Below, piece after piece: positions 1 through 64,000 of a DNA stretch of 64,000 nucleotides. The notes beneath the pieces are model-generated. The model searched no databases. It was not told where the DNA came from and was given only the letters and a program-made list of their open reading frames with translations. The DNA comes from an uncultured Opitutales bacterium (GTDB taxonomy: Bacteria > Verrucomicrobiota > Verrucomicrobiia > Opitutales > Intestinicryptomonadaceae). A program made the position numbers and the translations under genes. The stretch is from positions 38,976 to 102,975 of the forward strand of contig CALXLK010000009.1 in assembly GCA_944389175.1 (NCBI GenBank), written 5' to 3'. Position 1 is the stretch's first letter; each line of letters starts with the position of its first letter.

Positions 1-308
1 AGGTACTGCTGGATCGTCTGGCGCGCGCGCCAGTTGCTGGAGATTGGGCTTACATCGCGAACGACAAAACCCGAAACCTTAACCCCGTCGGATTCGTCGT
101 CTTCGGGATTTACCCCGTAATTGCCAATCTGCACCGAAGTCATCGTAACAATTTGCCCGAAATACGACGGATCCGTCAAAATCTCCTGGTATCCCGTCAT
201 AGACGTGTTAAAAACAGCCTCGCCAACGACGGTCTTAATCGCGCCGAAAGCCTTGCCCTGATATACGCTGCCGTCCTCTAACGCTAAAATTGCTCTATTG
301 CCGCTCAT
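1..308 (-). CDS. carA: Carbamoyl-phosphate synthase small subunit, N-terminal part (cut by window edge)
   Basis: The first 102 codons of the glutaminase subunit of carbamoyl-phosphate synthase, which supplies ammonia from glutamine for pyrimidine and arginine synthesis. Translation from the ATG at 308 gives an N-terminus of the form [16 protein letters not shown], followed by [18 protein letters not shown] and [13 protein letters not shown]. These are hallmark blocks of the CarA N-terminal domain, with the usual spacing from the start. The class I glutaminase domain with its catalytic cysteine would lie beyond position 1. No clear Shine-Dalgarno site precedes the ATG. The family assignment is seen directly in the sequence; whether carB is adjacent cannot be told. 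Confidence 0.93.
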
Positions 309-834
309 ATTCTTTTTTAACCTTTTAAGTAAACAGCTTCGCAATATCATTTCAACCAAAAAAGAAACACAGCATTATAAAACGCCGCAAGAGGGCGACG
401 ATCGGCAAAAACATGCCCCGCATATTGCCCAAAACACAATTCATTCCCCGCAACGGACGGATTCTCCCAGAAAACCCCTCCGAGGCAAAATAACGGAGCG
501 CTTTGGCCCCAAAACGGCTTTAGCCAATAAGACTTCACCCCAATTTCGCCGCGGAAATATTTTTTTTTGCGCGCATTCCTTTTTTACATGCTTTTTGCTC
601 GCATCCCTTTTTACGTGCGCCGCGGCGGTAGATTTTAGCTTTATGTAAAAAACAAAAGCGCCGTCGCGGCCGTTTTCGCCGCGCAACGCGCGCGGCGCGC
701 AGGCCCGGGCGCTTTAATTTGAGAGCCTTCCCGGCAACTTCGCCTGCGCCCTCCAAAAAAAAGTGTTCCACCTATGCAGCACCTCAAAAAAAAGTGCCTA
801 CAAAACAGCTTAACAGCCAAATTCGACACGACGT
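309..834. other. Intergenic region, no gene recognised
   Basis: About 525 bases between the carA start and the fba terminator. It should hold the carA promoter. Two copies of a CACTTTTTTTTG-type tract (minus strand) lie about 30 bases apart near 751-795, and a very GC-rich self-complementary stretch lies at about 658-712. Short open frames here have no recognisable protein content. I see no tRNA or known RNA family. Confidence 0.5.
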
Positions 835-860
835 AAAAAAGCGCCGCAAGACTGCGGCGC
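835..860 (-). terminator. Rho-independent terminator of fba
   Basis: Read on the minus strand: GCGCCGCA, loop GTCT, TGCGGCGC, then six T residues (plus-strand A run at 835-840). The stem is a perfect 8 bp and sits 36 bases after the fba stop codon. Confidence 0.9.
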
Positions 861-895
861 TCTCGAAATTTATTTTAAATGCGATCCGGTGCAAA

Positions 896-1888
896 TTAAG
901 CCTTGCCGGCAGAACCGAGAACGCTCTCGACCTTGTGCATGTAGAGCTTCTTGAGCTCGTCGCGGGCGGGGCCGAGATACTTTCTGGGATCGAATTCGGC
1001 GGGCTTTAGGGCAAAGACCTCGCGGACAGCGGCAGTCATTGCCAGACGGCCGTCGCTGTCGATATTGATCTTGCATACGGCCGACGCGGCGGCCTGGCGG
1101 AGCTGCTCTTCCGGGATGCCGACAGCCGCCTCGAGTTTGCCGCCGTACTTGTTGATGATGTCAACGTACTGCTGCGGAACGGAAGACGAACCGTGCAAGA
1201 CAATCGGGAAGCCGGGAATGCGCTTTTCAACTTCCTTGAGGATGTCGAAACGCAGCGGCGGCGGAACGAGTCTGCCGTTGGCGTCGCGCGTGCACTGCTC
1301 GGGCTTAAACTTGTACGCGCCGTGCGATGTGCCGATGGATATTGCCAAAGAGTCGACGCCCGTCTTTTTAACGAAGTCTTCAACTTCCTCGGGACGCGTG
1401 TAGGAGTGTGTTTCGTGGGAAACCTCGTCTTCGATGCCCGCCAGAACGCCGAGCTCGCCCTCGACTGTTACGTCGTACTTGTGGGCGTATTCGACAACCT
1501 TGGCAGTCAGCGCGACGTTTTCGTCATAGGGATGAGCCGAACCGTCAATCATGACCGACGAGAAGCCGTACTCTATGCACGATTTGCAGAGCTCAAAAGT
1601 ATCTCCGTGGTCGAGGTGGAGCACAATCGGAATGGCATAACCGAGTTCCTTGGCGTATTCGCATGCGCCCTGGGCCATGTATCTAAGCAGGGTCTGATTT
1701 GCATACTTGCGAGCGCCGCTTGAAACCTGCAATATTACAGGCGATTTCTTTTCGACGCAGGCCTGTATGATAGCCTGCATTTGTTCCATATTATTAAAGT
1801 TAAACGCCGGAATGGCATATTTGCCTTCGAAAGCCTTTTTAAAAAGCTCGCGCGTGTTAACCAAACCAAGTTCTTTGTATGATACCAT
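896..1888 (-). CDS. fba: Class II fructose-bisphosphate aldolase
   Basis: Zinc-dependent aldolase that interconverts fructose 1,6-bisphosphate with dihydroxyacetone phosphate and glyceraldehyde 3-phosphate in cytoplasmic glycolysis and gluconeogenesis. The 330-residue product shows the class II signatures: HLDHGDTF (about residues 91-98; zinc-binding histidines and catalytic aspartate), MIDGSAHPYDENV (about 113-125), GTSHGAYKF, VLHGSSSVP and a late KINIDSD phosphate-binding strand. The frame stays open upstream to 2053, but that extension is hydrophobic and unlike any aldolase, so I chose the ATG at 1888, where the conserved N-terminus begins. No strong Shine-Dalgarno site is visible. The gene is monocistronic with a terminator just downstream. 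Its product meets the triose phosphate released by the KDPG aldolase of the hexuronate operon. Confidence 0.96.
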   Translation of the reverse strand: MVSYKELGLVNTRELFKKAFEGKYAIPAFNFNNMEQMQAIIQACVEKKSPVILQVSSGARKYANQTLLRYMAQGACEYAKELGYAIPIVLHLDHGDTFELCKSCIEYGFSSVMIDGSAHPYDENVALTAKVVEYAHKYDVTVEGELGVLAGIEDEVSHETHSYTRPEEVEDFVKKTGVDSLAISIGTSHGAYKFKPEQCTRDANGRLVPPPLRFDILKEVEKRIPGFPIVLHGSSSVPQQYVDIINKYGGKLEAAVGIPEEQLRQAAASAVCKINIDSDGRLAMTAAVREVFALKPAEFDPRKYLGPARDELKKLYMHKVESVLGSAGKA

Positions 1889-2323
1889 AGTTATTATTTT
1901 GATTGAGGCTCTTATTGAAAAAAAAACGAAAATCAAATGCAAACAAAAAAAGCCACTTTTTTGCCGCGCCCCAAGCATCAGGAAATGACGAGAGAAACTC
2001 AGAAAAATAAAAGCATAAAAATGCGCAACGCTAAATACTCGCAAGAAAAACAATCAAAACCAAAAGCGCGCGCGTTCCCAGCAAATGAAACTTTTTTTTT
2101 TTGCTTTTTGCCCCCGCTAAAAAGCGCCGATACTACCCATCTCTTTTTCCCCTTGCCCCCCTAAAAAATAGGGAAGGAGAAAATTTGCATGCGCAGTTTC
2201 CCTTTCCCCAAAGCAACGCCTGCGCACAACTACTTGGATGCACACATTCAATTGCGAAATTCCGGGCGGCTTCGAGAAATACGTGGGCGCCATCGGGAAC
2301 AAACACGCCCCGGCTTAATGCGT
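1889..2323. other. Intergenic region with fba upstream sequence
   Basis: AT-rich DNA between the fba start and the end of the SGNH hydrolase gene. It must carry the fba promoter, although no convincing -35/-10 pair stands out. A small dyad, CCCTA-AAAAA-TAGGG, lies at 2159-2173. No protein or RNA gene was recognised. Confidence 0.45.
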
Positions 2324-2329
2324 CGGGGC
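2307..2329 (-). terminator. Possible terminator of the SGNH hydrolase gene
   Basis: On the minus strand GCCCCG and CGGGGC form a 6 bp stem around an 11-base loop, followed by GTGTTTGTT, a weak U tract. It lies about 30 bases after the stop codon. The stem is good but the tail is poor. Confidence 0.4.
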
Positions 2330-2358
2330 CTGCCTAAGAAAGTTAACAAAAGTCCAGC

Positions 2359-3150
2359 CTATTTGCCGAGCTGGCTTTCGACAGCCTCCTTTGCCATCTT
2401 CTCCATAATAGCGTAGCATGCTGCGGTCGGGTGGACGCCGTCTTTTGCCATGTCCGGGTCCAGACCCTTTTGGGCGTTTGCAAGTTTCGAGAAATAGTCG
2501 AGGTACAATATGGAATTTTTCTGCGCGTAATCCTTTAGCATGGCGTTTATCTTGGCTATGCTTTCAACGGACTTAATCTGGGGCCTCCACCTGTAGCTTG
2601 ACGCCGGCAATATCGAGCATATGATGGGCTTTACCGAGTTGGCCTTGGCTATTTCGCACATCGATATCACATTGCCCACGACATTTTCTTCGGCAATATA
2701 TCCGCTGTTGCGCGCCACGTCGTTTGTGCCTGCAAGTATTAGAACCACCTGCGGTTTGAGAGCGAGAACGTCGTTGCGAAAGCGCACGAGCATTTGCGAG
2801 GTAACCTGACCGCTTATGCCGCGGCCAACGTAATTATTCTCGGAAAAGAAGTTCGGCCGAACCTTGGCCCAAGCATCGGTAATGCTGTCTCCCATAAACA
2901 CGGCAACCGGCGCTTTCTTTAATTCGGCGTTGTCTTTGGCATATCTGGAAAAATTCGCAGCGTCCTCGTTATACATGTAGTCGATTGTCTTTATAGTCCA
3001 CGGATACGTCCTTTTCTGGGGCTTTTCCGCTTGCGCCTTCTGTTGGGCCGGATTGCCCGCCGGCTTCCGAGCCGCCGCGTTTACATTTGCGGCGAATCCG
3101 AGCGCGCAAAAAATCAAAACAACAAAAATTTTTATCTGCCGTGTGTTCAT
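2359..3150 (-). CDS. Exported SGNH/GDSL-family hydrolase (esterase)
   Basis: A 263-residue secreted lipase/esterase-fold enzyme, probably acting on acyl or acetyl esters. The start MNTRQIKIF at 3150 is followed by a hydrophobic core and AxA-type site near residues 24-27, so export to the periplasm or beyond is likely. The four SGNH blocks are present: GDSIT with the nucleophile Ser89, GRGISGQ near 109-115, GTND at 141-144, and DGVHP with Asp237 and His240. The family includes platelet-activating-factor acetylhydrolase-like enzymes and carbohydrate esterases. It lies divergent to an exported beta-galactosidase, which makes a role in deacylating glycans reasonable but unproven. A slightly longer start (3168) is possible; the chosen one gives a standard signal peptide. 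Confidence 0.88.
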   Translation of the reverse strand: MNTRQIKIFVVLIFCALGFAANVNAAARKPAGNPAQQKAQAEKPQKRTYPWTIKTIDYMYNEDAANFSRYAKDNAELKKAPVAVFMGDSITDAWAKVRPNFFSENNYVGRGISGQVTSQMLVRFRNDVLALKPQVVLILAGTNDVARNSGYIAEENVVGNVISMCEIAKANSVKPIICSILPASSYRWRPQIKSVESIAKINAMLKDYAQKNSILYLDYFSKLANAQKGLDPDMAKDGVHPTAACYAIMEKMAKEAVESQLGK

Positions 3151-3509
3151 AGGAATGCTCTCTACCACCGCCCCCGCGGTTTTTCAACCATAAAAAGAGC
3201 AAAGTCGCATTGCGCCCGAAAGGAAACATCGCAAAAAAAATGAAAGGCGCTGGAGCGCACGCCTTTGACCGCCCTTTTATGATGTTTTTAAGCAAGTTCT
3301 TTTTCAAAATACACCCGCGGCAGAGCGCTGTATGGGTGGAGTGGAAAAAAAGCTAGGCTAAAAAACTTTATAAAACTAAAAAGCACGACAGCTTTGAATG
3401 AACCACAAAGGCGAAGAACAAAGGCGCGTTTGCCAGAAGCGGGAAAAGAATGGATGAGAACCCGAAGCTATTACAAAACGCGCCGCGCGCGCGGCAAGTT
3501 GCAAAAATA
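3151..3509. other. Divergent intergenic region
   Basis: About 360 bases between the divergent esterase and beta-galactosidase genes. The right half is purine-rich on the plus strand (from 3330, GGGTGGAGTGGAAAAAAAG), a composition shared with the gaps at 7120-7230 and 14350-14660. No gene is visible. Confidence 0.4.
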
Positions 3510-6980
<3,471 letters not shown>

Positions 6981-7006
6981 ATTTCCAAATGCTTGCATCC
7001 TTCTTG

Positions 7007-7034
7007 CGGCGCGCGTTTGCGCGCCGTTTTTTTT
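7007..7034 (+). terminator. Rho-independent terminator of the beta-galactosidase gene
   Basis: CGGCGCGC, loop GTTT, GCGCGCCG (perfect 8 bp stem), then eight T residues, 26 bases after the stop codon. Confidence 0.95.
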
Positions 7035-7365
7035 GCGAATCATTTTATTAAATCCAAAAAGTTTCTCCAGAAGGGGCAATTAGCGTATTTCTCCCAAGAT
7101 AGGCAGTCTTTTTTGCCTGTGTGTATAGGGGTGGAAGAGAAAAAAGGAGAGAAAGAGCGCCAGTAGGATGGAAAAATACGGGGAAAGATGGGTAAATGGG
7201 AAAAAGAAAAAAAGCAAACGGCAAGGATGTAAATAGCGGCGGCAAATAAGAGTTTTTGCAGGCGTTTTTTTGGGGCGTGGAAAGTGGCGGAAAAATTCCG
7301 CGCGGTGAGATTACGCTTGATACGTGGCAAATATGCTATTTAATGGAGCGCGGTTTTGAATAGGA
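7035..7365. other. Purine-rich intergenic region
   Basis: About 330 bases upstream of the chemoreceptor pair. Positions 7120-7230 are strongly purine-rich on the plus strand and include AGGGGTGGA and GGAAAAATACGGGGAAAGA. A very similar stretch appears at 14355-14385. No coding potential is seen. Confidence 0.4.
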
Positions 7366-9567
7366 ATGAGAATCTCGCTGAGACTGGCCGTAAGCGTGGC
7401 ATCGATGCTGCTGGTATCGATACCCGTCTTGTGCATATGCTTATTCACGACGCTTTCAAACAACTGGCTAAAAAATAACATAACTAGGCTCTACACCGAG
7501 GCCGATACGGAGATGGCTATTCAGGCCACGGCCGATATATACCGAATGTGCGAAATTCTCACGGCCCGCGATAAAGGATTTGCCGCCGCGGTGGAAGAGG
7601 CATTGGTGAAGTCGTTTATGGAGCTCGGCGCACCGGAACTGACTAAAAAGACCTATAAGCGGCGCATTGTATCAACCGAGTTCCCGAATGAAGAAAAAGA
7701 AGCCGACATACGGCTGTTAAAGTTTGGCAACACCGTCATAGACTGCGCCGATGCGGAAAACAAAAACGCGGCCGCGAATACCGTCTTAGACCGGCTAAAG
7801 AAGCGTTTTGGATGCGATTTTACCGTTCTTGCGAAAATAAACGACGAGGGCGATTTTCTGAGGGTGGCCAGCACGTACTCGGAGACGTCGGGCAAGAACA
7901 TATCGGGCACATATATACCGTCGAATGCCCAAAACCTGCAGCGTTCGGCCGTGATAGAGTCGCTGCTTTCGGGGACTCCGTACTACGGTTTTATAACGTC
8001 GTCTACATCCACAATTTCCACGAACTACCTGCCTATATTCGACAGGTCTGGAATGGTGATAGGAGCAATGTTTTTCGGTTTTGAACAGGCGTCGGTAAAA
8101 GACATGGAGCGCTATATATCTTCCGTGAACGCGGCGCTAAAGTGCAATGCTTGGGCGATAGACGAATCCAACCCGGAAAATCCGATAGTAAAGATATCGC
8201 ACGGGCAGTCGGAATCAAACTTAAGCATAAAAGAGGCCACTTCGCTTGTGCGCAAGAATGCCGCCTTTGAAATAATAGAAAAAAGCCGTGTTCTAAAGGG
8301 AGGGAAAATAGGGACCGAAATATATCAGCCCCCGAGTCCAGACGGTAGAAAATACCTGCTTACCTACACCTACTACCGTCCGTGGAAGTGGGTCATAGGA
8401 ACACTGACCGAGCTTGACGACTTCAACCAACAAGCCTCCTCAATAGCCGATAATTTTAGCGACGGCATGGCGAACGCCCCACGAAACATTTTGATAATTG
8501 CCCTGTTGGTCGGGGCGCTGGCTTTCGTCTTGTCGACGCAGCCGATAAAGAGGATAAAGTTTTTAATAACGGTTGCGCGCGCGCTTGCCGAAGCGAATCC
8601 GGCAAAGGCGCGGGAAATGGTGGAAGATTTCGAGGCCAAGGGCCATTCGATGGCCGAAGGCACGGGCGCGGCGCTGTTGTCGTTAAAGGCCGTGTCGGCG
8701 CATTTGAGCGCGCTTGCCGAAGACATATCCGACGATGCCGCGGGACTGTCCCAGATAACGGGGAAAATATCCGCCTTCGCCCGGAACGCCGAAAGCGCCA
8801 ACGACGACGAACTATTGCAGATGAAAAACATCGCGCGGACCGGACGCACGATTTTGGCCTCGTCGGCAGATCTTAAGAAGACGACGCAAACGTCGGCCGA
8901 GGAGATACAAAAGGCGCTCGAGCTAAACAGGGAGTGCGAAAACGCGCTAGACTCGCTCATGCGCAAATACGACACTCTCGCCGCCGCTTCTAACAGCGTT
9001 TCGCAAAAGCTCTCCATAATAAACGACAACGCCGAGAAAATCACAGCGCTTATAAGCGACATATCCGACGTGAGCGTCAGGACGAACATGCTCTCGCTCA
9101 ACGCCTCCATTGAAGCGGAGAAGGCGGGGGAAAACGGGCTTGGCTTTGCCGTGGTGTCGCGACGGATACGCGCGCTTGCCGACACGACCGAAAAGGCCTC
9201 CAACGACATAAACGACATAGTTGTTCAGATGCGCGGATCGGTCAATTCGGGAGTTATGGAGATGGACAGGTTTAGCGCCAGCATGCGCGGCAACTCGCGC
9301 ACGACGGTCGCCACGGCGAAGAAGCTATCTTCGACGATATCGAATATAGAGTCGATAGGTCCAAAGTTTGAAAACATAGCCGATAGGATTTCGGAGCTTG
9401 CAAAGATAGCCATATCGATAACCGATTCCATACAAAACCTCTCAAAAGACACGGAAAAGATAGGCGCAGACATAAACGAGCTCAGCGACGCCGACAAAGT
9501 CGCAGAGCTTATTGGGATGGAAGTGGGCAATTCGAACAACATAACGCGGAGGCCGAAACGCTCATGA
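7366..9567 (+). CDS. Methyl-accepting chemotaxis-like transducer with Cache sensor domain (first of a pair)
   Basis: A 733-residue membrane receptor. TM1 (about residues 8-30) precedes a large periplasmic Cache_3-Cache_2-type sensor (about 35-360), which closes with the typical YYRPWKWVIGT strand. TM2 follows (about 370-390), then a cytoplasmic helical region (about 400-720). The signalling hairpin tip near residues 570-605 reads RTNMLSLNASIEAEKAGE followed by GFAVVSRRIRALA, a diverged form of the MCP consensus. No canonical HAMP domain and no C-terminal NWETF-type pentapeptide are evident. The stop overlaps the start of the next gene by 4 bases (ATGA), so the two are translationally coupled. 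No che or flagellar gene lies in the window, so the output could be a Wsp-like pathway rather than motility. The ligand is unknown. Confidence 0.85.
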   Translation: MRISLRLAVSVASMLLVSIPVLCICLFTTLSNNWLKNNITRLYTEADTEMAIQATADIYRMCEILTARDKGFAAAVEEALVKSFMELGAPELTKKTYKRRIVSTEFPNEEKEADIRLLKFGNTVIDCADAENKNAAANTVLDRLKKRFGCDFTVLAKINDEGDFLRVASTYSETSGKNISGTYIPSNAQNLQRSAVIESLLSGTPYYGFITSSTSTISTNYLPIFDRSGMVIGAMFFGFEQASVKDMERYISSVNAALKCNAWAIDESNPENPIVKISHGQSESNLSIKEATSLVRKNAAFEIIEKSRVLKGGKIGTEIYQPPSPDGRKYLLTYTYYRPWKWVIGTLTELDDFNQQASSIADNFSDGMANAPRNILIIALLVGALAFVLSTQPIKRIKFLITVARALAEANPAKAREMVEDFEAKGHSMAEGTGAALLSLKAVSAHLSALAEDISDDAAGLSQITGKISAFARNAESANDDELLQMKNIARTGRTILASSADLKKTTQTSAEEIQKALELNRECENALDSLMRKYDTLAAASNSVSQKLSIINDNAEKITALISDISDVSVRTNMLSLNASIEAEKAGENGLGFAVVSRRIRALADTTEKASNDINDIVVQMRGSVNSGVMEMDRFSASMRGNSRTTVATAKKLSSTISNIESIGPKFENIADRISELAKIAISITDSIQNLSKDTEKIGADINELSDADKVAELIGMEVGNSNNITRRPKRS

Positions 9568-11771
9568 GACAACCGATGAAAAGGCTTTTTTACATTTTTG
9601 CCGCGATAGCGACATCGTTATCGGCGGCGTACCTGACCGTCGTAATGCTCGCGCAATCCCGAGGTGCGATGGCCGAGATTTCGCGCCAATTCGATTCTTT
9701 TACTCAACGAAACGTTCGCATCAAGACGGAAGAGGCCGTAAGGGAATGCCAGGCTGTGCAAAGGTCTATAAGCGCAAATTTTGACGAAGCTTTGTCAAAT
9801 GTGCGTGGCGAACTTGCCGCGCTCGGGCCGGCGCAGGTTGGCAGCGGGTATGTGTGGATTAAAGCCCGCGGGCAAAATGGCGCCGGCAAAAGCGCGCGCA
9901 TTGAAGTGCCCATACCTGTTTTTGGAGATACGCCGATAGTGCCGGAGAAAGATAAAAACGACAACCCCGTTAAAAACTGCAAAATATCCGAGCGTATTTT
10001 TGACCGAATACAAAACGGTAAGAAGATACACGCCTCGATAATGACCAAGACGAATGCCGCGGGAGAAATGTTGCGAGTGGCCACGACACTCAAGGACGCC
10101 GACGGCCGACTCCTATTGGGAACGAAGCCCGAGGACAGTTCGGAGCCTGCGGCTATCGCGCACTCGATGCTTGCGCGAAAGACGTACACCGGGATACAAA
10201 ACATAGCGGGCCGACCCTATATAAGCGTGTGCGAACCGTTGCTTGACCAGTACGGGGAGGTCATCGGCGCAGTCGAGTTTTTGAAAGACTTTAACGACAT
10301 AGGTTTTGTTTTTGAAAACCTAGAATCCGTGCGCATAGGCGACGACGGCTATCTGTGGGGCATCCGCATCGGCTCAGCCGGCGACCATTCATTGCAATTC
10401 TGCCGGGAAAGGCTTATGGGCGCGGAATCGGAAAGCGGCGCCATCAACTTCAACGAGGTGGGCTCCTCCCCCGACGAAATTGTCGATGCGGCCATATCTG
10501 CGGGCGAAAACAAAATATTGTTTCGCCCCTCGGAGAACTACGACGGGCTTTCGCGGAGAGGAAATAGTGCCGTCATAGCCTTCGCCTACTTTAAGCCGTG
10601 GAAAATGGTGATAGGCGCCACTCTGCACCGCGAGAATTTCGAATCTCGGCTAATCGACATAGAATTAGCAGTTAAAAACCGTCCGCTGTACAGCATGCCG
10701 ATTGCGATATTTTCGGTAATGGTGTCGATGATTTTTGCGGCGATATTTGTAGGCAAGATTTCCTCCCAGCCAAAAAAGATAATGTCGGCCATCGACGACA
10801 TGAAACTCTTTGACGAAAAATCGGCGCACAGAAAGTTGATTGAAGAAAGGGAGTCTGAATACATATCCATAGCCGAAACGGAAACGTTGCGCATAGAGGT
10901 GCTCAAGTGCGCAAAATTTATCTCCCGATACGTGCTGAGACTGTCGACGCTTTCAGCGGACATTCTTGAAAAGGCCGCCAAGATGAACGAGCGCGTCTGC
11001 TCCATTATGGCCCAAATGGACGACAAAATGGCGAAGCTCTCGGAGGTGCAAAACGCGCTTGCGGTCATAAGCAAGACGGCCGCCGTCCTCAATGAGGACT
11101 CGGGAGCGGCGCTCGAGGGAATGGGGAACTCGCTCGAGGAAATGAAAGAGGGCTCAAATCTGCTTTTGCAGCTTGAAGAAAACGCCAAAGCCCTAATTGC
11201 CGACTCTCAGAACGTCGAGTTTCAACTTTCCGAGGTCAAGGACAAAGCCGACAAAGTTGCCGCGGTAGCCGCCGATATACGCACAGTAAGCGACAGAATA
11301 AACATGCTCGCCGTCAATGCCTCCATCGAGGCCGAACGTTCAAAGGACGCCTCCGGATTCAAATCGGTTGCGGCCGAAGTGACAAAGCTTTCCGACACGA
11401 CCGCTCTGTCGGCCTCGAGAATATCCGACACCGCCTCGGGCATGTGCGACTCGGTAAATTCGGGAGTCGACGAGATGAAAAATTTCTCGCTTATCATGCT
11501 GGGTTGCAAAGAGTCGATTAAAAGCGTCCGCCAGATGATTTCGACGGCCCAAAGGACGACATTCGAGCTCTCGCCAAAATTCAAAGACATTTCGCGCGGA
11601 ATATACTCTCACGCTCAAAGCGTATCCGCCATTGAAGAGGGCGTAAACAAGCTCTATAGCCGCGCCGTCGAAAGCAAAGCCATATCCGCGCGTCTAAAAA
11701 GCGACATCGACACATTAAGCGCAACGGCGGAGGCCATAAAACAGCGCATGCGCTACTTCAAAACCATATAG
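9564..11771 (+). CDS. Methyl-accepting chemotaxis-like transducer with Cache sensor domain (second of a pair)
   Basis: A 735-residue paralogue of the preceding gene, starting inside its stop codon (ATGA overlap 9564-9567). The architecture is the same: TM1 (about residues 8-28), periplasmic Cache_3-Cache_2-type sensor ending in YFKPWKMVIGA, TM2 (about 375-397), then a long coiled-coil cytoplasmic part. The hairpin-tip region lies at about 575-615 and reads INMLAVNASIEAERSK, then GFKSVAAEVTKLSDTT. It lacks the usual G-rich RAGE/GRGF spacing, so it is more diverged than the first receptor. Coupled translation suggests that the two proteins are made in equal amounts and may form mixed receptor arrays; this is inference. 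No terminator is obvious downstream. Confidence 0.83.
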   Translation: MRQPMKRLFYIFAAIATSLSAAYLTVVMLAQSRGAMAEISRQFDSFTQRNVRIKTEEAVRECQAVQRSISANFDEALSNVRGELAALGPAQVGSGYVWIKARGQNGAGKSARIEVPIPVFGDTPIVPEKDKNDNPVKNCKISERIFDRIQNGKKIHASIMTKTNAAGEMLRVATTLKDADGRLLLGTKPEDSSEPAAIAHSMLARKTYTGIQNIAGRPYISVCEPLLDQYGEVIGAVEFLKDFNDIGFVFENLESVRIGDDGYLWGIRIGSAGDHSLQFCRERLMGAESESGAINFNEVGSSPDEIVDAAISAGENKILFRPSENYDGLSRRGNSAVIAFAYFKPWKMVIGATLHRENFESRLIDIELAVKNRPLYSMPIAIFSVMVSMIFAAIFVGKISSQPKKIMSAIDDMKLFDEKSAHRKLIEERESEYISIAETETLRIEVLKCAKFISRYVLRLSTLSADILEKAAKMNERVCSIMAQMDDKMAKLSEVQNALAVISKTAAVLNEDSGAALEGMGNSLEEMKEGSNLLLQLEENAKALIADSQNVEFQLSEVKDKADKVAAVAADIRTVSDRINMLAVNASIEAERSKDASGFKSVAAEVTKLSDTTALSASRISDTASGMCDSVNSGVDEMKNFSLIMLGCKESIKSVRQMISTAQRTTFELSPKFKDISRGIYSHAQSVSAIEEGVNKLYSRAVESKAISARLKSDIDTLSATAEAIKQRMRYFKTI

Positions 11772-11997
11772 AAAAAATGCGCATAGAGGCAGGAAAATAC
11801 CCGCTTGCATTTTATCGCAACGCTCAAACAATCCGCCTCAGTTTCCCGTATGTTTCGTGATTTTTAAGCAAAGAGCGCTTTTTGCTCGCTGCCGGTAAAA
11901 GATGGGCGGATGTATATCGACCTCCCCCCGCGCGAAATGGGAATAGGGGGAAAGATGTGGAAAGGGTAAGCCGCGCAGTTGCGCCAAAAATCCGGCG

Positions 11998-13527
11998 CTA
12001 AAATTCCCTGTCGAGGGCGCGGTAGTTGATAGCCTCGAGCAAGTGGTGGGTTTGAATATCGAGAGAATCGTCGAGGTCGGCGATTGTGCGGGATACTTTA
12101 AGGATTCTATCCCAGGCTCTGGCGGAGAGACCGAGATCGTTCATGGCAGACACAAGCAGAGAGCTTTTTTTATCGTCCAAATTGCAATAGCGCCTCAGCA
12201 TCGGAGCCGTCATATCGGCGTTTGAATGTATGGGCGTCCCGGCGAAGCGCCTCTGCTGAATAGTGCGGGCGGCCACTACCCGGCGGCGTATCGCCTCGGA
12301 AGATTCGGCGGGCTTGCCGGAACGAATATCTTCGACGCTCAGGGCGGCGGCTTCCACATGTATGTCTATTCTATCGAGCATCGGCCCCGACACCCGCGCC
12401 CTGTATGCGCGTATTTGCTGGGGAGTGCAGCGGCAACGGCGCTGCGTGCTGCCGTAATAGCCGCATTTGCACGGATTCATCGCCGCCACGAGCATAAATT
12501 TACACGGAAGCGTTATCTTGCCCGCCGCCCGCGAAATTGTAAGGCGCCCGTCCTCCATGGGCTGTCGGAGATTGTCGAGCACGCTGCCAAATTCCGGAAG
12601 CTCGTCGAGGAAGAGGACGCCGTTGTGCGCCAAAGAAACCTCTCCGGGCTTTGGATTTGGCCCTCCGCCGACGAGTCCGACCTTACTTATAGTATGGTGC
12701 GGCGCGCGAAACGGCCTCTTAAAGCGCCTGTACTCGGCCGCCTTCGTAAGCCCCGCCGCCGAATAGACGCCTAAAATCTCCAGGAACTCCTCGTAGGTGG
12801 GCAGCGGCATTATTGTGGGAATGCGCTTTGCAATCATGCTTTTGCCAGAACCCGGAGGGCCCACCATTAAAAGATTATGCCCCCCCGCTACGGCAACTTC
12901 AACGGCTCTGCGCACTTGAAACTGACCCTTGACGTCCGCGAAATCGACATCGAAAATTCCGTCATTTTCTCCGGGCAAAAGTTCCTTCGGCTGGGATATT
13001 TTTTGAATGTTGGCCTTGCCGAGAAAGAAATCTACAAGCTCGCGCAATGTGCGCGGGGCAAAGACATCAACCCCCTCTACGAGACTGGCCTCATACGCAG
13101 ATTCCGGAGGCAATATGACGCCCTTTTTGCCCGACTTTTTTGCAAGCAAAGCCATTGCCACCCCGCCGGATATGGCGCGCAAACTGCCCGAGAGGCTCAG
13201 TTCCCCTGCTATTATGTAATCCTGCATCGGCGCCTGGCTTACCACGCCCAGAGAGGCCAATATCGCAAGCGATATGGGCAGGTCGTAGATGGGACCCTCT
13301 TTTTTTATGTCTCCGGGGGCCAGATTTACCGTCATCTTTGTCGAGGGCATGCAAAAGCCGCTATTTGCCATCGCCGAGGACACCCTGTTTAGGGACTCCT
13401 TAACCGCAGCGTCGGGAAGCCCGACTATAAAAATTTTCGGCTCTCCGCTCTCTCCGGAATTGACCTCGACATCCACCGGCAGAGCATCCACGCCGAACAA
13501 CGCCCCCGAATGCAGTCTTGAAAACAT
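11998..13527 (-). CDS. comM: YifB/ComM-family Mg-chelatase-like AAA+ ATPase
   Basis: A 509-residue homologue of ComM, a hexameric helicase that helps branch migration when transforming DNA is integrated; many non-competent bacteria also carry it. The start [12 protein letters not shown] at 13527 matches the family N-terminus; the frame is open further upstream but that part is arginine-rich and unlike the family. The N-terminal ChlI-like domain (about 1-190) is followed by the AAA+ core with Walker A GPPGSGKS (223-230) and Walker B VLFLDE (304-309). A cysteine-rich zinc-type insert reads [17 protein letters not shown], and the Mg-chelatase C-terminal domain ends the protein. It is divergent from the pncC-like gene, with 80 bases between the starts. 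No competence gene is next to it. Confidence 0.93.
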
Positions 13528-13607
13528 ACACGCATTAAATCTTAACGGCGCTTTTTTAGCAAGAAATTTGTATTGCCTTGTCCGAATAAAAATGCCGTAT
13601 TCAGACC

Positions 13608-14117
13608 ATGTACCCCGACTTTTCCGACGAAATCCTGGGCATATCGGCCCGCATTGTAAGCCTCTACACAGACAGAGGCCTGTTTTTGTGCGGGGCCGAA
13701 TCGTGCACCGGCGGAGCCTGCGCCTCGGCCATAGTGGCAACCCCCGGGGCAAGCCGAATTTTTAGAGGATCGGCGGTGTGCTATTGCGACGGGGCAAAGG
13801 AAAAAATTCTCGGCGTAAAAGCCTCAACCATTGAAAAGTTTTTTGCCGAAAGCAGCCGGTGCGCGGAAGAAATGGCCTTCGGCGCCCTCGGCCTCTACGA
13901 GGCCGACATCGCCTTTGCCACGACAGGCTTTCTCGACGCCAACGTAGGCGGCAAACCCGAATCTTTGCGCGGCATCGTGTTCGCGGCGATTGCCATGCGC
14001 GGAAGGCGGGAGGCCCTTGTAAATAGAATAAGCCTCGACCCATCCAACGAGCGCAATTTCAACCGCCTTTACTGTGTGCTTGAGGTAATGAAGATGATAG
14101 AAAAAGCAGCTCTATAA
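13608..14117 (+). CDS. pncC: CinA C-terminal domain protein, probable nicotinamide-nucleotide amidase
   Basis: A 169-residue stand-alone CinA C-terminal domain, the size of E. coli PncC, which hydrolyses nicotinamide mononucleotide to nicotinate mononucleotide and ammonia in NAD recycling. The signature AESCTGG lies at residues 30-36 and is followed by the [26 protein letters not shown] region and a late [12 protein letters not shown] glycine turn. The N-terminal molybdopterin-binding domain of long CinA proteins is absent. It shares a divergent 80-base promoter region with the comM-type gene. A possible terminator lies about 200 bases downstream. Confidence 0.88.
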
Positions 14118-14880
14118 GGGGAAAAAAGTACCCGACGCAATATTCCGCCCGACTCCGCCCTTTTTGAAAACCGCCTAAAATTCTCGAAGCAAAGACAAGA
14201 ATAAAAAGCGCACATGAATATAGCCCAAGTATTAACGGAGCATCGGCTGCATTTTATACATTGCGTGTAAATAAATTTTACGTTTTTAAATTAATATATA
14301 ACTTATAAAATTTTGCCGCCCGCGCACCGCTCGCGCGTTTTTTTTCGCCCAATTCCAGGGGTGGATTGGGAAAATACGGGAAGAGAACCAAATCTATATG
14401 GGAAGGGGGAAAGTGTGCGTGGTAGCGCGTACATGTATGTGGCGGTAGTTTTTGTGTGGAGTGGGGAGAGGGAAAAAATTAGAGATGGAGAAAAAAAAGG
14501 AAAAAGGCGGGAAGGAAAATAAAGAGGAAAGATTGCCTTTTTGTGTAAGCGAGTGTTTTTTTGTGCGGCTATGAATGAGTGAAGATTGGATGAAACGGGA
14601 AAGAGATAGTGTGTGTTCTTTTTTGAAAAAAAAGATAATAAGAGTTTAAAAAGAAGATGAAAGGCAATGCAACGAATATAAAACGCGGCGCAGGGCGACA
14701 TAATTTTTAAAGGCTTGCAATATTTGCCATCGCCCCGCTTCCCTTTTCTTTCCGCGCAGACATCCAATCAAATACAACTGCCGCTAAAAGACTGCAAAAA
14801 TCAAGACACGCCCATCTGAATATATTGAAAAAATACAAATATACCCTGCCGCCCTTCCGAAAAACCTCCGTTGCATGGAC
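14118..14880. other. Long intergenic region with purine-rich tract
   Basis: About 760 bases between the convergent pncC and mutB genes. Positions 14350-14660 are almost entirely purine plus T on the plus strand (long G/A runs), with GGGGTGGATTGGGAAAATACGGG echoed at 7128-7190. Apart from the two terminators listed separately I see no gene. Open frames here are low-complexity and not credible. Confidence 0.45.
14321..14345 (+). terminator. Possible terminator downstream of pncC
   Basis: CGCGC, 7-base loop, GCGCG, then eight T residues. The stem is only 5 bp but all G-C. It lies about 200 bases after the pncC stop codon. Confidence 0.5.
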
Positions 14881-14909
14881 AAAAAAAACGCCGCTTTGAA
14901 AAAGCGGCG
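14881..14909 (-). terminator. Rho-independent terminator of the mutA-mutB operon
   Basis: On the minus strand CGCCGCTTT pairs with AAAGCGGCG (perfect 9 bp) around a 3-base loop, and eight T residues follow. It begins about 24 bases after the mutB stop codon. Confidence 0.93.
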
Positions 14910-14932
14910 CGAAAATTTTGTGCGAAAGAAAA

Positions 14933-17113
14933 TTAAGCCTCGAGAAGTTCGAGCATTTTCTTTGCGGAATCGGCGATCTTTGTGCCGGGGCCAAATATTG
15001 CGGCTGCGCCGTGGTCGAAGAGGAACTGGTAGTCTTGGACGGGAATGACGCCGCCGACAACGACCATGATATCCTCGCGGCCGAGCTTTTTGAGCTCCTG
15101 AACCAGCTGCGGCAACAGAGTCTTGTGGCCTGCGGCCAGCGAGCTCATGCCGACAATGTGGACATCGTTTTCGACGGCCATCTTTGCCGTTTCTTCCGGA
15201 GTCTGGAACAGGGGACCGACATCGACGTCGAATCCGAGGTCGGCATAGCCCGTGGCGACAACCTTTGCGCCGCGGTCGTGGCCGTCCTGCCCCATTTTTG
15301 CTATGAGGATTCTCGGCTTGCGGCCTTCGCGAGCCTCGAACTTTTTAATCATGTCGGCGATTTCGTTCACAGTCTTTATGTTGTTTGCGTTCTTTGTCAG
15401 TTCCTTGCCGTATACGCCGTCGATAGAGCGGATTACGGCCTTATAGCGGCCAAATACCTTTTCGCAAGCCATGGATATTTCACCCAAGCTCGCCCTGGCT
15501 TTCGCGGCCTCGACGCTCAATTCGAGCAGGTTGCCCTTGCCCGTAGCAGCGCAATTTGTAATCTCGTCAAGTATGCGGCGAACCTGAGCGTTGTCGCGGT
15601 TTGCGCGCAGCTTTTCAAGCTTGCGTATCTGAGCCTCGCGCACGGCGGTATTGTCGATGTCGAGAATGTCCAGCGGCTGCTCCTTTTCGAGCCTGTATTT
15701 CGTCAGGCCTACAATCGTCTCCATTCCGCCGTCGATTCTGGCCTGGCGGCGCGCCGAAGCCTCCTCAATGCGCAGTTTAGGCAGACCAGCCTCAATGGCC
15801 TTCGTCATGCCGCCGTGCTCTTCGACTTCGCTGATGTGGTTCCACGCCGAGCGCGCCAACTCGTCGGTCAGCTTCTCTACGTAGTATGAACCGGCCCACG
15901 GATCGATTACGCGGCAAATGCCGGTCTCGTCCTGCAAATACAGCTGCGTGTTGCGGGCAATTCTCGCGGAGAAGTCGGTCGGCAAAGCAATCGCCTCGTC
16001 GAGGGCGTTTGTGTGCAAGCTCTGGGTGTGGCCCAAAGCCGCGCCCATGGCCTCGACGCACGTGCGCGTTACGTTGTTGAACGGATCCTGCTCCGTCAAC
16101 GACCAACCCGATGTCTGAGAGTGCGTGCGCAACGCAAGGCTCTTGGGATCCTGCGGATCAAAGCCCTTTACGATTTTCGCCCACAACATTCTCGCCGCGC
16201 GCATCTTGGCAACTTCCATGAAGTAGTTCTTGCCTATCGCCCAGAAGAACGACAGACGCGGAGCGAACTGGTCAACCTTCAGCCCGGCCTTTATGCCTTC
16301 GCGCAAGTATTCCAAACCGTCGGCAAGCGTGTAGGCCATTTCCAAATCGGCCGTGGCGCCCGCCTCCTGCATGTGGTAGCCCGAAATCGATATGCTGTTA
16401 AACTTGGGCATGTTCTTCGACGTGTACGCAAAAATATCGCCGATAATCTTCATCGAGGGCGTCGGCGGATATATGTAGGTATTGCGCACCATGAACTCTT
16501 TGAGAATGTCGTTCTGAATTGTTCCGGCAAGCTGTTCAAGCTTTGCGCCCTGCTCCAAACCGGCCACAATGTAGAAAGCCATAATCGGCAAAACAGCCCC
16601 GTTCATCGTCATCGAAACCGATACCTGCGAGAGCGGGATTTTGTCAAAGAGGACTTCCATGTCCATAATAGAGTCTACTGCCACGCCCGCCTTGCCGACG
16701 TCGCCAACGACGCGCGGATGGTCGGAGTCGTAGCCTCTGTGGGTGGCCAAGTCAAACGCGATCGAAAGCCCCTTCTGGCCGGCGGCCAAATTGCGCCTGT
16801 AAAACGCGTTGGATTCCTCCGCCGTCGAGAAACCGGCGTACTGGCGAACCGTCCACGGGCGAACAACATACATAGTCGCATACGGCCCGCGCAAGTACGG
16901 GGCAATGCCCGCCGTAAAATCGAGGTGCTCAAGACCCTCGTAATCCGCCTTCGTATAAAGGGGCTTTACTCGGATGCGTTCCATCGTATCGGCAACGAGC
17001 GAATCGGCAGAAACCCCCGTTGCATTCTTTACTGCGTCCTCCCACTGCTGTTGCGAAACTTTGTCGGAGGAAAACTCCAATCCAATCTTACTAAAATCAG
17101 GATTCTTGTTCAT
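14933..17113 (-). CDS. mutB: Methylmalonyl-CoA mutase large (catalytic) subunit
   Basis: The 726-residue B12-dependent alpha subunit that interconverts succinyl-CoA and (R)-methylmalonyl-CoA, the key step of propionate formation by the succinate pathway. The N-terminal TIM barrel carries [18 protein letters not shown] and the substrate-channel blocks [19 protein letters not shown] and [14 protein letters not shown]. The C-terminal domain has the base-off cobalamin motif [11 protein letters not shown] with the cobalt-ligand histidine near residue 609, then GMSSLAAGH and VVVGGVIP. The start at 17113 is backed by AGAAAGGTG eight bases upstream. It follows mutA by 18 bases and ends at a strong terminator. 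The cofactor dependence links it to the B12 riboswitch locus at 55-59 kb. Confidence 0.97.
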
Positions 17114-17131
17114 CTATACAACACCTTTCTA

Positions 17132-19204
17132 TTATAGAACGCCGAGGTCGCTCAAAACCGATTTTAAGACCTCGTAGTTGTTGCTCTTTATATTGATGAA
17201 GCCGTCGCAACCGGCGCCTCTGTAGACGGGCTCGAGCTCTTCCGGAGCGGCCCCTGCCATATATACCACGCTCTCGGGCTTTAGCGCCTTTATCGCCTTA
17301 GAAACGGCAGGCACCAATTCCGGATACGTAGCGTCGGTGGAACAAATTACGGCGTACTTGCAACCGCTGTCGGCAAACGCCTTTGCGGCGGCGTCGGCAT
17401 CGGCGAATCCGTTGGGGTAGACAACGTCGAAACCGCCGACCTCAAAGAAGCCGCGGATAAAATCTGCGCGAATCTTGTGCTGGACAAGCGGGCCCATCGT
17501 CGCCAAGAAAATCTTGGGCGCCGAACCGTTCTTTGCCTTGTAGTCGGCGCTGGCCACGCGCAGTTTTTCAAAGTGCTCCACAGCCCTGTGGATGTCGAGG
17601 GGCTTTACGCTTTCAGAAGCGTTGCACTTGCAAACAGCCTGGCGCATTTCGCCAATCGAGGCGCCCTTTTCGGCGGCCTCTGCGAGCTTTTCCATGCCGC
17701 ATTTGGGGCAAAGCTTGCCTATCTCGACCTCCTTGCGGGCAGCGGAAACCGCCGCAGAACGATCCTTAAAGACTTTTGCCAGATCGTCGCAGTTGGCAGG
17801 AAGCGGCTTTTCGGTCATGTTCGCGTAGTTGTTTGTACCCACGACAGAGCTCCTGCGGCTGTCGTACCCCTTGCGGCGAAGCGCCGAAACAGCTGCAATT
17901 TTGTCCTGGACGAAACCCGATTTCAAAGCCTCGAGCATACCGCCGAGCTTTTCTATCTCGACGAACATATCCCATGCCCTCTGGGCGACAGCGCGCGTGA
18001 GCGTCTCGACGTAATACGAGCCGCCAGCCGGGTCAGCCACGTCGGAAAGGCCGCATTCCTCTTGAAGGATAACCTGCTGGTTCCTTGCAATGCGCTCCGA
18101 GAATTCGTCGGGCTTGCGTATGATTTCGTCAAAGGCGCCTACCGTCATGGAATCGGTGCCGCCGATTACGCCGGAGAAAGCCTCCGTGGCGGTTCTGAGC
18201 ATGTTGACATACGGGTCGAACTTCGTCTTGTTGAAGAACGCCGTGCGCGCGTTTACCTTTATTTTCAAGGAGTCGCCAGTGCCGCCGAAAGCCTTTACCA
18301 TGTTGGCCCACAGCACTCTGGCCGCCCTGAATTTTGCAATTTCCATGAAGAAATTCGAGCCGAGCGCGAAACGGAACCTGACCAATGCGGCCACGTCGTC
18401 TATTTCCATGCCGCGCTCGAGCATTGCCCTAATATAGTAGGAAGCCGTGGCCATTGCGCAGGCCAATTCTTCGACGACGCTCGCGCCGGCCGAGGAATAG
18501 GGCATGGTGTCGACGCCTATCGCGCCGAACTGCTTGGCGTTTTTGGCGCAGTACGAGGCAATCATATGCATTTCGTTGAGCGCGCAATCCATGGAGCGCG
18601 GAAGAGAGCCGCCCGAAGCCAAAGTGCCCAGGGGGTCGAACCTTATTCCGCCTGATATCTTTTTGCCGACGGAGGCCGCCAGGAACGCAGCAAACACGGG
18701 TGCAGCTGAGGATTGTGTTGAAATGTTAACGTCGACGCACTCAAGCGCGACGCCCTTGAGGGCTTTTTTGAAATCTTCGGCCGTGCTGATTGACAAACCG
18801 CATGCTCCGACATCTCCCTCTTTGGACTTATCCGCATCGATGCCGTTTGCCGAGGGCTTGTCGAGGACAATTTCGATGGAAGTCTGCCCCTTGTTCAGGG
18901 CGTCGAGAATCTTTGCGTTAAATTCCTCGGGCGTGGCCGCCGAAAGCTCCTGAGAAATAAGCCACGGCTTTGTCTTGTTGCCGTCGGGTTTTACGCCCCT
19001 GACAAAATCTCCGAATCCCGGAGGCGTCGGTTCAAAATCGACGTCTGAACGGTTGTATATCGGCTTCAACACGATACCCTCGGGGGTCTTCGTGTTCATT
19101 TTCTTGTCAAACGGAGCACCTTTTAGAAGTTTTTCAGCCGCGGCGTACCATTCTTCGTACGTAGCCGGCTTGAACTCCGAAAATAGAGACTGTTTGTCTT
19201 GCAT
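17132..19204 (-). CDS. mutA: Methylmalonyl-CoA mutase small subunit
   Basis: A 690-residue non-catalytic partner of MutB. The TIM-barrel half is recognisable (GISGGIRFDPLG-like, MIASYCAKNAKQFGAIGVDT, and QQVILQEECGLSDVADPAGG). In the B12 domain the DxHxxG motif is replaced by MGPLVQHKIR, the expected loss in this subunit. The heterodimer is the bacterial form seen in Propionibacterium. Odd feature: about residues 495-530 hold a CPKCG...CKC zinc-ribbon-like insert between the barrel and the cobalamin-like domain. AAGGAAG lies just upstream of the ATG at 19204. It is the first gene of the two-gene operon and is divergent from the MFS transporter. Confidence 0.95.
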   Translation of the reverse strand: MQDKQSLFSEFKPATYEEWYAAAEKLLKGAPFDKKMNTKTPEGIVLKPIYNRSDVDFEPTPPGFGDFVRGVKPDGNKTKPWLISQELSAATPEEFNAKILDALNKGQTSIEIVLDKPSANGIDADKSKEGDVGACGLSISTAEDFKKALKGVALECVDVNISTQSSAAPVFAAFLAASVGKKISGGIRFDPLGTLASGGSLPRSMDCALNEMHMIASYCAKNAKQFGAIGVDTMPYSSAGASVVEELACAMATASYYIRAMLERGMEIDDVAALVRFRFALGSNFFMEIAKFRAARVLWANMVKAFGGTGDSLKIKVNARTAFFNKTKFDPYVNMLRTATEAFSGVIGGTDSMTVGAFDEIIRKPDEFSERIARNQQVILQEECGLSDVADPAGGSYYVETLTRAVAQRAWDMFVEIEKLGGMLEALKSGFVQDKIAAVSALRRKGYDSRRSSVVGTNNYANMTEKPLPANCDDLAKVFKDRSAAVSAARKEVEIGKLCPKCGMEKLAEAAEKGASIGEMRQAVCKCNASESVKPLDIHRAVEHFEKLRVASADYKAKNGSAPKIFLATMGPLVQHKIRADFIRGFFEVGGFDVVYPNGFADADAAAKAFADSGCKYAVICSTDATYPELVPAVSKAIKALKPESVVYMAGAAPEELEPVYRGAGCDGFINIKSNNYEVLKSVLSDLGVL

Positions 19205-19561
19205 ATACTTCCTTGCGTTAAGTTAACCGCCCAATAAAACAAAGAACGTTATTCACCTATTTAGCGGTATAAACTAAAGGGTGGTTATTTCATATAAAAT
19301 GCGCTAGTCAAGCTTTATCTATCTTTTTAATCCCCGTAAAAAAGCCTCGCGCGCCAAATATCGGCGGCAAACGGCCCCTTTTGGGAAAATCGCCGTGTTT
19401 TTGCAGCGAGCGGCAAATGCGAGCAAAATTTGGTTGACGTTTTTTTGCCTTTGATTCTTTTAGGTGGGTTTTCGTTTAACTGAGGACTTTCATTTGAAAT
19501 ATACCGAGGGCCACTAATACAGAATACGTTATCAAAAACAAGGAGCATCAACGGCAACTGC
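19205..19561. other. Divergent promoter region of mutA and the MFS gene
   Basis: AT-rich DNA between two divergent genes. TTGACT on the minus strand near 19310 could be a -35 box of mutA, but no good -10 box follows at 17 bases. No gene is seen. Confidence 0.4.
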
Positions 19562-19589
19562 CGGGTTCGTGTTTAAAGACACAAACCCG
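19562..19589 (+). promoter_or_regulatory. Leader hairpin upstream of the MFS gene
   Basis: CGGGTTCGTGT and ACACAAACCCG form an 11 bp stem with one C-A mismatch around the loop TTAAAG, ending 39 bases before the chosen start codon. No T run follows, so it is not a simple terminator. It may control translation or mRNA stability; no known family was recognised. Confidence 0.4.
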
Positions 19590-19628
19590 CAAGCACGGCC
19601 CTCAAAAAAAAATCAATATCCCAACACC

Positions 19629-20822
19629 ATGTCAGATACGGACAAAAAATTATTGCTGTACAGATTGGCGGCCATGTCGTTTTTTTTCATGCAGGGTATC
19701 GTTTTTTCAAGCTGGACGACCCGAATTGCCGATATAAGGACTGCCCTTAATCTTTCGGAGGCGCAGCTGGGCACCATACTTTTTGCCCTCCCGCTCGGAC
19801 AGCTGCTTACAATGCCCCTCTCCGGATATCTCGTGGCGAGGTTCTCCAGCAAAAAGTGCATACTTACAGCTTCGATGATATACCCTTTGTGCCTGCTTCT
19901 CATCGACGCATCCTCAAGCATAACCGAACTGTTTCTGGCCCTGTTTTGTTTCGGTATCACCGCCAACATAAACAACATAGCCTTCAACACACAGGCCGTA
20001 TCGGTCGAAAAGCTAAGTCCGCGCTCAATAATGGGCACAATGCACGGCACGTGGAGCCTGGCGTGTTTTTGCGGAGGCATCATAACCATGCTATTTAGCC
20101 GCGCGGGAATTGGCATAACAGAACACTACATAATAACGATAGTCTATTCCGCCGTAAATCTCGCCATCTTCGGCCGCCTGCTCTACCCCTTCGACGCAAA
20201 CCCGAGGGAGAAAAAGCCCGGGGACGAGGGCAAGACCAGGGGTATGTTTTCGCCGACGCCCTTCATTTTGATGCTCGGCATTGTAGCATTCGCGTGCATG
20301 AGCTGCGAAGGCACCATGTACGACTGGAGCATAATATACTTCCGCGACATAGTAAAGGTGCCGGCGAAAAACAGCGCCATAGGCTATATATGCTTCATGT
20401 CGATGATGGCGCTCGGGCGCTTCGGGTCGGATTTCTTCATAAACCGCTTTGGCCGCACGCGGGTTCTGCAAACAAACGGCGCGATAATAACTTTCGGAAT
20501 GATGCTTGCTGTAATATTCCCGTATCCCGTCCCGGCGACGATAGGGTTCTTCCTCGTGGGCATTGGCGTTTCCTCTGTAATTCCGATATGCTACTCCTCG
20601 GCCGGGCGCTCGCGCAGAATGCCCTCGGGCATTGCCATTGCAACTGTTTCAAGCATCGGCTTTCTCGGATTCCTCATGGGGCCGCCGATTATTGGCCATA
20701 TCGCGGCGGCGTCAAACTTGCGGGTGTCTTTTGCCACGATGGCTGTCATCGGCTGTTTTGTCTCCATAATCGCGCCGTTTCTGCGCAATAGGCTCGACGG
20801 CGACGACTCAAAGAGCCAATAG
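19629..20822 (+). CDS. Major facilitator superfamily transporter (YbjJ/fucose-permease-like)
   Basis: A 397-residue inner-membrane protein with about 12 hydrophobic segments. The start MSDTDKKLLLYRLAAM at 19629 gives the normal MFS N-terminus; the frame is open from 19569, but that extension overlaps a leader hairpin and is not hydrophobic. The half containing GIVFSSWTTRIADI...LNLSEAQLGTILFALPLG resembles the YbjJ/FucP-like group, where the second segment carries GxLxxxPLxG. A charged cytoplasmic loop (about residues 190-215) separates the halves. Substrate is unknown. It is divergent from the mutA-mutB operon. Confidence 0.85.
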   Translation: MSDTDKKLLLYRLAAMSFFFMQGIVFSSWTTRIADIRTALNLSEAQLGTILFALPLGQLLTMPLSGYLVARFSSKKCILTASMIYPLCLLLIDASSSITELFLALFCFGITANINNIAFNTQAVSVEKLSPRSIMGTMHGTWSLACFCGGIITMLFSRAGIGITEHYIITIVYSAVNLAIFGRLLYPFDANPREKKPGDEGKTRGMFSPTPFILMLGIVAFACMSCEGTMYDWSIIYFRDIVKVPAKNSAIGYICFMSMMALGRFGSDFFINRFGRTRVLQTNGAIITFGMMLAVIFPYPVPATIGFFLVGIGVSSVIPICYSSAGRSRRMPSGIAIATVSSIGFLGFLMGPPIIGHIAAASNLRVSFATMAVIGCFVSIIAPFLRNRLDGDDSKSQ

Positions 20823-20947
20823 CCTTCGGCCTTTTTCATAAAATCTTAAAAAAATAAAAATTTTTCTTTAAAAATTAAGATAATCTGCAAAAATACGCCT
20901 TGCCTTCTTTTTATTATAGGAGGGTACATAGTCTTACATTCGCTATT

Positions 20948-22189
20948 ATGAAAAGGATAATTGTTGCTATAGGCGCGACGGTATGCGCTTACACCACAAT
21001 GTTTGCGGCCGGATTCCAGACTCTGGAACAGGGCGCATCTAACATGGGCACCGCGGCAGCGGGCGCCACTGCAAACGCAAATGCCGACGCAACCGCGGCA
21101 TTTTGGAACCCGTCGGCAGGGTTCAATGCGGGATTGGAAGTGGGAGAGACGAAAGTCGACGTGGGAATAAATGTCGTCCTCTCGGTATTCGATTTCAACG
21201 CCACGAGCGTGACCAGCGTCAATCCGACGCTCAAGCCCGGTAAAAGCGGCGATGCCGGCTGCACGAGCATAGTTCCGAATGTGTTTGTTCTGCACCGCCT
21301 CACCGAAGACGTAATGCTAACCCTTTCAATGACGGCTCCGTACGCATTGGAGACTGACTATGACGAAAACTGGGTCGGGCGCCAGATGGCTCTAAACAGC
21401 AACCTCACCACGCTCGAGTTTAATCCGAGCCTAGCCTACCGCATAAACAAGTACATAACAATTAACGGCGGCATATCGGGCCAGTGGCTGCACGCGAACC
21501 TGACTTCCATGCCCGACTTTGTAAACGAGTACGCCGTATCCGGACAGAGCTTTGCAGTGGGCGGAAACGCCGGTTTTACAATCAACTACGCCGAAGACGG
21601 AAGGGTTGGCTTTCAATGGCGCAGCGAAGTCAGCCACGACATAGCCGGAAACCTGAATATAAACGGCAATGTGGCAAAGCGCATAGGCTGCGATCTAACT
21701 CTTCCCCAAACATTTACCGTAGGATGGTACCAGCGCCTAAGAGGCGATTTAAAACGCTTTGCCGTAATGGTTGATTACGCTTACACGATGTGGTCGAGCT
21801 TTGACAACCTCTACATATACGGCAAGGACGGCTCCGGCGCGGTGACAAACCAGGACGAGTCTTGGAGAAACACATCGAGGGTTTGCGGCGGCATACATTT
21901 CTTCCCCCTTTCCAATGACGATCTGGTAATTCGCCTGGGCGCCGCCTGGGACCAGACTCCCATAAAAGACGCCCAACACCGCTACGCCAGAATTCCCTGC
22001 ACCGACCGCCTGTGGTTTTGCGGCGGCATAGGTTACAAGTACGGCAATTTCAATATCGACATCTCCTATACGTACATATACTTCCTCGACGATCCCGAAA
22101 TGAACGACGCCTCTTACGGAACGCAACTTGAAGGTTATTTTGAGGGGCGCGCCCACGTATTTGCAATTCAGTTCGGATACAAATTTTAA
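20948..22189 (+). CDS. OmpP1/FadL-type outer-membrane beta-barrel protein
   Basis: A 413-residue outer-membrane transporter of the FadL family, whose members pass hydrophobic compounds such as long-chain fatty acids. The signal peptide (about 1-20) is followed at once by the family-typical N-terminus GFQTLEQGASNMGTAAAG, then ADATAAFWNPSAG, the plug/hatch region. The rest is rich in alternating beta strands and ends in an aromatic C-terminal strand, AIQFGYKF, as needed for barrel insertion. The start MKRIIVAIG at 20948 gives a clean signal peptide. A long A/T tract precedes it, and the gene appears to be monocistronic. FadL homologues also import aromatic compounds, so the substrate is open. 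Confidence 0.9.
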   Translation: MKRIIVAIGATVCAYTTMFAAGFQTLEQGASNMGTAAAGATANANADATAAFWNPSAGFNAGLEVGETKVDVGINVVLSVFDFNATSVTSVNPTLKPGKSGDAGCTSIVPNVFVLHRLTEDVMLTLSMTAPYALETDYDENWVGRQMALNSNLTTLEFNPSLAYRINKYITINGGISGQWLHANLTSMPDFVNEYAVSGQSFAVGGNAGFTINYAEDGRVGFQWRSEVSHDIAGNLNINGNVAKRIGCDLTLPQTFTVGWYQRLRGDLKRFAVMVDYAYTMWSSFDNLYIYGKDGSGAVTNQDESWRNTSRVCGGIHFFPLSNDDLVIRLGAAWDQTPIKDAQHRYARIPCTDRLWFCGGIGYKYGNFNIDISYTYIYFLDDPEMNDASYGTQLEGYFEGRAHVFAIQFGYKF

Positions 22190-22459
22190 ATTTCGAGGGT
22201 AAAAATATTTTTCCGACGACGATTTTTGCGCGGCGGCCGAAAGGTTAGCCGCATTTTTTTTTACAAGGAAGGGAAATTGATTAAATGGGGCAATCAATGT
22301 CTGAAACCGCGCTATTGCGAGTGTTTTAGCCGCATGGAAGCAGATATCATATATGCATAACATAGCCCGAAATAAACACTTGGCAAAAATTTGCGCTTTT
22401 TTAGCTTGACGGGAACAAAACATTGTCCACCATACCCAATTTTAAGACTAAGCACAACC

Positions 22460-22744
22460 ATGTCGGACGAAAAAGTTTCATGCACCCTCACAGTTCAAAA
22501 CAAGATGGGCATTCATGCCCGTCCTGCAGCTATGGTCGTTCGCATTTCGAACAAATATCCCGACACCGACGTTTTTGTGGAAAAAGACGGCGAGCAGGTT
22601 AACGGCAAGAGTATCATGAGCCTCATGATGCTTGCCGCAGGCAAAGGCTCTGAGGTTAAGTTTACAGCCTCCGGAAAAAACGCCAACAAGATGCTTGCCG
22701 AGATTACGGATCTCTTCGACAGAAAGTTCGACGAGCAGGAATAG
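22460..22744 (+). CDS. ptsH: HPr phosphocarrier protein
   Basis: A 94-residue HPr. The active-site motif MGIHARPA places the phosphorylated histidine at His19 (His15 of the standard protein, shifted by a four-residue N-terminal extension). NGKSIMSLMMLAAG carries Ser51, equivalent to the regulatory Ser46. HPr relays phosphate from enzyme I to PTS enzymes; in many Verrucomicrobia-like genomes it occurs without sugar permeases and serves regulation. Here no ptsI or permease is adjacent, and the only EIIA-like domain in the window is fused to a probable cyclase at 31365-32735. The start at 22460 has no Shine-Dalgarno site. A terminator follows within 20 bases. Confidence 0.94.
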   Translation: MSDEKVSCTLTVQNKMGIHARPAAMVVRISNKYPDTDVFVEKDGEQVNGKSIMSLMMLAAGKGSEVKFTASGKNANKMLAEITDLFDRKFDEQE

Positions 22745-22762
22745 CAAAAAGACGCAATTTCT

Positions 22763-22799
22763 AAAAAAACGCCTTCATTTTCACATGGGGCGTTTTTTT
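22763..22799 (+). terminator. Terminator after ptsH
   Basis: A7-CGCC, 15-base loop, GGCG-T7. The A/T arms make it nearly symmetric, so it may work in both directions. Confidence 0.7.
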
Positions 22800-23631
22800 A
22801 TGGGCGGAATGTTCTTTTGCGCGACATGTTTGTCAACACCCGCGAAAACGACGGAATAAAAAAAACGCCCTTTGAAAAAAAAGAATGGCAAACATAAAAA
22901 CGGAGGAACTTCGGGCGAAATATCAACCTTAAGGCTTACAACCCCACTGCCTGCAATATTCAAATTACTTTGCTCTTATTATCTAACAAGAGTTCAACTG
23001 AACTGTATTAAGAAGGCCTCTCTTGGCGCCATAGAAAAAAGTAGTTGCCATCAAAAAGAAGCGGCAATTAACGTTTCTATGCGCGGACTCTATCTGCCCA
23101 AAAGACCAATTTTGCGCATAAGCGCTTGAATGACTGTCTGTTTTGCATATGTGCGGCGTCTGGGCGGGATTTTCCGCCTCGTCTGCCCCGCGAAACGGCT
23201 TTTTCTAATATCTTTATTTACCGCTTGGCGGCCGTTTAAAATTTGCGTTTTTCTTACACCAATATGGGGCTTGCGTACACAGTAAGGCAGATTGTCCTCA
23301 TTTCGGGCCCGCTTAGGGGGAAAATTCCCGCAACTTGGCTGCATGGCGGAGAAAATTTTGGGAGAATAGCCGCAATGTGCACGGCGGCCTCGGTAAGTAT
23401 TCAAGCATCGCCCGAGAAATATTTTTCTCCTTTTTTCTTTTTTTCTTAGGGATAAAAGATAGTCGCAAAAAACAAAAAAAACGCGCCGAAAGTACGGGAA
23501 AGAACAGAAACTCCCCGGGAAACGGGGATTGACAAATTCCAACGATAGAATGAGCCCAAACAACTCATTCGGCAAACCCCCATTTGCTTTACGAGGATTG
23601 AAAGCCGATATAATGGCGATTGCCAGAACAT
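22800..23631. other. Intergenic region without recognised genes
   Basis: About 830 bases between the convergent ptsH and lpxK genes. It contains a GGCGG-GATTTT-CCGCC hairpin near 23164-23180 and mixed pyrimidine tracts near 23420-23450. Open frames here look random. No tRNA, RNase P or SRP RNA motif was found by eye. Confidence 0.4.
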
Positions 23632-24849
23632 TTATTTTTTCTGATCGGCCTTTCTCTTGGGGAAGCAGATTCTTTCAACTGCGTTTTCGAAATCGTCAGC
23701 GCCGGATATTATGTCGATTTCCAATTTTGTGTAGAAGAAATCAATCTTTGGGTTGTAGGTTGCCTCTATTCTGACCGAGTCTTTCTCGGTGGTGACAACC
23801 ATTTCAGCGCCCTTTGCGGCGGCCGTCTCAAAAACGGAGTCAAGCTCCGACTCAGAGAAGCGGTGGTGGTCGAGAAAACGCTTTCTCAAGACCAATTTTG
23901 CCCCGAGTTCCCTGAGGAAACGCTCAAAGCTCTCGGGGGCTGCTATTGCCGAAAAGCAGGCAACCTTCTTGCCCTTGAGCCTCTCAAGCGGGACTTTTTC
24001 AAGTGTCTTAAAATTTACAAGGCACCTTAATTTATGCGTACATTCTATTATTTCCGCCGTCTTGTTATAGGTGCGTATGGTTTGCTCGAGCTCGTAGTCT
24101 TTCTCGCCGTTTGATTTTGTCAAAAATATATAAGAGGCTCTTTTGAGGTGCGATACCGGTTCGCGCAGTATGCCGCGCGGGAGAAGCCTGCGGTTGCCGA
24201 ACGGGTTTGTCTTGTCGACAAGCAAAAGCTGAAGCTGACCCTTAAGCGGCAGATATTGAAAGCCGTCGTCGAGGATGAGGGTGTCTGCGCCGAACTCGGT
24301 TATGGCGTAATGGCCGGCCCTTACCCTGTTTTTATCGACGATTACAATTACGCCGGGAAGATTGCGCGCAAGCATGTAAGGCTCGTCGCCTGCGACGGAC
24401 GAGTCCAGAAATATGGTCTTTCCGTCCGATACGACGCGCGGCTTCGGAGACTCCCCGTGCGTAAACCAGCGCGACAGCTTCCCAAAGAAGCTGTCCGACT
24501 TGCTCTTGTATCCGCGGCTTAAAATTGCCACCCGCCTGCCGCGCTCGGCAAGCGATCTTGCAAACTTTTCCACGATGGGCGTCTTGCCCGTGCCGCCCAC
24601 GGTAAGGTTGCCCACAACGACGACAAGGCAACCCAGCGGCGCATCTCGCAAAATGCGCTTATCATACAGGTAAAAGCGCAGCCGCGCTATAAATTCGAAG
24701 ACAAACGACAGGCAAAAAAGCACGCCCCCGTAAAGCACCGCGACAAACCCGTCGGCGCGGTCGTATATTACGTCGGCAGTAAAATTGGCAATGCGCTGGG
24801 CGTATGATTTCAGCCTTCTTCTTATGCGTTGGAATAAAGTCAATGACAA
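23632..24849 (-). CDS. lpxK: Tetraacyldisaccharide 4'-kinase
   Basis: A 405-residue inner-membrane-associated kinase that phosphorylates the 4' position of the lipid A disaccharide precursor, the sixth step of the Raetz pathway. An N-terminal hydrophobic segment (about residues 30-60) precedes [16 protein letters not shown], whose P-loop lies at about 80-91. Further blocks are [19 protein letters not shown], and [12 protein letters not shown]. The protein ends with the usual ITTEKD-like motif, here [13 protein letters not shown] prefer the TTG start at 24849 because AAAGGG lies six bases upstream and it lies just beyond the neighbour's stop codon (24866); a longer in-frame start at 24948 would overlap that gene. 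It forms an operon with the upstream envelope protein. Confidence 0.93.
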
Positions 24850-24865
24850 TCCAATCCCTTTGATT

Positions 24866-26599
24866 TTAACGGCGGTTTTTCCTGTTGTTTTGCTCGAGCT
24901 GACGATCCTGGAGATCCATTTCCTCGTACTGCTCGCGCAGCCTGGCAAGCTCGTCTTTTTCCGCAGAAAGACCGGCGCCTCTAAGCATCGATTCGGCGCT
25001 CTTAATCACCTTAAAGGCCTCCTTTTTCATATCGTTATTCCAAAAGTATTTTGCCGTAGGAACAACGATATATTTAAACGCCTCGGCCGGCGCCTTAGAT
25101 GCGCTTCTGACAATGCCGCTGTAAACCGAATACTTTTGGGTCGGCGTCGGGGCATTGTCAAGCATGCTCTCGAGCACGTCGGAATAAAGATAAGTCGCAA
25201 GCGATGGGTTGCTTCTAAACAGCGGCTTCATATGCGAGTTAAAAAGAGCGTCGGCCTTGGCATTTTGCCTGCGGACAAGCAGATTCTCCCGATAAACCAT
25301 CAGCATCTTTGCAATCTGCTCAGGATAGTCGGCAAAAACTTCGTAGCTTTGCCTAAAAATCCCGTCTAGCTCCTTGCTCTCTGCGCCCATGCGCGCCCTG
25401 GAAACTATTACAGTCCGATACGCCCCGGCGTTGAACTTATCGGCCTTTAGCGCCTTCGAGGCCAGATCAAAGGCCACTTGGTTGTCGCCCTCCTCGAGCA
25501 TAAGTGCGCCCAGCCTCGATAGTATTAAAGACTTGTAAGAGTCCCCCTCAACATTGGCGCGCCCTTGTATGCGCGACAACTCAAACCTCGTAAGCGGATT
25601 CCACGTCGCCGGGAAATCAGACTTCGCGTAAACGCCCTTTAGCTTGGGATCTTTAAAAACCTCGTTCCTCCATTCCTTCGCCCCATTCATATACGACAAC
25701 CACGATATCGAGTCGCCGCCCTGCTCCGCTTTAAAGAACACGCATGGAATGCCGTTTGCATTTGCGTTTCTGAAGGCGTAATAGGTCCTTTCATAGTCGG
25801 ATCCACCGTTTTTGAGCAGATTTTCGAAAGTAAAGGCGACGTCCGTATCCCACTTTGCAAAACGCCCGCCGCGCAGGCGCGTGGGATCGGCTTTGACTTT
25901 GGCGGCCTCCTTCTCTATGTCGGAGGGCTCAAACCCCGCCCTGCACAGCTTTTCAAGCTCCGTAAGCGGCCCGGCAATTCCCACCACAAAAACAAGCTCG
26001 CCAACCGTCATTTTTGAAAAATCAAACGGCATCTTGGGCCCGTTCAGCGTAAAATACAAGAATATCTCGGCGGGCTGGGAAACCTGTGTGGGCTCGTCGG
26101 GAACGCCGTACGAGGGCCACGACGAGGGCAAAACGCTCGCATAGACGAGGGAAAGAGCCAACCCCATTCTCATGTATTTTTTCAGCTGAGTGGGTTGATT
26201 TAGGTAAATCTGCGAAAGGGTGCTAAAAACCCCGGTATACGGAGCTTTTGGCGCAGTCTCGTAACAGTCGAAAAACGCGGGCATGTTTTCCAGCAAAGCG
26301 CGCTTCAATTCGGCGGGAATGTCCCTGCCTTCCCTGGAAAACATGCCCGTTAGTATGCTTGCATAGTACCAATTCGCCGCATCGTCTATTCTTTCCTCGC
26401 GCGCGGCAATCACGGCGTTTTGTTTCGCATATTCGGAAAGCTCGGCCCACTTCCCGGAGGAATCCAGAGAGAGAGCTTCGTCGATGGTGTCGGCATAGAA
26501 TGGAAGGCTCGGCACTCTTGGCAGATCAGGCAACTGCGCGCCAAAAATATTAGTACCTACGAACAACGAAAAAATACATATATACACCAAAACTCTCAT
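24866..26599 (-). CDS. Exported protein with degenerate transglutaminase-like region and helical repeats
   Basis: A 577-residue protein of unknown function. The start MRVLVYICIFSLFVG at 26599 gives a signal peptide. The middle (about residues 255-310) reads LLKNGGSDYERTYYAF then NANGIPCVFFKAEQGG and SWLSYMNGAKEW. This pattern fits the core of transglutaminase-like proteins (GGxC...GIPs...GxPGHxxW) except that the expected catalytic Cys and His are replaced (GGSD, EQGGD), so enzyme activity is unlikely. The C-terminal third (about 370-560) is alpha-helical and TPR-like, with a charged end. It lies 16 bases upstream of lpxK on the same strand, so a role in the cell envelope is plausible. The domain reading is my inference from motif spacing. 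Confidence 0.7.
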   Translation of the reverse strand: MRVLVYICIFSLFVGTNIFGAQLPDLPRVPSLPFYADTIDEALSLDSSGKWAELSEYAKQNAVIAAREERIDDAANWYYASILTGMFSREGRDIPAELKRALLENMPAFFDCYETAPKAPYTGVFSTLSQIYLNQPTQLKKYMRMGLALSLVYASVLPSSWPSYGVPDEPTQVSQPAEIFLYFTLNGPKMPFDFSKMTVGELVFVVGIAGPLTELEKLCRAGFEPSDIEKEAAKVKADPTRLRGGRFAKWDTDVAFTFENLLKNGGSDYERTYYAFRNANANGIPCVFFKAEQGGDSISWLSYMNGAKEWRNEVFKDPKLKGVYAKSDFPATWNPLTRFELSRIQGRANVEGDSYKSLILSRLGALMLEEGDNQVAFDLASKALKADKFNAGAYRTVIVSRARMGAESKELDGIFRQSYEVFADYPEQIAKMLMVYRENLLVRRQNAKADALFNSHMKPLFRSNPSLATYLYSDVLESMLDNAPTPTQKYSVYSGIVRSASKAPAEAFKYIVVPTAKYFWNNDMKKEAFKVIKSAESMLRGAGLSAEKDELARLREQYEEMDLQDRQLEQNNRKNRR

Positions 26600-27346
26600 A
26601 CTTGCACAGGAGGGTATACCTGTGCTTCCCACAGTCAAGACTAACATACAAGACGATAAAAAAAAGAATCCACACTAGAACGAGGCCGTACGCCCGATGT
26701 CTAATGTGTTTTTATTTGCATAAAAAATAAATTCCCGCAGGCGCACCGCCATACTGTTTTTGAGGGAGCGCGCAGACGATATCTTAAATGAGGCAAGCCT
26801 TCAGTAAAAAATGAACGCGCAGCGGGGGCAAAGGAACGGCCCGTTGGAAAGCTAAAAAATGCACGCGGCGGCTATTTAAGTCTTTGCAATAATGGGCGCG
26901 CGCACCTATACCCAGCCCTTCACCTTCCTTGCAAGCCGTACCCGCAGATAAAATCCGCCGCGCGGCTGTATCGCCGCAGTCAAAAAACTCATATTGAATG
27001 GACTCGAATGGGGCGGCTAGCGCATCGGTTGACTACGTATTGCAATTTCGCGCGCATAAATCGAAGGCAAACATATCCCGCAAGAAACCGAGACGGCAAT
27101 CAGCGCACATCTAAACGGCGCCGATGCTGCAGACAAAGAAAGACAAAATTTTTTCTTTTTTTTTACCCCACTGCCGACAGTTTATGCATATTTGCCTCTT
27201 CGGGATACCCCCCGATCAAGGCGGAAAATAATAGATAAAAAGCGGGGCTACAGAACAATCTTTCACAAATATGCCTGCAATATGGAGAAATTACAGACTT
27301 TAAATGCGCGGGGAACGCGCCAGAAATGATAACGGCGCAACAGCGT
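26600..27346. other. Intergenic region without recognised genes
   Basis: About 750 bases between the envelope-protein gene and the enolase terminator, both genes on the minus strand. It must contain the promoter of the envelope-protein/lpxK operon. No tRNA, tmRNA or other RNA family was recognised. A TTCGAGTCC-like string near 27003 (minus strand) is not flanked by a T-arm stem. Confidence 0.4.
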
Positions 27347-27385
27347 AAAAAAAATAGACAGCACCAGCGCGTGGCTGTCTATTTT
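27347..27385 (-). terminator. Rho-independent terminator of eno
   Basis: On the minus strand AAAATAGACAGC pairs with GCTGTCTATTTT (12 bp) around an 11-base loop, and the U tract continues to eight residues. It lies 24 bases after the enolase stop codon. Confidence 0.93.
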
Positions 27386-27409
27386 ACCAAGAATGTTTAA
27401 AGCTGAAGA

Positions 27410-28738
27410 TTATGTATTTATACTTATAAATTCGGCGCCCCAAACTGCGTCGCGCCCCAAATGTTCTTCTATGCGCATCAGGCGGTTGTATTTTGCCGTC
27501 CGCTCGCCCCTCTGTGGCGCGCCGGTTTTTATCTGAGCGCAGCCGCATCCGACGGCCAGATCGGCGATAAAGGTATCCTCGGTTTCTCCCGAGCGGTGGG
27601 AAACAATGCAGGCATAGGCGTTTCGCGATGCCAGCGATATGGCATCGAGAGTCTCAGAGAGAGTGCCTATCTGGTTTGGCTTTATTAAAACTGCGTTCGC
27701 CGCGCCCTCTTCTATGCCTTTTTTTATGAGTTTTGTGTTGGTTACGAATAGGTCGTCGCCGACGAGCTGGGTGGAGGAGCCGAGAACCTGGGTGAGTTTT
27801 TTCCACCCTCGCCAGTCCGACTCTGCGCAGCCGTCCTCGACCGAGAATATGGGATACCTTCTGCACAAGTCGGCGACATATGAGACCATCTCGTCGGAAG
27901 TCTTGCGCGAACGGTCCGATTTCTTAAACACATATTTTGAAATATCAGCATCGTAAAGTTCGCTCGATGCTATGTCTAGCGCCAATACGACGTCTTTGCC
28001 AAATTTATATCCGGCTTCTTTCGTAGCCGATGCGAGCGCCTCGAGCGCTTCTTCGGCGCTGCGCAGAGATGGCGCAAAACCGCCCTCGTCGCCAACCGAC
28101 GTGGAAAGCCTTCGCAGTTTCAGGGACGTTTTAAGCGCGTGCAAGATCTCGCTGCCCATGCGCACTGCGTGGGTGAGATTCTTCGCCCCTACCGGGACAA
28201 TCATAAACTCCTGAATATCGATAGGGGCGTCGGAATGTGCGCCGGCGTTTAAAACGTTCATCATGGGCACGGGCATTATTTTTGAATTTACGCCGCCTAT
28301 ATACTTGTAAAGATCCATGCCCAAGGCGTTTGCGGAAGCCCTGCATACGGCAAGAGACACCGCAAGTATTGCATTTGCGCCGAGCTTGCCCTTGTCGGGG
28401 GTGCCGTCGAGATCGATGAGAGCTCGGTCTATGCCCGCCTGGTCGGCCGCGTCCATGCCCTTTATGCGGTCTGCTATTTTCCCTTTGATATTCTCAACGG
28501 CCTTGAGGACTCCCGCACCGCCGTAGCGCTCGGAATGTTTTCCGCGGCGTTTTTTCCCTTTTGAATACGGGGATCCGTCGCGCAATTCGCACGCTTCCCC
28601 GGAACCCGTGGAAGCGCCCGAGGGCACCGAGGCTATGGCGCATACCCCGCATTCGAGACCTATTTGCGCCTCGACGGTCGGATTCCCCCTCGAATCGAGA
28701 ATCTCACGGGCGCTCGCGTATGATATTTTTGTATTCAT
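27410..28738 (-). CDS. eno: Enolase
   Basis: A 442-residue cytoplasmic enzyme converting 2-phosphoglycerate to phosphoenolpyruvate. The N-terminal [15 protein letters not shown] and [11 protein letters not shown] blocks are present. So are the metal and catalytic signatures: [29 protein letters not shown] with the catalytic lysine, and SHRSGETED. Two oddities: a basic insertion near residues 57-75 ([13 protein letters not shown]) where most enolases read only RYLGKGV, and [14 protein letters not shown] in place of the usual GGAHADNNVDIQEF. AAAGGA lies upstream of the ATG. It is monocistronic, with its own terminator, and divergent from the Gfo/Idh gene at 29008. Confidence 0.96.
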
Positions 28739-28869
28739 AAAAGCTATCCTTTGACGTTGTTAACGGAAAAAAATATTTTTTTGTTAGCCTCCTGCGGCGA
28801 CTTAATAACATACGCTCTGTTCCAAAGTCAAAAAAATTGCCGTATAAAGCCTTGCATGCTAAAAAAAAG

Positions 28870-28898
28870 TTGAAATGACGCGCAAATATTGCAATGAT
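28870..28898 (+). promoter_or_regulatory. Predicted promoter of the Gfo/Idh gene
   Basis: TTGAAA at 28870-28875, a 17-base spacer, and AATGAT at 28893-28898. The predicted transcript would begin about ten bases before the structured leader at 28916-28971, which supports the reading. The -10 box is imperfect. Confidence 0.4.
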
Positions 28899-28915
28899 TG
28901 GATGCGAAAACGTAT

Positions 28916-28971
28916 AGCTTTGGAATGGTCGAAGCCCCCGAAAGGGGTACTGGGCCGAGATGTTCCATGCT
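28916..28971 (+). ncRNA. Structured 5' leader element of unknown class
   Basis: Nested helices over 56 bases: AGC/GCT (28916-28918 with 28969-28971), TGGAA/TTCCA (28921-28925 with 28963-28967), GGTC/GGCC with a G-U pair (28927-28930 with 28953-28956), and CCCC/GGGG (28936-28939 with 28944-28947) capped by a GAAA tetraloop. Internal loops GAAG, TACTG and GAGATG resemble ligand- or protein-binding loops. It ends 36 bases before the start of the Gfo/Idh gene. It matches no riboswitch consensus that I can recall. It could also be a protein-binding site or an mRNA stability element. Confidence 0.45.
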
Positions 28972-29007
28972 AATAATTGAAAATAGGAAACTAACTAAAG
29001 GAATAAA

Positions 29008-30195
29008 ATGTCACAAAGACCTCTAAATGTCGGTTTAGTCGGCGGCGGTTGCGGAGCGTTCATCGCCCAGCCCCACCAGAAAGCAATTTTCTCTGACGGG
29101 ACGCGCAGAGTTGTAGCGGGCGCGCTGCACCCCAATCCGGAAGTAGCCATGAGCGAAGCCCAGAAGTGGCCCTACCCGATAAGGGGCTACAAGTCTTACA
29201 TAGACATGATCGAGGACCAGAAAAACCTGCCCGAAGACCAAAAGCTCGACTACATTCTCATCGTAACGCCCAATTTTGTGCACTTTGACCCCGCCATAAG
29301 AGCCATAGAGGCGGGCATTCCCGTAATGTGCGAAAAGCCGCTGACGGTGAATTTGGAACAGGCCGACGAACTCGTGGCCGCGGCCACAGCCAAGGGCTTG
29401 CCGTTTGCCGTGGCGCACACGTACCTGGGGCACTGGTCGTCGTGGTTCTCCCGCTTTATAGTGACGAGCGGTTTGTTGGGAGAAGTCCGTTGGGCCGACG
29501 CCGCCTACATCCAAGGCTGGCTTGCAAAACAGATTGAAAAGGCCGGCGGCGAAGACGGCGCCTCGTGGAGGACAGACCCCAAGCGCTCCGGCGGCTCGCT
29601 TTGCCTTGGCGATATCGGAACGCATGCGCTAATGCAGCTGCGCTTTGTCACCGGCATGGACGTCACAAAGGTGTCCGCCCACATGGAGACATTTGTAAAG
29701 AGCAGGCTTCTCGACGACCATGCGACAGTCTACTGCGAACTCTCAAACGGCGGCAAGGCGCTCGTGAGGACGTCGCAGATTTGCATCGGGCACAAGAACG
29801 ACCTCTCTCTTGAAGTCGCGGGCACGAAGGGCACGCTGGTATGGCGCCAGGAAGAGTCGGAAAAAGTCACCATAATGCTCCCCGGCCAACCCGACCGCGT
29901 GTACTGGAGGGGCGACGTCCAGCCCAATGACGGATTCCTCGGAGACGTTCCCGAATGCCTGCTTAAAGAGCCGCGCATACCCGCCGGGCACGCCGAAGGC
30001 TTCCACGACGCATACGCGCGCCTGCACAGGGAATTCGAAAAGGACATCAGGGCCTGGAAGGAAGGCAAAAAATTCTCCTACGACCACACGAGGTACGCGA
30101 CTGTGCTCGACGGCAGAATGGGGCTTGCCTTCGTGGACGCCTCGCTCAAGAGCAACGCCCAAAACGGCGCGTGGGTTGACGTCAAGCTCGCCTAA
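29008..30195 (+). CDS. Gfo/Idh/MocA-family NAD(P)-dependent oxidoreductase
   Basis: A 395-residue cytoplasmic dehydrogenase-type protein. The N-terminal Rossmann fold begins GLVGGGCGAFIAQPH and ends with the family motif CEKPLTVN (about residues 108-115), where the EKP lysine takes part in catalysis. The C-terminal alpha/beta domain carries GDIGTHALMQLRF, the usual DxGxH active-site histidine segment. These proteins oxidise or reduce sugars, inositols or sugar acids; the substrate cannot be read from the sequence. AAAGGA precedes the ATG at a good distance. It is a single-gene unit between a promoter plus structured leader and a strong terminator. Confidence 0.92.
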   Translation: MSQRPLNVGLVGGGCGAFIAQPHQKAIFSDGTRRVVAGALHPNPEVAMSEAQKWPYPIRGYKSYIDMIEDQKNLPEDQKLDYILIVTPNFVHFDPAIRAIEAGIPVMCEKPLTVNLEQADELVAAATAKGLPFAVAHTYLGHWSSWFSRFIVTSGLLGEVRWADAAYIQGWLAKQIEKAGGEDGASWRTDPKRSGGSLCLGDIGTHALMQLRFVTGMDVTKVSAHMETFVKSRLLDDHATVYCELSNGGKALVRTSQICIGHKNDLSLEVAGTKGTLVWRQEESEKVTIMLPGQPDRVYWRGDVQPNDGFLGDVPECLLKEPRIPAGHAEGFHDAYARLHREFEKDIRAWKEGKKFSYDHTRYATVLDGRMGLAFVDASLKSNAQNGAWVDVKLA

Positions 30196-30221
30196 CGCGG
30201 CAAAGAAGTCAGTTTTTTTCG

Positions 30222-30250
30222 AAATCGGGGCACTGCGCCCCGATTTTTTT
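30222..30250 (+). terminator. Rho-independent terminator of the Gfo/Idh gene
   Basis: AAATCGGGGC, loop ACTGC, GCCCCGATTT, with seven T residues in the tail. The stem is 10 bp. Confidence 0.95.
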
Positions 30251-30387
30251 GTCTAATATTGCGGCCTTCCGCGAATATATTGCGGGAGAATGTCAAAATA
30301 TTTATTGGGGAATAAATATGTTGACTAACGGCCCCAAAATTCAATACTGGCGGACAGTCGGCTAATGTCGAAAGGAAAGGTACTTTT

Positions 30388-30903
30388 ATGAAAATGGTAA
30401 AAGCAATAACGATAGCGATGGTTGCGTTTGCGGCTGCGGTGGCGGCAAACGCCGGTTCAATTATGTCTGTTGTCACAGACATCAAAACAAAACTTAGCGG
30501 CGACGTCTATGACACTGCGCTTGCGGCGGCCAAAAGCGGCAACAAGAAGGTTATGCTGCTCTTCTCGGGACTTGAATGGTGCCTGCCGTGCCAAGTTTTC
30601 AATAAAGAAGTCGTCAAGAATGCCGATTTTGAGAAATTTGCAAAAGATTCGCTCGTGTTTGTCGAGTTTGACACCAAACGCGACGGCACGGTCGACATAA
30701 CATCGAACACGCCGGAAGTGTCGAATCTCGATCTGTTTGCCGAACAAAGGGTCATCCAAAAGTCAAGCATTCAGAAAAAATTCGGCGTGCTTAGCGTGCC
30801 TTGCGCGATAATCCTTGACAAAGACGGCAAAGAGATATTCCGCCAGGTCGGTTGCGGCATCACCGCGGAGGACTTTATCGACAAGGTGAAGAACGCCAAG
30901 TAA
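30388..30903 (+). CDS. Exported thioredoxin-fold protein
   Basis: A 171-residue thioredoxin-like protein of the periplasm. A signal peptide (about residues 1-22, cleaved near ANA) is followed by the redox motif EWCLPCQVF with Cys65 and Cys68, and by the cis-proline strand GVLSVPCAIIL. KDGKEIFRQVG then forms the closing beta strands. The size and the long helix after the CxxC fit the Thioredoxin_7/DUF255-like group, used for disulfide handling of exported proteins. GAAAGG precedes the ATG. The following nuoA begins 74 bases later on the same strand. Confidence 0.85.
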   Translation: MKMVKAITIAMVAFAAAVAANAGSIMSVVTDIKTKLSGDVYDTALAAAKSGNKKVMLLFSGLEWCLPCQVFNKEVVKNADFEKFAKDSLVFVEFDTKRDGTVDITSNTPEVSNLDLFAEQRVIQKSSIQKKFGVLSVPCAIILDKDGKEIFRQVGCGITAEDFIDKVKNAK

Positions 30904-30977
30904 ACAGCGGGCTTGGCGCGCAAAAACCTTTAAAAAAAGTTGATTTTTTCAAATATTGTGAAATCTTTTGAGAGTAT

Positions 30978-31361
30978 ATGGAGCTTTCTGCATACATACC
31001 GGTTTTGACGCAAGTTTTGGCGGCGGTGGCCATTCCGGCGATAGTGATTATCGCCAGCCATATTTTCGGCCAGCGCGCCAAGTCCAATAAATTTATAGAA
31101 TCGGCCTACGAGTGCGGCGTCGAGCCCGAGGGCAAACCCCACTCCAGATACGGGGCAAGATTCTACCTGGTAGCCATGCTCTTTGTTATATTCGACATTG
31201 AGGTGGTGTTCATGTTGCCCATTGCAATAAGCTTTCCGCATGTGGCGCACTCGCTGCCGTTGGTCATGGCGGTGTTATTTTTCATAGCGCTTCTGTTCGT
31301 GGGAATAATCTACGAGGTCAGGAAAGACGCGCTCAACTGGAACATACCAAAGTCGAACTAG
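30978..31361 (+). CDS. nuoA: NADH-quinone oxidoreductase subunit A
   Basis: A 127-residue membrane subunit of respiratory complex I. Three transmembrane helices are visible, with the conserved loop SAYECGVEPEGKPHSRYG between the first and second, and FYLVAMLFVIFDIEVVF as the second helix with its invariant acidic pair. Length and motifs match NuoA fully. The gene is an orphan: nuoB and other complex I genes do not follow, and the next gene (EIIA/DAC) begins 3 bases after its stop. The rest of complex I may be encoded elsewhere, or the subunit may work with a variant complex. Confidence 0.93.
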   Translation: MELSAYIPVLTQVLAAVAIPAIVIIASHIFGQRAKSNKFIESAYECGVEPEGKPHSRYGARFYLVAMLFVIFDIEVVFMLPIAISFPHVAHSLPLVMAVLFFIALLFVGIIYEVRKDALNWNIPKSN

Positions 31362-31364
31362 AAG

Positions 31365-32735
31365 ATGAGGCTTAAAAGGTTCCTGTCAAAGAGTAGGATA
31401 ATCGACATAAAAAGCGATTCGCTCGAGTCGGCTTTGCAGGAGCTTATGGATACAATCCCGGCGCGGGTGCTCTCGGATGCGCAGAAGAAAAAGACGCTTG
31501 AAAACATACTCGAGCGCGAGCGCAACATGACTACGTACCTTGGCAACGGCATATGCATGCCCCACACAAGGATACCCGGGCTGAAGCAAAAATACATATT
31601 TGCCGTGGGGCGCTGTCCGAATGGGTTGACCTTTAACAGCAGTACGGCGGATATCTATGGAAAGACGCGCACGCTCTTCTTGCTGATATCCGACGAGAAG
31701 GTTGATTCGTATTTGAATGTGCTTAACACTATTAGCCGTTCTTTTACGGAGAACAAGATAGCCGAGAGATTGGGGATGTCGCAATCGCTCAAAGAGTTTT
31801 CGTCGATACTCGAGAGGGCGTTTGACTCGGGCTCGAGGAATGACGGCGAAGACCACGTACATGCCAAACGCAACAGCATAGACGAAAAGACTACTGCCCT
31901 GATAATGCGTTCGGCCGCAAAGATTGCAAAGGTTTCCAACTGCAACGCCATTTTGCTCCAGGGCGACGTATTCGACGAGATACCCGACCTCTCCAGATTT
32001 TTTGGCGACCAAAAAATAATCGTCATGAGCGAGCGCGCGGCGCTGCCCGTGCCCGACGCTTGGGACATAATAAACGTGCGCACGTTTTCCTCGGAGCGCT
32101 TTTCCCAGCTCAAGAGCGCAATCATAATAGGCATGACGCGCTCCATACTAAAGATTACGGATAGAATTTGCTGCGTCGGCGGGATCAAAGACAGCAATTT
32201 GGCCGACTCTGTAATAGTGCTGGATATCTCAAAGAATTTCTCCGACATTTTCTCGCAGAAGAACCTTCTGCCTGAAAACATCAAGCCCGAAGTTTTGGAA
32301 AGGGTAATAGACCTGGCGACGGAATTATCGGTTGAAGGCAGGGAGGGCAAGCCCGTGGGCTGCATATTCGTCTTGGGCAACGATGCCGAATTGAAACCTC
32401 ACCTCAAACAGCTGATTTTAAATCCGTTTAACGGCTACAAGCCCGAGGACAGAAATATTTTAAATCCGTTTATGTCGGAGACGGTAAAGGAATATTCGCT
32501 AATAGACGGGGCCTTCATAATAGACGAAAACGGCATAATGGTTTCCGCCGGAACGCTCATACACACGCCCGACTTCAAGCTTCACCTACCCGGGGGCCTG
32601 GGCGCGCGGCATGCCGCGGCGTATTCGATTTCACTAATGACAAACTGCATAGCAATAGTCGTATCGTCGAGCACCGGATACATAACGATGTTCCGCAAGG
32701 GCCAGATAATACCAATTTACGAAAAGAAAAGTTAA
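31365..32735 (+). CDS. EIIA-like / PK_C-like / DAC-domain protein, probable diadenylate cyclase
   Basis: A 456-residue three-domain protein. Residues about 1-150 are a PTS EIIA type-2 (PtsN-like) domain with the phospho-site context ICMPHTR (His67). Residues about 165-300 resemble the pyruvate-kinase C-terminal domain (AAKIAKVSNCNAILLQGD, then IIGMTRSILKITDR). Residues about 305-456 are a DisA_N/DAC domain with DGA at 381-383 and GLGARHAAAYSIS (Arg415, His416), the sites that bind and cyclise ATP to c-di-AMP. A PK_C-DAC pairing is known from the CdaZ/DacZ group. The second arginine of the standard RHR motif is Ala417 here. It lies 3 bases after nuoA and 62 bases before a DUF475 gene. Coupling of c-di-AMP to PTS phosphorylation, with HPr present in the genome, is an inference. 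Confidence 0.82.
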   Translation: MRLKRFLSKSRIIDIKSDSLESALQELMDTIPARVLSDAQKKKTLENILERERNMTTYLGNGICMPHTRIPGLKQKYIFAVGRCPNGLTFNSSTADIYGKTRTLFLLISDEKVDSYLNVLNTISRSFTENKIAERLGMSQSLKEFSSILERAFDSGSRNDGEDHVHAKRNSIDEKTTALIMRSAAKIAKVSNCNAILLQGDVFDEIPDLSRFFGDQKIIVMSERAALPVPDAWDIINVRTFSSERFSQLKSAIIIGMTRSILKITDRICCVGGIKDSNLADSVIVLDISKNFSDIFSQKNLLPENIKPEVLERVIDLATELSVEGREGKPVGCIFVLGNDAELKPHLKQLILNPFNGYKPEDRNILNPFMSETVKEYSLIDGAFIIDENGIMVSAGTLIHTPDFKLHLPGGLGARHAAAYSISLMTNCIAIVVSSSTGYITMFRKGQIIPIYEKKS

Positions 32736-32784
32736 CCTTTTTACCCCCCCCGAAAACAGAGCGCGACGGCGTTTGAAAAATTAC

Positions 32785-32790
32785 AGGAGG
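32785..32790 (+). promoter_or_regulatory. Shine-Dalgarno site fixing a TTG start
   Basis: AGGAGG lies seven bases before the TTG codon at 32798. The next ATG in frame is 12 bases further on, too far from this site, so TTG is the likely start of the DUF475 gene. Confidence 0.7.
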
Positions 32791-32797
32791 ACGACTT

Positions 32798-33850
32798 TTG
32801 AATCTTGCGACTATGCTAAAATTTTTTTGGTTGGATTTATCCGTTTTGATAATCGGTTTGGCGATTGCCTTTATCCGCGGAACTTATGTGCACGACTGCG
32901 CATTCCAGTTTGCGCTGAGCGCGCTGATAATAGCGGTTCTTGAAATAAGCCTGAGCTTTGACAATGCCGTAATAAACGCGTCGAAACTTAAGACCATGGC
33001 GCCGATATGGCGCAAGCGGTTTCTAACGTGGGGCATTTTGATTGCGGTATTCGGAATGAGGTTCGTATTCCCCATAGTTATCGTTTCGATATTTTCCGGG
33101 ATATCCTGCACCGAAGTCTTGAGTTTGGCGCTAAACGCGCCCGACGAATACGCGCGCCATCTCAGGGAGTCGCACGTGGGTATTTCCTCTTTCGGAGGCA
33201 CGTTTTTGATGATGCTCTTCTGCGAATTCATGTTCGACAACAACAAGACGATGAACTGGATTGCCCCTGCGGAAAAGCTGCTTAAGAAAGTGGGCAGGAT
33301 AAAATTTGCGCCGCTGCTGGTATCTACGGCGGCGCTCGTTGCCGTTCAACCCTACATTCCCCAGGACGAGCGCCTGATATCGCTTGCCGCGGGCTTTGCC
33401 GGAATAATAGTGCACTTGCTAATACACGGCATAAGCCAAAAGCTGGAGGAAATGGCCGAGCATAAGAATGCCTTTGCCATAAAGCACGCGGGCCTTGCGG
33501 CGTTCATGTATCTTGAAATTATAGACGCATCCTTTTCTCTCGACGGCGTGCTGGGTGCGTTTGCGCTTACGCGCGATGTCGTGGTGATAACCATAGGCCT
33601 GTCTGTCGGAGCGTTTTTTGTGCGCTCGATTACGCTTCTTCTGGTGGAAAAGCACGCCCTTGAAAAGCTCGTATTCCTCACTCACGGGGCCTATTGGGCG
33701 ATAGGCTCGCTGGCGACGATAATGCTGCTGTCAACAATCACGGAAATCCACGAGACAGTGACGGGGACATTGGGCATGGCCCTTATTGTCGCATCCCTAA
33801 TTTCGTCAATCTTTTACAACAAGAAACAGACGCGGTTTTCGAGAAAATAA
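32798..33850 (+). CDS. DUF475 (TerC-like) integral membrane protein
   Basis: A 350-residue inner-membrane protein with about eight or nine hydrophobic helices. The motif LEISLSFDNAVINASKL in an early helix and YLEIIDASFSLDGVLGAFA in a later one are the two TerC-superfamily repeats, whose acidic and asparagine residues are thought to bind metal. DUF475 relatives occur with tellurite-resistance and manganese-efflux systems; the function is not established here. The start is TTG at 32798, backed by a perfect AGGAGG. It is the last gene of the nuoA-DAC operon and is closed by a terminator. Control of ion flux by c-di-AMP would fit the context but is inference. Confidence 0.87.
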   Translation: MNLATMLKFFWLDLSVLIIGLAIAFIRGTYVHDCAFQFALSALIIAVLEISLSFDNAVINASKLKTMAPIWRKRFLTWGILIAVFGMRFVFPIVIVSIFSGISCTEVLSLALNAPDEYARHLRESHVGISSFGGTFLMMLFCEFMFDNNKTMNWIAPAEKLLKKVGRIKFAPLLVSTAALVAVQPYIPQDERLISLAAGFAGIIVHLLIHGISQKLEEMAEHKNAFAIKHAGLAAFMYLEIIDASFSLDGVLGAFALTRDVVVITIGLSVGAFFVRSITLLLVEKHALEKLVFLTHGAYWAIGSLATIMLLSTITEIHETVTGTLGMALIVASLISSIFYNKKQTRFSRK

Positions 33851-33867
33851 AGATAAATGCTTTTTAG

Positions 33868-33896
33868 CGCGGGGCGTTTTTACCCCGCGTTTTTTT
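33868..33896 (+). terminator. Rho-independent terminator of the nuoA-DAC-DUF475 operon
   Basis: CGCGGGG, 8-base loop, CCCCGCG (7 bp), then seven T residues, 18 bases after the stop codon. Confidence 0.93.
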
Positions 33897-33996
33897 ATGC
33901 AACTTGTAAAGAGCCGGCGCGAGTGTGTTAGTGATAGATATCCCCCCCCCATTTTTTTCTTTAAATTTTAGTTAATATTTGAAATAATGTTTGCGT

Positions 33997-36573
33997 ATGA
34001 AAAAGTTATTAGTTGCAACAATGCTTGCGGCGATGGCCTTTGGGGAGGGCTGTTCTTTCGCGGCAAAAACGGAAAATTCGGACACTGGCGCCGATTTGCA
34101 GGCTCTGCTCGACAAGGCGGCGGCGAGGCCTGAAAAGAAGGCCGAGCTTTTGGGCAAAAAGTACCGCCTTGAAAAGCCTGTGAGGCTTACCGCCAAACAC
34201 AGCGGCCTCAAAATAGACGGGGGCGGCGCTGAAATAACGGGGGCAAAAAAAATAGACGGCTGGCGTGAATCGGCGCGTTTTAAGGGCGCGTGGGAGGCCG
34301 ATTTGAAATACGGTTTTTTTGTCACCTCGATTTATGTAAACGGCGTCCGCGCCCAATGCGCAATGCTGCCAAAAAATACGCGCTTTTCGGCCCATTCCGC
34401 GATTATAGACGGCTCGCAATACGGCTCTAGAGAGGGCATGTACGCCGACGCCAAACAGGGCGGAGACATTCTGCTTGGGCTTTCTCCGGAGGAGATAAAG
34501 GGTGCCTATCTAGGGTCGTTTCGCAACTGGGTTCAGGTAAACGTGCCCATAAAGTCGGTTGAAAGGACAAAAGACAAGAACATAGTCAGGGTAAACTTTG
34601 AAGTGCCTCTGCAAACTTCCATGTTCAGGAATTGCAAATATCCGAATTTTACAATTTTTAACATTCCCTCCGCGCTAAAGGAACCCGGAGAATTCTATTT
34701 TGACGGGGCGAACTCAAAAATCTACTACATTCCGCGCGAAGGCGAAGACATGCGCAGCGCCGAAGTCGAGTTCCCGTTCGTAGAGATTCCCTTTGAAATA
34801 TCCGGGCAAGAACCCGGCAAAGGAGGCGGAATGGCAAAAGACATAACCATAACCGGCACTTTGTTTAGGGGCGGCAGCGTAGGCTATGACGAAGAGCTCT
34901 TGGCAGGCGGCAAGAGGTCCATTCTAAACGACATGCAATCGGCGGCAAAATCGATAGCCTGCGTGAAAGTTTCCCGGGCTGAAAACATAAAGTTTATAGA
35001 TTGCGAATTTTCAAAGACCGACTCTTACGGGCTATGGATTGCCGACGGAGTAAAAGGCGCCGAAGTAAAAGGCTGCGTGGTTTGCGACACAGGCCTTGGC
35101 GGCATAAAGGTTGGCGTTGCCTCGAACATGCTGTACCTATCGCGGAAATCAAAAGTCGCGCTCGAAGAAATTCTGACGAAGGATATCGCGCTTACGGACA
35201 ACGCCATATACAACTTCGGCCGCTTTTCCATGAGCGGGGCCGGCATTTTAATTTTCGACGTTCCCGGTTGCACTGTCGAGCACAACGAAATTTTCGACGG
35301 CTTTTACACGGGCATTTCATACGGGTGGACATGGGGCGCCGCGCCCACATGCACAAAAGACACGTCGATTAGCTACAATAAAATTCACGATCTCGCCTTT
35401 GCCAACGTAAACGACGTCGGGGGCATATACACGCTTGGAACATCTCCGAATTCCCGCATAGAGGGCAACGTCATATGGAATATAGACTGCCTCGACTACG
35501 GCGCGTGGGGCATATACAACGACGAGGGCTCAGACGGCTGGCTGATAAGCAAAAACTACGTGCGCAATTCGAGCAAGGGCGGGTATTTCATGCACTACGG
35601 CAAAGACTGCAAAATATTCAACAACATAATACGAAACTGCCGCGACTACCAAGTTGGCTTGGGCAGGCGCACCCCGGGCTCGTATACTTTTGAAAGGAAC
35701 ATAGTCGAATTTGCCTCGCCTGCGGTTTTATTCAGGTACAACTCTCTCATAGAGCGCAAGGCGGCCGCATTCAACAGAAACATCTACTACAAACGAAACG
35801 ATCCGGATTTCGCAAAAGTCTTTTTCAAAGCATGGCAGGCCTCGGGACAGGATAAAGATTCGTTTGTTGAGGAAATAGACGTCGACAAAATAATCAAAGA
35901 GGCGCTCCCCGTGAAAAAAATCGGCTTTGAACCAATTCACGTAGACAAGGCGGGCATACGCGGAAAGCTCCGCAAAAAAATCGACGAATTGTTAAAAGAC
36001 TACAAGTATCCGCCCATTTTTGAATGCAAATTCGTCTCCCCCGAAGCCAGAATTTCAGACTCTTTTGAGGGGAACATGCCGGCGACTCCCTCGATAAGAG
36101 GCAAAGATGCCCTGAAAGTATTGTCGGAAAGCGGCATGCGCTTTTTGAGAATAAAAGACACATACAGTAATTTTCTGCCGTATTTTTACTACAGGTTCTG
36201 TCTCGACGACCACAATTTCATAAAGGCATCGTTTAAGGTGCGCCTAAACGACAAGTCGAACCTAATGGTGGAATTGCGCGACTACAGCGGCGAGTCGAGA
36301 AACAATCCGCGCCTTGAAATTAGAAACGCCGTCTTTTACGGGAAACCTCTGCCAAAAGGCAAGTGGCTGACTGTTGAAGCCGTCGCGCCAAACCATGTAA
36401 ACCCGGAAAAGAAATTCGACGTAAAAATCTTTGACGGTAAAAAACTGGTGGCTGAAAAATCGCTAGCGTACAAAAGCAGCGACGCGAAATTTCAGACGCT
36501 CTTCTTCATAGGAATCGACGGCGGGAGCGGCCAAACAATAGACATAGCCGACGTTCAAATGCAGCCAAAATAA
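33997..36573 (+). CDS. Exported right-handed beta-helix protein, GH141-like
   Basis: An 858-residue secreted protein. A signal peptide (about 1-23) is followed by an N-terminal region with KKYRLEKPVRL and DGGGAEITG, the first turns of a parallel beta-helix. The helix core (about 270-590) has repeated segments such as VEHNEIFDGFYTGISYGWTW, NDVGGIYTLG and GNVIWNIDC. That pattern is shared with bacterial beta-helix glycosidases of the GH141 type (fucosidase or xylanase activities known). The last 170 residues form a beta-rich domain that may bind carbohydrate. The start is the ATG at 33997; a TTG two codons earlier is less likely. It stands alone and ends at a bidirectional terminator. The GH141 link is an inference from motif resemblance. 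Confidence 0.78.
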   Translation: MKKLLVATMLAAMAFGEGCSFAAKTENSDTGADLQALLDKAAARPEKKAELLGKKYRLEKPVRLTAKHSGLKIDGGGAEITGAKKIDGWRESARFKGAWEADLKYGFFVTSIYVNGVRAQCAMLPKNTRFSAHSAIIDGSQYGSREGMYADAKQGGDILLGLSPEEIKGAYLGSFRNWVQVNVPIKSVERTKDKNIVRVNFEVPLQTSMFRNCKYPNFTIFNIPSALKEPGEFYFDGANSKIYYIPREGEDMRSAEVEFPFVEIPFEISGQEPGKGGGMAKDITITGTLFRGGSVGYDEELLAGGKRSILNDMQSAAKSIACVKVSRAENIKFIDCEFSKTDSYGLWIADGVKGAEVKGCVVCDTGLGGIKVGVASNMLYLSRKSKVALEEILTKDIALTDNAIYNFGRFSMSGAGILIFDVPGCTVEHNEIFDGFYTGISYGWTWGAAPTCTKDTSISYNKIHDLAFANVNDVGGIYTLGTSPNSRIEGNVIWNIDCLDYGAWGIYNDEGSDGWLISKNYVRNSSKGGYFMHYGKDCKIFNNIIRNCRDYQVGLGRRTPGSYTFERNIVEFASPAVLFRYNSLIERKAAAFNRNIYYKRNDPDFAKVFFKAWQASGQDKDSFVEEIDVDKIIKEALPVKKIGFEPIHVDKAGIRGKLRKKIDELLKDYKYPPIFECKFVSPEARISDSFEGNMPATPSIRGKDALKVLSESGMRFLRIKDTYSNFLPYFYYRFCLDDHNFIKASFKVRLNDKSNLMVELRDYSGESRNNPRLEIRNAVFYGKPLPKGKWLTVEAVAPNHVNPEKKFDVKIFDGKKLVAEKSLAYKSSDAKFQTLFFIGIDGGSGQTIDIADVQMQPK

Positions 36574-36608
36574 AGCCCGCAAGAACGCAAAAATCTGAGT
36601 TGTGGCAT

Positions 36609-36640
36609 AAAAAAGCGCGCGAAAATTCGCGCGCTTTTTT
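36609..36640. terminator. Bidirectional terminator between convergent genes
   Basis: A6-GCGCGCG-AAAATT-type loop-CGCGCGC-T6; the palindrome is near-perfect and has A and T tracts on both sides. It can stop the beta-helix gene on the plus strand and the fmdB-like operon (ending at 36880) on the minus strand. Confidence 0.9.
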
Positions 36641-36879
36641 CCCCTCCGCAGATCGGCAACATCTTAGATATTTAAACAAAAAAAGACTATACGGGTAAAA
36701 ATTCCATGCCCCGATTCGCCGCCGGCATTGAAAAAATATGAAAAAAATACGCCTGCCAATGTTTCCGATCAGAATGCAGCTCAACGGAAGATTAGCAGAA
36801 AAGATGAAAAACGATTCCGAAATAAAAGAAAAAACTCGGCCGCCTTGGCACGATTTATTTGGCTTAGCAAGCCACCGCG

Positions 36880-37143
36880 CTACTTTTCAAAGTATTTTCC
36901 GGAAATTTTATCCTTCTGCAAAACTTTAAACCCGGCGCGTTTTATGCGCGAAATATCCGAAAGCGATTTTTCCTGCCCCGGCGTGTAGTCGATATTGATG
37001 TTTAGCTTGTCGTAAATGCGCTTGACAGGCTTTCCGTTTTCCGGGTGCACCTTAAGCGGCGGAGCCGATATCGCCTGTTCGACCTCAAATTCCTCCGATT
37101 CGCGCCCGTCGGGCTCTATTGTTATGTATCTGTAAATTGGCAT
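36880..37143 (-). CDS. FmdB-like small protein lacking the zinc-ribbon cysteines
   Basis: An 87-residue protein that keeps the frame of the FmdB-type ribbon family: MPIYRYITIEPDGRESEEFE, then QAISAPPLKVHPENGKPVKRIYDKL. In normal members the same positions read MPIYEYxCxxCGxxFE...SDPPLxxCPxCGGxVxRL, so all four zinc-binding cysteines have been replaced. The start at 37143 is fixed by the family N-terminus and lies 2 bases after the M50-like gene stop codon. It is the last gene of a four-gene minus-strand operon whose first gene is an intact FmdB-type ribbon. Function is unknown; loss of metal binding with retention of the fold is an inference. Confidence 0.75.
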   Translation of the reverse strand: MPIYRYITIEPDGRESEEFEVEQAISAPPLKVHPENGKPVKRIYDKLNINIDYTPGQEKSLSDISRIKRAGFKVLQKDKISGKYFEK

Positions 37144-37145
37144 GG

Positions 37146-37820
37146 TTATTTTATGAATAGGGACGATATGAGACCGGCTATCATCTCAAATATTCCGCAA
37201 ACCCACGTTATGAGAAAGGCGAGTATCTGCTTTGTCGGCGGCAAAAAAATCACCGCAAAAAATATCAGTATGCCGTATCTGCCGACGGCGTTGTAAACGC
37301 CATCGGGCACGTTGAACAAAAATTTTACGATGCGCGCGCCGTCGAGCGGCGGGATAGGCAGCATATTCAGGATAAAGATCACTGCGTTTATCATTATGGA
37401 AAAATAAGCCACCGACGCGTATTCCGGCATTTTAAATGCGGCAAAAACTGCGAGGAATACTGACGAGACGAACGCGACGACCAAATTCATGCACGGGCCG
37501 CCAAGTGCCGAAAGGACTTCGTCGCGCACGCGGGTCTTTGGGTTGGTAAAAACGGTCTCGACGGGCTTGCCCCAGCCGAAAATAAGCGGAAAGCCCGTCC
37601 CCGAGGCGAGGCCTATGCACAGGATCGGAAAAATCACCGTGCCCAACATGTCCATATGCGCCAGCGGATTTATCGTCAAGCGCCCCTGCATTCGCGGCAG
37701 CACGCAGCCGCATTTATCGGCCACCCACGCCCTTCCGAATTCGCGCATGGTGATGGCTATTACAAGCAGAACGTAAAGAATTCCGCCATTGCGCAACTGT
37801 GAAATTAGTTCGTCGCTCAT
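37146..37820 (-). CDS. M50 (site-2 protease) family homologue without HExxH motif
   Basis: A 224-residue inner-membrane protein of the short, PDZ-less M50 type. It keeps the family frame: LQGRLTLNPLAH-like MQGRLTINPLAHMD (about 44-57), FGWGKPV (81-87), LGGPCMNL (106-113) and NMLPIPPLDGAR (152-163) with Asp160. At the catalytic helix, where HExxH is expected, it reads MREFGRAW, so both zinc-binding histidines are arginines (Arg26, Arg30) while Glu27 remains. It should be unable to bind the catalytic zinc. Such inactive relatives may act as chaperones or adaptors in the membrane, as rhomboid pseudoproteases do; this is inference. It is co-transcribed with a TPR lipoprotein and two FmdB-like proteins. 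Confidence 0.82.
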   Translation of the reverse strand: MSDELISQLRNGGILYVLLVIAITMREFGRAWVADKCGCVLPRMQGRLTINPLAHMDMLGTVIFPILCIGLASGTGFPLIFGWGKPVETVFTNPKTRVRDEVLSALGGPCMNLVVAFVSSVFLAVFAAFKMPEYASVAYFSIMINAVIFILNMLPIPPLDGARIVKFLFNVPDGVYNAVGRYGILIFFAVIFLPPTKQILAFLITWVCGIFEMIAGLISSLFIK

Positions 37821-37841
37821 AAAAATTTTCCCGTATTATTT

Positions 37842-38810
37842 TTAATTTTCCCGTATTTTCAAGCCGTCTTTTTTTGCGCGCCGGATTTCCTCGAGCAAAA
37901 GTCTTTTGGCGCGCTCGAGAGCCGGCAGGTCGATTTTTTCCAAATAGTTGAGAGCTTCGCCGTCACGCCCCAGCTCCACGAGGGCGCGCGCGATATTTGC
38001 GTCGGCCGTTTGCTTGTCTATGTTGAGGGCCGCGTTTTTTCGCAGTTCAAGCCAGACCCTTAGAGCCTCTTTATAGTCGGGGTTGCAAAGGTCGTACATG
38101 GATTGCGCGTAGCGCACCCTCGCCCCCCTGTCGTCGGGGCTGAGCTGGCACGGGCGCAAGTAGCAAAATCTAAGCAGGGAGTCGTATTCTTCGGGCGAGA
38201 GCATGCCCTGCTGCAAAATTCTCTTCTTTGCGCCGGCAAGCAGAAAAGCGCACTGGCGCATATACGTTTTGTTGTCGGGCTCAAGCTCCATGGCGCGGCG
38301 TATGCGCGCAAGCGAATTTTTTATTTCACCAGCCTCGGCGTCCATTGCGGAAAGCTGCTGGTGCACGACGGCTATGTTCGGATTCATCGAATCGACGCGC
38401 TTAAACATCTCGTAGGCGGCGTCCTCCCTCCCGGTGCGGCGCAGAAATTTTCCGTATAGGACGAGCGCCTGGACGTCTTCGGGGAAGTCGAGAATGTAGG
38501 AGCGCCACATTGAGTCGATGCGCGAGCCTTTTGTGATAAGCTCGGCTCTGGAAGTATCGCTGACGCCGTCGATATTGGGGTCGGAAAAGAGATCTTGCTC
38601 GAGGGCGAGTATGTCTAAAAGCCTGCTCTGCGAGAGAGAATACGACGGAGTTTTCGATAGCGCGCGCTGTGGGGGCGCGTCGGTGTCTTTTGAGGGCAGC
38701 TCTTTTGCCGACGAACAGCCCGACAATAGCGCGCATGCCATTGCGGCGGCCGCCGCAGGGATGCTTTTTAAAGCGCGCCGTGCGCGATGATGTCCAAAGG
38801 CTATCCGCAT
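37842..38810 (-). CDS. TPR-repeat lipoprotein
   Basis: A 322-residue predicted lipoprotein. The start MRIAFGHHRARRALKS at 38810 overlaps the stop of the preceding gene by one base (TAATG), and the signal sequence ends in a lipobox ALLSGC with Cys32. The mature part is helical with tetratricopeptide-like segments: DVQALVLYGKFLRRTGREDA, NSLARIRRAMELEPDNKTYM, and DANIARALVELGRDGEAL. TPR proteins usually scaffold complexes. It belongs to the four-gene operon with FmdB-like and M50-like proteins, so it may be the periplasmic partner of that membrane protein. The specific role is unknown. Confidence 0.8.
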   Translation of the reverse strand: MRIAFGHHRARRALKSIPAAAAAMACALLSGCSSAKELPSKDTDAPPQRALSKTPSYSLSQSRLLDILALEQDLFSDPNIDGVSDTSRAELITKGSRIDSMWRSYILDFPEDVQALVLYGKFLRRTGREDAAYEMFKRVDSMNPNIAVVHQQLSAMDAEAGEIKNSLARIRRAMELEPDNKTYMRQCAFLLAGAKKRILQQGMLSPEEYDSLLRFCYLRPCQLSPDDRGARVRYAQSMYDLCNPDYKEALRVWLELRKNAALNIDKQTADANIARALVELGRDGEALNYLEKIDLPALERAKRLLLEEIRRAKKDGLKIREN

Positions 38811-39064
38811 TATCTGCAGCCTCCGCAACAGCAGCCGCCCGGCGAACAGCATCCGCCGGAAGAACAGTCGCCGCAGATCTGGCGCGAGCGTATCTGCCGG
38901 CGCGTTCCCCCGCCGGTCTTGGGCGAATTTACGCTGAAACCCGACACCAGTTTTTCAAGGCTTTTGCTTTTGCACTTCGGGCACGATGGCTTTGGGGAGT
39001 TTCCCCTGACGAGGAACTCGAAAACCGCGCCGCATTTTTTGCATTTATACTCAAAAATAGGCAT
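38810..39064 (-). CDS. FmdB-family zinc-ribbon protein with cysteine-rich tail
   Basis: An 84-residue small protein. The N-terminus MPIFEYKCKKCGAVFEFL followed by PSCPKCKSKSLEKLVSGF is the standard FmdB zinc ribbon (two CxxC pairs). The C-terminal 25 residues are very rich in Cys and Gly (CGDCSSGGCCSPGGCCCGGCR), common in bacterial FmdB relatives and possibly a second metal site. It is the first gene of a four-gene operon and overlaps the next start by one base. It is divergent from mutS, with 93 bases between. FmdB was named as a regulator of formamidase but the family function is unsettled. Confidence 0.88.
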   Translation of the reverse strand: MPIFEYKCKKCGAVFEFLVRGNSPKPSCPKCKSKSLEKLVSGFSVNSPKTGGGTRRQIRSRQICGDCSSGGCCSPGGCCCGGCR

Positions 39065-39157
39065 ATTATAATATCGTTTTTTTTATAAAATAATTGAAAA
39101 GATAGGCGCTTTTATTGTAATAGACAAAAACAAATTGAAAATTCTGTCAAAAAAGAA

Positions 39158-41728
39158 ATGGGTACCGGCGACAAAAATACCCCGATGATGCAACAGTACT
39201 GGCAGACGAGGAATTCCCTGCCCAAAGACACCATACTGCTATTTCGCCTCGGGGACTTTTACGAAATGTTTTACGACGACGCCAACGAAGGGGCGCGCAT
39301 TCTTGGCATAACGCTTACAAAGCGCAGCAACTACCCCATGGCGGGCATTCCCTTCCACGCCGCCGACCAGTACATACCAAAGCTGCTTGAAGCCGGCAAA
39401 AAAGTCGCCATCTGCGAGCAGGACGAAATTCCGCAGGCGGGCAAGCTCGTCAAGCGTTCTCTAAGCCGCATAATAACCCGCGGCACAGCCCTCGAAGAGG
39501 GCCATCTCGACGGCAAGCACGGCAACTTCATGATTGCCCTATGCTTTGACAAGTCGAAAAAACTCTACGCCTCGTGGCTCGATCTTAGCACCGCCGAATT
39601 TTACTGCGCCGAATTTGACAATCCCAACAATTTTTTCCCGATATTTTCGGCCTATAACCCAAAAGAGGTAATCATGCCCGAGGGGCTCAAAGAATTCTGC
39701 CAGGCAGACGAGTCTCTTTCGGCCTGGTACGCGCTTCTGCGAAACCTCATAGACCTCAGGCCCGTTACTCTGCTAAGCGACTTTCGATTCGAACCCGATT
39801 GGGCTCAGGGGACACTGGCCCAAGTGCTTTCGGTCAAGAGCCTCGAAGGTTTCGGCATAAAAGAGGGCTCGTATTTGTCGGGGCCTGCGGCCGCGCTCGT
39901 CTATTACGCCACGGAAAACCTGCGCAACCAGCCGCAAAACCTGCGAACAATAAGGCGTTTTTCGGGAACGAAGAGCGTGCTGATTGACCCCGCCACGCAG
40001 AAGAGCCTCGAGCTTTTCCGCTCGTCGTCAGGGTCCCGCGCGGGCAGTCTTATAGACACTATCGACCGCACCCGCACGCTCGCAGGCGCGCGCCTTCTGG
40101 AAACTTACCTGTCGGCCCCCTCACTAGACATAGAGGAAATTTTGCGCCGGCAAAACACCGTCTGGGAGCTCTATTGCAACGCCGATTCCGACGAAAAGCT
40201 CTCTCAGGCGCTATCCCAAGTGCGCGATATTAAGCGCATTCTATCGAGGCTTGAAAACAGGCTGAGAAACCCGCGCGAAACATTAGCAATTTTATCAAGT
40301 ATTGAGCAATTTGGCCCGATAAAAAAGATACTAAATGACAACGGTGGGCCGTTGTGCGCCAAGTTGGCGGAAAGGATAGGCGAATTTGGCGAGCTCAGGC
40401 AGTATCTTGCCAAGGCGCTCGATCCCGACATGCCGAACAAGATACAGGATGGCGGCGTGATAAGAAGCGGCTTTGACAGCCTGTTAGACGAGATTCGCGC
40501 GCTCTCGCAAAACAACATAAGCTGGCTTGCCGACATGGAAAAGCGCGAGCAGGAGCGCACCGGGATAAGGAATCTGCGCATAAAGTACAACGGCGCCTTC
40601 GGATACTTTATAGAGGTTACAAAATCGTTCCTTGGCCTTGTGCCCGCAGACTACATCAGGAAGCAGACCATGACGAACGCCGAGCGGTACACGACCGAAG
40701 AGCTAAAGCTCCACGAGCGCCAAATACTGACTGCCGACGAGCGCTCAAAGGCGCGCGAATTTGAACTTTTCCAGAGCGTAGTTGATAAAATACTCCAACA
40801 CGCCGACGACCTCGTGGCCTCGGCCGAGGCGATCGCCGAAATAGACGTCTTCAGAGGCTGGGCCGAACTTTCGAGAGAGCGCGACTATTGCAAGCCCGAC
40901 GTAAACACGAGCGATTCAATAGACATTGAAGAAGGCCGCCACCCTGTCGTGGAAATGACGCTCGACAGGGCCTCGTACATAGGCTCGCAATCTCGTGTTT
41001 TTATCCCCAACAACACGCATCTTAGTTCAAGCCAGGAGCAAATAGCCCTGATAACCGGGCCGAACATGGCGGGAAAGTCAACATATATCAGGCAGATAGC
41101 GCTGATAACGATAATGGCGCAGATAGGTTGTTTTGTTCCGGCCAAGCGCGCGAGTATCGGCGTTGTCGACAGGGTCTTTAGCAGGGTTGGCGCAAGCGAC
41201 GAACTTGCCAGAGGAAACTCCACATTCATGGTGGAGATGAATGAGACTGCAAATATACTCAACAACGCCACCGATAAGTCCCTGATAATCTTGGACGAGA
41301 TAGGCCGCGGGACGAGCACGTACGACGGATTGAGCATTGCCTGGGCCGTAGTTGAGTTTATTCACGGCGAAGGCTCGCGCGGGCCCAAGACGCTCTTTGC
41401 AACGCATTACCATGAGATAACGAAGCTTGAAGAGTCGCTGCCGCGGCTTGTAAACTACAGGGTGTGCGTAAAGGAATGGAACGACGAGATTATATTTGCG
41501 CGCACCATAGAGAGGGGCGCCGCCGACAAGTCTTACGGCATACAGGTGGCCCGCCTTGCGGGCTTGCCCGACAAGGTCATAAACAGGGCAAAAGAAGTTC
41601 TTTCCGAACTTGAAAGCGAGAACGACGAGATTGTCATAAATTTGGGAAGCAAGCGCGTGCCGAAGGAAGCGCGCAAGCAAAAGCCCTTCCCGCCCGAGAG
41701 CAACTTCAAGCAACTGTCCTTATTCTGA
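39158..41728 (+). CDS. mutS: DNA mismatch repair protein MutS
   Basis: An 856-residue mismatch-recognition ATPase. Domain I starts TPMMQQYWQTRNSLPKD and carries LFRLGDFYEMFYDDA, with the Phe-x-Glu mismatch wedge. The connector, core and clamp domains follow. The C-terminal ABC ATPase has Walker A GPNMAGKS (about 634-641), the signature TFMVEMNETANIL, Walker B LIILDEIGRGTSTYDG and the FATHYHE switch. The length matches E. coli MutS (853). The start ATG at 39158 has only an A-rich upstream region. The uvrC-type fusion gene begins 4 bases after its stop, so mismatch repair and nucleotide excision repair genes are co-transcribed. Confidence 0.97.
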   Translation: MGTGDKNTPMMQQYWQTRNSLPKDTILLFRLGDFYEMFYDDANEGARILGITLTKRSNYPMAGIPFHAADQYIPKLLEAGKKVAICEQDEIPQAGKLVKRSLSRIITRGTALEEGHLDGKHGNFMIALCFDKSKKLYASWLDLSTAEFYCAEFDNPNNFFPIFSAYNPKEVIMPEGLKEFCQADESLSAWYALLRNLIDLRPVTLLSDFRFEPDWAQGTLAQVLSVKSLEGFGIKEGSYLSGPAAALVYYATENLRNQPQNLRTIRRFSGTKSVLIDPATQKSLELFRSSSGSRAGSLIDTIDRTRTLAGARLLETYLSAPSLDIEEILRRQNTVWELYCNADSDEKLSQALSQVRDIKRILSRLENRLRNPRETLAILSSIEQFGPIKKILNDNGGPLCAKLAERIGEFGELRQYLAKALDPDMPNKIQDGGVIRSGFDSLLDEIRALSQNNISWLADMEKREQERTGIRNLRIKYNGAFGYFIEVTKSFLGLVPADYIRKQTMTNAERYTTEELKLHERQILTADERSKAREFELFQSVVDKILQHADDLVASAEAIAEIDVFRGWAELSRERDYCKPDVNTSDSIDIEEGRHPVVEMTLDRASYIGSQSRVFIPNNTHLSSSQEQIALITGPNMAGKSTYIRQIALITIMAQIGCFVPAKRASIGVVDRVFSRVGASDELARGNSTFMVEMNETANILNNATDKSLIILDEIGRGTSTYDGLSIAWAVVEFIHGEGSRGPKTLFATHYHEITKLEESLPRLVNYRVCVKEWNDEIIFARTIERGAADKSYGIQVARLAGLPDKVINRAKEVLSELESENDEIVINLGSKRVPKEARKQKPFPPESNFKQLSLF

Positions 41729-41732
41729 GAAA

Positions 41733-44045
41733 ATGCAACGGCTTCAGAGGCTAAGGCTAAAGGCGAAGAACCTGCCCCAGACAAGCGGCGTGTACGTTAT
41801 GAAAGACGCCCTCGGGCAAGTCATATACATTGGCAAGGCGAAAAATCTGCCCAAGAGGGTCTCTCACTACTTTGAAAACAACGCGCGGCTTAAGGCCTAT
41901 AATGCAAAGATAGCATCGCTTGTGGATATAATCGACGATTTCGACCATTATACCACGCGTTCTGAGGCCGAAGCGCTAATACTTGAGAGCAAGCTCATAA
42001 AGAAGTGGCGTCCGCGCTACAACACGCTCGAAAAGGACAACAAAAATTTTTTATTGCTGCGCGTTGAGATGTTTTCGCCGCTGCCAAAATTTACGTTTTG
42101 CAGGCATCGCAAAGAGGATAACTCCATATATTTCGGCCCTTATTTAAGCACGTCGGCAATAAGGAGCGCGCTAAGGCAAATACAGAAGCAGTTTGGAATA
42201 CTGTTGTCGCAATCCCACCCGAAGCGGCTAGAAGACGGCCGTTGGCAGCTTTACGACGACGCCCGCAGCCAGATCTCAAAATTCCCCAACATCGTCAGCG
42301 AGTCGGAGTACGCCCGGCGCGTCGAATCCGCACTTTCGTACCTTAAGGGCAAGGACGAAAACGCCATTGCCGAGGCGCAGGAAAAGATGAAAGAGGCCTC
42401 GGCGAACCTCGATTTTGAAAAAGCCGCAAAGTACAGGGATTTAATCGAAGCAATCGCCCAGACGCGAAAGGCAAACGCCCGCGGGCGGGTCGATGCCGAC
42501 ATATCTCGAACGCCCAAGTACATAGCCGAGTTGGCCACAGAATCGCTGCAAAAGACGCTAAAGCTTGAAAAGCCCCCGCGCGTAATTGAATGTTTTGATA
42601 TTTCGCATATTTCGGGCAGTTTTTGCGTGGCGTCGATGGTTCATTTCGAGGACGGGGAGCCCGTAAATAAAAAATATAGGCACTTCAAAATAAAGACCTT
42701 TGAGGGAAATAACGATTTTCGCTCGATGCGCGAAGTGGTAGGGCGTCGCTACAAGCGCCTAAGCGACGAGGGCTCGCCCATGCCCGACATAATCTTGATA
42801 GACGGAGGCAAGGAACAGGTATATTTTGCCATGAAGGCCTTCGACGACAATAACCTGCCCATACCCTTTATCATCGGCCTGGCAAAACGCGAAGAGACAA
42901 TAGTTTTGCAGGACGGCGGCGAATTAAAGCTGCCGCGCACCAACGAGGGGCTAAAATTGCTACAGCGCGCCCGCGACGAAGCCCACCGATTCGCAAACTC
43001 CTTCAACGCCGATTTGCGCTCGAAGAAAATACGCGAAAGCATCTTGGACGATTGCCCCGCAATAGGGCAAAAGCGAAAAGACGCGATACTTAAGCATTTT
43101 GGTTCTATTTCAAAAGTGAAATCTGCCTCTGTTGAAGATTTGTGCGCTGTTGAAGGAATCGGGTACGAGACTGCCGTGGAAATACGCAAATTTTTGGACG
43201 CCAATTTCGGGGAGAAGCAGCGATACAGGGGGCGCATAGCGCCTACCCCCTCGGGTCTGCTGCATATAGGCCATGCAAACACATTTAAAATGGCCGCAAA
43301 GCGCGCGATGGAAAATTCCGGAGACTTAGTTCTTAGAATTGAAGACATAGATTCCGCCCGCTGCAAGCAAGAATACATCGATGAAATAATAAAGGATTTA
43401 AAACGCCTAGGTATATCATGCACCGAGGGTTATAATATAGGCGGCGAGTGCGCCCCGTACCTGCAGAGCAAGCGCATTGCATACTACTGGCAGGTTATGA
43501 AAGAATTGATAACTAAAAAGGTAGTCTATCCGAGCACCGTTTCGCGTAAAGACGTAAAAGAAGCCGCCATAATGCCGAAACGCACGTTTGATTTCTGTGA
43601 GCCGGAGCCTATTTTTCCCCCGAAACTAAGAGACCTCGAGTATGATTTGGATAAAATCGACCAGCCGCAGAGGCTCAACTGGCGCTTCAAAGTGCCTGAC
43701 GGAGAAAAAGTAACATTTACCGACAACAATTCGGGACAGCATACTTTCATTGCGGGCGAAGATTTTGGCGATTTCCTTGTTTGGAGGAAAACGGCGGAAC
43801 CCTCGTATGAACTTGCCGTCACGGCGGACGACCACGCGATGAAGATAACAGAAGTTGTAAGAGGCGAAGATCTCCTGCTGTCAACGGCAAGGCAAATTCT
43901 AATATATAGAGCGCTCGGCTGGAATATCCCCGAGTTTTACCACTGCCCTATTATAAAAGACGAAGACTCAAACAAGCTATCAAAATCGTCGCTGACGGCG
44001 GCAAACGACAACAAATACCTTATAAGAAACGCAAAAAATCTCTAA
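41733..44045 (+). CDS. uvrC: UvrC excinuclease fused to glutamyl-Q tRNA(Asp) synthetase-like domain
   Basis: A 770-residue bifunctional reading frame. Residues 1-490 are UvrC: the GIY-YIG nuclease domain (SGVYVMKDALGQVIYIGKAK), a UVR motif near 225-240 (ANLDFEKAAKYRDLI), the RNase H-type nuclease (VIECFDISHISGS, IILIDGGKEQ) and a C-terminal HhH pair. The four cysteines normally found after the GIY-YIG domain are missing; that stretch reads GILLSQSHPKRLEDGRW. Residues 497-770 are GluQRS-like: YRGRIAPTPSG, HIGH at about 512-515, and KLSKS at 748-752. GluQRS glutamylates queuosine in tRNA(Asp). The synthetase end is short, with 18 residues after KLSKS instead of about 50. There is no stop or frame break between the halves. 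It is coupled to mutS (4 bases). Confidence 0.9.
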   Translation: MQRLQRLRLKAKNLPQTSGVYVMKDALGQVIYIGKAKNLPKRVSHYFENNARLKAYNAKIASLVDIIDDFDHYTTRSEAEALILESKLIKKWRPRYNTLEKDNKNFLLLRVEMFSPLPKFTFCRHRKEDNSIYFGPYLSTSAIRSALRQIQKQFGILLSQSHPKRLEDGRWQLYDDARSQISKFPNIVSESEYARRVESALSYLKGKDENAIAEAQEKMKEASANLDFEKAAKYRDLIEAIAQTRKANARGRVDADISRTPKYIAELATESLQKTLKLEKPPRVIECFDISHISGSFCVASMVHFEDGEPVNKKYRHFKIKTFEGNNDFRSMREVVGRRYKRLSDEGSPMPDIILIDGGKEQVYFAMKAFDDNNLPIPFIIGLAKREETIVLQDGGELKLPRTNEGLKLLQRARDEAHRFANSFNADLRSKKIRESILDDCPAIGQKRKDAILKHFGSISKVKSASVEDLCAVEGIGYETAVEIRKFLDANFGEKQRYRGRIAPTPSGLLHIGHANTFKMAAKRAMENSGDLVLRIEDIDSARCKQEYIDEIIKDLKRLGISCTEGYNIGGECAPYLQSKRIAYYWQVMKELITKKVVYPSTVSRKDVKEAAIMPKRTFDFCEPEPIFPPKLRDLEYDLDKIDQPQRLNWRFKVPDGEKVTFTDNNSGQHTFIAGEDFGDFLVWRKTAEPSYELAVTADDHAMKITEVVRGEDLLLSTARQILIYRALGWNIPEFYHCPIIKDEDSNKLSKSSLTAANDNKYLIRNAKNL

Positions 44046-44062
44046 CGCCCCACCTGGGTCAA

Positions 44063-45148
44063 TTAGAAAATCTCGTTTAAAATGCGGGCGACATTTCGGG
44101 CATCTTCCCGATTGTGACGAAAATCAAGCGGAATAGTCAACATTCTTCCCGAGATTTGCTTAGCGCCCTCGTCCTGCATAAATTTTGCACCCCAGTATAT
44201 GGAGGGAAGGACGCCGTTTTTTGCCAAAGCTGCGTAAGCCCTGTCGCGCAAGGCGACATTTTCAAAGGCAAGCGTCGGGCAAAACAAGCTGTATTTATCA
44301 AAAGAGAGCTTTTCCTCATTTTTTAATAGAATGACGCCGCGATGATCCCCAAATTCAGATTCAAAAGCGCAAAAAACTTCACGGCGGAAATCGTATAGCG
44401 CAGAAATGTCCATCGTTTTAATAGACTCTAAAGAATAAAAGCTTATCCGCGATATATTTTGCTTTGCGTTTAGGCGCATTTCCGCATTGTAGTAATAATC
44501 TTGAGCCCGCGAATAGTCAAGTTGTGCAAGGGCTGCGGCAAAAGCGCAGGCTGAGGCGGGCTCGGAACCTTCGCCCGGGCGCGTGTAGATTTTTGCGGGG
44601 CGGTAATTTGCCCCGTACAGGTAGCCGCCGTCGGTAATGGGCATTGTCTTTCTAAGCGAGGCAAAGACAACGTCGAAAGTATCGTCGGAGAGCGCGGCGG
44701 AAAACGGAGAATGGGATATGTCGGCAATCAATACGGTGTCGGGGTTCGATTTCTTCCATCGGGCCCAAAAGCGCAAGTCGCGTATTCCAAAATAGTCGAC
44801 GGCCACTACAATATCGGAATCTCCCGGCCTTAGGGAATCTAAATTCGGCGTCGAATCCAACGGGCTATCCCCATAAAAGGCCACCCCCCAGGCGTATTTT
44901 TTCACGGCCTTGACCACCCACGGGCAAAAATACGAGGGCAGCCAAAGGGTGCGCTCGAAAGCCTTGCACACGGCGAGAGCCCGCATCAAAGCCTCGCGGC
45001 CGGATGCAAAAAATTCCGCATTTTGCAAGAGGCGCTCTTGGACTCCCCCGCATTTAGACTCGGCATTACATACTTCCGAGCGCCTGCCCAGGGGCATAAA
45101 CGGCGTAACGGGCGCGGAAAAATCACGCCATGTCATTTGCTTTTGCAT
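44063..45148 (-). CDS. Fold-type I PLP-dependent enzyme-like protein (DegT/DnrJ-like)
   Basis: A 361-residue protein with the layout of sugar aminotransferases of the DegT/DnrJ/EryC1 group: an anchor FFASGREALMRALA (about 46-59), WLPSYFCPWVV (about 69-79), an acidic PLP-ring contact in VLIADISHSPF (Asp143), and the probable Schiff-base lysine Lys167 in FASLRKTMPITDGG. The match is partial, so the reaction is unknown; synthesis of an amino sugar for a surface polysaccharide is one option. It starts 1 base after the stop of the DEAD-box helicase gene and is translationally coupled to it, an unusual partnership. It converges with the uvrC fusion gene, only 17 bases away. Confidence 0.7.
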   Translation of the reverse strand: MQKQMTWRDFSAPVTPFMPLGRRSEVCNAESKCGGVQERLLQNAEFFASGREALMRALAVCKAFERTLWLPSYFCPWVVKAVKKYAWGVAFYGDSPLDSTPNLDSLRPGDSDIVVAVDYFGIRDLRFWARWKKSNPDTVLIADISHSPFSAALSDDTFDVVFASLRKTMPITDGGYLYGANYRPAKIYTRPGEGSEPASACAFAAALAQLDYSRAQDYYYNAEMRLNAKQNISRISFYSLESIKTMDISALYDFRREVFCAFESEFGDHRGVILLKNEEKLSFDKYSLFCPTLAFENVALRDRAYAALAKNGVLPSIYWGAKFMQDEGAKQISGRMLTIPLDFRHNREDARNVARILNEIF

Positions 45149-45149
45149 G

Positions 45150-46805
45150 CTAAACGTTGTTTACAAATTGGCTGCGCCTGCGCCTTTGCTTCTGCGGCCG
45201 CACAGGGCTTTTTCGGCCATGTTCGGCAACATTTTTCCCGTGCTTTGAGAATTTTGAATGAGCGCCCTTGGGGGCTGCGTCCGTCGAAAATCTACCGCCG
45301 AACTTACCGCCAAACTTTCCGACGAAGTTCGCCGGAGCTTTCCCCGCCCTTGGGGGCTTTTTTGCCCCGCCTTTCTTTGGGGCGCGCGCACCTTCTGAAA
45401 ATGCGGCAGCCTGCCCTGCGCGGCGCCTGCGCGCATCGAATTGGCTCTTGCTTCCCTTGCCGCGGGCTTCGGCGCGGCGCGGCGCCGGCGACTTTGCAGG
45501 CTTGCCGTCGGAGGCCAGATACGCCGTCGGCCTGCGCTCCCCGTAGAGAATTTCCGCGGAAAAGTCTTTGTCTTTGGGAAGTCGGCGCCTGCTCTCCTTG
45601 CCCGCCATTTTTGCCCGAAAGGCTCTAAGCTTTTTAAGTTCTTCAAGGACGCCTTCGGAATGGTAGCTGGTGTCGGTTAAAACGGGAACATTCCTCTTTA
45701 TGTACTTTTCTATCGCCGAAAAATCCCCGACAGACTCGCGCGTGCATATCGAAATGGCCGAACCCGAAGCGGAGGCGCGCGCAGTTCTTCCGATGCGGTG
45801 CACGTAGGTTTCAGGCTCGTCGGGGAGATCGTAATTGACGACCATGTCCATGTCTTTTACGTCTATGCCGCGCGCGGCTATGTCTGTGGCGACCAGAACC
45901 CTTATGAGCCTGTCTTTAAACTTCCCAAGAGCCTTCTGGCGCGACGACTGGGTTCTGTCGCCGTGGATGCAGTCGGCCGGTATGCCCTCTTTGTTCAGGC
46001 GCTTTGCCAGCTTGCTGGCCCCGTGCTTTGTCCGGCAAAACACGAGCGCGAGAAAATTCTTGTCGGCCGCGCGCGGGGCGAGTTGCTCGACGAGAAAATT
46101 ATATTTATCCAGCGCCTCGATAGTGGCGACCTTCTGGTCGATCTTTTCAACCGCCGGGCTTTCGGGCGAAATAGTTATCTTTAGCGGATTGACCACTATT
46201 GTGCGCGCCAACTTCTCAATTTCCTCGCCCATTGTCGCCGAAAAAAGAAGAGACTGCCTCTTTGAGGGCAACTGCGCGCAAATTTTGCGAATATCGGGGA
46301 TAAATCCCATATCCAACATTCTGTCGGCCTCGTCCAGCACAAGGAACTCGACGCCGTCAAAGCAGAGCTTTTTGTGCGCGTACAAATCGAGCAGGCGCCC
46401 GGGCGTGGCGACCAAAATGTCAACCCCCTCGGCAAGCATCCTTATCTGCGGCTTTTCCGATACCCCGCCGTAGGCCTTGCAGTACGAAAGGTTCAAATGC
46501 TTGCCGAACATGGCGGTGTTCGAGCCTATCTGCTCGGCGAGTTCGCGCGTCGGCGTCAATACAAGCGCCCTAAACTGAAGCGGCGCCGGCACATGGCCGC
46601 ACTCCTCGAGTTTTTGCATAATCGGCAGCATAAACGCCGCCGTCTTGCCCGTGCCCGTCTGCGCGCAGCCGAAAATATCGCGCCCCTGCAATATTGCGGG
46701 AATGGCGCGCATTTGTATGGGAGTGGGCCTCTTGTAGCCCATGGCCTCTATCGCCTGCAATAACTGCGGACAAAGCCCCAAATCGGAAAAACTATTTTCG
46801 CTCAT
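45150..46805 (-). CDS. DEAD-box ATP-dependent RNA helicase (RhlE-like)
   Basis: A 551-residue RNA helicase. All core motifs are seen: Q motif GYKRPTPIQ (24-31 region), motif I AQTGTGKT (48-55), PTRELAEQ, motif II VLDEADRMLDMGF, motif III SAT, and motif VI HRIGRTARA. After the helicase core the last 150 residues are rich in Lys, Arg, Gly and Ala, a basic disordered tail that binds RNA in RhlE-type helicases. I chose the ATG at 46805 (MSENSFSDLGL) because the upstream frame to 46928 is unlike the family. Roles in ribosome assembly or mRNA decay are typical. It lies 88 bases after uxuA on the same strand and directly before a PLP-enzyme-like gene. Confidence 0.95.
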   Translation of the reverse strand: MSENSFSDLGLCPQLLQAIEAMGYKRPTPIQMRAIPAILQGRDIFGCAQTGTGKTAAFMLPIMQKLEECGHVPAPLQFRALVLTPTRELAEQIGSNTAMFGKHLNLSYCKAYGGVSEKPQIRMLAEGVDILVATPGRLLDLYAHKKLCFDGVEFLVLDEADRMLDMGFIPDIRKICAQLPSKRQSLLFSATMGEEIEKLARTIVVNPLKITISPESPAVEKIDQKVATIEALDKYNFLVEQLAPRAADKNFLALVFCRTKHGASKLAKRLNKEGIPADCIHGDRTQSSRQKALGKFKDRLIRVLVATDIAARGIDVKDMDMVVNYDLPDEPETYVHRIGRTARASASGSAISICTRESVGDFSAIEKYIKRNVPVLTDTSYHSEGVLEELKKLRAFRAKMAGKESRRRLPKDKDFSAEILYGERRPTAYLASDGKPAKSPAPRRAEARGKGSKSQFDARRRRAGQAAAFSEGARAPKKGGAKKPPRAGKAPANFVGKFGGKFGGRFSTDAAPKGAHSKFSKHGKNVAEHGRKSPVRPQKQRRRRSQFVNNV

Positions 46806-46893
46806 TTGCCGTAAATCTTCCACCGGCGCGCCCCGCTTGCAAGCATAATCGAAAATATGCCGCGCGCGCCATCTTCGGCAATCGGCAGAAACG

Positions 46894-48087
46894 CTATCTG
46901 CCCCCGCCGAAAAGAATGCCCCTTTCAAGCCCGCGAATCTCGGCCAACCCCTTCATTCTGCCTATGTACGAATAGCCGGGATTGCGCGTTGGAGGCTTCA
47001 GAAGATCGTCGGCCATGTCGCGCCCGTGGTCGGGCCTAAAGACAATCCGCTCCCCTCCCTCGGCGACCCTGCGCCTCTGAATCTTGAGCAGCTTCTCCAC
47101 CACCAGCGGCATCGGAACCGACCCCTCAAGATGCCCGGCCTCGTAAAAGCTGCCGTCGGGCTCGCGCTGCGTGCTGCGAAGATGAACCGTAAATATTCTA
47201 TCGGCAAGCGCGTCTATCATCTGCGGAATATCGTTTTCGGGGCCGGCGCTCAACGAACCCGCGCACAAGCAGACCGAATTTGCAGGGCTATCGTAAAAAG
47301 ATATTATCTTTTGAAAATCGGAAAGACGCGAAGCTATCCTGGGCAAGCCCAACACGTTGAACGGCGGATCGTCGGGGTGGATTGCCAAATGGGCGCCGCA
47401 CTCCTCCGCAACCGGCGCCACTTCCTTCAAAAACAACTCGAGATGCCTGCGGAGCTTGGGCGCGTCTATGTCGGCGTATTTTGCCAACATCGCACGCACG
47501 TCTTCTATGCCCAAGCCCATGCTGCAACCTGGGAAAACGTCTATTATTGAACGCTCGAATTTAATTTTCGACTCGGCGTCAAGAGACTTGAAAAACTTTT
47601 CGGCGCGCTCAAGCTGATCGGGCGAATAGTCGGCGCTCGCGCCCGCGCGCTTGAGCAGATAAATCTCAAAAGCGGCAAACTGCGCCGGATCAAAGCGCAG
47701 GCAGGTGGATCCGTCGGGCAGGCGCCAGTGCAAGTCTGTGCGAATCCAGTCGAGGACGGGCATGAAGTTGTAGATTATTATCTTTATGCCGCACTCGGCC
47801 AAGTTGCGTATGCTCTGCTTGTAGTTTTGAATGTGGCGGAGATAGTCGCCGGTGCGCGTCTTTATATCCTCGCTTACGGGAAGGCTCTCCACTACGCTCC
47901 AGCGCAACCCGTGTTCGCCGAGCTCTCTGACCCGCTCCATGATGGCGTCTTTGCCCCAAAGCTCCCCGTAGGGAATTTCATGCAGCGACGTAAATACGCT
48001 CTCGGCTCCGGCCTGCCTTATAAAATCGAGGCTGACCTCGTCTTTGGGCCCGTACCAACGAAAGCCCTCTTCCAGCATTTCCGTCAT
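46894..48087 (-). CDS. uxuA: Mannonate dehydratase
   Basis: A 397-residue xylose-isomerase-fold enzyme that dehydrates D-mannonate to 2-keto-3-deoxygluconate. The N-terminus FRWYGPKDEVSL is diagnostic for UxuA, and HPDDPPF, FTVHLRST and FRPDHGRDM carry the metal-binding and catalytic residues. The ATG at 48087 is set by the family start; a longer frame to 48189 would overlap the preceding gene. It follows the SDR reductase by 2 bases and is the last gene of the hexuronate operon. The product KDG feeds kdgK and eda, which lie at the front of the same operon. Confidence 0.96.
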   Translation of the reverse strand: MTEMLEEGFRWYGPKDEVSLDFIRQAGAESVFTSLHEIPYGELWGKDAIMERVRELGEHGLRWSVVESLPVSEDIKTRTGDYLRHIQNYKQSIRNLAECGIKIIIYNFMPVLDWIRTDLHWRLPDGSTCLRFDPAQFAAFEIYLLKRAGASADYSPDQLERAEKFFKSLDAESKIKFERSIIDVFPGCSMGLGIEDVRAMLAKYADIDAPKLRRHLELFLKEVAPVAEECGAHLAIHPDDPPFNVLGLPRIASRLSDFQKIISFYDSPANSVCLCAGSLSAGPENDIPQMIDALADRIFTVHLRSTQREPDGSFYEAGHLEGSVPMPLVVEKLLKIQRRRVAEGGERIVFRPDHGRDMADDLLKPPTRNPGYSYIGRMKGLAEIRGLERGILFGGGR

Positions 48088-48089
48088 AC

Positions 48090-48896
48090 CTAAACCCCCG
48101 AAAAGCACGAAAAGCCGCCGTCTATTGCCATGACCGTACCGGTGACAAACTTGGAGGCCGGGCTTATCAGATAGTGCACCGCGCCCCATATCTCGTCGGC
48201 GTTGCCAAAACGCCCGAAGGGCGTCTTATTTATCACGGCCTGCCCCCGCGCAGTGAACGTGCCGTCGGGATTCGTCAGAAGCGCCCTGTTCTGGTTGCTT
48301 ATGAAAAATCCGGGCGCTATCGCGTTTACGCGCAGCCCGTCGCCAAACTTTTTGGCGAATTCCACGGCCAAGCCCTTTGTCAGATTTTCCACCGCCGCTT
48401 TCGCATTCGAGTAGCCCAATACCCTGGTGACTGCGCTTTGGGCTGTCATCGAGGAGAAGTTAACTATGCTTCCGCTTTTCTGCGCCTTGAAAATCTCGCC
48501 GAATACCATAATCGGCAAGAGTGTTCCCTCGAGGTTGAGTTTGACTACCTCGGCCCATTGGGAGACATCGAGATCAAAAAAGGTCTTCTCGGGGGCGATT
48601 GTCGCCCCGGGCATATTGCCGCCCGCCCCGTTGACGAGCGCATCCAGCCTGCCGTACTTTTTCATGACGGCCTCCTTCGCCGACTCCAGTGCCTCCCTGT
48701 CGAGCACGTTGCAAACGCACGCCATATGCTCTGACTCGTCGAGGCCTTCCATGGCCTCCGAAAGTTTTCGGGCGTTTCTGCCCATAAATACGACTTTTGC
48801 CTTTTGGGCCGCCAAGTAGCGGGCAAGCGACCCGGCCAAAACGCCTGTGGCGCCTGTAACCGCCACAACTTTTTCGGATATGTCAAACAAATCCAT
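48090..48896 (-). CDS. uxuB: SDR-family D-mannonate oxidoreductase (fructuronate reductase)
   Basis: A 268-residue short-chain dehydrogenase. The nucleotide-binding TGATGVLAG turn, NGAGGNMPGAT, the catalytic serine in NFSSMTAQ and the YSNAK pair are intact; AIAPGFFISNQNR is typical of the SDR-type mannonate oxidoreductases found beside uxuA (Bacillus YjmF type). It reduces D-fructuronate to D-mannonate with NADH. It is unrelated in fold to E. coli UxuB, which is a polyol dehydrogenase-type enzyme. The ribosome-binding site AGGAGGAG is made by the last sense codons of the preceding transporter gene. Its stop lies 2 bases before uxuA. Confidence 0.92.
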   Translation of the reverse strand: MDLFDISEKVVAVTGATGVLAGSLARYLAAQKAKVVFMGRNARKLSEAMEGLDESEHMACVCNVLDREALESAKEAVMKKYGRLDALVNGAGGNMPGATIAPEKTFFDLDVSQWAEVVKLNLEGTLLPIMVFGEIFKAQKSGSIVNFSSMTAQSAVTRVLGYSNAKAAVENLTKGLAVEFAKKFGDGLRVNAIAPGFFISNQNRALLTNPDGTFTARGQAVINKTPFGRFGNADEIWGAVHYLISPASKFVTGTVMAIDGGFSCFSGV

Positions 48897-48899
48897 ACC

Positions 48900-50600
48900 T
48901 TAACTCCTCCTCTTTAAAATCAACGCCGATACGACTACAACCGCAAAGAACGCCGCAAAAAGCGCAGGGCCGGCAAGGCCTATCTTCTGGTACAAGACCC
49001 AAATGCTCGCAATGGAACTCATCAACAACGAGCAGGCCATCAAGACATTCCACAATACCCTGCGACCGCCCGACGGCCTCTGGGCCCCGAGAACCTTTGA
49101 GCTGTTAATCAGGTACATAAACGCCCCGTATGCTATCGGCAAAAGCACCGCCGCCATGACGCCCGCGTAAATGACAAGCCACATGCGCGCGCCCTTGAAG
49201 AAAACGGAGGCCACAGCCGAAATCAAGATAAGCGACGATCCGCAAATATGCCATTTGGCGCTCCCGCCGCGCTTAAAAATTTCGCTGAAAGAAAGCCCGC
49301 AAATTAGCATGTTCATAAGCACGGCATTCATTGCCATGCCCAAGACGCCGAAGCCGAATATGTAGCGGGCAACGTCCTCGCCGACGAGCGGCTCGAGAGT
49401 CTCGGCCAGATTGGAGGCGTCGCGCTTTACCAGCATTGCCGCAAGCTGCTTGTCGACAGTCCCCAGCCCGTTGCGCGCGGCGTCCTTTTGCGCGGGGGCA
49501 AGTTTTGAATAGTTTTGCTCTCCGACAACCGAGGCGGCGCGCTTGTCAAGCAGCTGAATGTACCCCTCTATAAGATTGGGCGCCGGCTCAATCTTGCGGC
49601 CGTCGACGACCGCCGGCACGAGTTTGCCATCGGCGATCGAGGCCTCGGCCAAGCCCTCGGCCGCTATTGCGTGGAATTGGGTCGAGGCTGCTATTACTAT
49701 GCACGAGGTCGCAATAAAAAACGGTATGAAAAGCCCCGTCGCCAAATCGAATATCGCCAGACCCCTAAAATCTTTGTCCCAGCCTTTTTTAAGCATCGAA
49801 TAGGGATAAAGGAACGTCATGTTGATACCCACCGCCATGGCGGCCGCCGAGATTACCACGTCGATCTGCTGGGAGACAATCATATCCGACCAAAACTTTT
49901 GACCCGCCGCATCGAGCTTTGAAATATACTGCATAAAATCGGCGCTGGGGCTTGAGAATACGCTTAGATTGGGAACGAAGCCTTCCGCCACCCTGCCCCA
50001 ATCTATTTTTCCGCCGAGCCAGAGGCTTATGACCACGCCGAAGAAGCAAACGACTATCGCCGCCACCGACAGCTTTATAAAAAGCTCGAAGATTTTTACG
50101 CCTTTGCCGCCGACTGCATACACCGCCGTCATGAACAATCCCAACGCAAACAGCGCCGCCGTAATGCCGACCTCGACGCCCGTCGACGGCGCGCTTTTCA
50201 TGTGGCAGAGATTCTGCGTAATAGCCGCCACGCCGAGGGCAAACTGCGGCCATGCAAACACCAAGCAGGCAAGCATCGAACCGACAGCCCAGCCGTACCC
50301 CAAAATGGGAGTCAGATTCTTGTTTATCGCCTCCATCGGCTTCTGGGAAATCGAGAGCGTGACGTATGAAATCCCGGCCAGCATTATTATTCCCAAGATC
50401 ATCGCAAACGGCTGAAGCCACATAAAGCCCAACCCGCCCAAGACGCCAAGATAAAGCGCCGAGGCAAGCGAGCCGCCGCCGAGCGTCGTGGCGCTCTGAA
50501 GCCACCCGGGCCCAGAGAGTCTGCAATAGGCGCCAAGCTGCGCCAGTTTCCCGCGCCCGCGCGCATCCACTAATATTTTTCTTTGGTCTTCAAGCTTCAT
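48900..50600 (-). CDS. Nramp-fold membrane transporter without metal-binding motifs
   Basis: A 566-residue membrane protein with about 11-12 helices and an Nramp-like first helix: GPGWLQSATTLGGGSLASAL (30-49). In true Nramp metal transporters this helix reads GPG...DPGN, so the metal-binding Asp and Asn are replaced by GGGS (41-44). In helix 6 the MPHNLxLHS motif is replaced by GINMTFLYPYS (about 258-268), losing the metal-binding Met and the His. A large loop (about 310-400) has no Nramp counterpart. It sits inside the hexuronate operon, 11 bases overlapped by the Gfo/Idh gene upstream and 3 bases before the SDR gene. No other uronate transporter is present, so it may import a sugar acid. 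That substrate is inference. Confidence 0.75.
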   Translation of the reverse strand: MKLEDQRKILVDARGRGKLAQLGAYCRLSGPGWLQSATTLGGGSLASALYLGVLGGLGFMWLQPFAMILGIIMLAGISYVTLSISQKPMEAINKNLTPILGYGWAVGSMLACLVFAWPQFALGVAAITQNLCHMKSAPSTGVEVGITAALFALGLFMTAVYAVGGKGVKIFELFIKLSVAAIVVCFFGVVISLWLGGKIDWGRVAEGFVPNLSVFSSPSADFMQYISKLDAAGQKFWSDMIVSQQIDVVISAAAMAVGINMTFLYPYSMLKKGWDKDFRGLAIFDLATGLFIPFFIATSCIVIAASTQFHAIAAEGLAEASIADGKLVPAVVDGRKIEPAPNLIEGYIQLLDKRAASVVGEQNYSKLAPAQKDAARNGLGTVDKQLAAMLVKRDASNLAETLEPLVGEDVARYIFGFGVLGMAMNAVLMNMLICGLSFSEIFKRGGSAKWHICGSSLILISAVASVFFKGARMWLVIYAGVMAAVLLPIAYGAFMYLINSSKVLGAQRPSGGRRVLWNVLMACSLLMSSIASIWVLYQKIGLAGPALFAAFFAVVVVSALILKRRS

Positions 50601-51669
50601 TGGTCTGCTCCGCTTTCTGTTGTGCCAAGAGCGCCAGCTCTGCGGCCTTGAAGGCGTGGCGCTGCGTCATGGCGTTCTCGGTGTTATTGAGTATGTCTAA
50701 AATAAATTTTCCAAAGAACGGAAAGCCCATGTTGCGGCAATCGATGCGCTTTGTGCCGACAGAGTCGGTCAGAAACAGAATTTGGCTCGGCTTCTGCGGG
50801 TCGGAATAGTCGATATATTTGCGAACTTCGATATAGCCGCCGGTTCCCAATATAAAAGTGCGCCCGTCGCCCCAGACCGGCAGGCCGTCGGGCGTAAACC
50901 AGTCTACGCGGCAATAGCACGAGGCGCCGTTGTCGGTCGTCAGCGAGGCCTCGCCGAAATCTTGAAGCTCGGGAAAGTCGGGATTTGCCATATTTGCAAC
51001 CCGCGCAAAATTTATCTTGGCGTCCTCGGAGTTTGAAAACTGCAGAAATTGCTCGAACTGGTGGGAACCTATATCGGTGAGAATGCCGCCGTAGCGCTCG
51101 CGCTTGAAAAACCAATCCGGGCGCGCCGACTTTGAGAGGCGGTGCGGAGCCATTATCAAGACCTGCAGAACCCTTCCAATCGCCCCGGCCTTCACAAGCT
51201 CGTCGGCCTTTTCCGCCGCCTGGTTGTGTATGCGCTCGGCAAAATATGGCATGTACTTTAAGCCCGTCTTCCCGACCAGTTCCCGCGCCTTTTCAAGCTG
51301 CTCCAGCGTGGTGAAAGGCGGCTTGTCCACAAAGTAATGCTTCCCCGCCTCGAGCACCCTGCGCCCCAGCTCAAACCTGTCGGCAGGAACCGACGCCCCG
51401 GCCACGCACAATATCCGCGCGTCGTCCAAAATCTCCTCCAAGCTCCCAGCTGACTCAACTTGCGGGAAACGCTTTTGAAATTCGGCTATTTTTTTTGCGT
51501 CGGGATCCCATACTTTTGCGCATTCGCCGCCCGCCGAGAGCAGCCCCTGCGTCTGCGCGTAAATGTGCCCGTGATCCAGCCCAGCGGCCGCGAATATAAA
51601 CTCGCCCTTTTGGCAGACGCGCTCGCCCGAACCGTCGGGAACGTAATCGTAACCGCTAAAATGCTTCAT
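50590..51669 (-). CDS. Gfo/Idh/MocA-family oxidoreductase
   Basis: A 359-residue NAD(P)-binding protein. The start MKHFSGYDYVPDGSGE at 51669 follows the upstream gene by 2 bases; the open frame further upstream is arginine-rich and rejected. The Rossmann half contains FAAAGLDHGHIYAQTQGLL in place of the classic GxGxxG and a KP motif VDKPPFTTLEQ (normally EKP). The C-terminal half has ILTDIGSHQFEQFLQF, the active-site DIGSH. It differs clearly from the next gene upstream, so the pair is not a recent duplication. Its stop overlaps the transporter start by 11 bases. A role in oxidising or epimerising a hexuronate or related sugar acid is likely from context. Confidence 0.88.
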   Translation of the reverse strand: MKHFSGYDYVPDGSGERVCQKGEFIFAAAGLDHGHIYAQTQGLLSAGGECAKVWDPDAKKIAEFQKRFPQVESAGSLEEILDDARILCVAGASVPADRFELGRRVLEAGKHYFVDKPPFTTLEQLEKARELVGKTGLKYMPYFAERIHNQAAEKADELVKAGAIGRVLQVLIMAPHRLSKSARPDWFFKRERYGGILTDIGSHQFEQFLQFSNSEDAKINFARVANMANPDFPELQDFGEASLTTDNGASCYCRVDWFTPDGLPVWGDGRTFILGTGGYIEVRKYIDYSDPQKPSQILFLTDSVGTKRIDCRNMGFPFFGKFILDILNNTENAMTQRHAFKAAELALLAQQKAEQTNEA

Positions 51670-51671
51670 GG

Positions 51672-52808
51672 CTATCTGAAGGACTTTGTAAACTCGGTTA
51701 TGAAATCGGTATCCACCTTTTCCCTGAATTTTGACGACGCCGTTTTTTGGGCGAGCAACTTCGCGTACGCCGCGTCGTCGAAGGGGAAGGAAACGTCGGA
51801 GTCGGTCCAGGCCGACATGAGCATGGCGTTTGCCAGACACACGGAGTTGTATCCCTGCAAGGCGTCGAAATCGAATGCCGCGCCGCTGTCGACAGCCCTT
51901 CTGAAGTTTTCAAGCACTCCCGCGTGTTGGGCGCCCTTGTCCGGAAACTGCTCGATTGTGGTCGAACTTTCGGGTGTGCCGAATACGTACTTAGTGGTGC
52001 GCGTATATTCGGAAAGGCTGGCAAAACGGGTTATTTTTAACTCGTCGTTTTCGGCCACCAAAAACCCCTTGTCGCAAGCTATCTCGAGGCGGTTTGTCCC
52101 GGGAAATTCGCCCGTCGAAGTGGCGAAAGTGGCCGTCATAGAATTTGGGAACTGAAAGTATGCCGTAGCCTCGTCCTCGACTTCTATATCGTGGTACTTT
52201 CCAAATTTGCACCAGGCTCTGAGCTTTTCGGGCATGCCGAAAATCCATGCAAAAATATCTATGTTGTGGATCGACTGGTTTATGAGCGCGCCGCCGGCTT
52301 CGCCCTTCCAAGTGCCGCGCCAATTGCTGCTTGAAAAATAAATTTGCGGGCGGTACCAGTTCGTCATAAACCACGAGGCCCTGTTTACGCGCCCGAGCTC
52401 CCCGCCGCAGACGAGCTCCTTTATGCGCGAATAAAGGGGTGTGGTGCGCTGGTTTAGCATCACCCCGCAAACCTTGTTCTGCCGCCGCGCCAGCTCGACT
52501 ATCTTGGCCGCGTCGAACGAAGTCAGGGCGATGGGCTTTTCAATCAAGACGTGCTTGCCCGCCTCGAGAGCCTTGCTGGCAAGGGCGAAGTGGTTGAAGG
52601 AGGGCGTGGCGACGAGAACCGCCTCGACGTCGGGATCTTTGAGCATGTCGTCGACGTTCGAGTAGGCCTTCAGGCCGGCGAACTTGACCGGATCAATATG
52701 CTTTTCGTCGCACACACAGGCAATTTCCACTCCGGGAACCTTGCCCTGGCGAATATTGTTTATGTGCATAGAGCCGATGGCTCCCAACCCAACTACACCC
52801 AACTTCAT
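51672..52808 (-). CDS. Gfo/Idh/MocA-family oxidoreductase
   Basis: A 378-residue dehydrogenase with the standard fold: GVVGLGAIGSMHINNI at the start (dinucleotide-binding GxGxxG), LIEKPIALT with the catalytic EKP lysine, and GGALINQSIHNIDIFAWIFG containing the active-site histidine segment. The substrate is not readable. It lies 23 bases after eda and 2 bases before the second Gfo/Idh gene, inside the hexuronate operon. Candidate roles are conversion of a less common uronic acid or its lactone to fructuronate or mannonate, which might replace a missing isomerase. This is inference. Confidence 0.9.
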   Translation of the reverse strand: MKLGVVGLGAIGSMHINNIRQGKVPGVEIACVCDEKHIDPVKFAGLKAYSNVDDMLKDPDVEAVLVATPSFNHFALASKALEAGKHVLIEKPIALTSFDAAKIVELARRQNKVCGVMLNQRTTPLYSRIKELVCGGELGRVNRASWFMTNWYRPQIYFSSSNWRGTWKGEAGGALINQSIHNIDIFAWIFGMPEKLRAWCKFGKYHDIEVEDEATAYFQFPNSMTATFATSTGEFPGTNRLEIACDKGFLVAENDELKITRFASLSEYTRTTKYVFGTPESSTTIEQFPDKGAQHAGVLENFRRAVDSGAAFDFDALQGYNSVCLANAMLMSAWTDSDVSFPFDDAAYAKLLAQKTASSKFREKVDTDFITEFTKSFR

Positions 52809-52831
52809 TTCTGCCCCTCCTTTTTTTTACT

Positions 52832-53470
52832 CTACTTTGAAAGAGATTTTAACACCTCCGAAGCCTCGCGCGCCTGAGCCTCGATGACGTCGAAAAGCCC
52901 CTGCTGTATTTGCTCGGGCTTGGCCAGCCAAGAACCGCCCACGGCGGCGATAAGCGGGTCGGAAAGCATCTCTGCGAGATTGTTTATATTGACTCCGCCC
53001 AGGGGCAGGAACTTGATCCCCAAGTGCTTGTAGGGGGCGGCCATCGCCTTTAGATGCTTTATTCCGCAAGTTGCGGCGGGGAAGTACTTCAACATTCTGC
53101 AGCCGTTTTCCAATGCCACTTCAATATCGCTGGGGGTAAAAATTCCGGGCCCAAAGGGAAGGCCAATCTGATTTGCCTTTGCCAACACGCGCGCGTTGGT
53201 TCCCGGAGCCACGCCGAAACACGCGCCGGCCTGCTTTGCCTGCTCCGCCTGTTCGGGAGTCAGAACGGTGCCTGCGCCTATGTAAATTTCGGGGAGGGCT
53301 TTTCTAATTGCCTTTATGCAATCTAGCCCCGCCGGCGTCCTAAGCGTAAGCTCTATTGCGCTAATTCCCCCCTTCAGGAGAGCCTCCGCCGTGGGAACGG
53401 CATCTTTTACATCGGATATCGTGCAAACGGCAACGAGTTTCCTCGATTCAAATTCACTCATTATTGACAT
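52832..53470 (-). CDS. eda: KDPG / 2-keto-4-hydroxyglutarate aldolase
   Basis: A 212-residue class I aldolase that splits 2-keto-3-deoxy-6-phosphogluconate into pyruvate and glyceraldehyde 3-phosphate. The Schiff-base lysine is Lys128 in MLKYFPA, and the general acid/base Glu40 lies in IELTLRTP. GAGTVLTPEQ and FGVAPGT are the phosphate and active-site loops, and LPLGGVN completes the barrel. AAGGAA precedes the ATG at 53470. It is the second gene of the hexuronate operon, 224 bases after kdgK, and may have a promoter of its own in the AT-rich gap. Confidence 0.96.
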   Translation of the reverse strand: MSIMSEFESRKLVAVCTISDVKDAVPTAEALLKGGISAIELTLRTPAGLDCIKAIRKALPEIYIGAGTVLTPEQAEQAKQAGACFGVAPGTNARVLAKANQIGLPFGPGIFTPSDIEVALENGCRMLKYFPAATCGIKHLKAMAAPYKHLGIKFLPLGGVNINNLAEMLSDPLIAAVGGSWLAKPEQIQQGLFDVIEAQAREASEVLKSLSK

Positions 53471-53694
53471 ATTTTTTCCTTATTTTTATTGGATTTTAAT
53501 CAAAAAGAAAATGTTAAAATTAAAACGCCAACGCCTCCCATTTTCGTTAAATCGCGCCGTATTGCAAAACTATTTTTTCTACAAATCTTGCCGGGGCGAT
53601 GCTCAAATTTTAAGGGCGCGGAAACGGTCTTTTTTTATCCCGCGAAAGCGCCGCCGCACGAATTCGCATAAGCGACGGAGCTTGTTAAAAGCAG

Positions 53695-54789
53695 CTACCT
53701 GTCCACTCTCGCCGAACTTCCCCCCACGAGTTTTTTCACCTCGGCCAGGCTTGCAAAACTCGTATCTCCGGGGGTCGTCATAGCCAAAGCGCCGTGGGCG
53801 GCGCCGTATTCTACGGCGAGCTGCGCGTCGCCAAGCTCCATGAGCCCGTATATGAACCCCGACGCGAAACTGTCGCCGCCGCCGACTCTGTCGAATATTT
53901 CCAGATTCGGGCGCTTTTTAGATTCGTAGAAGTTTCCGCCAACCCAGCAGATGGCGCTCCAGTCGTTTATTGTGGCAGTTTTTACGTTGCGCAAAGTCGT
54001 AGCGACAGCCTTGAAATTCGGGTATTTTTCAACGACTTTGGCTATCATCTTTTTAAAGGACTGGACCTGCGGATTGGAAATGTCCTCGCCCAGCCCCTCG
54101 ACTTCAAAGCCCAAACACGCGGTGAAATCCTCCTCATTGCCAATCATCACATCGACATACTCGGCTATCTGCCTGTTTACCTCCTGGGCCCTCTGCTTGC
54201 CGCCTATGGCCTTCCAAAGGGACGGCCTGTAATTTAAGTCGTAGGATACTATGGTGCCGTATTTTTTTGCGGCGCGGGCGGCCTCGAGAATTACGTCGGG
54301 TGCGCTCGGAGATATTGCGGCAAAGATTCCGCCCGTGTGCAGCCAGCGCACGCCCTGGCGCCCGAAAATATCGTCCCAATCGAAGTCGCCAGCCTTGAGG
54401 GAACCGGCGGCGGAATGGCCCCTGTCGGAACAGCCGACGGCGCCGCGAACGCCAAAGCCGCGCTCTGTAAAGTTTAGCGGATTGCGCACCGTGCGCCCGA
54501 CCCCGTCGCTTTCGAGCCACTTGACAAACGACATGTCCACCCCGCCCTGCAAGATAAAATCCTCCAGCAGGAGGCCGACTTCGTTTCTTACAATCGCCGT
54601 GGCAACCGCGCTTCTGAGCCCGAAACAGCGGCGCAAACCCCTCGCCACATTGTATTCTCCGCCGCCCTCCCAAACTTTGAAGGAACGGGCGTTTCTTATG
54701 CGCCCCTCCGACGGATCGAGGCGCAACATTACCTCGCCGAGGGAAAGTATATCGTACTTGCAGTCTTTGCTATTCTTTACATCAATCAT
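53695..54789 (-). CDS. kdgK: 2-keto-3-deoxygluconate kinase (PfkB family)
   Basis: A 364-residue PfkB-type sugar kinase phosphorylating 2-keto-3-deoxygluconate at C6. The N-terminal SLGEVMLRLDP and EGGGEYNVARGL are typical of KdgK, and the C-terminal signature RVGGGDSFASGFIYG holds the catalytic aspartate near residue 305 (GxGD motif). The ATP-site VVEKYPNFKAVATTLR precedes it. It is the first gene of the minus-strand hexuronate operon. A perfect dyad CCCAAA-N5-TTTGGG lies immediately upstream of the ATG, where a Shine-Dalgarno site would be, and may control it. Related kinases of the PfkB family act on other sugar acids, but the operon partners support KDG. Confidence 0.93.
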   Translation of the reverse strand: MIDVKNSKDCKYDILSLGEVMLRLDPSEGRIRNARSFKVWEGGGEYNVARGLRRCFGLRSAVATAIVRNEVGLLLEDFILQGGVDMSFVKWLESDGVGRTVRNPLNFTERGFGVRGAVGCSDRGHSAAGSLKAGDFDWDDIFGRQGVRWLHTGGIFAAISPSAPDVILEAARAAKKYGTIVSYDLNYRPSLWKAIGGKQRAQEVNRQIAEYVDVMIGNEEDFTACLGFEVEGLGEDISNPQVQSFKKMIAKVVEKYPNFKAVATTLRNVKTATINDWSAICWVGGNFYESKKRPNLEIFDRVGGGDSFASGFIYGLMELGDAQLAVEYGAAHGALAMTTPGDTSFASLAEVKKLVGGSSARVDR

Positions 54790-54791
54790 AT

Positions 54792-54808
54792 CCCAAACAG
54801 TTTTTGGG
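54792..54808. promoter_or_regulatory. Dyad next to the kdgK start
   Basis: CCCAAA at 54792-54797 and TTTGGG at 54803-54808, loop of five, beginning two bases upstream of the kdgK ATG (minus strand). It could be an operator or an RNA hairpin hiding the ribosome-binding region. Confidence 0.4.
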
Positions 54809-54966
54809 AAAGTTTTGTTTTTTTGCGGAGAAAGTCAAGAGTATTCTCAAACGATTGATCCTGTTTTGCCAATTTTTCCGCTCAAACACTGCGCGCGCTT
54901 CTAATTGATTTGCAAAGATAAAGCAGTTTTTGTTTCGCGGCAAAGCGAAGGGTTAACTGTAAAGCC

Positions 54967-55030
54967 TCAAGGCGTAAATCCCTTGAACAAGAATTTGGGA
55001 ATTTTGCATTGCAAGGGCAATTCCCAAATT
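54967..55030. repeat. Tandem inverted repeats
   Basis: TCAAGG/CCTTGA (54967-54972 and 54981-54986, 8-base loop), then six bases later AATTTGGGAATT/AATTCCCAAATT (54992-55003 and 55019-55030, 15-base loop), a perfect 12 bp dyad. Neither is followed by a run of T typical of a terminator. They may be operators or a structured RNA in the divergent region. Confidence 0.7.
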
Positions 55031-55269
55031 AATTTTATTGCTTTTACCGCGCATGGATTGGGGCGATAGTGCCGAAATGTCTCTAAAATAGGGCATTTGC
55101 TTTAGGTGCGCTGCCTTGCCAGGGTTATATTCTTAGGCTATAAAACAATTCGAAAATAAAAATAGGATTGACTTTGTAGAAAATAAGTTGGAGGCTAGCT
55201 GCGTTCTTTATATAGAAAACTTAGCGATGTTTTTCATCAAACGGAAGTTCCGTGGGGGGATTTTTTATT

Positions 55270-55455
55270 TGGAGGCCGTCGGCCGCGCGCGGTGTTTATG
55301 CGCCCGTCCAGCCCTTTATAAAAGCCCCGATTCGGACGCGGTCGCGCCACTGTGATTTTGATAGGAATTTTTCATATAGCCACTGCCCAACGGCGGGAAG
55401 GCACGAATAATTTCGGGAGTAAAATCCGCAAATAAGCCAGTAGACGAGTTGAACG
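55270..55455 (+). promoter_or_regulatory. Cobalamin (vitamin B12) riboswitch
   Basis: The conserved blocks of the cobalamin aptamer occur in order: GCGCCACTGTGA (55344-55355), the B12 box AGCCACTG (55378-55385), GGGAAGGC (55395-55402), AGCCAG (55435-55440) and AGAC (55442-55445). The CGGACGCGGTCGC before the first block fits the P3/P4 core; the 5' half (from about 55270) is less standard, so the left edge is approximate. It lies about 130 bases before the PEP-CTERM/TonB operon. A CGGGC-loop-GCCCG hairpin at 55508-55528 may be part of the expression platform. With high B12 this should turn the downstream uptake genes off. Confidence 0.88.
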
Positions 55456-55585
55456 ACATTGCCTTTAAGCTCTCGCGTTAAGAATTTGAAGGCGGTACAT
55501 GTGTGTTCGGGCTTTTTTGTTTTGCCCGGGCGCGTTTGAATCCCCGGCAGAATTCTCTGCGCGAAAAAAAAGGGACTCAAACACG

Positions 55586-56521
55586 ATGAAATATACAAAA
55601 TTATTCGCGGCTGTCGCGGTTACGGCCGTATCATCATTAACTGTATCGGGGGCGCAGGGCGTTTTCGATTTTGAAACAATTCCGTCGGGCGCGCCGGCTC
55701 CGGTATCTACACAGACGGGCGATGCTGCGGGATGGACCGACTACGAGGGGGCGACGTATTCTTCGGTATCTAAAGACGGCTCGATATACGGGCATTTAAA
55801 CACGTCGGGGATGTACTGGGGCGGAGTAATAGCAAACTCGAAGACGAACACCGGGACGACTTTTGCCGGAGACGTAGACACGTACAGGGGAGGCGCGGCC
55901 TCGGGGGACAACTACGGCGTAATATATGGCTATTCGCGCGGCAACCTCGGCGCCGACGACCCGTATTTCCCAAATGCCTATAAGACGAACCTCAACGAGG
56001 ACGGCTTCGGGTATTCAACATCGTTTATGACCGACGAGGCCGTCGTATTCAACAGCATCGATGTTTCGATGACGGCCTATACGTACAAGTCGTTATTCAA
56101 TCCCGACGCCAATTCAAACGTCGGCGTAAGCGGCCAGGATCCCGATACGTTTGAAAAGACCTATTATTCCATAAACAACACGGAAGGCTCGTTTTACGCC
56201 TGCAGAATTTACGCCCTGGATGAAAATTACGAGCCCATCACGTCGAACTACAAGCAGGTTATCTTTGCCCAGAATATAGACGGCACCGTAACTGCCACGC
56301 CCGACTGGACGACCGTCGATCTCGGCGACCTGTGCGGAGAGGGCGCGTATGGATTGGCCTTTGAAATGATTTCAAATTTCGGCAGCAACTACGGCATGCT
56401 CACGCCTTCATATGTGGCCATAGACAACCTCGTCTTCACCACCGTTCCGGAACCCGCCGTATTCGCGGCTTTGTTCGGAGCAATTGCGATGGCTTTCGCC
56501 GCGTACAAGAGGCGCAAGTAA
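55586..56521 (+). CDS. DUF4465-like PEP-CTERM surface protein, candidate B12-binding protein
   Basis: A 311-residue exported protein. The start MKYTKLFAAVAVTAV at 55586 gives a signal peptide cleaved near SGA; a longer open frame from 55499 runs through the riboswitch tail and is rejected. The mature part is beta-rich and matches the DUF4465 layout: DFETIP, WTDYEG, then FAQNIDGTVTATPDWTTVDL and YGMLTPSYVAIDNLVF near the end. The C-terminus VPEPAVFAALFGAIAMAF followed by YKRRK is a PEP-CTERM sorting signal (VPEP, helix, basic tail), so an exosortase should anchor it. It is the first gene behind the cobalamin riboswitch and 33 bases before a TonB receptor, so B12 capture is the best guess. Confidence 0.85.
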   Translation: MKYTKLFAAVAVTAVSSLTVSGAQGVFDFETIPSGAPAPVSTQTGDAAGWTDYEGATYSSVSKDGSIYGHLNTSGMYWGGVIANSKTNTGTTFAGDVDTYRGGAASGDNYGVIYGYSRGNLGADDPYFPNAYKTNLNEDGFGYSTSFMTDEAVVFNSIDVSMTAYTYKSLFNPDANSNVGVSGQDPDTFEKTYYSINNTEGSFYACRIYALDENYEPITSNYKQVIFAQNIDGTVTATPDWTTVDLGDLCGEGAYGLAFEMISNFGSNYGMLTPSYVAIDNLVFTTVPEPAVFAALFGAIAMAFAAYKRRK

Positions 56522-56554
56522 TATCCTAAAGCCGACACCTCCTGGCATTGCACC

Positions 56555-58630
56555 ATGAAAGACCTTCTAAGCATAAAGCCGTTTATTGTTGCCGCGCTGA
56601 TTGTCCCGCTGTTTTCGGCGGGGCAAGACGCGCGGGAAGATACGGGGCAAGAAGCCGAAGCGACGCTCGAGGAGGTGCAGTCGGTTGGCGACAGGTTCAC
56701 CCAGCAAGATTTAAACCGACCGGTAAATTCCACGTTTCTGACCTCCGACGACATTGCCGACACCGGCTCCAACAGCATACCCGAGCTGCTGCTAAAGACG
56801 ACGACAGTGCGTTTAATCAACTACACCGGCAATCCCGACGACGGGCAGCTTGCAATGCGCGGCTTTGGAGACAATTCGCAGCTGCGAGTGGCCGTGATAG
56901 TTGACGGCGTGCGGTACAACCGCGTTGACATGAATACGATTCCATGGCTGCAGATACCAACCGACAACATAGAGTCTGTGGAGGTGCTCAGGGGGGCCAA
57001 CAGCGCCCGCTACGGCAACAATGCCATAGCCGGCGTAATCAACATTAAGACCAGGGATATAACCAAGGAGGACATGCTTGCCGTCTCGGGCACGTATGGT
57101 TCTTACGATACTTATTCGGTCAGCGGTTTTGGTTCGCTCTCGCGCGACGAGGGCTTTGCCACTGTAAACGCGAGGCGCTATTACACCGACGGCTACAGGG
57201 AATATTCAAAGAGCTGGTCGAACAACTTTGGCGGCAGCGTCGGCTATTTCATAAACGATGCTACCACATTCACGCTTTCGGGCAACTACAGCAAGATTTA
57301 CACGCAGTTCCCCAACGCGCTCTCGTACGACCAGATGATGCAGGATCCGCAACAGGCCACGTGGGCGAGCACCATATACGATTGTTCCGCCTATGTAATT
57401 TCGGGGAATTTTGACCTCGACGGCGCGCGCACGAAAGGATACGCCAATTTTTCCTATAATTCTTACGACAGGCAAATATCGAATTCGCGCTCGACGGCGC
57501 GCCCTGTCGAGGACGACCAGTACACGCTGACATTTGCCAGCGAATTTGAGACCGAGGTTGCCCAAGATTTGCGTGTTTACGCAGGTTTTGAGGCGCAATA
57601 TACAAATCTCGACCGCAAGGCGCAGGCCTCCCAAAGGATTTCGAGCCTGATTACCGCCGACTACCTCAAAGAACATTCCGACATCGACAGGCTCACCTTT
57701 GGCGCGCACGTCGGCGCCACATACGACATAACCGAAAAACTTTCCGCCGATATTTGCGGCAGGGCCGACGCGTGCAACACAAAAGCCCTTTACGTTGAGC
57801 GCGGCGCGCGAACAATTTTTACGCCGCCCTACTATGAAATTTTTGTGGACGAGGCAAAATCGTACGACGAGTCTGTCTGGCAGGCGGGCTTTGCGGCGAC
57901 GGCGTCGCTAAACTACAAGATAGACGAAAACTCGTCCGCGTACATCAAGTTCGACCAGATTTTCAGATATCCGTCGACCGACGAGATAGCCCTTTACCAA
58001 TCGTGGGGCACCATAAGCAACATAAAATTCAACAAAGATTTAAAGCCCGAGACCGGCCAGAACATAGAGATAGGCTACAAGTATCTCGGCAAGCGGCTAA
58101 ACATAAACGCCAGTCTTTACGCGCTATTCCTGCACGACGAGATAATGTATTTTCCGCGGGCAACTCCCGGCGGGGATACCGTCAACGACAACGTGCCCGA
58201 TACAATGCGCCTGGGTGCCGATCTATACGCATCGTACAACTTTGGCATTTTTGGAATATACTCCGGAGCGTCGCTTGTCGATGCGCGGTTTATAGCCGGC
58301 GAATACGACGGTTGTGAAATTCCGATGGTGCCGTGGTTTAATTGTTTTGCAGGAATATTTGTCAATCCCACGGATTTTCTAACAATAACGGTGCAGACGA
58401 ACTACACCACGACGCAGTATCAAAGTTCCGATCTGGGCAATGAGCTTATGAAGATGCCCGATTACGTTACGCTCGATATACGGCTGAATATTCGCATAAA
58501 CGAATATGCCTCGGCATTCTTTGCCGTCGACAACGTGCTCGACGAGAAGTACGCGCTGGCGGCCGTTTACAATTCCTTTTATCCGGCGATAGGCAGAATG
58601 TTCAAGGCCGGAATCAACCTAAAATTCTAA
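56555..58630 (+). CDS. TonB-dependent outer-membrane receptor, probable cobalamin transporter (BtuB-like)
   Basis: A 691-residue receptor. The signal peptide (about 1-23) is followed by a short acidic region and the plug domain (about 45-165): STFLTSDDIADTGSNSIPEL, LAMRGFGDNSQLRVAVIVDG, VEVLRGANSARYGNNAIAGV and INIKTRD. The 22-strand barrel fills the rest and ends with the consensus YALAAVYNSFYPAIGRMF and a terminal phenylalanine (NLKF). The plug resembles siderophore/BtuB-type receptors and lacks the N-terminal CarboxypepD domain of SusC proteins. Control by the cobalamin riboswitch and the two flanking PEP-CTERM proteins point to vitamin B12 or a cobamide as substrate. Inner-membrane btuCDF genes are not in the window. 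Confidence 0.88.
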   Translation: MKDLLSIKPFIVAALIVPLFSAGQDAREDTGQEAEATLEEVQSVGDRFTQQDLNRPVNSTFLTSDDIADTGSNSIPELLLKTTTVRLINYTGNPDDGQLAMRGFGDNSQLRVAVIVDGVRYNRVDMNTIPWLQIPTDNIESVEVLRGANSARYGNNAIAGVINIKTRDITKEDMLAVSGTYGSYDTYSVSGFGSLSRDEGFATVNARRYYTDGYREYSKSWSNNFGGSVGYFINDATTFTLSGNYSKIYTQFPNALSYDQMMQDPQQATWASTIYDCSAYVISGNFDLDGARTKGYANFSYNSYDRQISNSRSTARPVEDDQYTLTFASEFETEVAQDLRVYAGFEAQYTNLDRKAQASQRISSLITADYLKEHSDIDRLTFGAHVGATYDITEKLSADICGRADACNTKALYVERGARTIFTPPYYEIFVDEAKSYDESVWQAGFAATASLNYKIDENSSAYIKFDQIFRYPSTDEIALYQSWGTISNIKFNKDLKPETGQNIEIGYKYLGKRLNINASLYALFLHDEIMYFPRATPGGDTVNDNVPDTMRLGADLYASYNFGIFGIYSGASLVDARFIAGEYDGCEIPMVPWFNCFAGIFVNPTDFLTITVQTNYTTTQYQSSDLGNELMKMPDYVTLDIRLNIRINEYASAFFAVDNVLDEKYALAAVYNSFYPAIGRMFKAGINLKF

Positions 58631-58635
58631 AAGCT

Positions 58636-59592
58636 ATGGTAAAAGACATATTGGTTCTGTTGGCGAGCATGTCGACGCTGTGCGCAGCGTACGACTACTC
58701 ATATTTTAATGGGAATCCGACTCTCGCCCCAAACGGGGAGCAGATAACTTATATTCCGGAGGCGGGCATATTGCAGTTCTGCCCGGCTCCCGGTGCCGGG
58801 GTGACATCTTCGGCCATATCGTACAACAGCTCGAAAATAAAATCGTGGGCGACCGGCTACCAGGATCTCAAGTACGGATCATCGGCGACAAACCCCACCT
58901 TTAGCGACGAATGGAAGACTCCCGAAAATGCGGTAGGGCCCGTGACGTCGATCGAAATGACCGAAGGCGTAGTTTGCCTTGGTGACGGCGGCACCATAAC
59001 TATGACCTTTTCACAGGGGATTTCCAATGGCGCAGGGTACGATTTTGCCGTATTCGAGAATGGATTTTCCAGCACGTATCTCGAGCTTGCCTATGTGGAG
59101 GTGTCAAGCGACGGCGCAAACTACGTGAGGTTTCCCAATTTCTACATGGGAGAGACGCCCATCAACGATCTCGACCAGACTCCAACCGGGCAAAACTACC
59201 CGACGAACGTGTACAATCTGGCCTCGAAATACGAGAGCGGCATAGGGCACGGCTTCGACCTTGAAGAGTTGCAGTATGCCTACGACTACGTAAAAAACGG
59301 CGGAACCGGCTTTACCGACGAATATGCGCAGAGCCTGCTAAATAATTTTGAGAAGCTTGACCTTAACAACATAGGCTATGTGCGCATTACCGACATTCTC
59401 GGCGAGGGCGGAGAAGTCGACAGCGTAGGGCACGTTATATACGACCCCTCCGGCGCAAATCCCGGGGCCCCCGGCTTCGATCTAAAGGGAATCGGCGTCA
59501 TAAACGAGGGAGTAGTCGTACCCGAGCCCGCTACGTTCGCTTTCCTTCTTGCTGCTATAGCTTCAATAGTCGTGATCAGAAGAAAGCGCTAA
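58636..59592 (+). CDS. PEP-CTERM surface protein of the B12-uptake operon
   Basis: A 318-residue exported protein beginning 5 bases after the TonB receptor stop. A signal peptide (about 1-18) precedes a beta-rich body with SLGDGGTITMTFSQGISNGA-like strands (VCLGDGGTITMTF, YDFAVFENGF, LELAYVEVSSDGANYVRF, VGHVIYDPSG, GFDLKGIGVINEG). Proteins of this type are often found as 'cell surface proteins' next to BtuB-like receptors. The C-terminus VVPEPATFAFLLAAIASIV with a final RRKR is a PEP-CTERM signal. The gene is clearly not related to the DUF4465-like protein of the same operon. I infer an accessory role in substrate capture; the binding function is unproven. Confidence 0.82.
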   Translation: MVKDILVLLASMSTLCAAYDYSYFNGNPTLAPNGEQITYIPEAGILQFCPAPGAGVTSSAISYNSSKIKSWATGYQDLKYGSSATNPTFSDEWKTPENAVGPVTSIEMTEGVVCLGDGGTITMTFSQGISNGAGYDFAVFENGFSSTYLELAYVEVSSDGANYVRFPNFYMGETPINDLDQTPTGQNYPTNVYNLASKYESGIGHGFDLEELQYAYDYVKNGGTGFTDEYAQSLLNNFEKLDLNNIGYVRITDILGEGGEVDSVGHVIYDPSGANPGAPGFDLKGIGVINEGVVVPEPATFAFLLAAIASIVVIRRKR

Positions 59593-59712
59593 AAGAGCTA
59601 AATTTTACAGCGTAGCGCCTGTTTTTAATAAAATAAAACCAACATCAGCAAAAGCTAAATGTTCTTGCGGCGTTAGAAGCGTGCCTTTTTTATTCGGCAC
59701 CGCATCCATGGG

Positions 59713-59754
59713 AGAAAAAAGAAGGCACCAAGCCGGGATATGTGGCTTGGTGCC
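59713..59754 (-). terminator. Terminator of the GNAT pseudogene
   Basis: On the minus strand GGCACCAAGCC pairs with GGCTTGGTGCC (perfect 11 bp, 9-base loop) followed by TTCTTTTTT. It lies about 100 bases after the pseudogene end and also before the convergent B12 operon end, so it may protect against read-through. Confidence 0.8.
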
Positions 59755-59850
59755 ATGACTTGAATCAGCAAAAGGCGAGGTTGGAATACCTCCGGCCTGT
59801 CAATGGCGCTTAGGGAATAATTCCGACGCTCAAAAGTCAAGAAAAATATT

Positions 59851-60441
59851 TCAAAGAGGTAGGGCGTTTTCATTATACGATGCCATAAACAATTGCAGAA
59901 AGTTAAGCCCATCCCGAAGCGAAAAAAGAGCATGACGTGCCGCTTCCCAGCGCGATAGCGCCCCCATAGGAGCAGTTAAAAATCGCAAAGTCGACCCCAA
60001 AAATTTTTTACCGGCATGGCGTATATGCGGTGCTTTTTTATATCCAAGGCGTTCGCGCAGTTTAAAACTCGGCGCATTCGGGAATGTTGTGCAAGCTATA
60101 AGGAAATGGCAGCCGTCCCGCCGGACATTTTCAATAAGCCGCTCCAGCAGTGCCCTGTCCATCTCGTTGCAAGTATTGCCATTTTTGACACAAATAGTCG
60201 ATTCCGCCGTGTAGCGCTATGCGCTTTTGTCTTTACATCTATGCGCATAGCAAAAGCCTAAAATTTCTCAGTTTTTATCGTAGCCGAAATACGGGTAGTT
60301 TGCGGATATATTTTTAATCAGCGCGGAAATTTCTTCCACCGATAGCGGGGATTCATCGAATAATATGGCCGTATTTAGAACGTAATAATTGTATGTATTC
60401 GCAATAGACGGAGCGCCCGAAAGTCTCACTTGCCTAATCAT
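59851..60441 (-). pseudogene. GNAT acetyltransferase pseudogene (phosphinothricin-acetyltransferase-like) with two nonsense codons
   Basis: From the ATG at 60441 the frame runs MIRQVRLSGAPSIANTYNYY, then VLNTAILFDESPLSVEEI, the N-terminus of PAT-type N-acetyltransferases. Codon 58 is TGA (60268-60270) where the family has Gly (YDKN-stop-EILGF), and codon 75 is TAG (60217-60219) where Tyr is expected (SA-stop-RYTAEST). Past these stops the same frame continues with RALLERLIENVRRDG and PNAPSFKLRERLGYKK, the acetyl-CoA-binding and C-terminal blocks. So all 196 codons are in one frame, interrupted twice. The usual acetyl-CoA loop (RGxGxG) is also poorly kept (CNEMDRALL). The gene is inactive unless the stops are read through. 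Confidence 0.85.
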
Positions 60442-60690
60442 ATCTGCCTTTTTTGAAGTCGGCTAACGTAAAGTGCACGCAATTTATTTGTAAAAGAGAT
60501 ACAAGCATACGACGTATCCTACCGAATAAAACAATCTTTGCCGCCCGCCGCCGACTGAATAATTATGCGGCGAAACGCTTGCATTATAAATTTAAAATAT
60601 TCCGTATTTGTCTGTAACTATTTTATTGTTGCAATGAAAGCTCTTATAATCTACTAGGATTGTACAAGTTGTAACCATGTAGGAGATAAT

Positions 60691-61023
60691 ATGTACTGTA
60701 AACACTGCGGAAATAAGATTCCCGACGACGCTATTTTTTGCCCAAACTGCGGAACTAAAATAAACTGCTACGATTGCGCAAGTGGCGAAGACGCGTCCGG
60801 GCGGGGAAACGCGCCGCAGTCATTTGACAGGCAACCCACAAGCGACACTAACCTTATTCTTCCGGCCTTTACCTTAGTATTCTACCTGCTCATCTATCCC
60901 ATAGGGCTTATCTTAAACATTGTGGGGCTGTTCGGCGGAGAGCGAAAGGGATGTTTTTGGGCTATGTTTGTATTATTTTTCCTCATTCCCATTTTTTTTG
61001 CCGTATTGATCTTTTGCCCGTGA
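60691..61023 (+). CDS. Small zinc-ribbon membrane protein
   Basis: A 110-residue protein. The N-terminal zinc ribbon MYCKHCGNKIPDDAIFCPNC has two CxxC pairs about 14 residues apart. A short polar linker with an extra CYDC (about 27-30) follows, then two hydrophobic helices (about 53-75 and 85-108). GTAGGAGAT upstream of the ATG is one of the better ribosome-binding sites in the window. The architecture (ribbon plus membrane anchor) is widespread in bacteria and its function is unknown. It is isolated, with a pseudogene to the left and a gene-free kilobase to the right. Confidence 0.85.
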   Translation: MYCKHCGNKIPDDAIFCPNCGTKINCYDCASGEDASGRGNAPQSFDRQPTSDTNLILPAFTLVFYLLIYPIGLILNIVGLFGGERKGCFWAMFVLFFLIPIFFAVLIFCP

Positions 61024-61981
61024 GAATAGTAATGTAAAGGCGCAATCCTTTTCCACTCCCCGCAAACAACATTATATTTTGCATAAAAACAGTAGCGCGA
61101 CTCCCTTGTTTGGGAGAAGTCGTCATCCATAAAAAAACGGCATACAATAAAGAAATTGCAGCAGCCCACGGCTATTTTATCGTCCCCAGCATACAATGCA
61201 CTAATACCCAATCTCGAGAAAAAAGCATAAGCATAAAAAACGATGAATTGATTCTATATATTATATGATAACATATCATATTAACGCAATACTGACCCTT
61301 TTATAGGAAACATTATTACCCTTATGATATTATAAAGCCCCGAGAAATTCATTGGCAAAGTATAGTCATGAAGAAAATTTAACTGCGGCGGAAAAACGAT
61401 GGCGCAACATAGACTGTGGGCTCATAAAAGCGCAACATAATAATCCGCACCTGATTAAGTTCGGGCGTTACGACTTGCGTTAACTTTCAATGAGATTGAA
61501 GCGCAAAATTCCGTGTACTTTGTTTCTCTCTTAGAGAAATCGAATTTTTTAGGGGGTCGTTTAATTTTTCTTTAACAGAAAGCTCGGAGACAAAAACAAG
61601 TGCAATGAGATTATTTTTTATGTGGAGATAAAGGGAGAAGACATTTCCCAAAAGCATTTTTTCGGGCAGATCGGGCTGTGGTAGGGCAATCAAACGGCGC
61701 TGGATTCCGTGGGGTTGGCGTATAATTTGGAAATAAGAGGCGGGGCACGATTGTACAGACACGGCTGATCGATATTAGCGGCGCGCGTAAAAAGAGTGAA
61801 ACGCAAGCTCAATAGGAGCCTGCGCCTCATAATACCGGCAGCAAACGACTCTCTCACAAGAGCGGGGTCGTATTACCATCGGCTAATTGCGCCGCCTTGT
61901 CTCCACCGCTGAAACCAAAGCGACGACGACGGCAATAACAATGGATAAAAATACTTTTCCATGGCCGCCTTAAAAGTTATT
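61024..61981. other. Gene-free region
   Basis: About 960 bases with no credible gene. It contains a perfect AT-rich dyad at 61264-61280 and a related TTATGATATTATAA string at about 61323-61336. Open frames on either strand lack coding character, family motifs or ribosome-binding sites. Because a pseudogene and a probable remnant lie nearby, it may be decayed DNA. Confidence 0.4.
61264..61280. repeat. AT-rich perfect dyad
   Basis: TATGATA-ACA-TATCATA: 7 bp arms around three bases. It has the shape of an operator for a dimeric regulator, but no regulator gene is next to it. Confidence 0.45.
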
Positions 61982-63325
61982 TTAGCTTTTAGACAGGAGA
62001 GGCGGGAGTATAGCGTTGTGTTTTTCGAGAGTATTGCGGATTTTGTGAATATCAGCCCTTCCGATAGGCGCGTTTTCGAGAATCGATATTGTTGCAGCGG
62101 CGGCGGCAGCCTGTCCCATCGCCATGCAGGACGCCTGAACCCTGAGCGCGGAATTCGCGAGTCTGTCGCTTCCCACATGCCTACCCGCAGCAACCAAAAA
62201 CTTGGAGTTCTTAGGCAGCATCGCCCTCAGCGGAATGCTCGGAACTACGCCTTCCTTAAGCATTTTTGGCCTTACCCCTTTGGCGTCGTGCAAGTCAATC
62301 GGGTAAAAAGAATAGCAGAGAGCATCGGGATATTTCTCGCCTCTTGTGTATTCGTCGGCAGTAATGTTGTGTTCGGCATCTATCCTGTACGTCTCCCGTA
62401 TCCCTGCTTCGGTTCTAACGTAGGAAATTTTTATGCGCTCTAATCCCTTCTGCTTTTTTAGAAAGCGGAAAAGCCTTAAAAAAGCCTCGCGTCCCCTAAT
62501 GTTGGAGTCGGTTTGAACAAATGCGTCGGAGGAGTCGGCGCCGGCAAGGTGTTGGGCACCATTTCCACCTCCTGAGACGAGCCCATTAATGCTTGTCCAA
62601 AGCTCGTGCTGGTGTAGCTCTCCGCTTTTCAGCGCTTCGGCGTATGCCGCGTTTAGGGCGACCTTGTCTACTTTTCCGGGATCGTAGTTCGAGAATTTGA
62701 AATCGAGCGTGCCGGGCTGAATTTCAGAGCCTCTGATGCGCTTGTATCCTGCCATTGCCGCAAAAGCGGCGTTGCCGGTGCAGTCTATCACGCGACGCGC
62801 GAATACTTTTCTTTCAATCGATTTTCCGGCTATTTCGACCTCAAATCCGTCGGAAGTTTCTTTTGCGGATTTTGGGAAGCTGTAGTAAAGCAAGTGAACG
62901 CCGCTTTTCAGAGCGCTTTCCTCGGCAAGGCATGCGTACAGATATTCGTTGACTCTGACTTGCAGGAGGTGGTGGGGCTTTTTGTAGTCCGAAAAATCTG
63001 GCATTTTATCACCGTGCTCGCGAACGCATTTTTCGACGAGCTCCCAGCCAATTCCGGCAACAATCTGTTTCCCCCACGCATGGAAAAGCCCAGGGTAATT
63101 TACCCCGGCGGTCGTCATTGTTCCGCCGAGCTGCGAAGAGCTTTCAACAAGCAGTGTCTTTGCGCCCTCGCGCGCAGATTGTATAGCCGCAACGCAGCCT
63201 GAAACGCCGCCGCCCACAACAAGCACGTCGTATTTTTCGCACTCTCCCTTTGAAGATTGTGCTACACCGGCCATTGCGGCGGGGCATATTGCCATAATCG
63301 AACCTACAAATGTGCGCCTTCTCAT
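61982..63325 (-). CDS. Tat-exported FAD-dependent oxidoreductase
   Basis: A 447-residue flavoprotein of the FAD_oxidored type. The start MRRRTFVGSIMAICPAA at 63325 is a twin-arginine signal (RRxF followed by a hydrophobic stretch and AxA site near 18-22), so it is exported folded with its FAD. The Rossmann motif VVGGGVSGCVAA (about 36-47) and Glu61 bind the ADP ribose; SSQLGGTMTTAGVNYPG follows, and a late VAAGRHVGSDRLANSALRVQ closes the flavin site. Planctomycetes and Verrucomicrobia carry many such enzymes, often in polysaccharide or sugar-acid utilisation loci; the substrate is unknown. It is monocistronic in a gene-poor area. Confidence 0.88.
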   Translation of the reverse strand: MRRRTFVGSIMAICPAAMAGVAQSSKGECEKYDVLVVGGGVSGCVAAIQSAREGAKTLLVESSSQLGGTMTTAGVNYPGLFHAWGKQIVAGIGWELVEKCVREHGDKMPDFSDYKKPHHLLQVRVNEYLYACLAEESALKSGVHLLYYSFPKSAKETSDGFEVEIAGKSIERKVFARRVIDCTGNAAFAAMAGYKRIRGSEIQPGTLDFKFSNYDPGKVDKVALNAAYAEALKSGELHQHELWTSINGLVSGGGNGAQHLAGADSSDAFVQTDSNIRGREAFLRLFRFLKKQKGLERIKISYVRTEAGIRETYRIDAEHNITADEYTRGEKYPDALCYSFYPIDLHDAKGVRPKMLKEGVVPSIPLRAMLPKNSKFLVAAGRHVGSDRLANSALRVQASCMAMGQAAAAAATISILENAPIGRADIHKIRNTLEKHNAILPPLLSKS

Positions 63326-64000
63326 GCCGAGGAAGATAATCGGTGATATTCGCACGCGCAAGAAAAATCCTATAGTAATTCTTTAATCTTTAATTCAAGA
63401 TGCGTTTGCCTGATCGTCGGGCATTTTGTTTTTTCTATTTGCAGTACGCGTATCAGTAACGGAGAAGGTTAAATAGTTCTTTTAGTGAAAATTTCTCTAG
63501 ATGCTTAAAATTGCCTCGGAAGTCAAAAAGATTTACCGAGTTTTTTAGTATTTTAAAAGCGGCGTTTTTTTTCAGAGCGTCGCATTTTGTGCCATTATTT
63601 GTGCGCAGTTTTCCGGAAGTTAAACAAGGCTGCCGCAATATTTGATCATTGCAATAGACGCATTTTGCACAGCCCATATAAATTGCAAACATGAAAAGAC
63701 ACGCTTTCCTAAAAATGGCTGCGTGCACTACTGTTTCCGCCGACGGCGGTGCATTCCAAGAAGTATTATTTAGCTGTAGTGTTGAGAGGTATTATTTTCT
63801 GGAAAAGCTGCGGGGGAATGATAGGCCAATAAGTTTTTAGTACAGTCATGTAGAGTTGAGGACGCGGGCATAAGCCAAGCGCGCGAATAGATTTATCGAT
63901 GAGAGCACATTTAGCCGCGGGCACAAGCGCGGTATTTTTCAGGGGCGTGCAAAATGGCTAATTCGCAGCATTTATTTTCGCCATTAGAGGTGCTATGCTG
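63326..64000. other. Right-end region with possible gene remnants
   Basis: About 675 bases with no complete gene recognised. On the plus strand 63691-63840 holds a Tat-signal-like short frame (listed separately). On the minus strand 63453-63728 an open frame of 91 codons begins with a hydrophobic stretch and has several cysteines (CAKCVYC) but no family match. The last 150 bases show nothing. Confidence 0.4.
63691..63840 (+). pseudogene. Possible remnant of a Tat-exported protein gene
   Basis: A 49-codon frame starting MKRHAFLKMAACTTVSADGG, which looks like a twin-arginine signal peptide (KRxxFLK with a short hydrophobic region), then runs into sequence without family character and stops. 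It faces away from the intact Tat-signal oxidoreductase. It may be the 5' stub of a deleted gene; a chance match is possible. Confidence 0.35.

Follow-up and report, generated by a model that had tools for sequence, protein, structure and literature searches.

A likely cobamide-capture operon behind a cobalamin riboswitch in an Opitutales bacterium, encoding BtuJ-type and BtuH-like proteins with predicted exosortase tails

Behind a cobalamin riboswitch in an uncultured Opitutales bacterium, three genes very probably form a vitamin-B12-repressed operon for cobamide capture, which encodes a DUF4465 protein, a TonB-dependent receptor predicted to play the role of BtuB, and a BtuH-like protein, with both flanking proteins ending in predicted exosortase-sorted tails. 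The window analysed here, a stretch of 64,000 nucleotides, comes from an assembly of 2.29 Mb in 32 contigs that is 92.8% complete. As shown in Table 1, the three genes follow the riboswitch on the same strand, and the gaps between them are 33 and 5 bases. The initial annotation of this DNA had described two PEP-CTERM-tailed accessory proteins around a TonB receptor behind a cobalamin riboswitch, and the Pfam and Rfam matches agree with this description, as does the gene order. We consider the operon a B12-capture locus with high confidence.

Table 1. Features of the window and of related loci (window positions unless a locus is named).
Feature	Position	Strand	Basis
Cobalamin riboswitch aptamer (RF00174)	55189..55467	+	Rfam covariance-model match
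Predicted hairpin over the first gene's ribosome-binding site (candidate expression platform)	55534..55582	+	RNA fold
BtuJ-type (DUF4465) protein, 311 aa, with PEP-CTERM-type tail	55586..56521	+	PF14717
PEP-CTERM-type sorting tail of the DUF4465 protein	56441..56515	+	PF07589 below cut-off; invariant P and E
TonB-dependent outer-membrane receptor, 691 aa, taken as B12 receptor	56555..58630	+	PF07715, PF00593
BtuH-like protein, 318 aa, with PEP-CTERM tail; body without Pfam domain	58636..59592	+	PF07589 tail match only
PEP-CTERM sorting tail of the BtuH-like protein	59518..59586	+	PF07589, TIGR02595
Methylmalonyl-CoA mutase subunits, two adjacent genes, the larger with B12-binding domain	14933-19204	-	
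Longer BtuH-like proteins without terminal PEP	L040:8143-10308, L041:5685-7808, L044:7966-10131, L045:8227-9657, L046:783-2906, L047:8226-10427		

A focused cmscan with laxer filters matched the region ahead of the first gene to the Rfam Cobalamin model (RF00174) over its full length (1-189) with 46.1 bits (E 1.8e-10). Since membership is decided by the curated gathering score of 31.5 bits, the riboswitch that had been proposed ahead of the operon is confirmed as a member of the family. The aptamer begins 81 bases before position 55270 and contains a long insertion. A gathering-threshold Rfam scan of the whole window with fast filters returned no match and missed this element; we rejected that null result as a refutation of the riboswitch because the focused scan and a search of the source genome both detect it, the latter with 45 bits over model positions 47-167. 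When the aptamer was aligned with 19 other aptamers found by Rfam, the core columns were invariant. By analogy with other members of its family, the aptamer would bind a cobamide and repress the genes downstream. The RNA fold of 55440-55610 (z -2.59) contains the hairpin over the ribosome-binding site. In a comparison of 13 loci, which left out L048 and L049 since our script found no start codon there, the hairpin beat at least 99 of 100 mononucleotide shuffles at 5 loci, the window locus not being among them, and at the window locus the hairpin is only suggestive as the riboswitch output. Promoter and terminator scans performed no better than on shuffles. Two further cobalamin riboswitches occur in the same genome. 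One (75.6 bits; L034:5620-7012, contig C31) precedes genes for a LysR-type regulator and a ThrE-like exporter, which are an unusual target for B12 control, and the other (73.3 bits; L035:162-1888, contig C19) precedes a major-facilitator transporter, possibly a cobamide- or cobalt-related carrier.

The operon arrangement is more than chance, since it recurs in related genomes. The BtuH-like protein is found in 24 of 54 genomes (the source genome included), 18 of which belong to the same taxonomic family. In 15 of these 18, the riboswitch, the DUF4465 gene, the receptor gene and the BtuH-like gene lie on one stretch, which answers with a yes the question raised in the initial annotation of whether the three-gene set recurs behind cobalamin riboswitches in relatives; in the remaining three (G004, G017 and G018) the locus is cut by contig ends. 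At the G006 locus, the riboswitch and the DUF4465 gene are on the opposite strand. G010, the single same-family genome without the BtuH-like protein, is also without DUF4465 and exosortase. At the level of the order, G026, G038 and G050 carry DUF4465, receptor and BtuH-like genes with no riboswitch over threshold, in scans whose fast filters may miss weak aptamers, as the whole-window scan did. In G040, two riboswitches and two DUF4465 genes accompany a BtuH-like gene, and a receptor was not found on its 12.8-kb contig. Four copies in three order-level genomes (two in G037, one in G039 and the second copy of G050) lie away from receptor, DUF4465 and riboswitch alike. Across the 54 genomes, DUF4465 and the BtuH-like protein co-occur in 22 of the 25 that have either; Fisher values for this co-occurrence were set aside because they take no account of common descent. 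These counts exclude L022/L030, apparently two fragments of a single gene split by contig ends of G013, L031 (the second piece of L024), and L032 and L033, which match little beyond the tail. In a same-genus genome, a second cobalamin riboswitch and a second TonB-dependent receptor lie directly behind the operon (L037:7736-10057).

The first protein belongs to the DUF4465 family (PF14717, 51.7 bits against a cut-off of 25). A profile of 19 sequences matched the PDB entries 9hmu (2.2e-34) and 9fct (3e-25), as well as 9qpm, 4jqr, 4e9k and 9i2l, and these matches include B12-bound structures. In addition, Foldseek rows 1-9 for the predicted model (pLDDT 75.2) were all DUF4465 structures, so that model and profile both place the protein in the jelly-roll fold of the family. 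Profiles were required here, as single-sequence PDB searches with either flanking protein gave chance matches only. Members of the family bind B12 through a tyrosine in the HI loop (TPAY/TPSY); in the window protein this loop reads MLTPSY, and the Pro and Tyr of TPSY are at least 90% conserved among the 19 aligned sequences. Passages of PMC12751083 give the loop of B. theta BtuJ1 as MNTPSY and describe tight binding of B12 by BtuJ1 and BtuJ2, and passages of PMC13398666 report B12 binding for eight other DUF4465 members, distant relatives that include D5EK51 of Coraliomargarita akajimensis. The initial annotation had held that neither PEP-CTERM protein could be assigned to B12 uptake without the riboswitch, which fails for this protein because DUF4465 is a published B12-binding family (PMC13398666, PMC12751083). 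The window protein is a member of this known kind, and its own B12 binding is predicted from its sequence. BtuJ1, BtuJ2 and D5EK51 (DUF4465, IPR027828) share with it the Pfam family, the jelly-roll fold by model and profile, the conserved TPSY loop, and a riboswitch locus with a TonB receptor. In contrast, BtuJ of B. theta is a lipoprotein, whereas the window protein has a PEP-CTERM-type tail and the lipobox cysteine is absent by eye. The deposited 9hmu chain of D5EK51 ends in ...VPE, which suggests that this proven binder, too, may carry a PEP-CTERM tail that is cleaved at the motif; neither PEP-CTERM nor exosortase is mentioned in the main text of its paper (PMC13398666).

The third protein is a predicted relative of BtuH. 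Two BtuH structures (7biz and 8blw) ranked first and second for its body in PDB searches by two programs, the second of which re-ranks only the matches of the first, and the predicted fold is accordingly that of the BtuH domain; further rows included CBM32/discoidin domains, a common scaffold. Comparison of the family profile with BtuH by hhalign gave 82-90% probability, with single-comparison E values of 1.1e-5 to 1.4e-6 over 53-54 columns. The best comparison reached 90.5% (E 1.4e-6), against 0.3% for the DUF4465 control and 0.1% for the receptor control, which indicates homology to BtuH, though the similarity spans only 54 columns. One-sided profile searches between the two were weak (E 0.0078 and 0.0088). 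The core common to BtuH and the window protein is LGxxGG-ITxxF-...-DFxxxxN. A weak match to the LIC_13355 family lipoprotein (NF033170; E 1.5e-4, residues 117-213) scored 21.1 bits, well under the cut-off of 120. Homology between the two flanking proteins was rejected, as their sole profile match is the common PEP-CTERM tail and the body profiles give 0.3% probability without it.

Passages of PMC8941943 list Tyr510, Trp511, Trp577, His476, Asn399 and Gln333 as B12 contacts of BtuH2, place Phe401 and Leu578 close to the lower ligand, and state that Asn399 holds the B12 phosphate. By our own count, this numbering is the chain position in 7biz plus 100, so that Asn399 and Phe401 correspond to the N and F of GNAF. 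In the profile alignment, Asn399 falls on N142 and Phe401 on F144 of the window protein. N142 is shared by all 41 rows of alignment A1 and by 60 of 60 rows of A2, the latter count being biased because the A2 loci were collected with a peptide pattern that contains the N142 motif; F144 is conserved in 30 of 41 and 48 of 60 rows. Among 27 sequences found without the pattern (the window's included), 25 have the motif, which is unmatched in L056 and in the fragment L061. None of the alignments made with the window protein placed Tyr510, Trp511, Trp577, His476 or Gln333. The protein thus resembles the C-terminal domain of BtuH2/BtuGH (7biz, 8blw) in fold, in the shared core and in the kind of locus, whereas its body is shorter, and neither the C-terminal GWLGE block nor most of the B12 contacts could be matched in it. 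Moreover, BtuH is a lipid-anchored surface lipoprotein, whereas no lipobox is seen by eye in the window protein and its PEP-CTERM tail scores over the cut-off. Because of this tail, the missing lipobox and the five contacts without counterpart, we call the protein BtuH-like rather than BtuH.

Passages of PMC8941943 present BtuH as a domain that binds B12 and has no known structural homologs; among the 313 gut species surveyed there, it occurred in Bacteroidetes and three Firmicutes. As judged from sequence and predicted model, the window protein is a new branch of the BtuH kind that has another anchor and is much more widely distributed than reported. Since fold and profile show a BtuH relative, this protein can also be assigned without the riboswitch, contrary to the earlier claim; likewise, the suggestion of an undescribed class of capture protein has to be narrowed, as the fold is not an undescribed one and belongs to a BtuH-like branch. 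A weakly similar motif occurs in long Bacteroidales proteins (L186, L190, L191, L192, L194 and L195), possibly a further branch of the fold with another role.

The receptor matches the plug (PF07715, 78.5 bits) and barrel (PF00593, 92.8 bits) families. Its profile (15 sequences) found PqqU/YncD first, at 4e-58, and then E. coli BtuB at 2.4e-33, and its score against the BtuB equivalog TIGR01779 was 97.1 bits, far below the cut-off of 599.7. Like BtuB, the window receptor is TonB-dependent and lies in a cobalamin-riboswitch operon, whereas by sequence it is nearer to PqqU/YncD; it is predicted to be the B12 receptor by its locus and not by its family.

Loci of this kind extend well beyond the order. 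From a one-genome-per-species scan, we took the best 80 of 553 confirmed BtuH-like loci, which come from Verrucomicrobiota, Kiritimatiellae, Planctomycetota, Pseudomonadota, Desulfobacterota, Myxococcota, Bacteroidota and Cyanobacteria. A gene finder calls the BtuH-like gene in 72 of these 80 and makes no call in the other 8. A receptor lies within three genes at 32 of the 80 and DUF4465 at 38, both probably undercounts since profiles of the Opitutales order were used. In 9 of the 72 called loci, the DUF4465 and BtuH-like domains are fused in one polypeptide, in both orders. For the riboswitch scan, 31 of the 80 loci were picked for taxonomic spread and by a base limit, with their gene maps known and before any riboswitch result. 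A cobalamin-class riboswitch was found at 27 of the 31 (26 RF00174 and one AdoCbl) and none at L083, L074, L125 and L118. The chance expectation for the 31 loci from whole-genome RF00174 counts is about 0.24, which may be somewhat low because only 58 candidates were scored in most genomes. The riboswitch is upstream on the same strand in all 26 gene-called loci of the 27 positive ones; at L067 it overlaps the called gene start, which is probably called too early. Where exactly one RF00174 match is listed for a genome, this match is at the BtuH-like locus in 14 of 14 cases. At two deltaproteobacterial loci (L069:3228-3765 and L084:6369-7012), the cobalamin riboswitch and the DUF4465 gene are separated by a c-di-GMP-I-GGC riboswitch, and such a tandem could combine c-di-GMP and B12 signals; passages of PMC12530212 describe separate c-di-GMP riboswitches beside PEP-CTERM genes in strain GP59.

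Both flanking proteins of the window end in a PEP motif, a hydrophobic stretch and a basic end, and the genome encodes exosortase (matches of 144.5 and 76.5 bits), as expected of PEP-CTERM/exosortase cargo. The BtuH-like tail scores 22.1 bits against PF07589 (cut-off 20.7) and 16.5 against TIGR02595 (cut-off 16). The DUF4465 tail is clearly under the first cut-off (13.1 bits) and just under the second (15.9), and the P and E of its motif do not vary among 19 aligned sequences, one of which is that of the window. Exosortase was found in 23 of the 24 genomes with the BtuH-like protein versus 16 of the 30 without it (54 genomes, the source genome included). Of the 17 same-family loci at which the C-terminus is visible, 6 encode a longer BtuH-like protein that lacks a terminal PEP motif (Table 1); a Pfam scan of two of these six proteins (L040 and L045) gave no match. 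A simple motif rule applied to the 72 distant proteins (among the best 80 of 553 loci) found 26 PEP/VPxP tails, 16 type-IX-like tails and 30 that were neither. In BtuH, a type IX tail was over the Pfam cut-off in L193 (28.7 versus 27) and slightly under it in L188 (24.3). Given PEP-CTERM and type-IX tails across the relatives and type IX on BtuH, the capture domain seems to stay constant while the anchor changes. The B12 partners of Bacteroides are lipid-anchored, whereas the window pair carries predicted exosortase tails instead, and we judge it most likely that exosortase-sorted proteins replace the lipid-anchored BtuB partners, as had been proposed. Most exosortase cargo has no known function. 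In the literature searched, which lacks most subscription journals and all preprints, we found no paper linking exosortase-sorted proteins with B12 uptake, and this link is absent from the passages of PMC12530212, PMC7726332, PMC5244752 and PMC11287211.

Other readings of the locus have to be weighed. The operon might import another ligand, such as haem, a siderophore or PQQ, with the riboswitch incidental or exerting indirect control, and the best sequence matches of the receptor are indeed haem/siderophore models and PqqU. Yet the receptor family profile matches BtuB directly after PqqU among the structures, DUF4465 binds B12 experimentally in passages of PMC13398666, and the riboswitch association holds across phyla; we regard import of another ligand as highly improbable. 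A further reading concerns where the two proteins reside. Both may be released into the extracellular matrix or be periplasmic, serving as a store or shared scavenger: passages of PMC7726332, a paper on Geobacter, state that proteins cleaved by exosortase reach the exopolysaccharide matrix through export routes that are not known, and passages of PMC12751083 place the action of BtuJ on vesicles in B. theta. The position of the receptor gene between the two protein genes favours the outer surface. We consider a matrix or periplasmic location unlikely.

It is also conceivable, and in our judgement unlikely, that only the DUF4465 protein binds B12 and that the BtuH-like protein has a structural role without binding the ligand, for instance as a lid or docking element of the receptor. 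Five contact residues of BtuH2 were not recovered in it, the next fold rows include the common CBM32/discoidin scaffold, and according to passages of PMC12751083 the lipoproteins BtuL and BtuK2 of B. theta B12 operons did not bind. In contrast, the two BtuH-domain structures outrank every other solved structure matched by its fold, and the phosphate-holding Asn of BtuH2 is matched by Asn in each of the 41 relatives in A1. At L095, L101 and L104, moreover, the BtuH-like gene comes first after the riboswitch with no DUF4465 within four genes, by a search with an Opitutales-only profile that could miss a divergent DUF4465. We therefore favour cobamide binding by both flanking proteins.

The genome also contains predicted users of the cofactor. 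It encodes two B12-binding-domain proteins, one a 1218-residue frame and the other the methylmalonyl-CoA mutase in the window, which is a likely consumer of the cofactor. CbiC, the sole synthesis gene sought in this 92.8% complete assembly, gave no match, and a FecCD permease adjoins an ABC ATPase. Taken together, these results fit a B12 salvager. In G026, a BtuF-type protein (PF01497) directly follows the BtuH-like gene.

From these data we infer how regulation, sorting, cobamide binding and transport may be connected. When cellular cobamide is low, the aptamer would be empty and the operon expressed, as in other members of the riboswitch family. Both flanking proteins would cross the inner membrane and reach the cell surface after the exosortase encoded in the genome has acted on their PEP-CTERM tails. 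The DUF4465 protein would bind cobamide through the conserved TPSY loop, and the BtuH-like protein through the face equivalent to the phosphate site of BtuH. Both would then hand the cobamide to the receptor for import with TonB energy, and an ABC importer would move it inward for methylmalonyl-CoA mutase and a MetH-sized enzyme.

Taken together, the first protein of the operon is of a known kind, binding by the BtuH-like protein is predicted from sequence and fold, and the two flanking proteins likely capture scarce B12 on the cell surface and deliver it to the receptor. The BtuH-like family comprises at least 3,521 proteins, and no Pfam domain other than PEP-CTERM occurs in the 120 members listed. 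Its relatives among the best 80 of 553 loci come from Verrucomicrobiota, Planctomycetota, Pseudomonadota, Desulfobacterota and others, in contrast to the gut-only survey of BtuH. We think it probable that this is a phylum-spanning, BtuH-related family of cobamide-capture proteins beyond Bacteroidetes, with BtuJ-type partners that are sometimes fused to it and with an interchangeable anchor, lipid in Bacteroides and exosortase or type-IX-like elsewhere. If this is true, a family of at least 3,521 proteins would gain a testable function, dedicated B12-capture proteins would be common in Verrucomicrobiota, Planctomycetota and several lineages of Pseudomonadota and Desulfobacterota, and exosortase would gain a concrete cargo in vitamin uptake.
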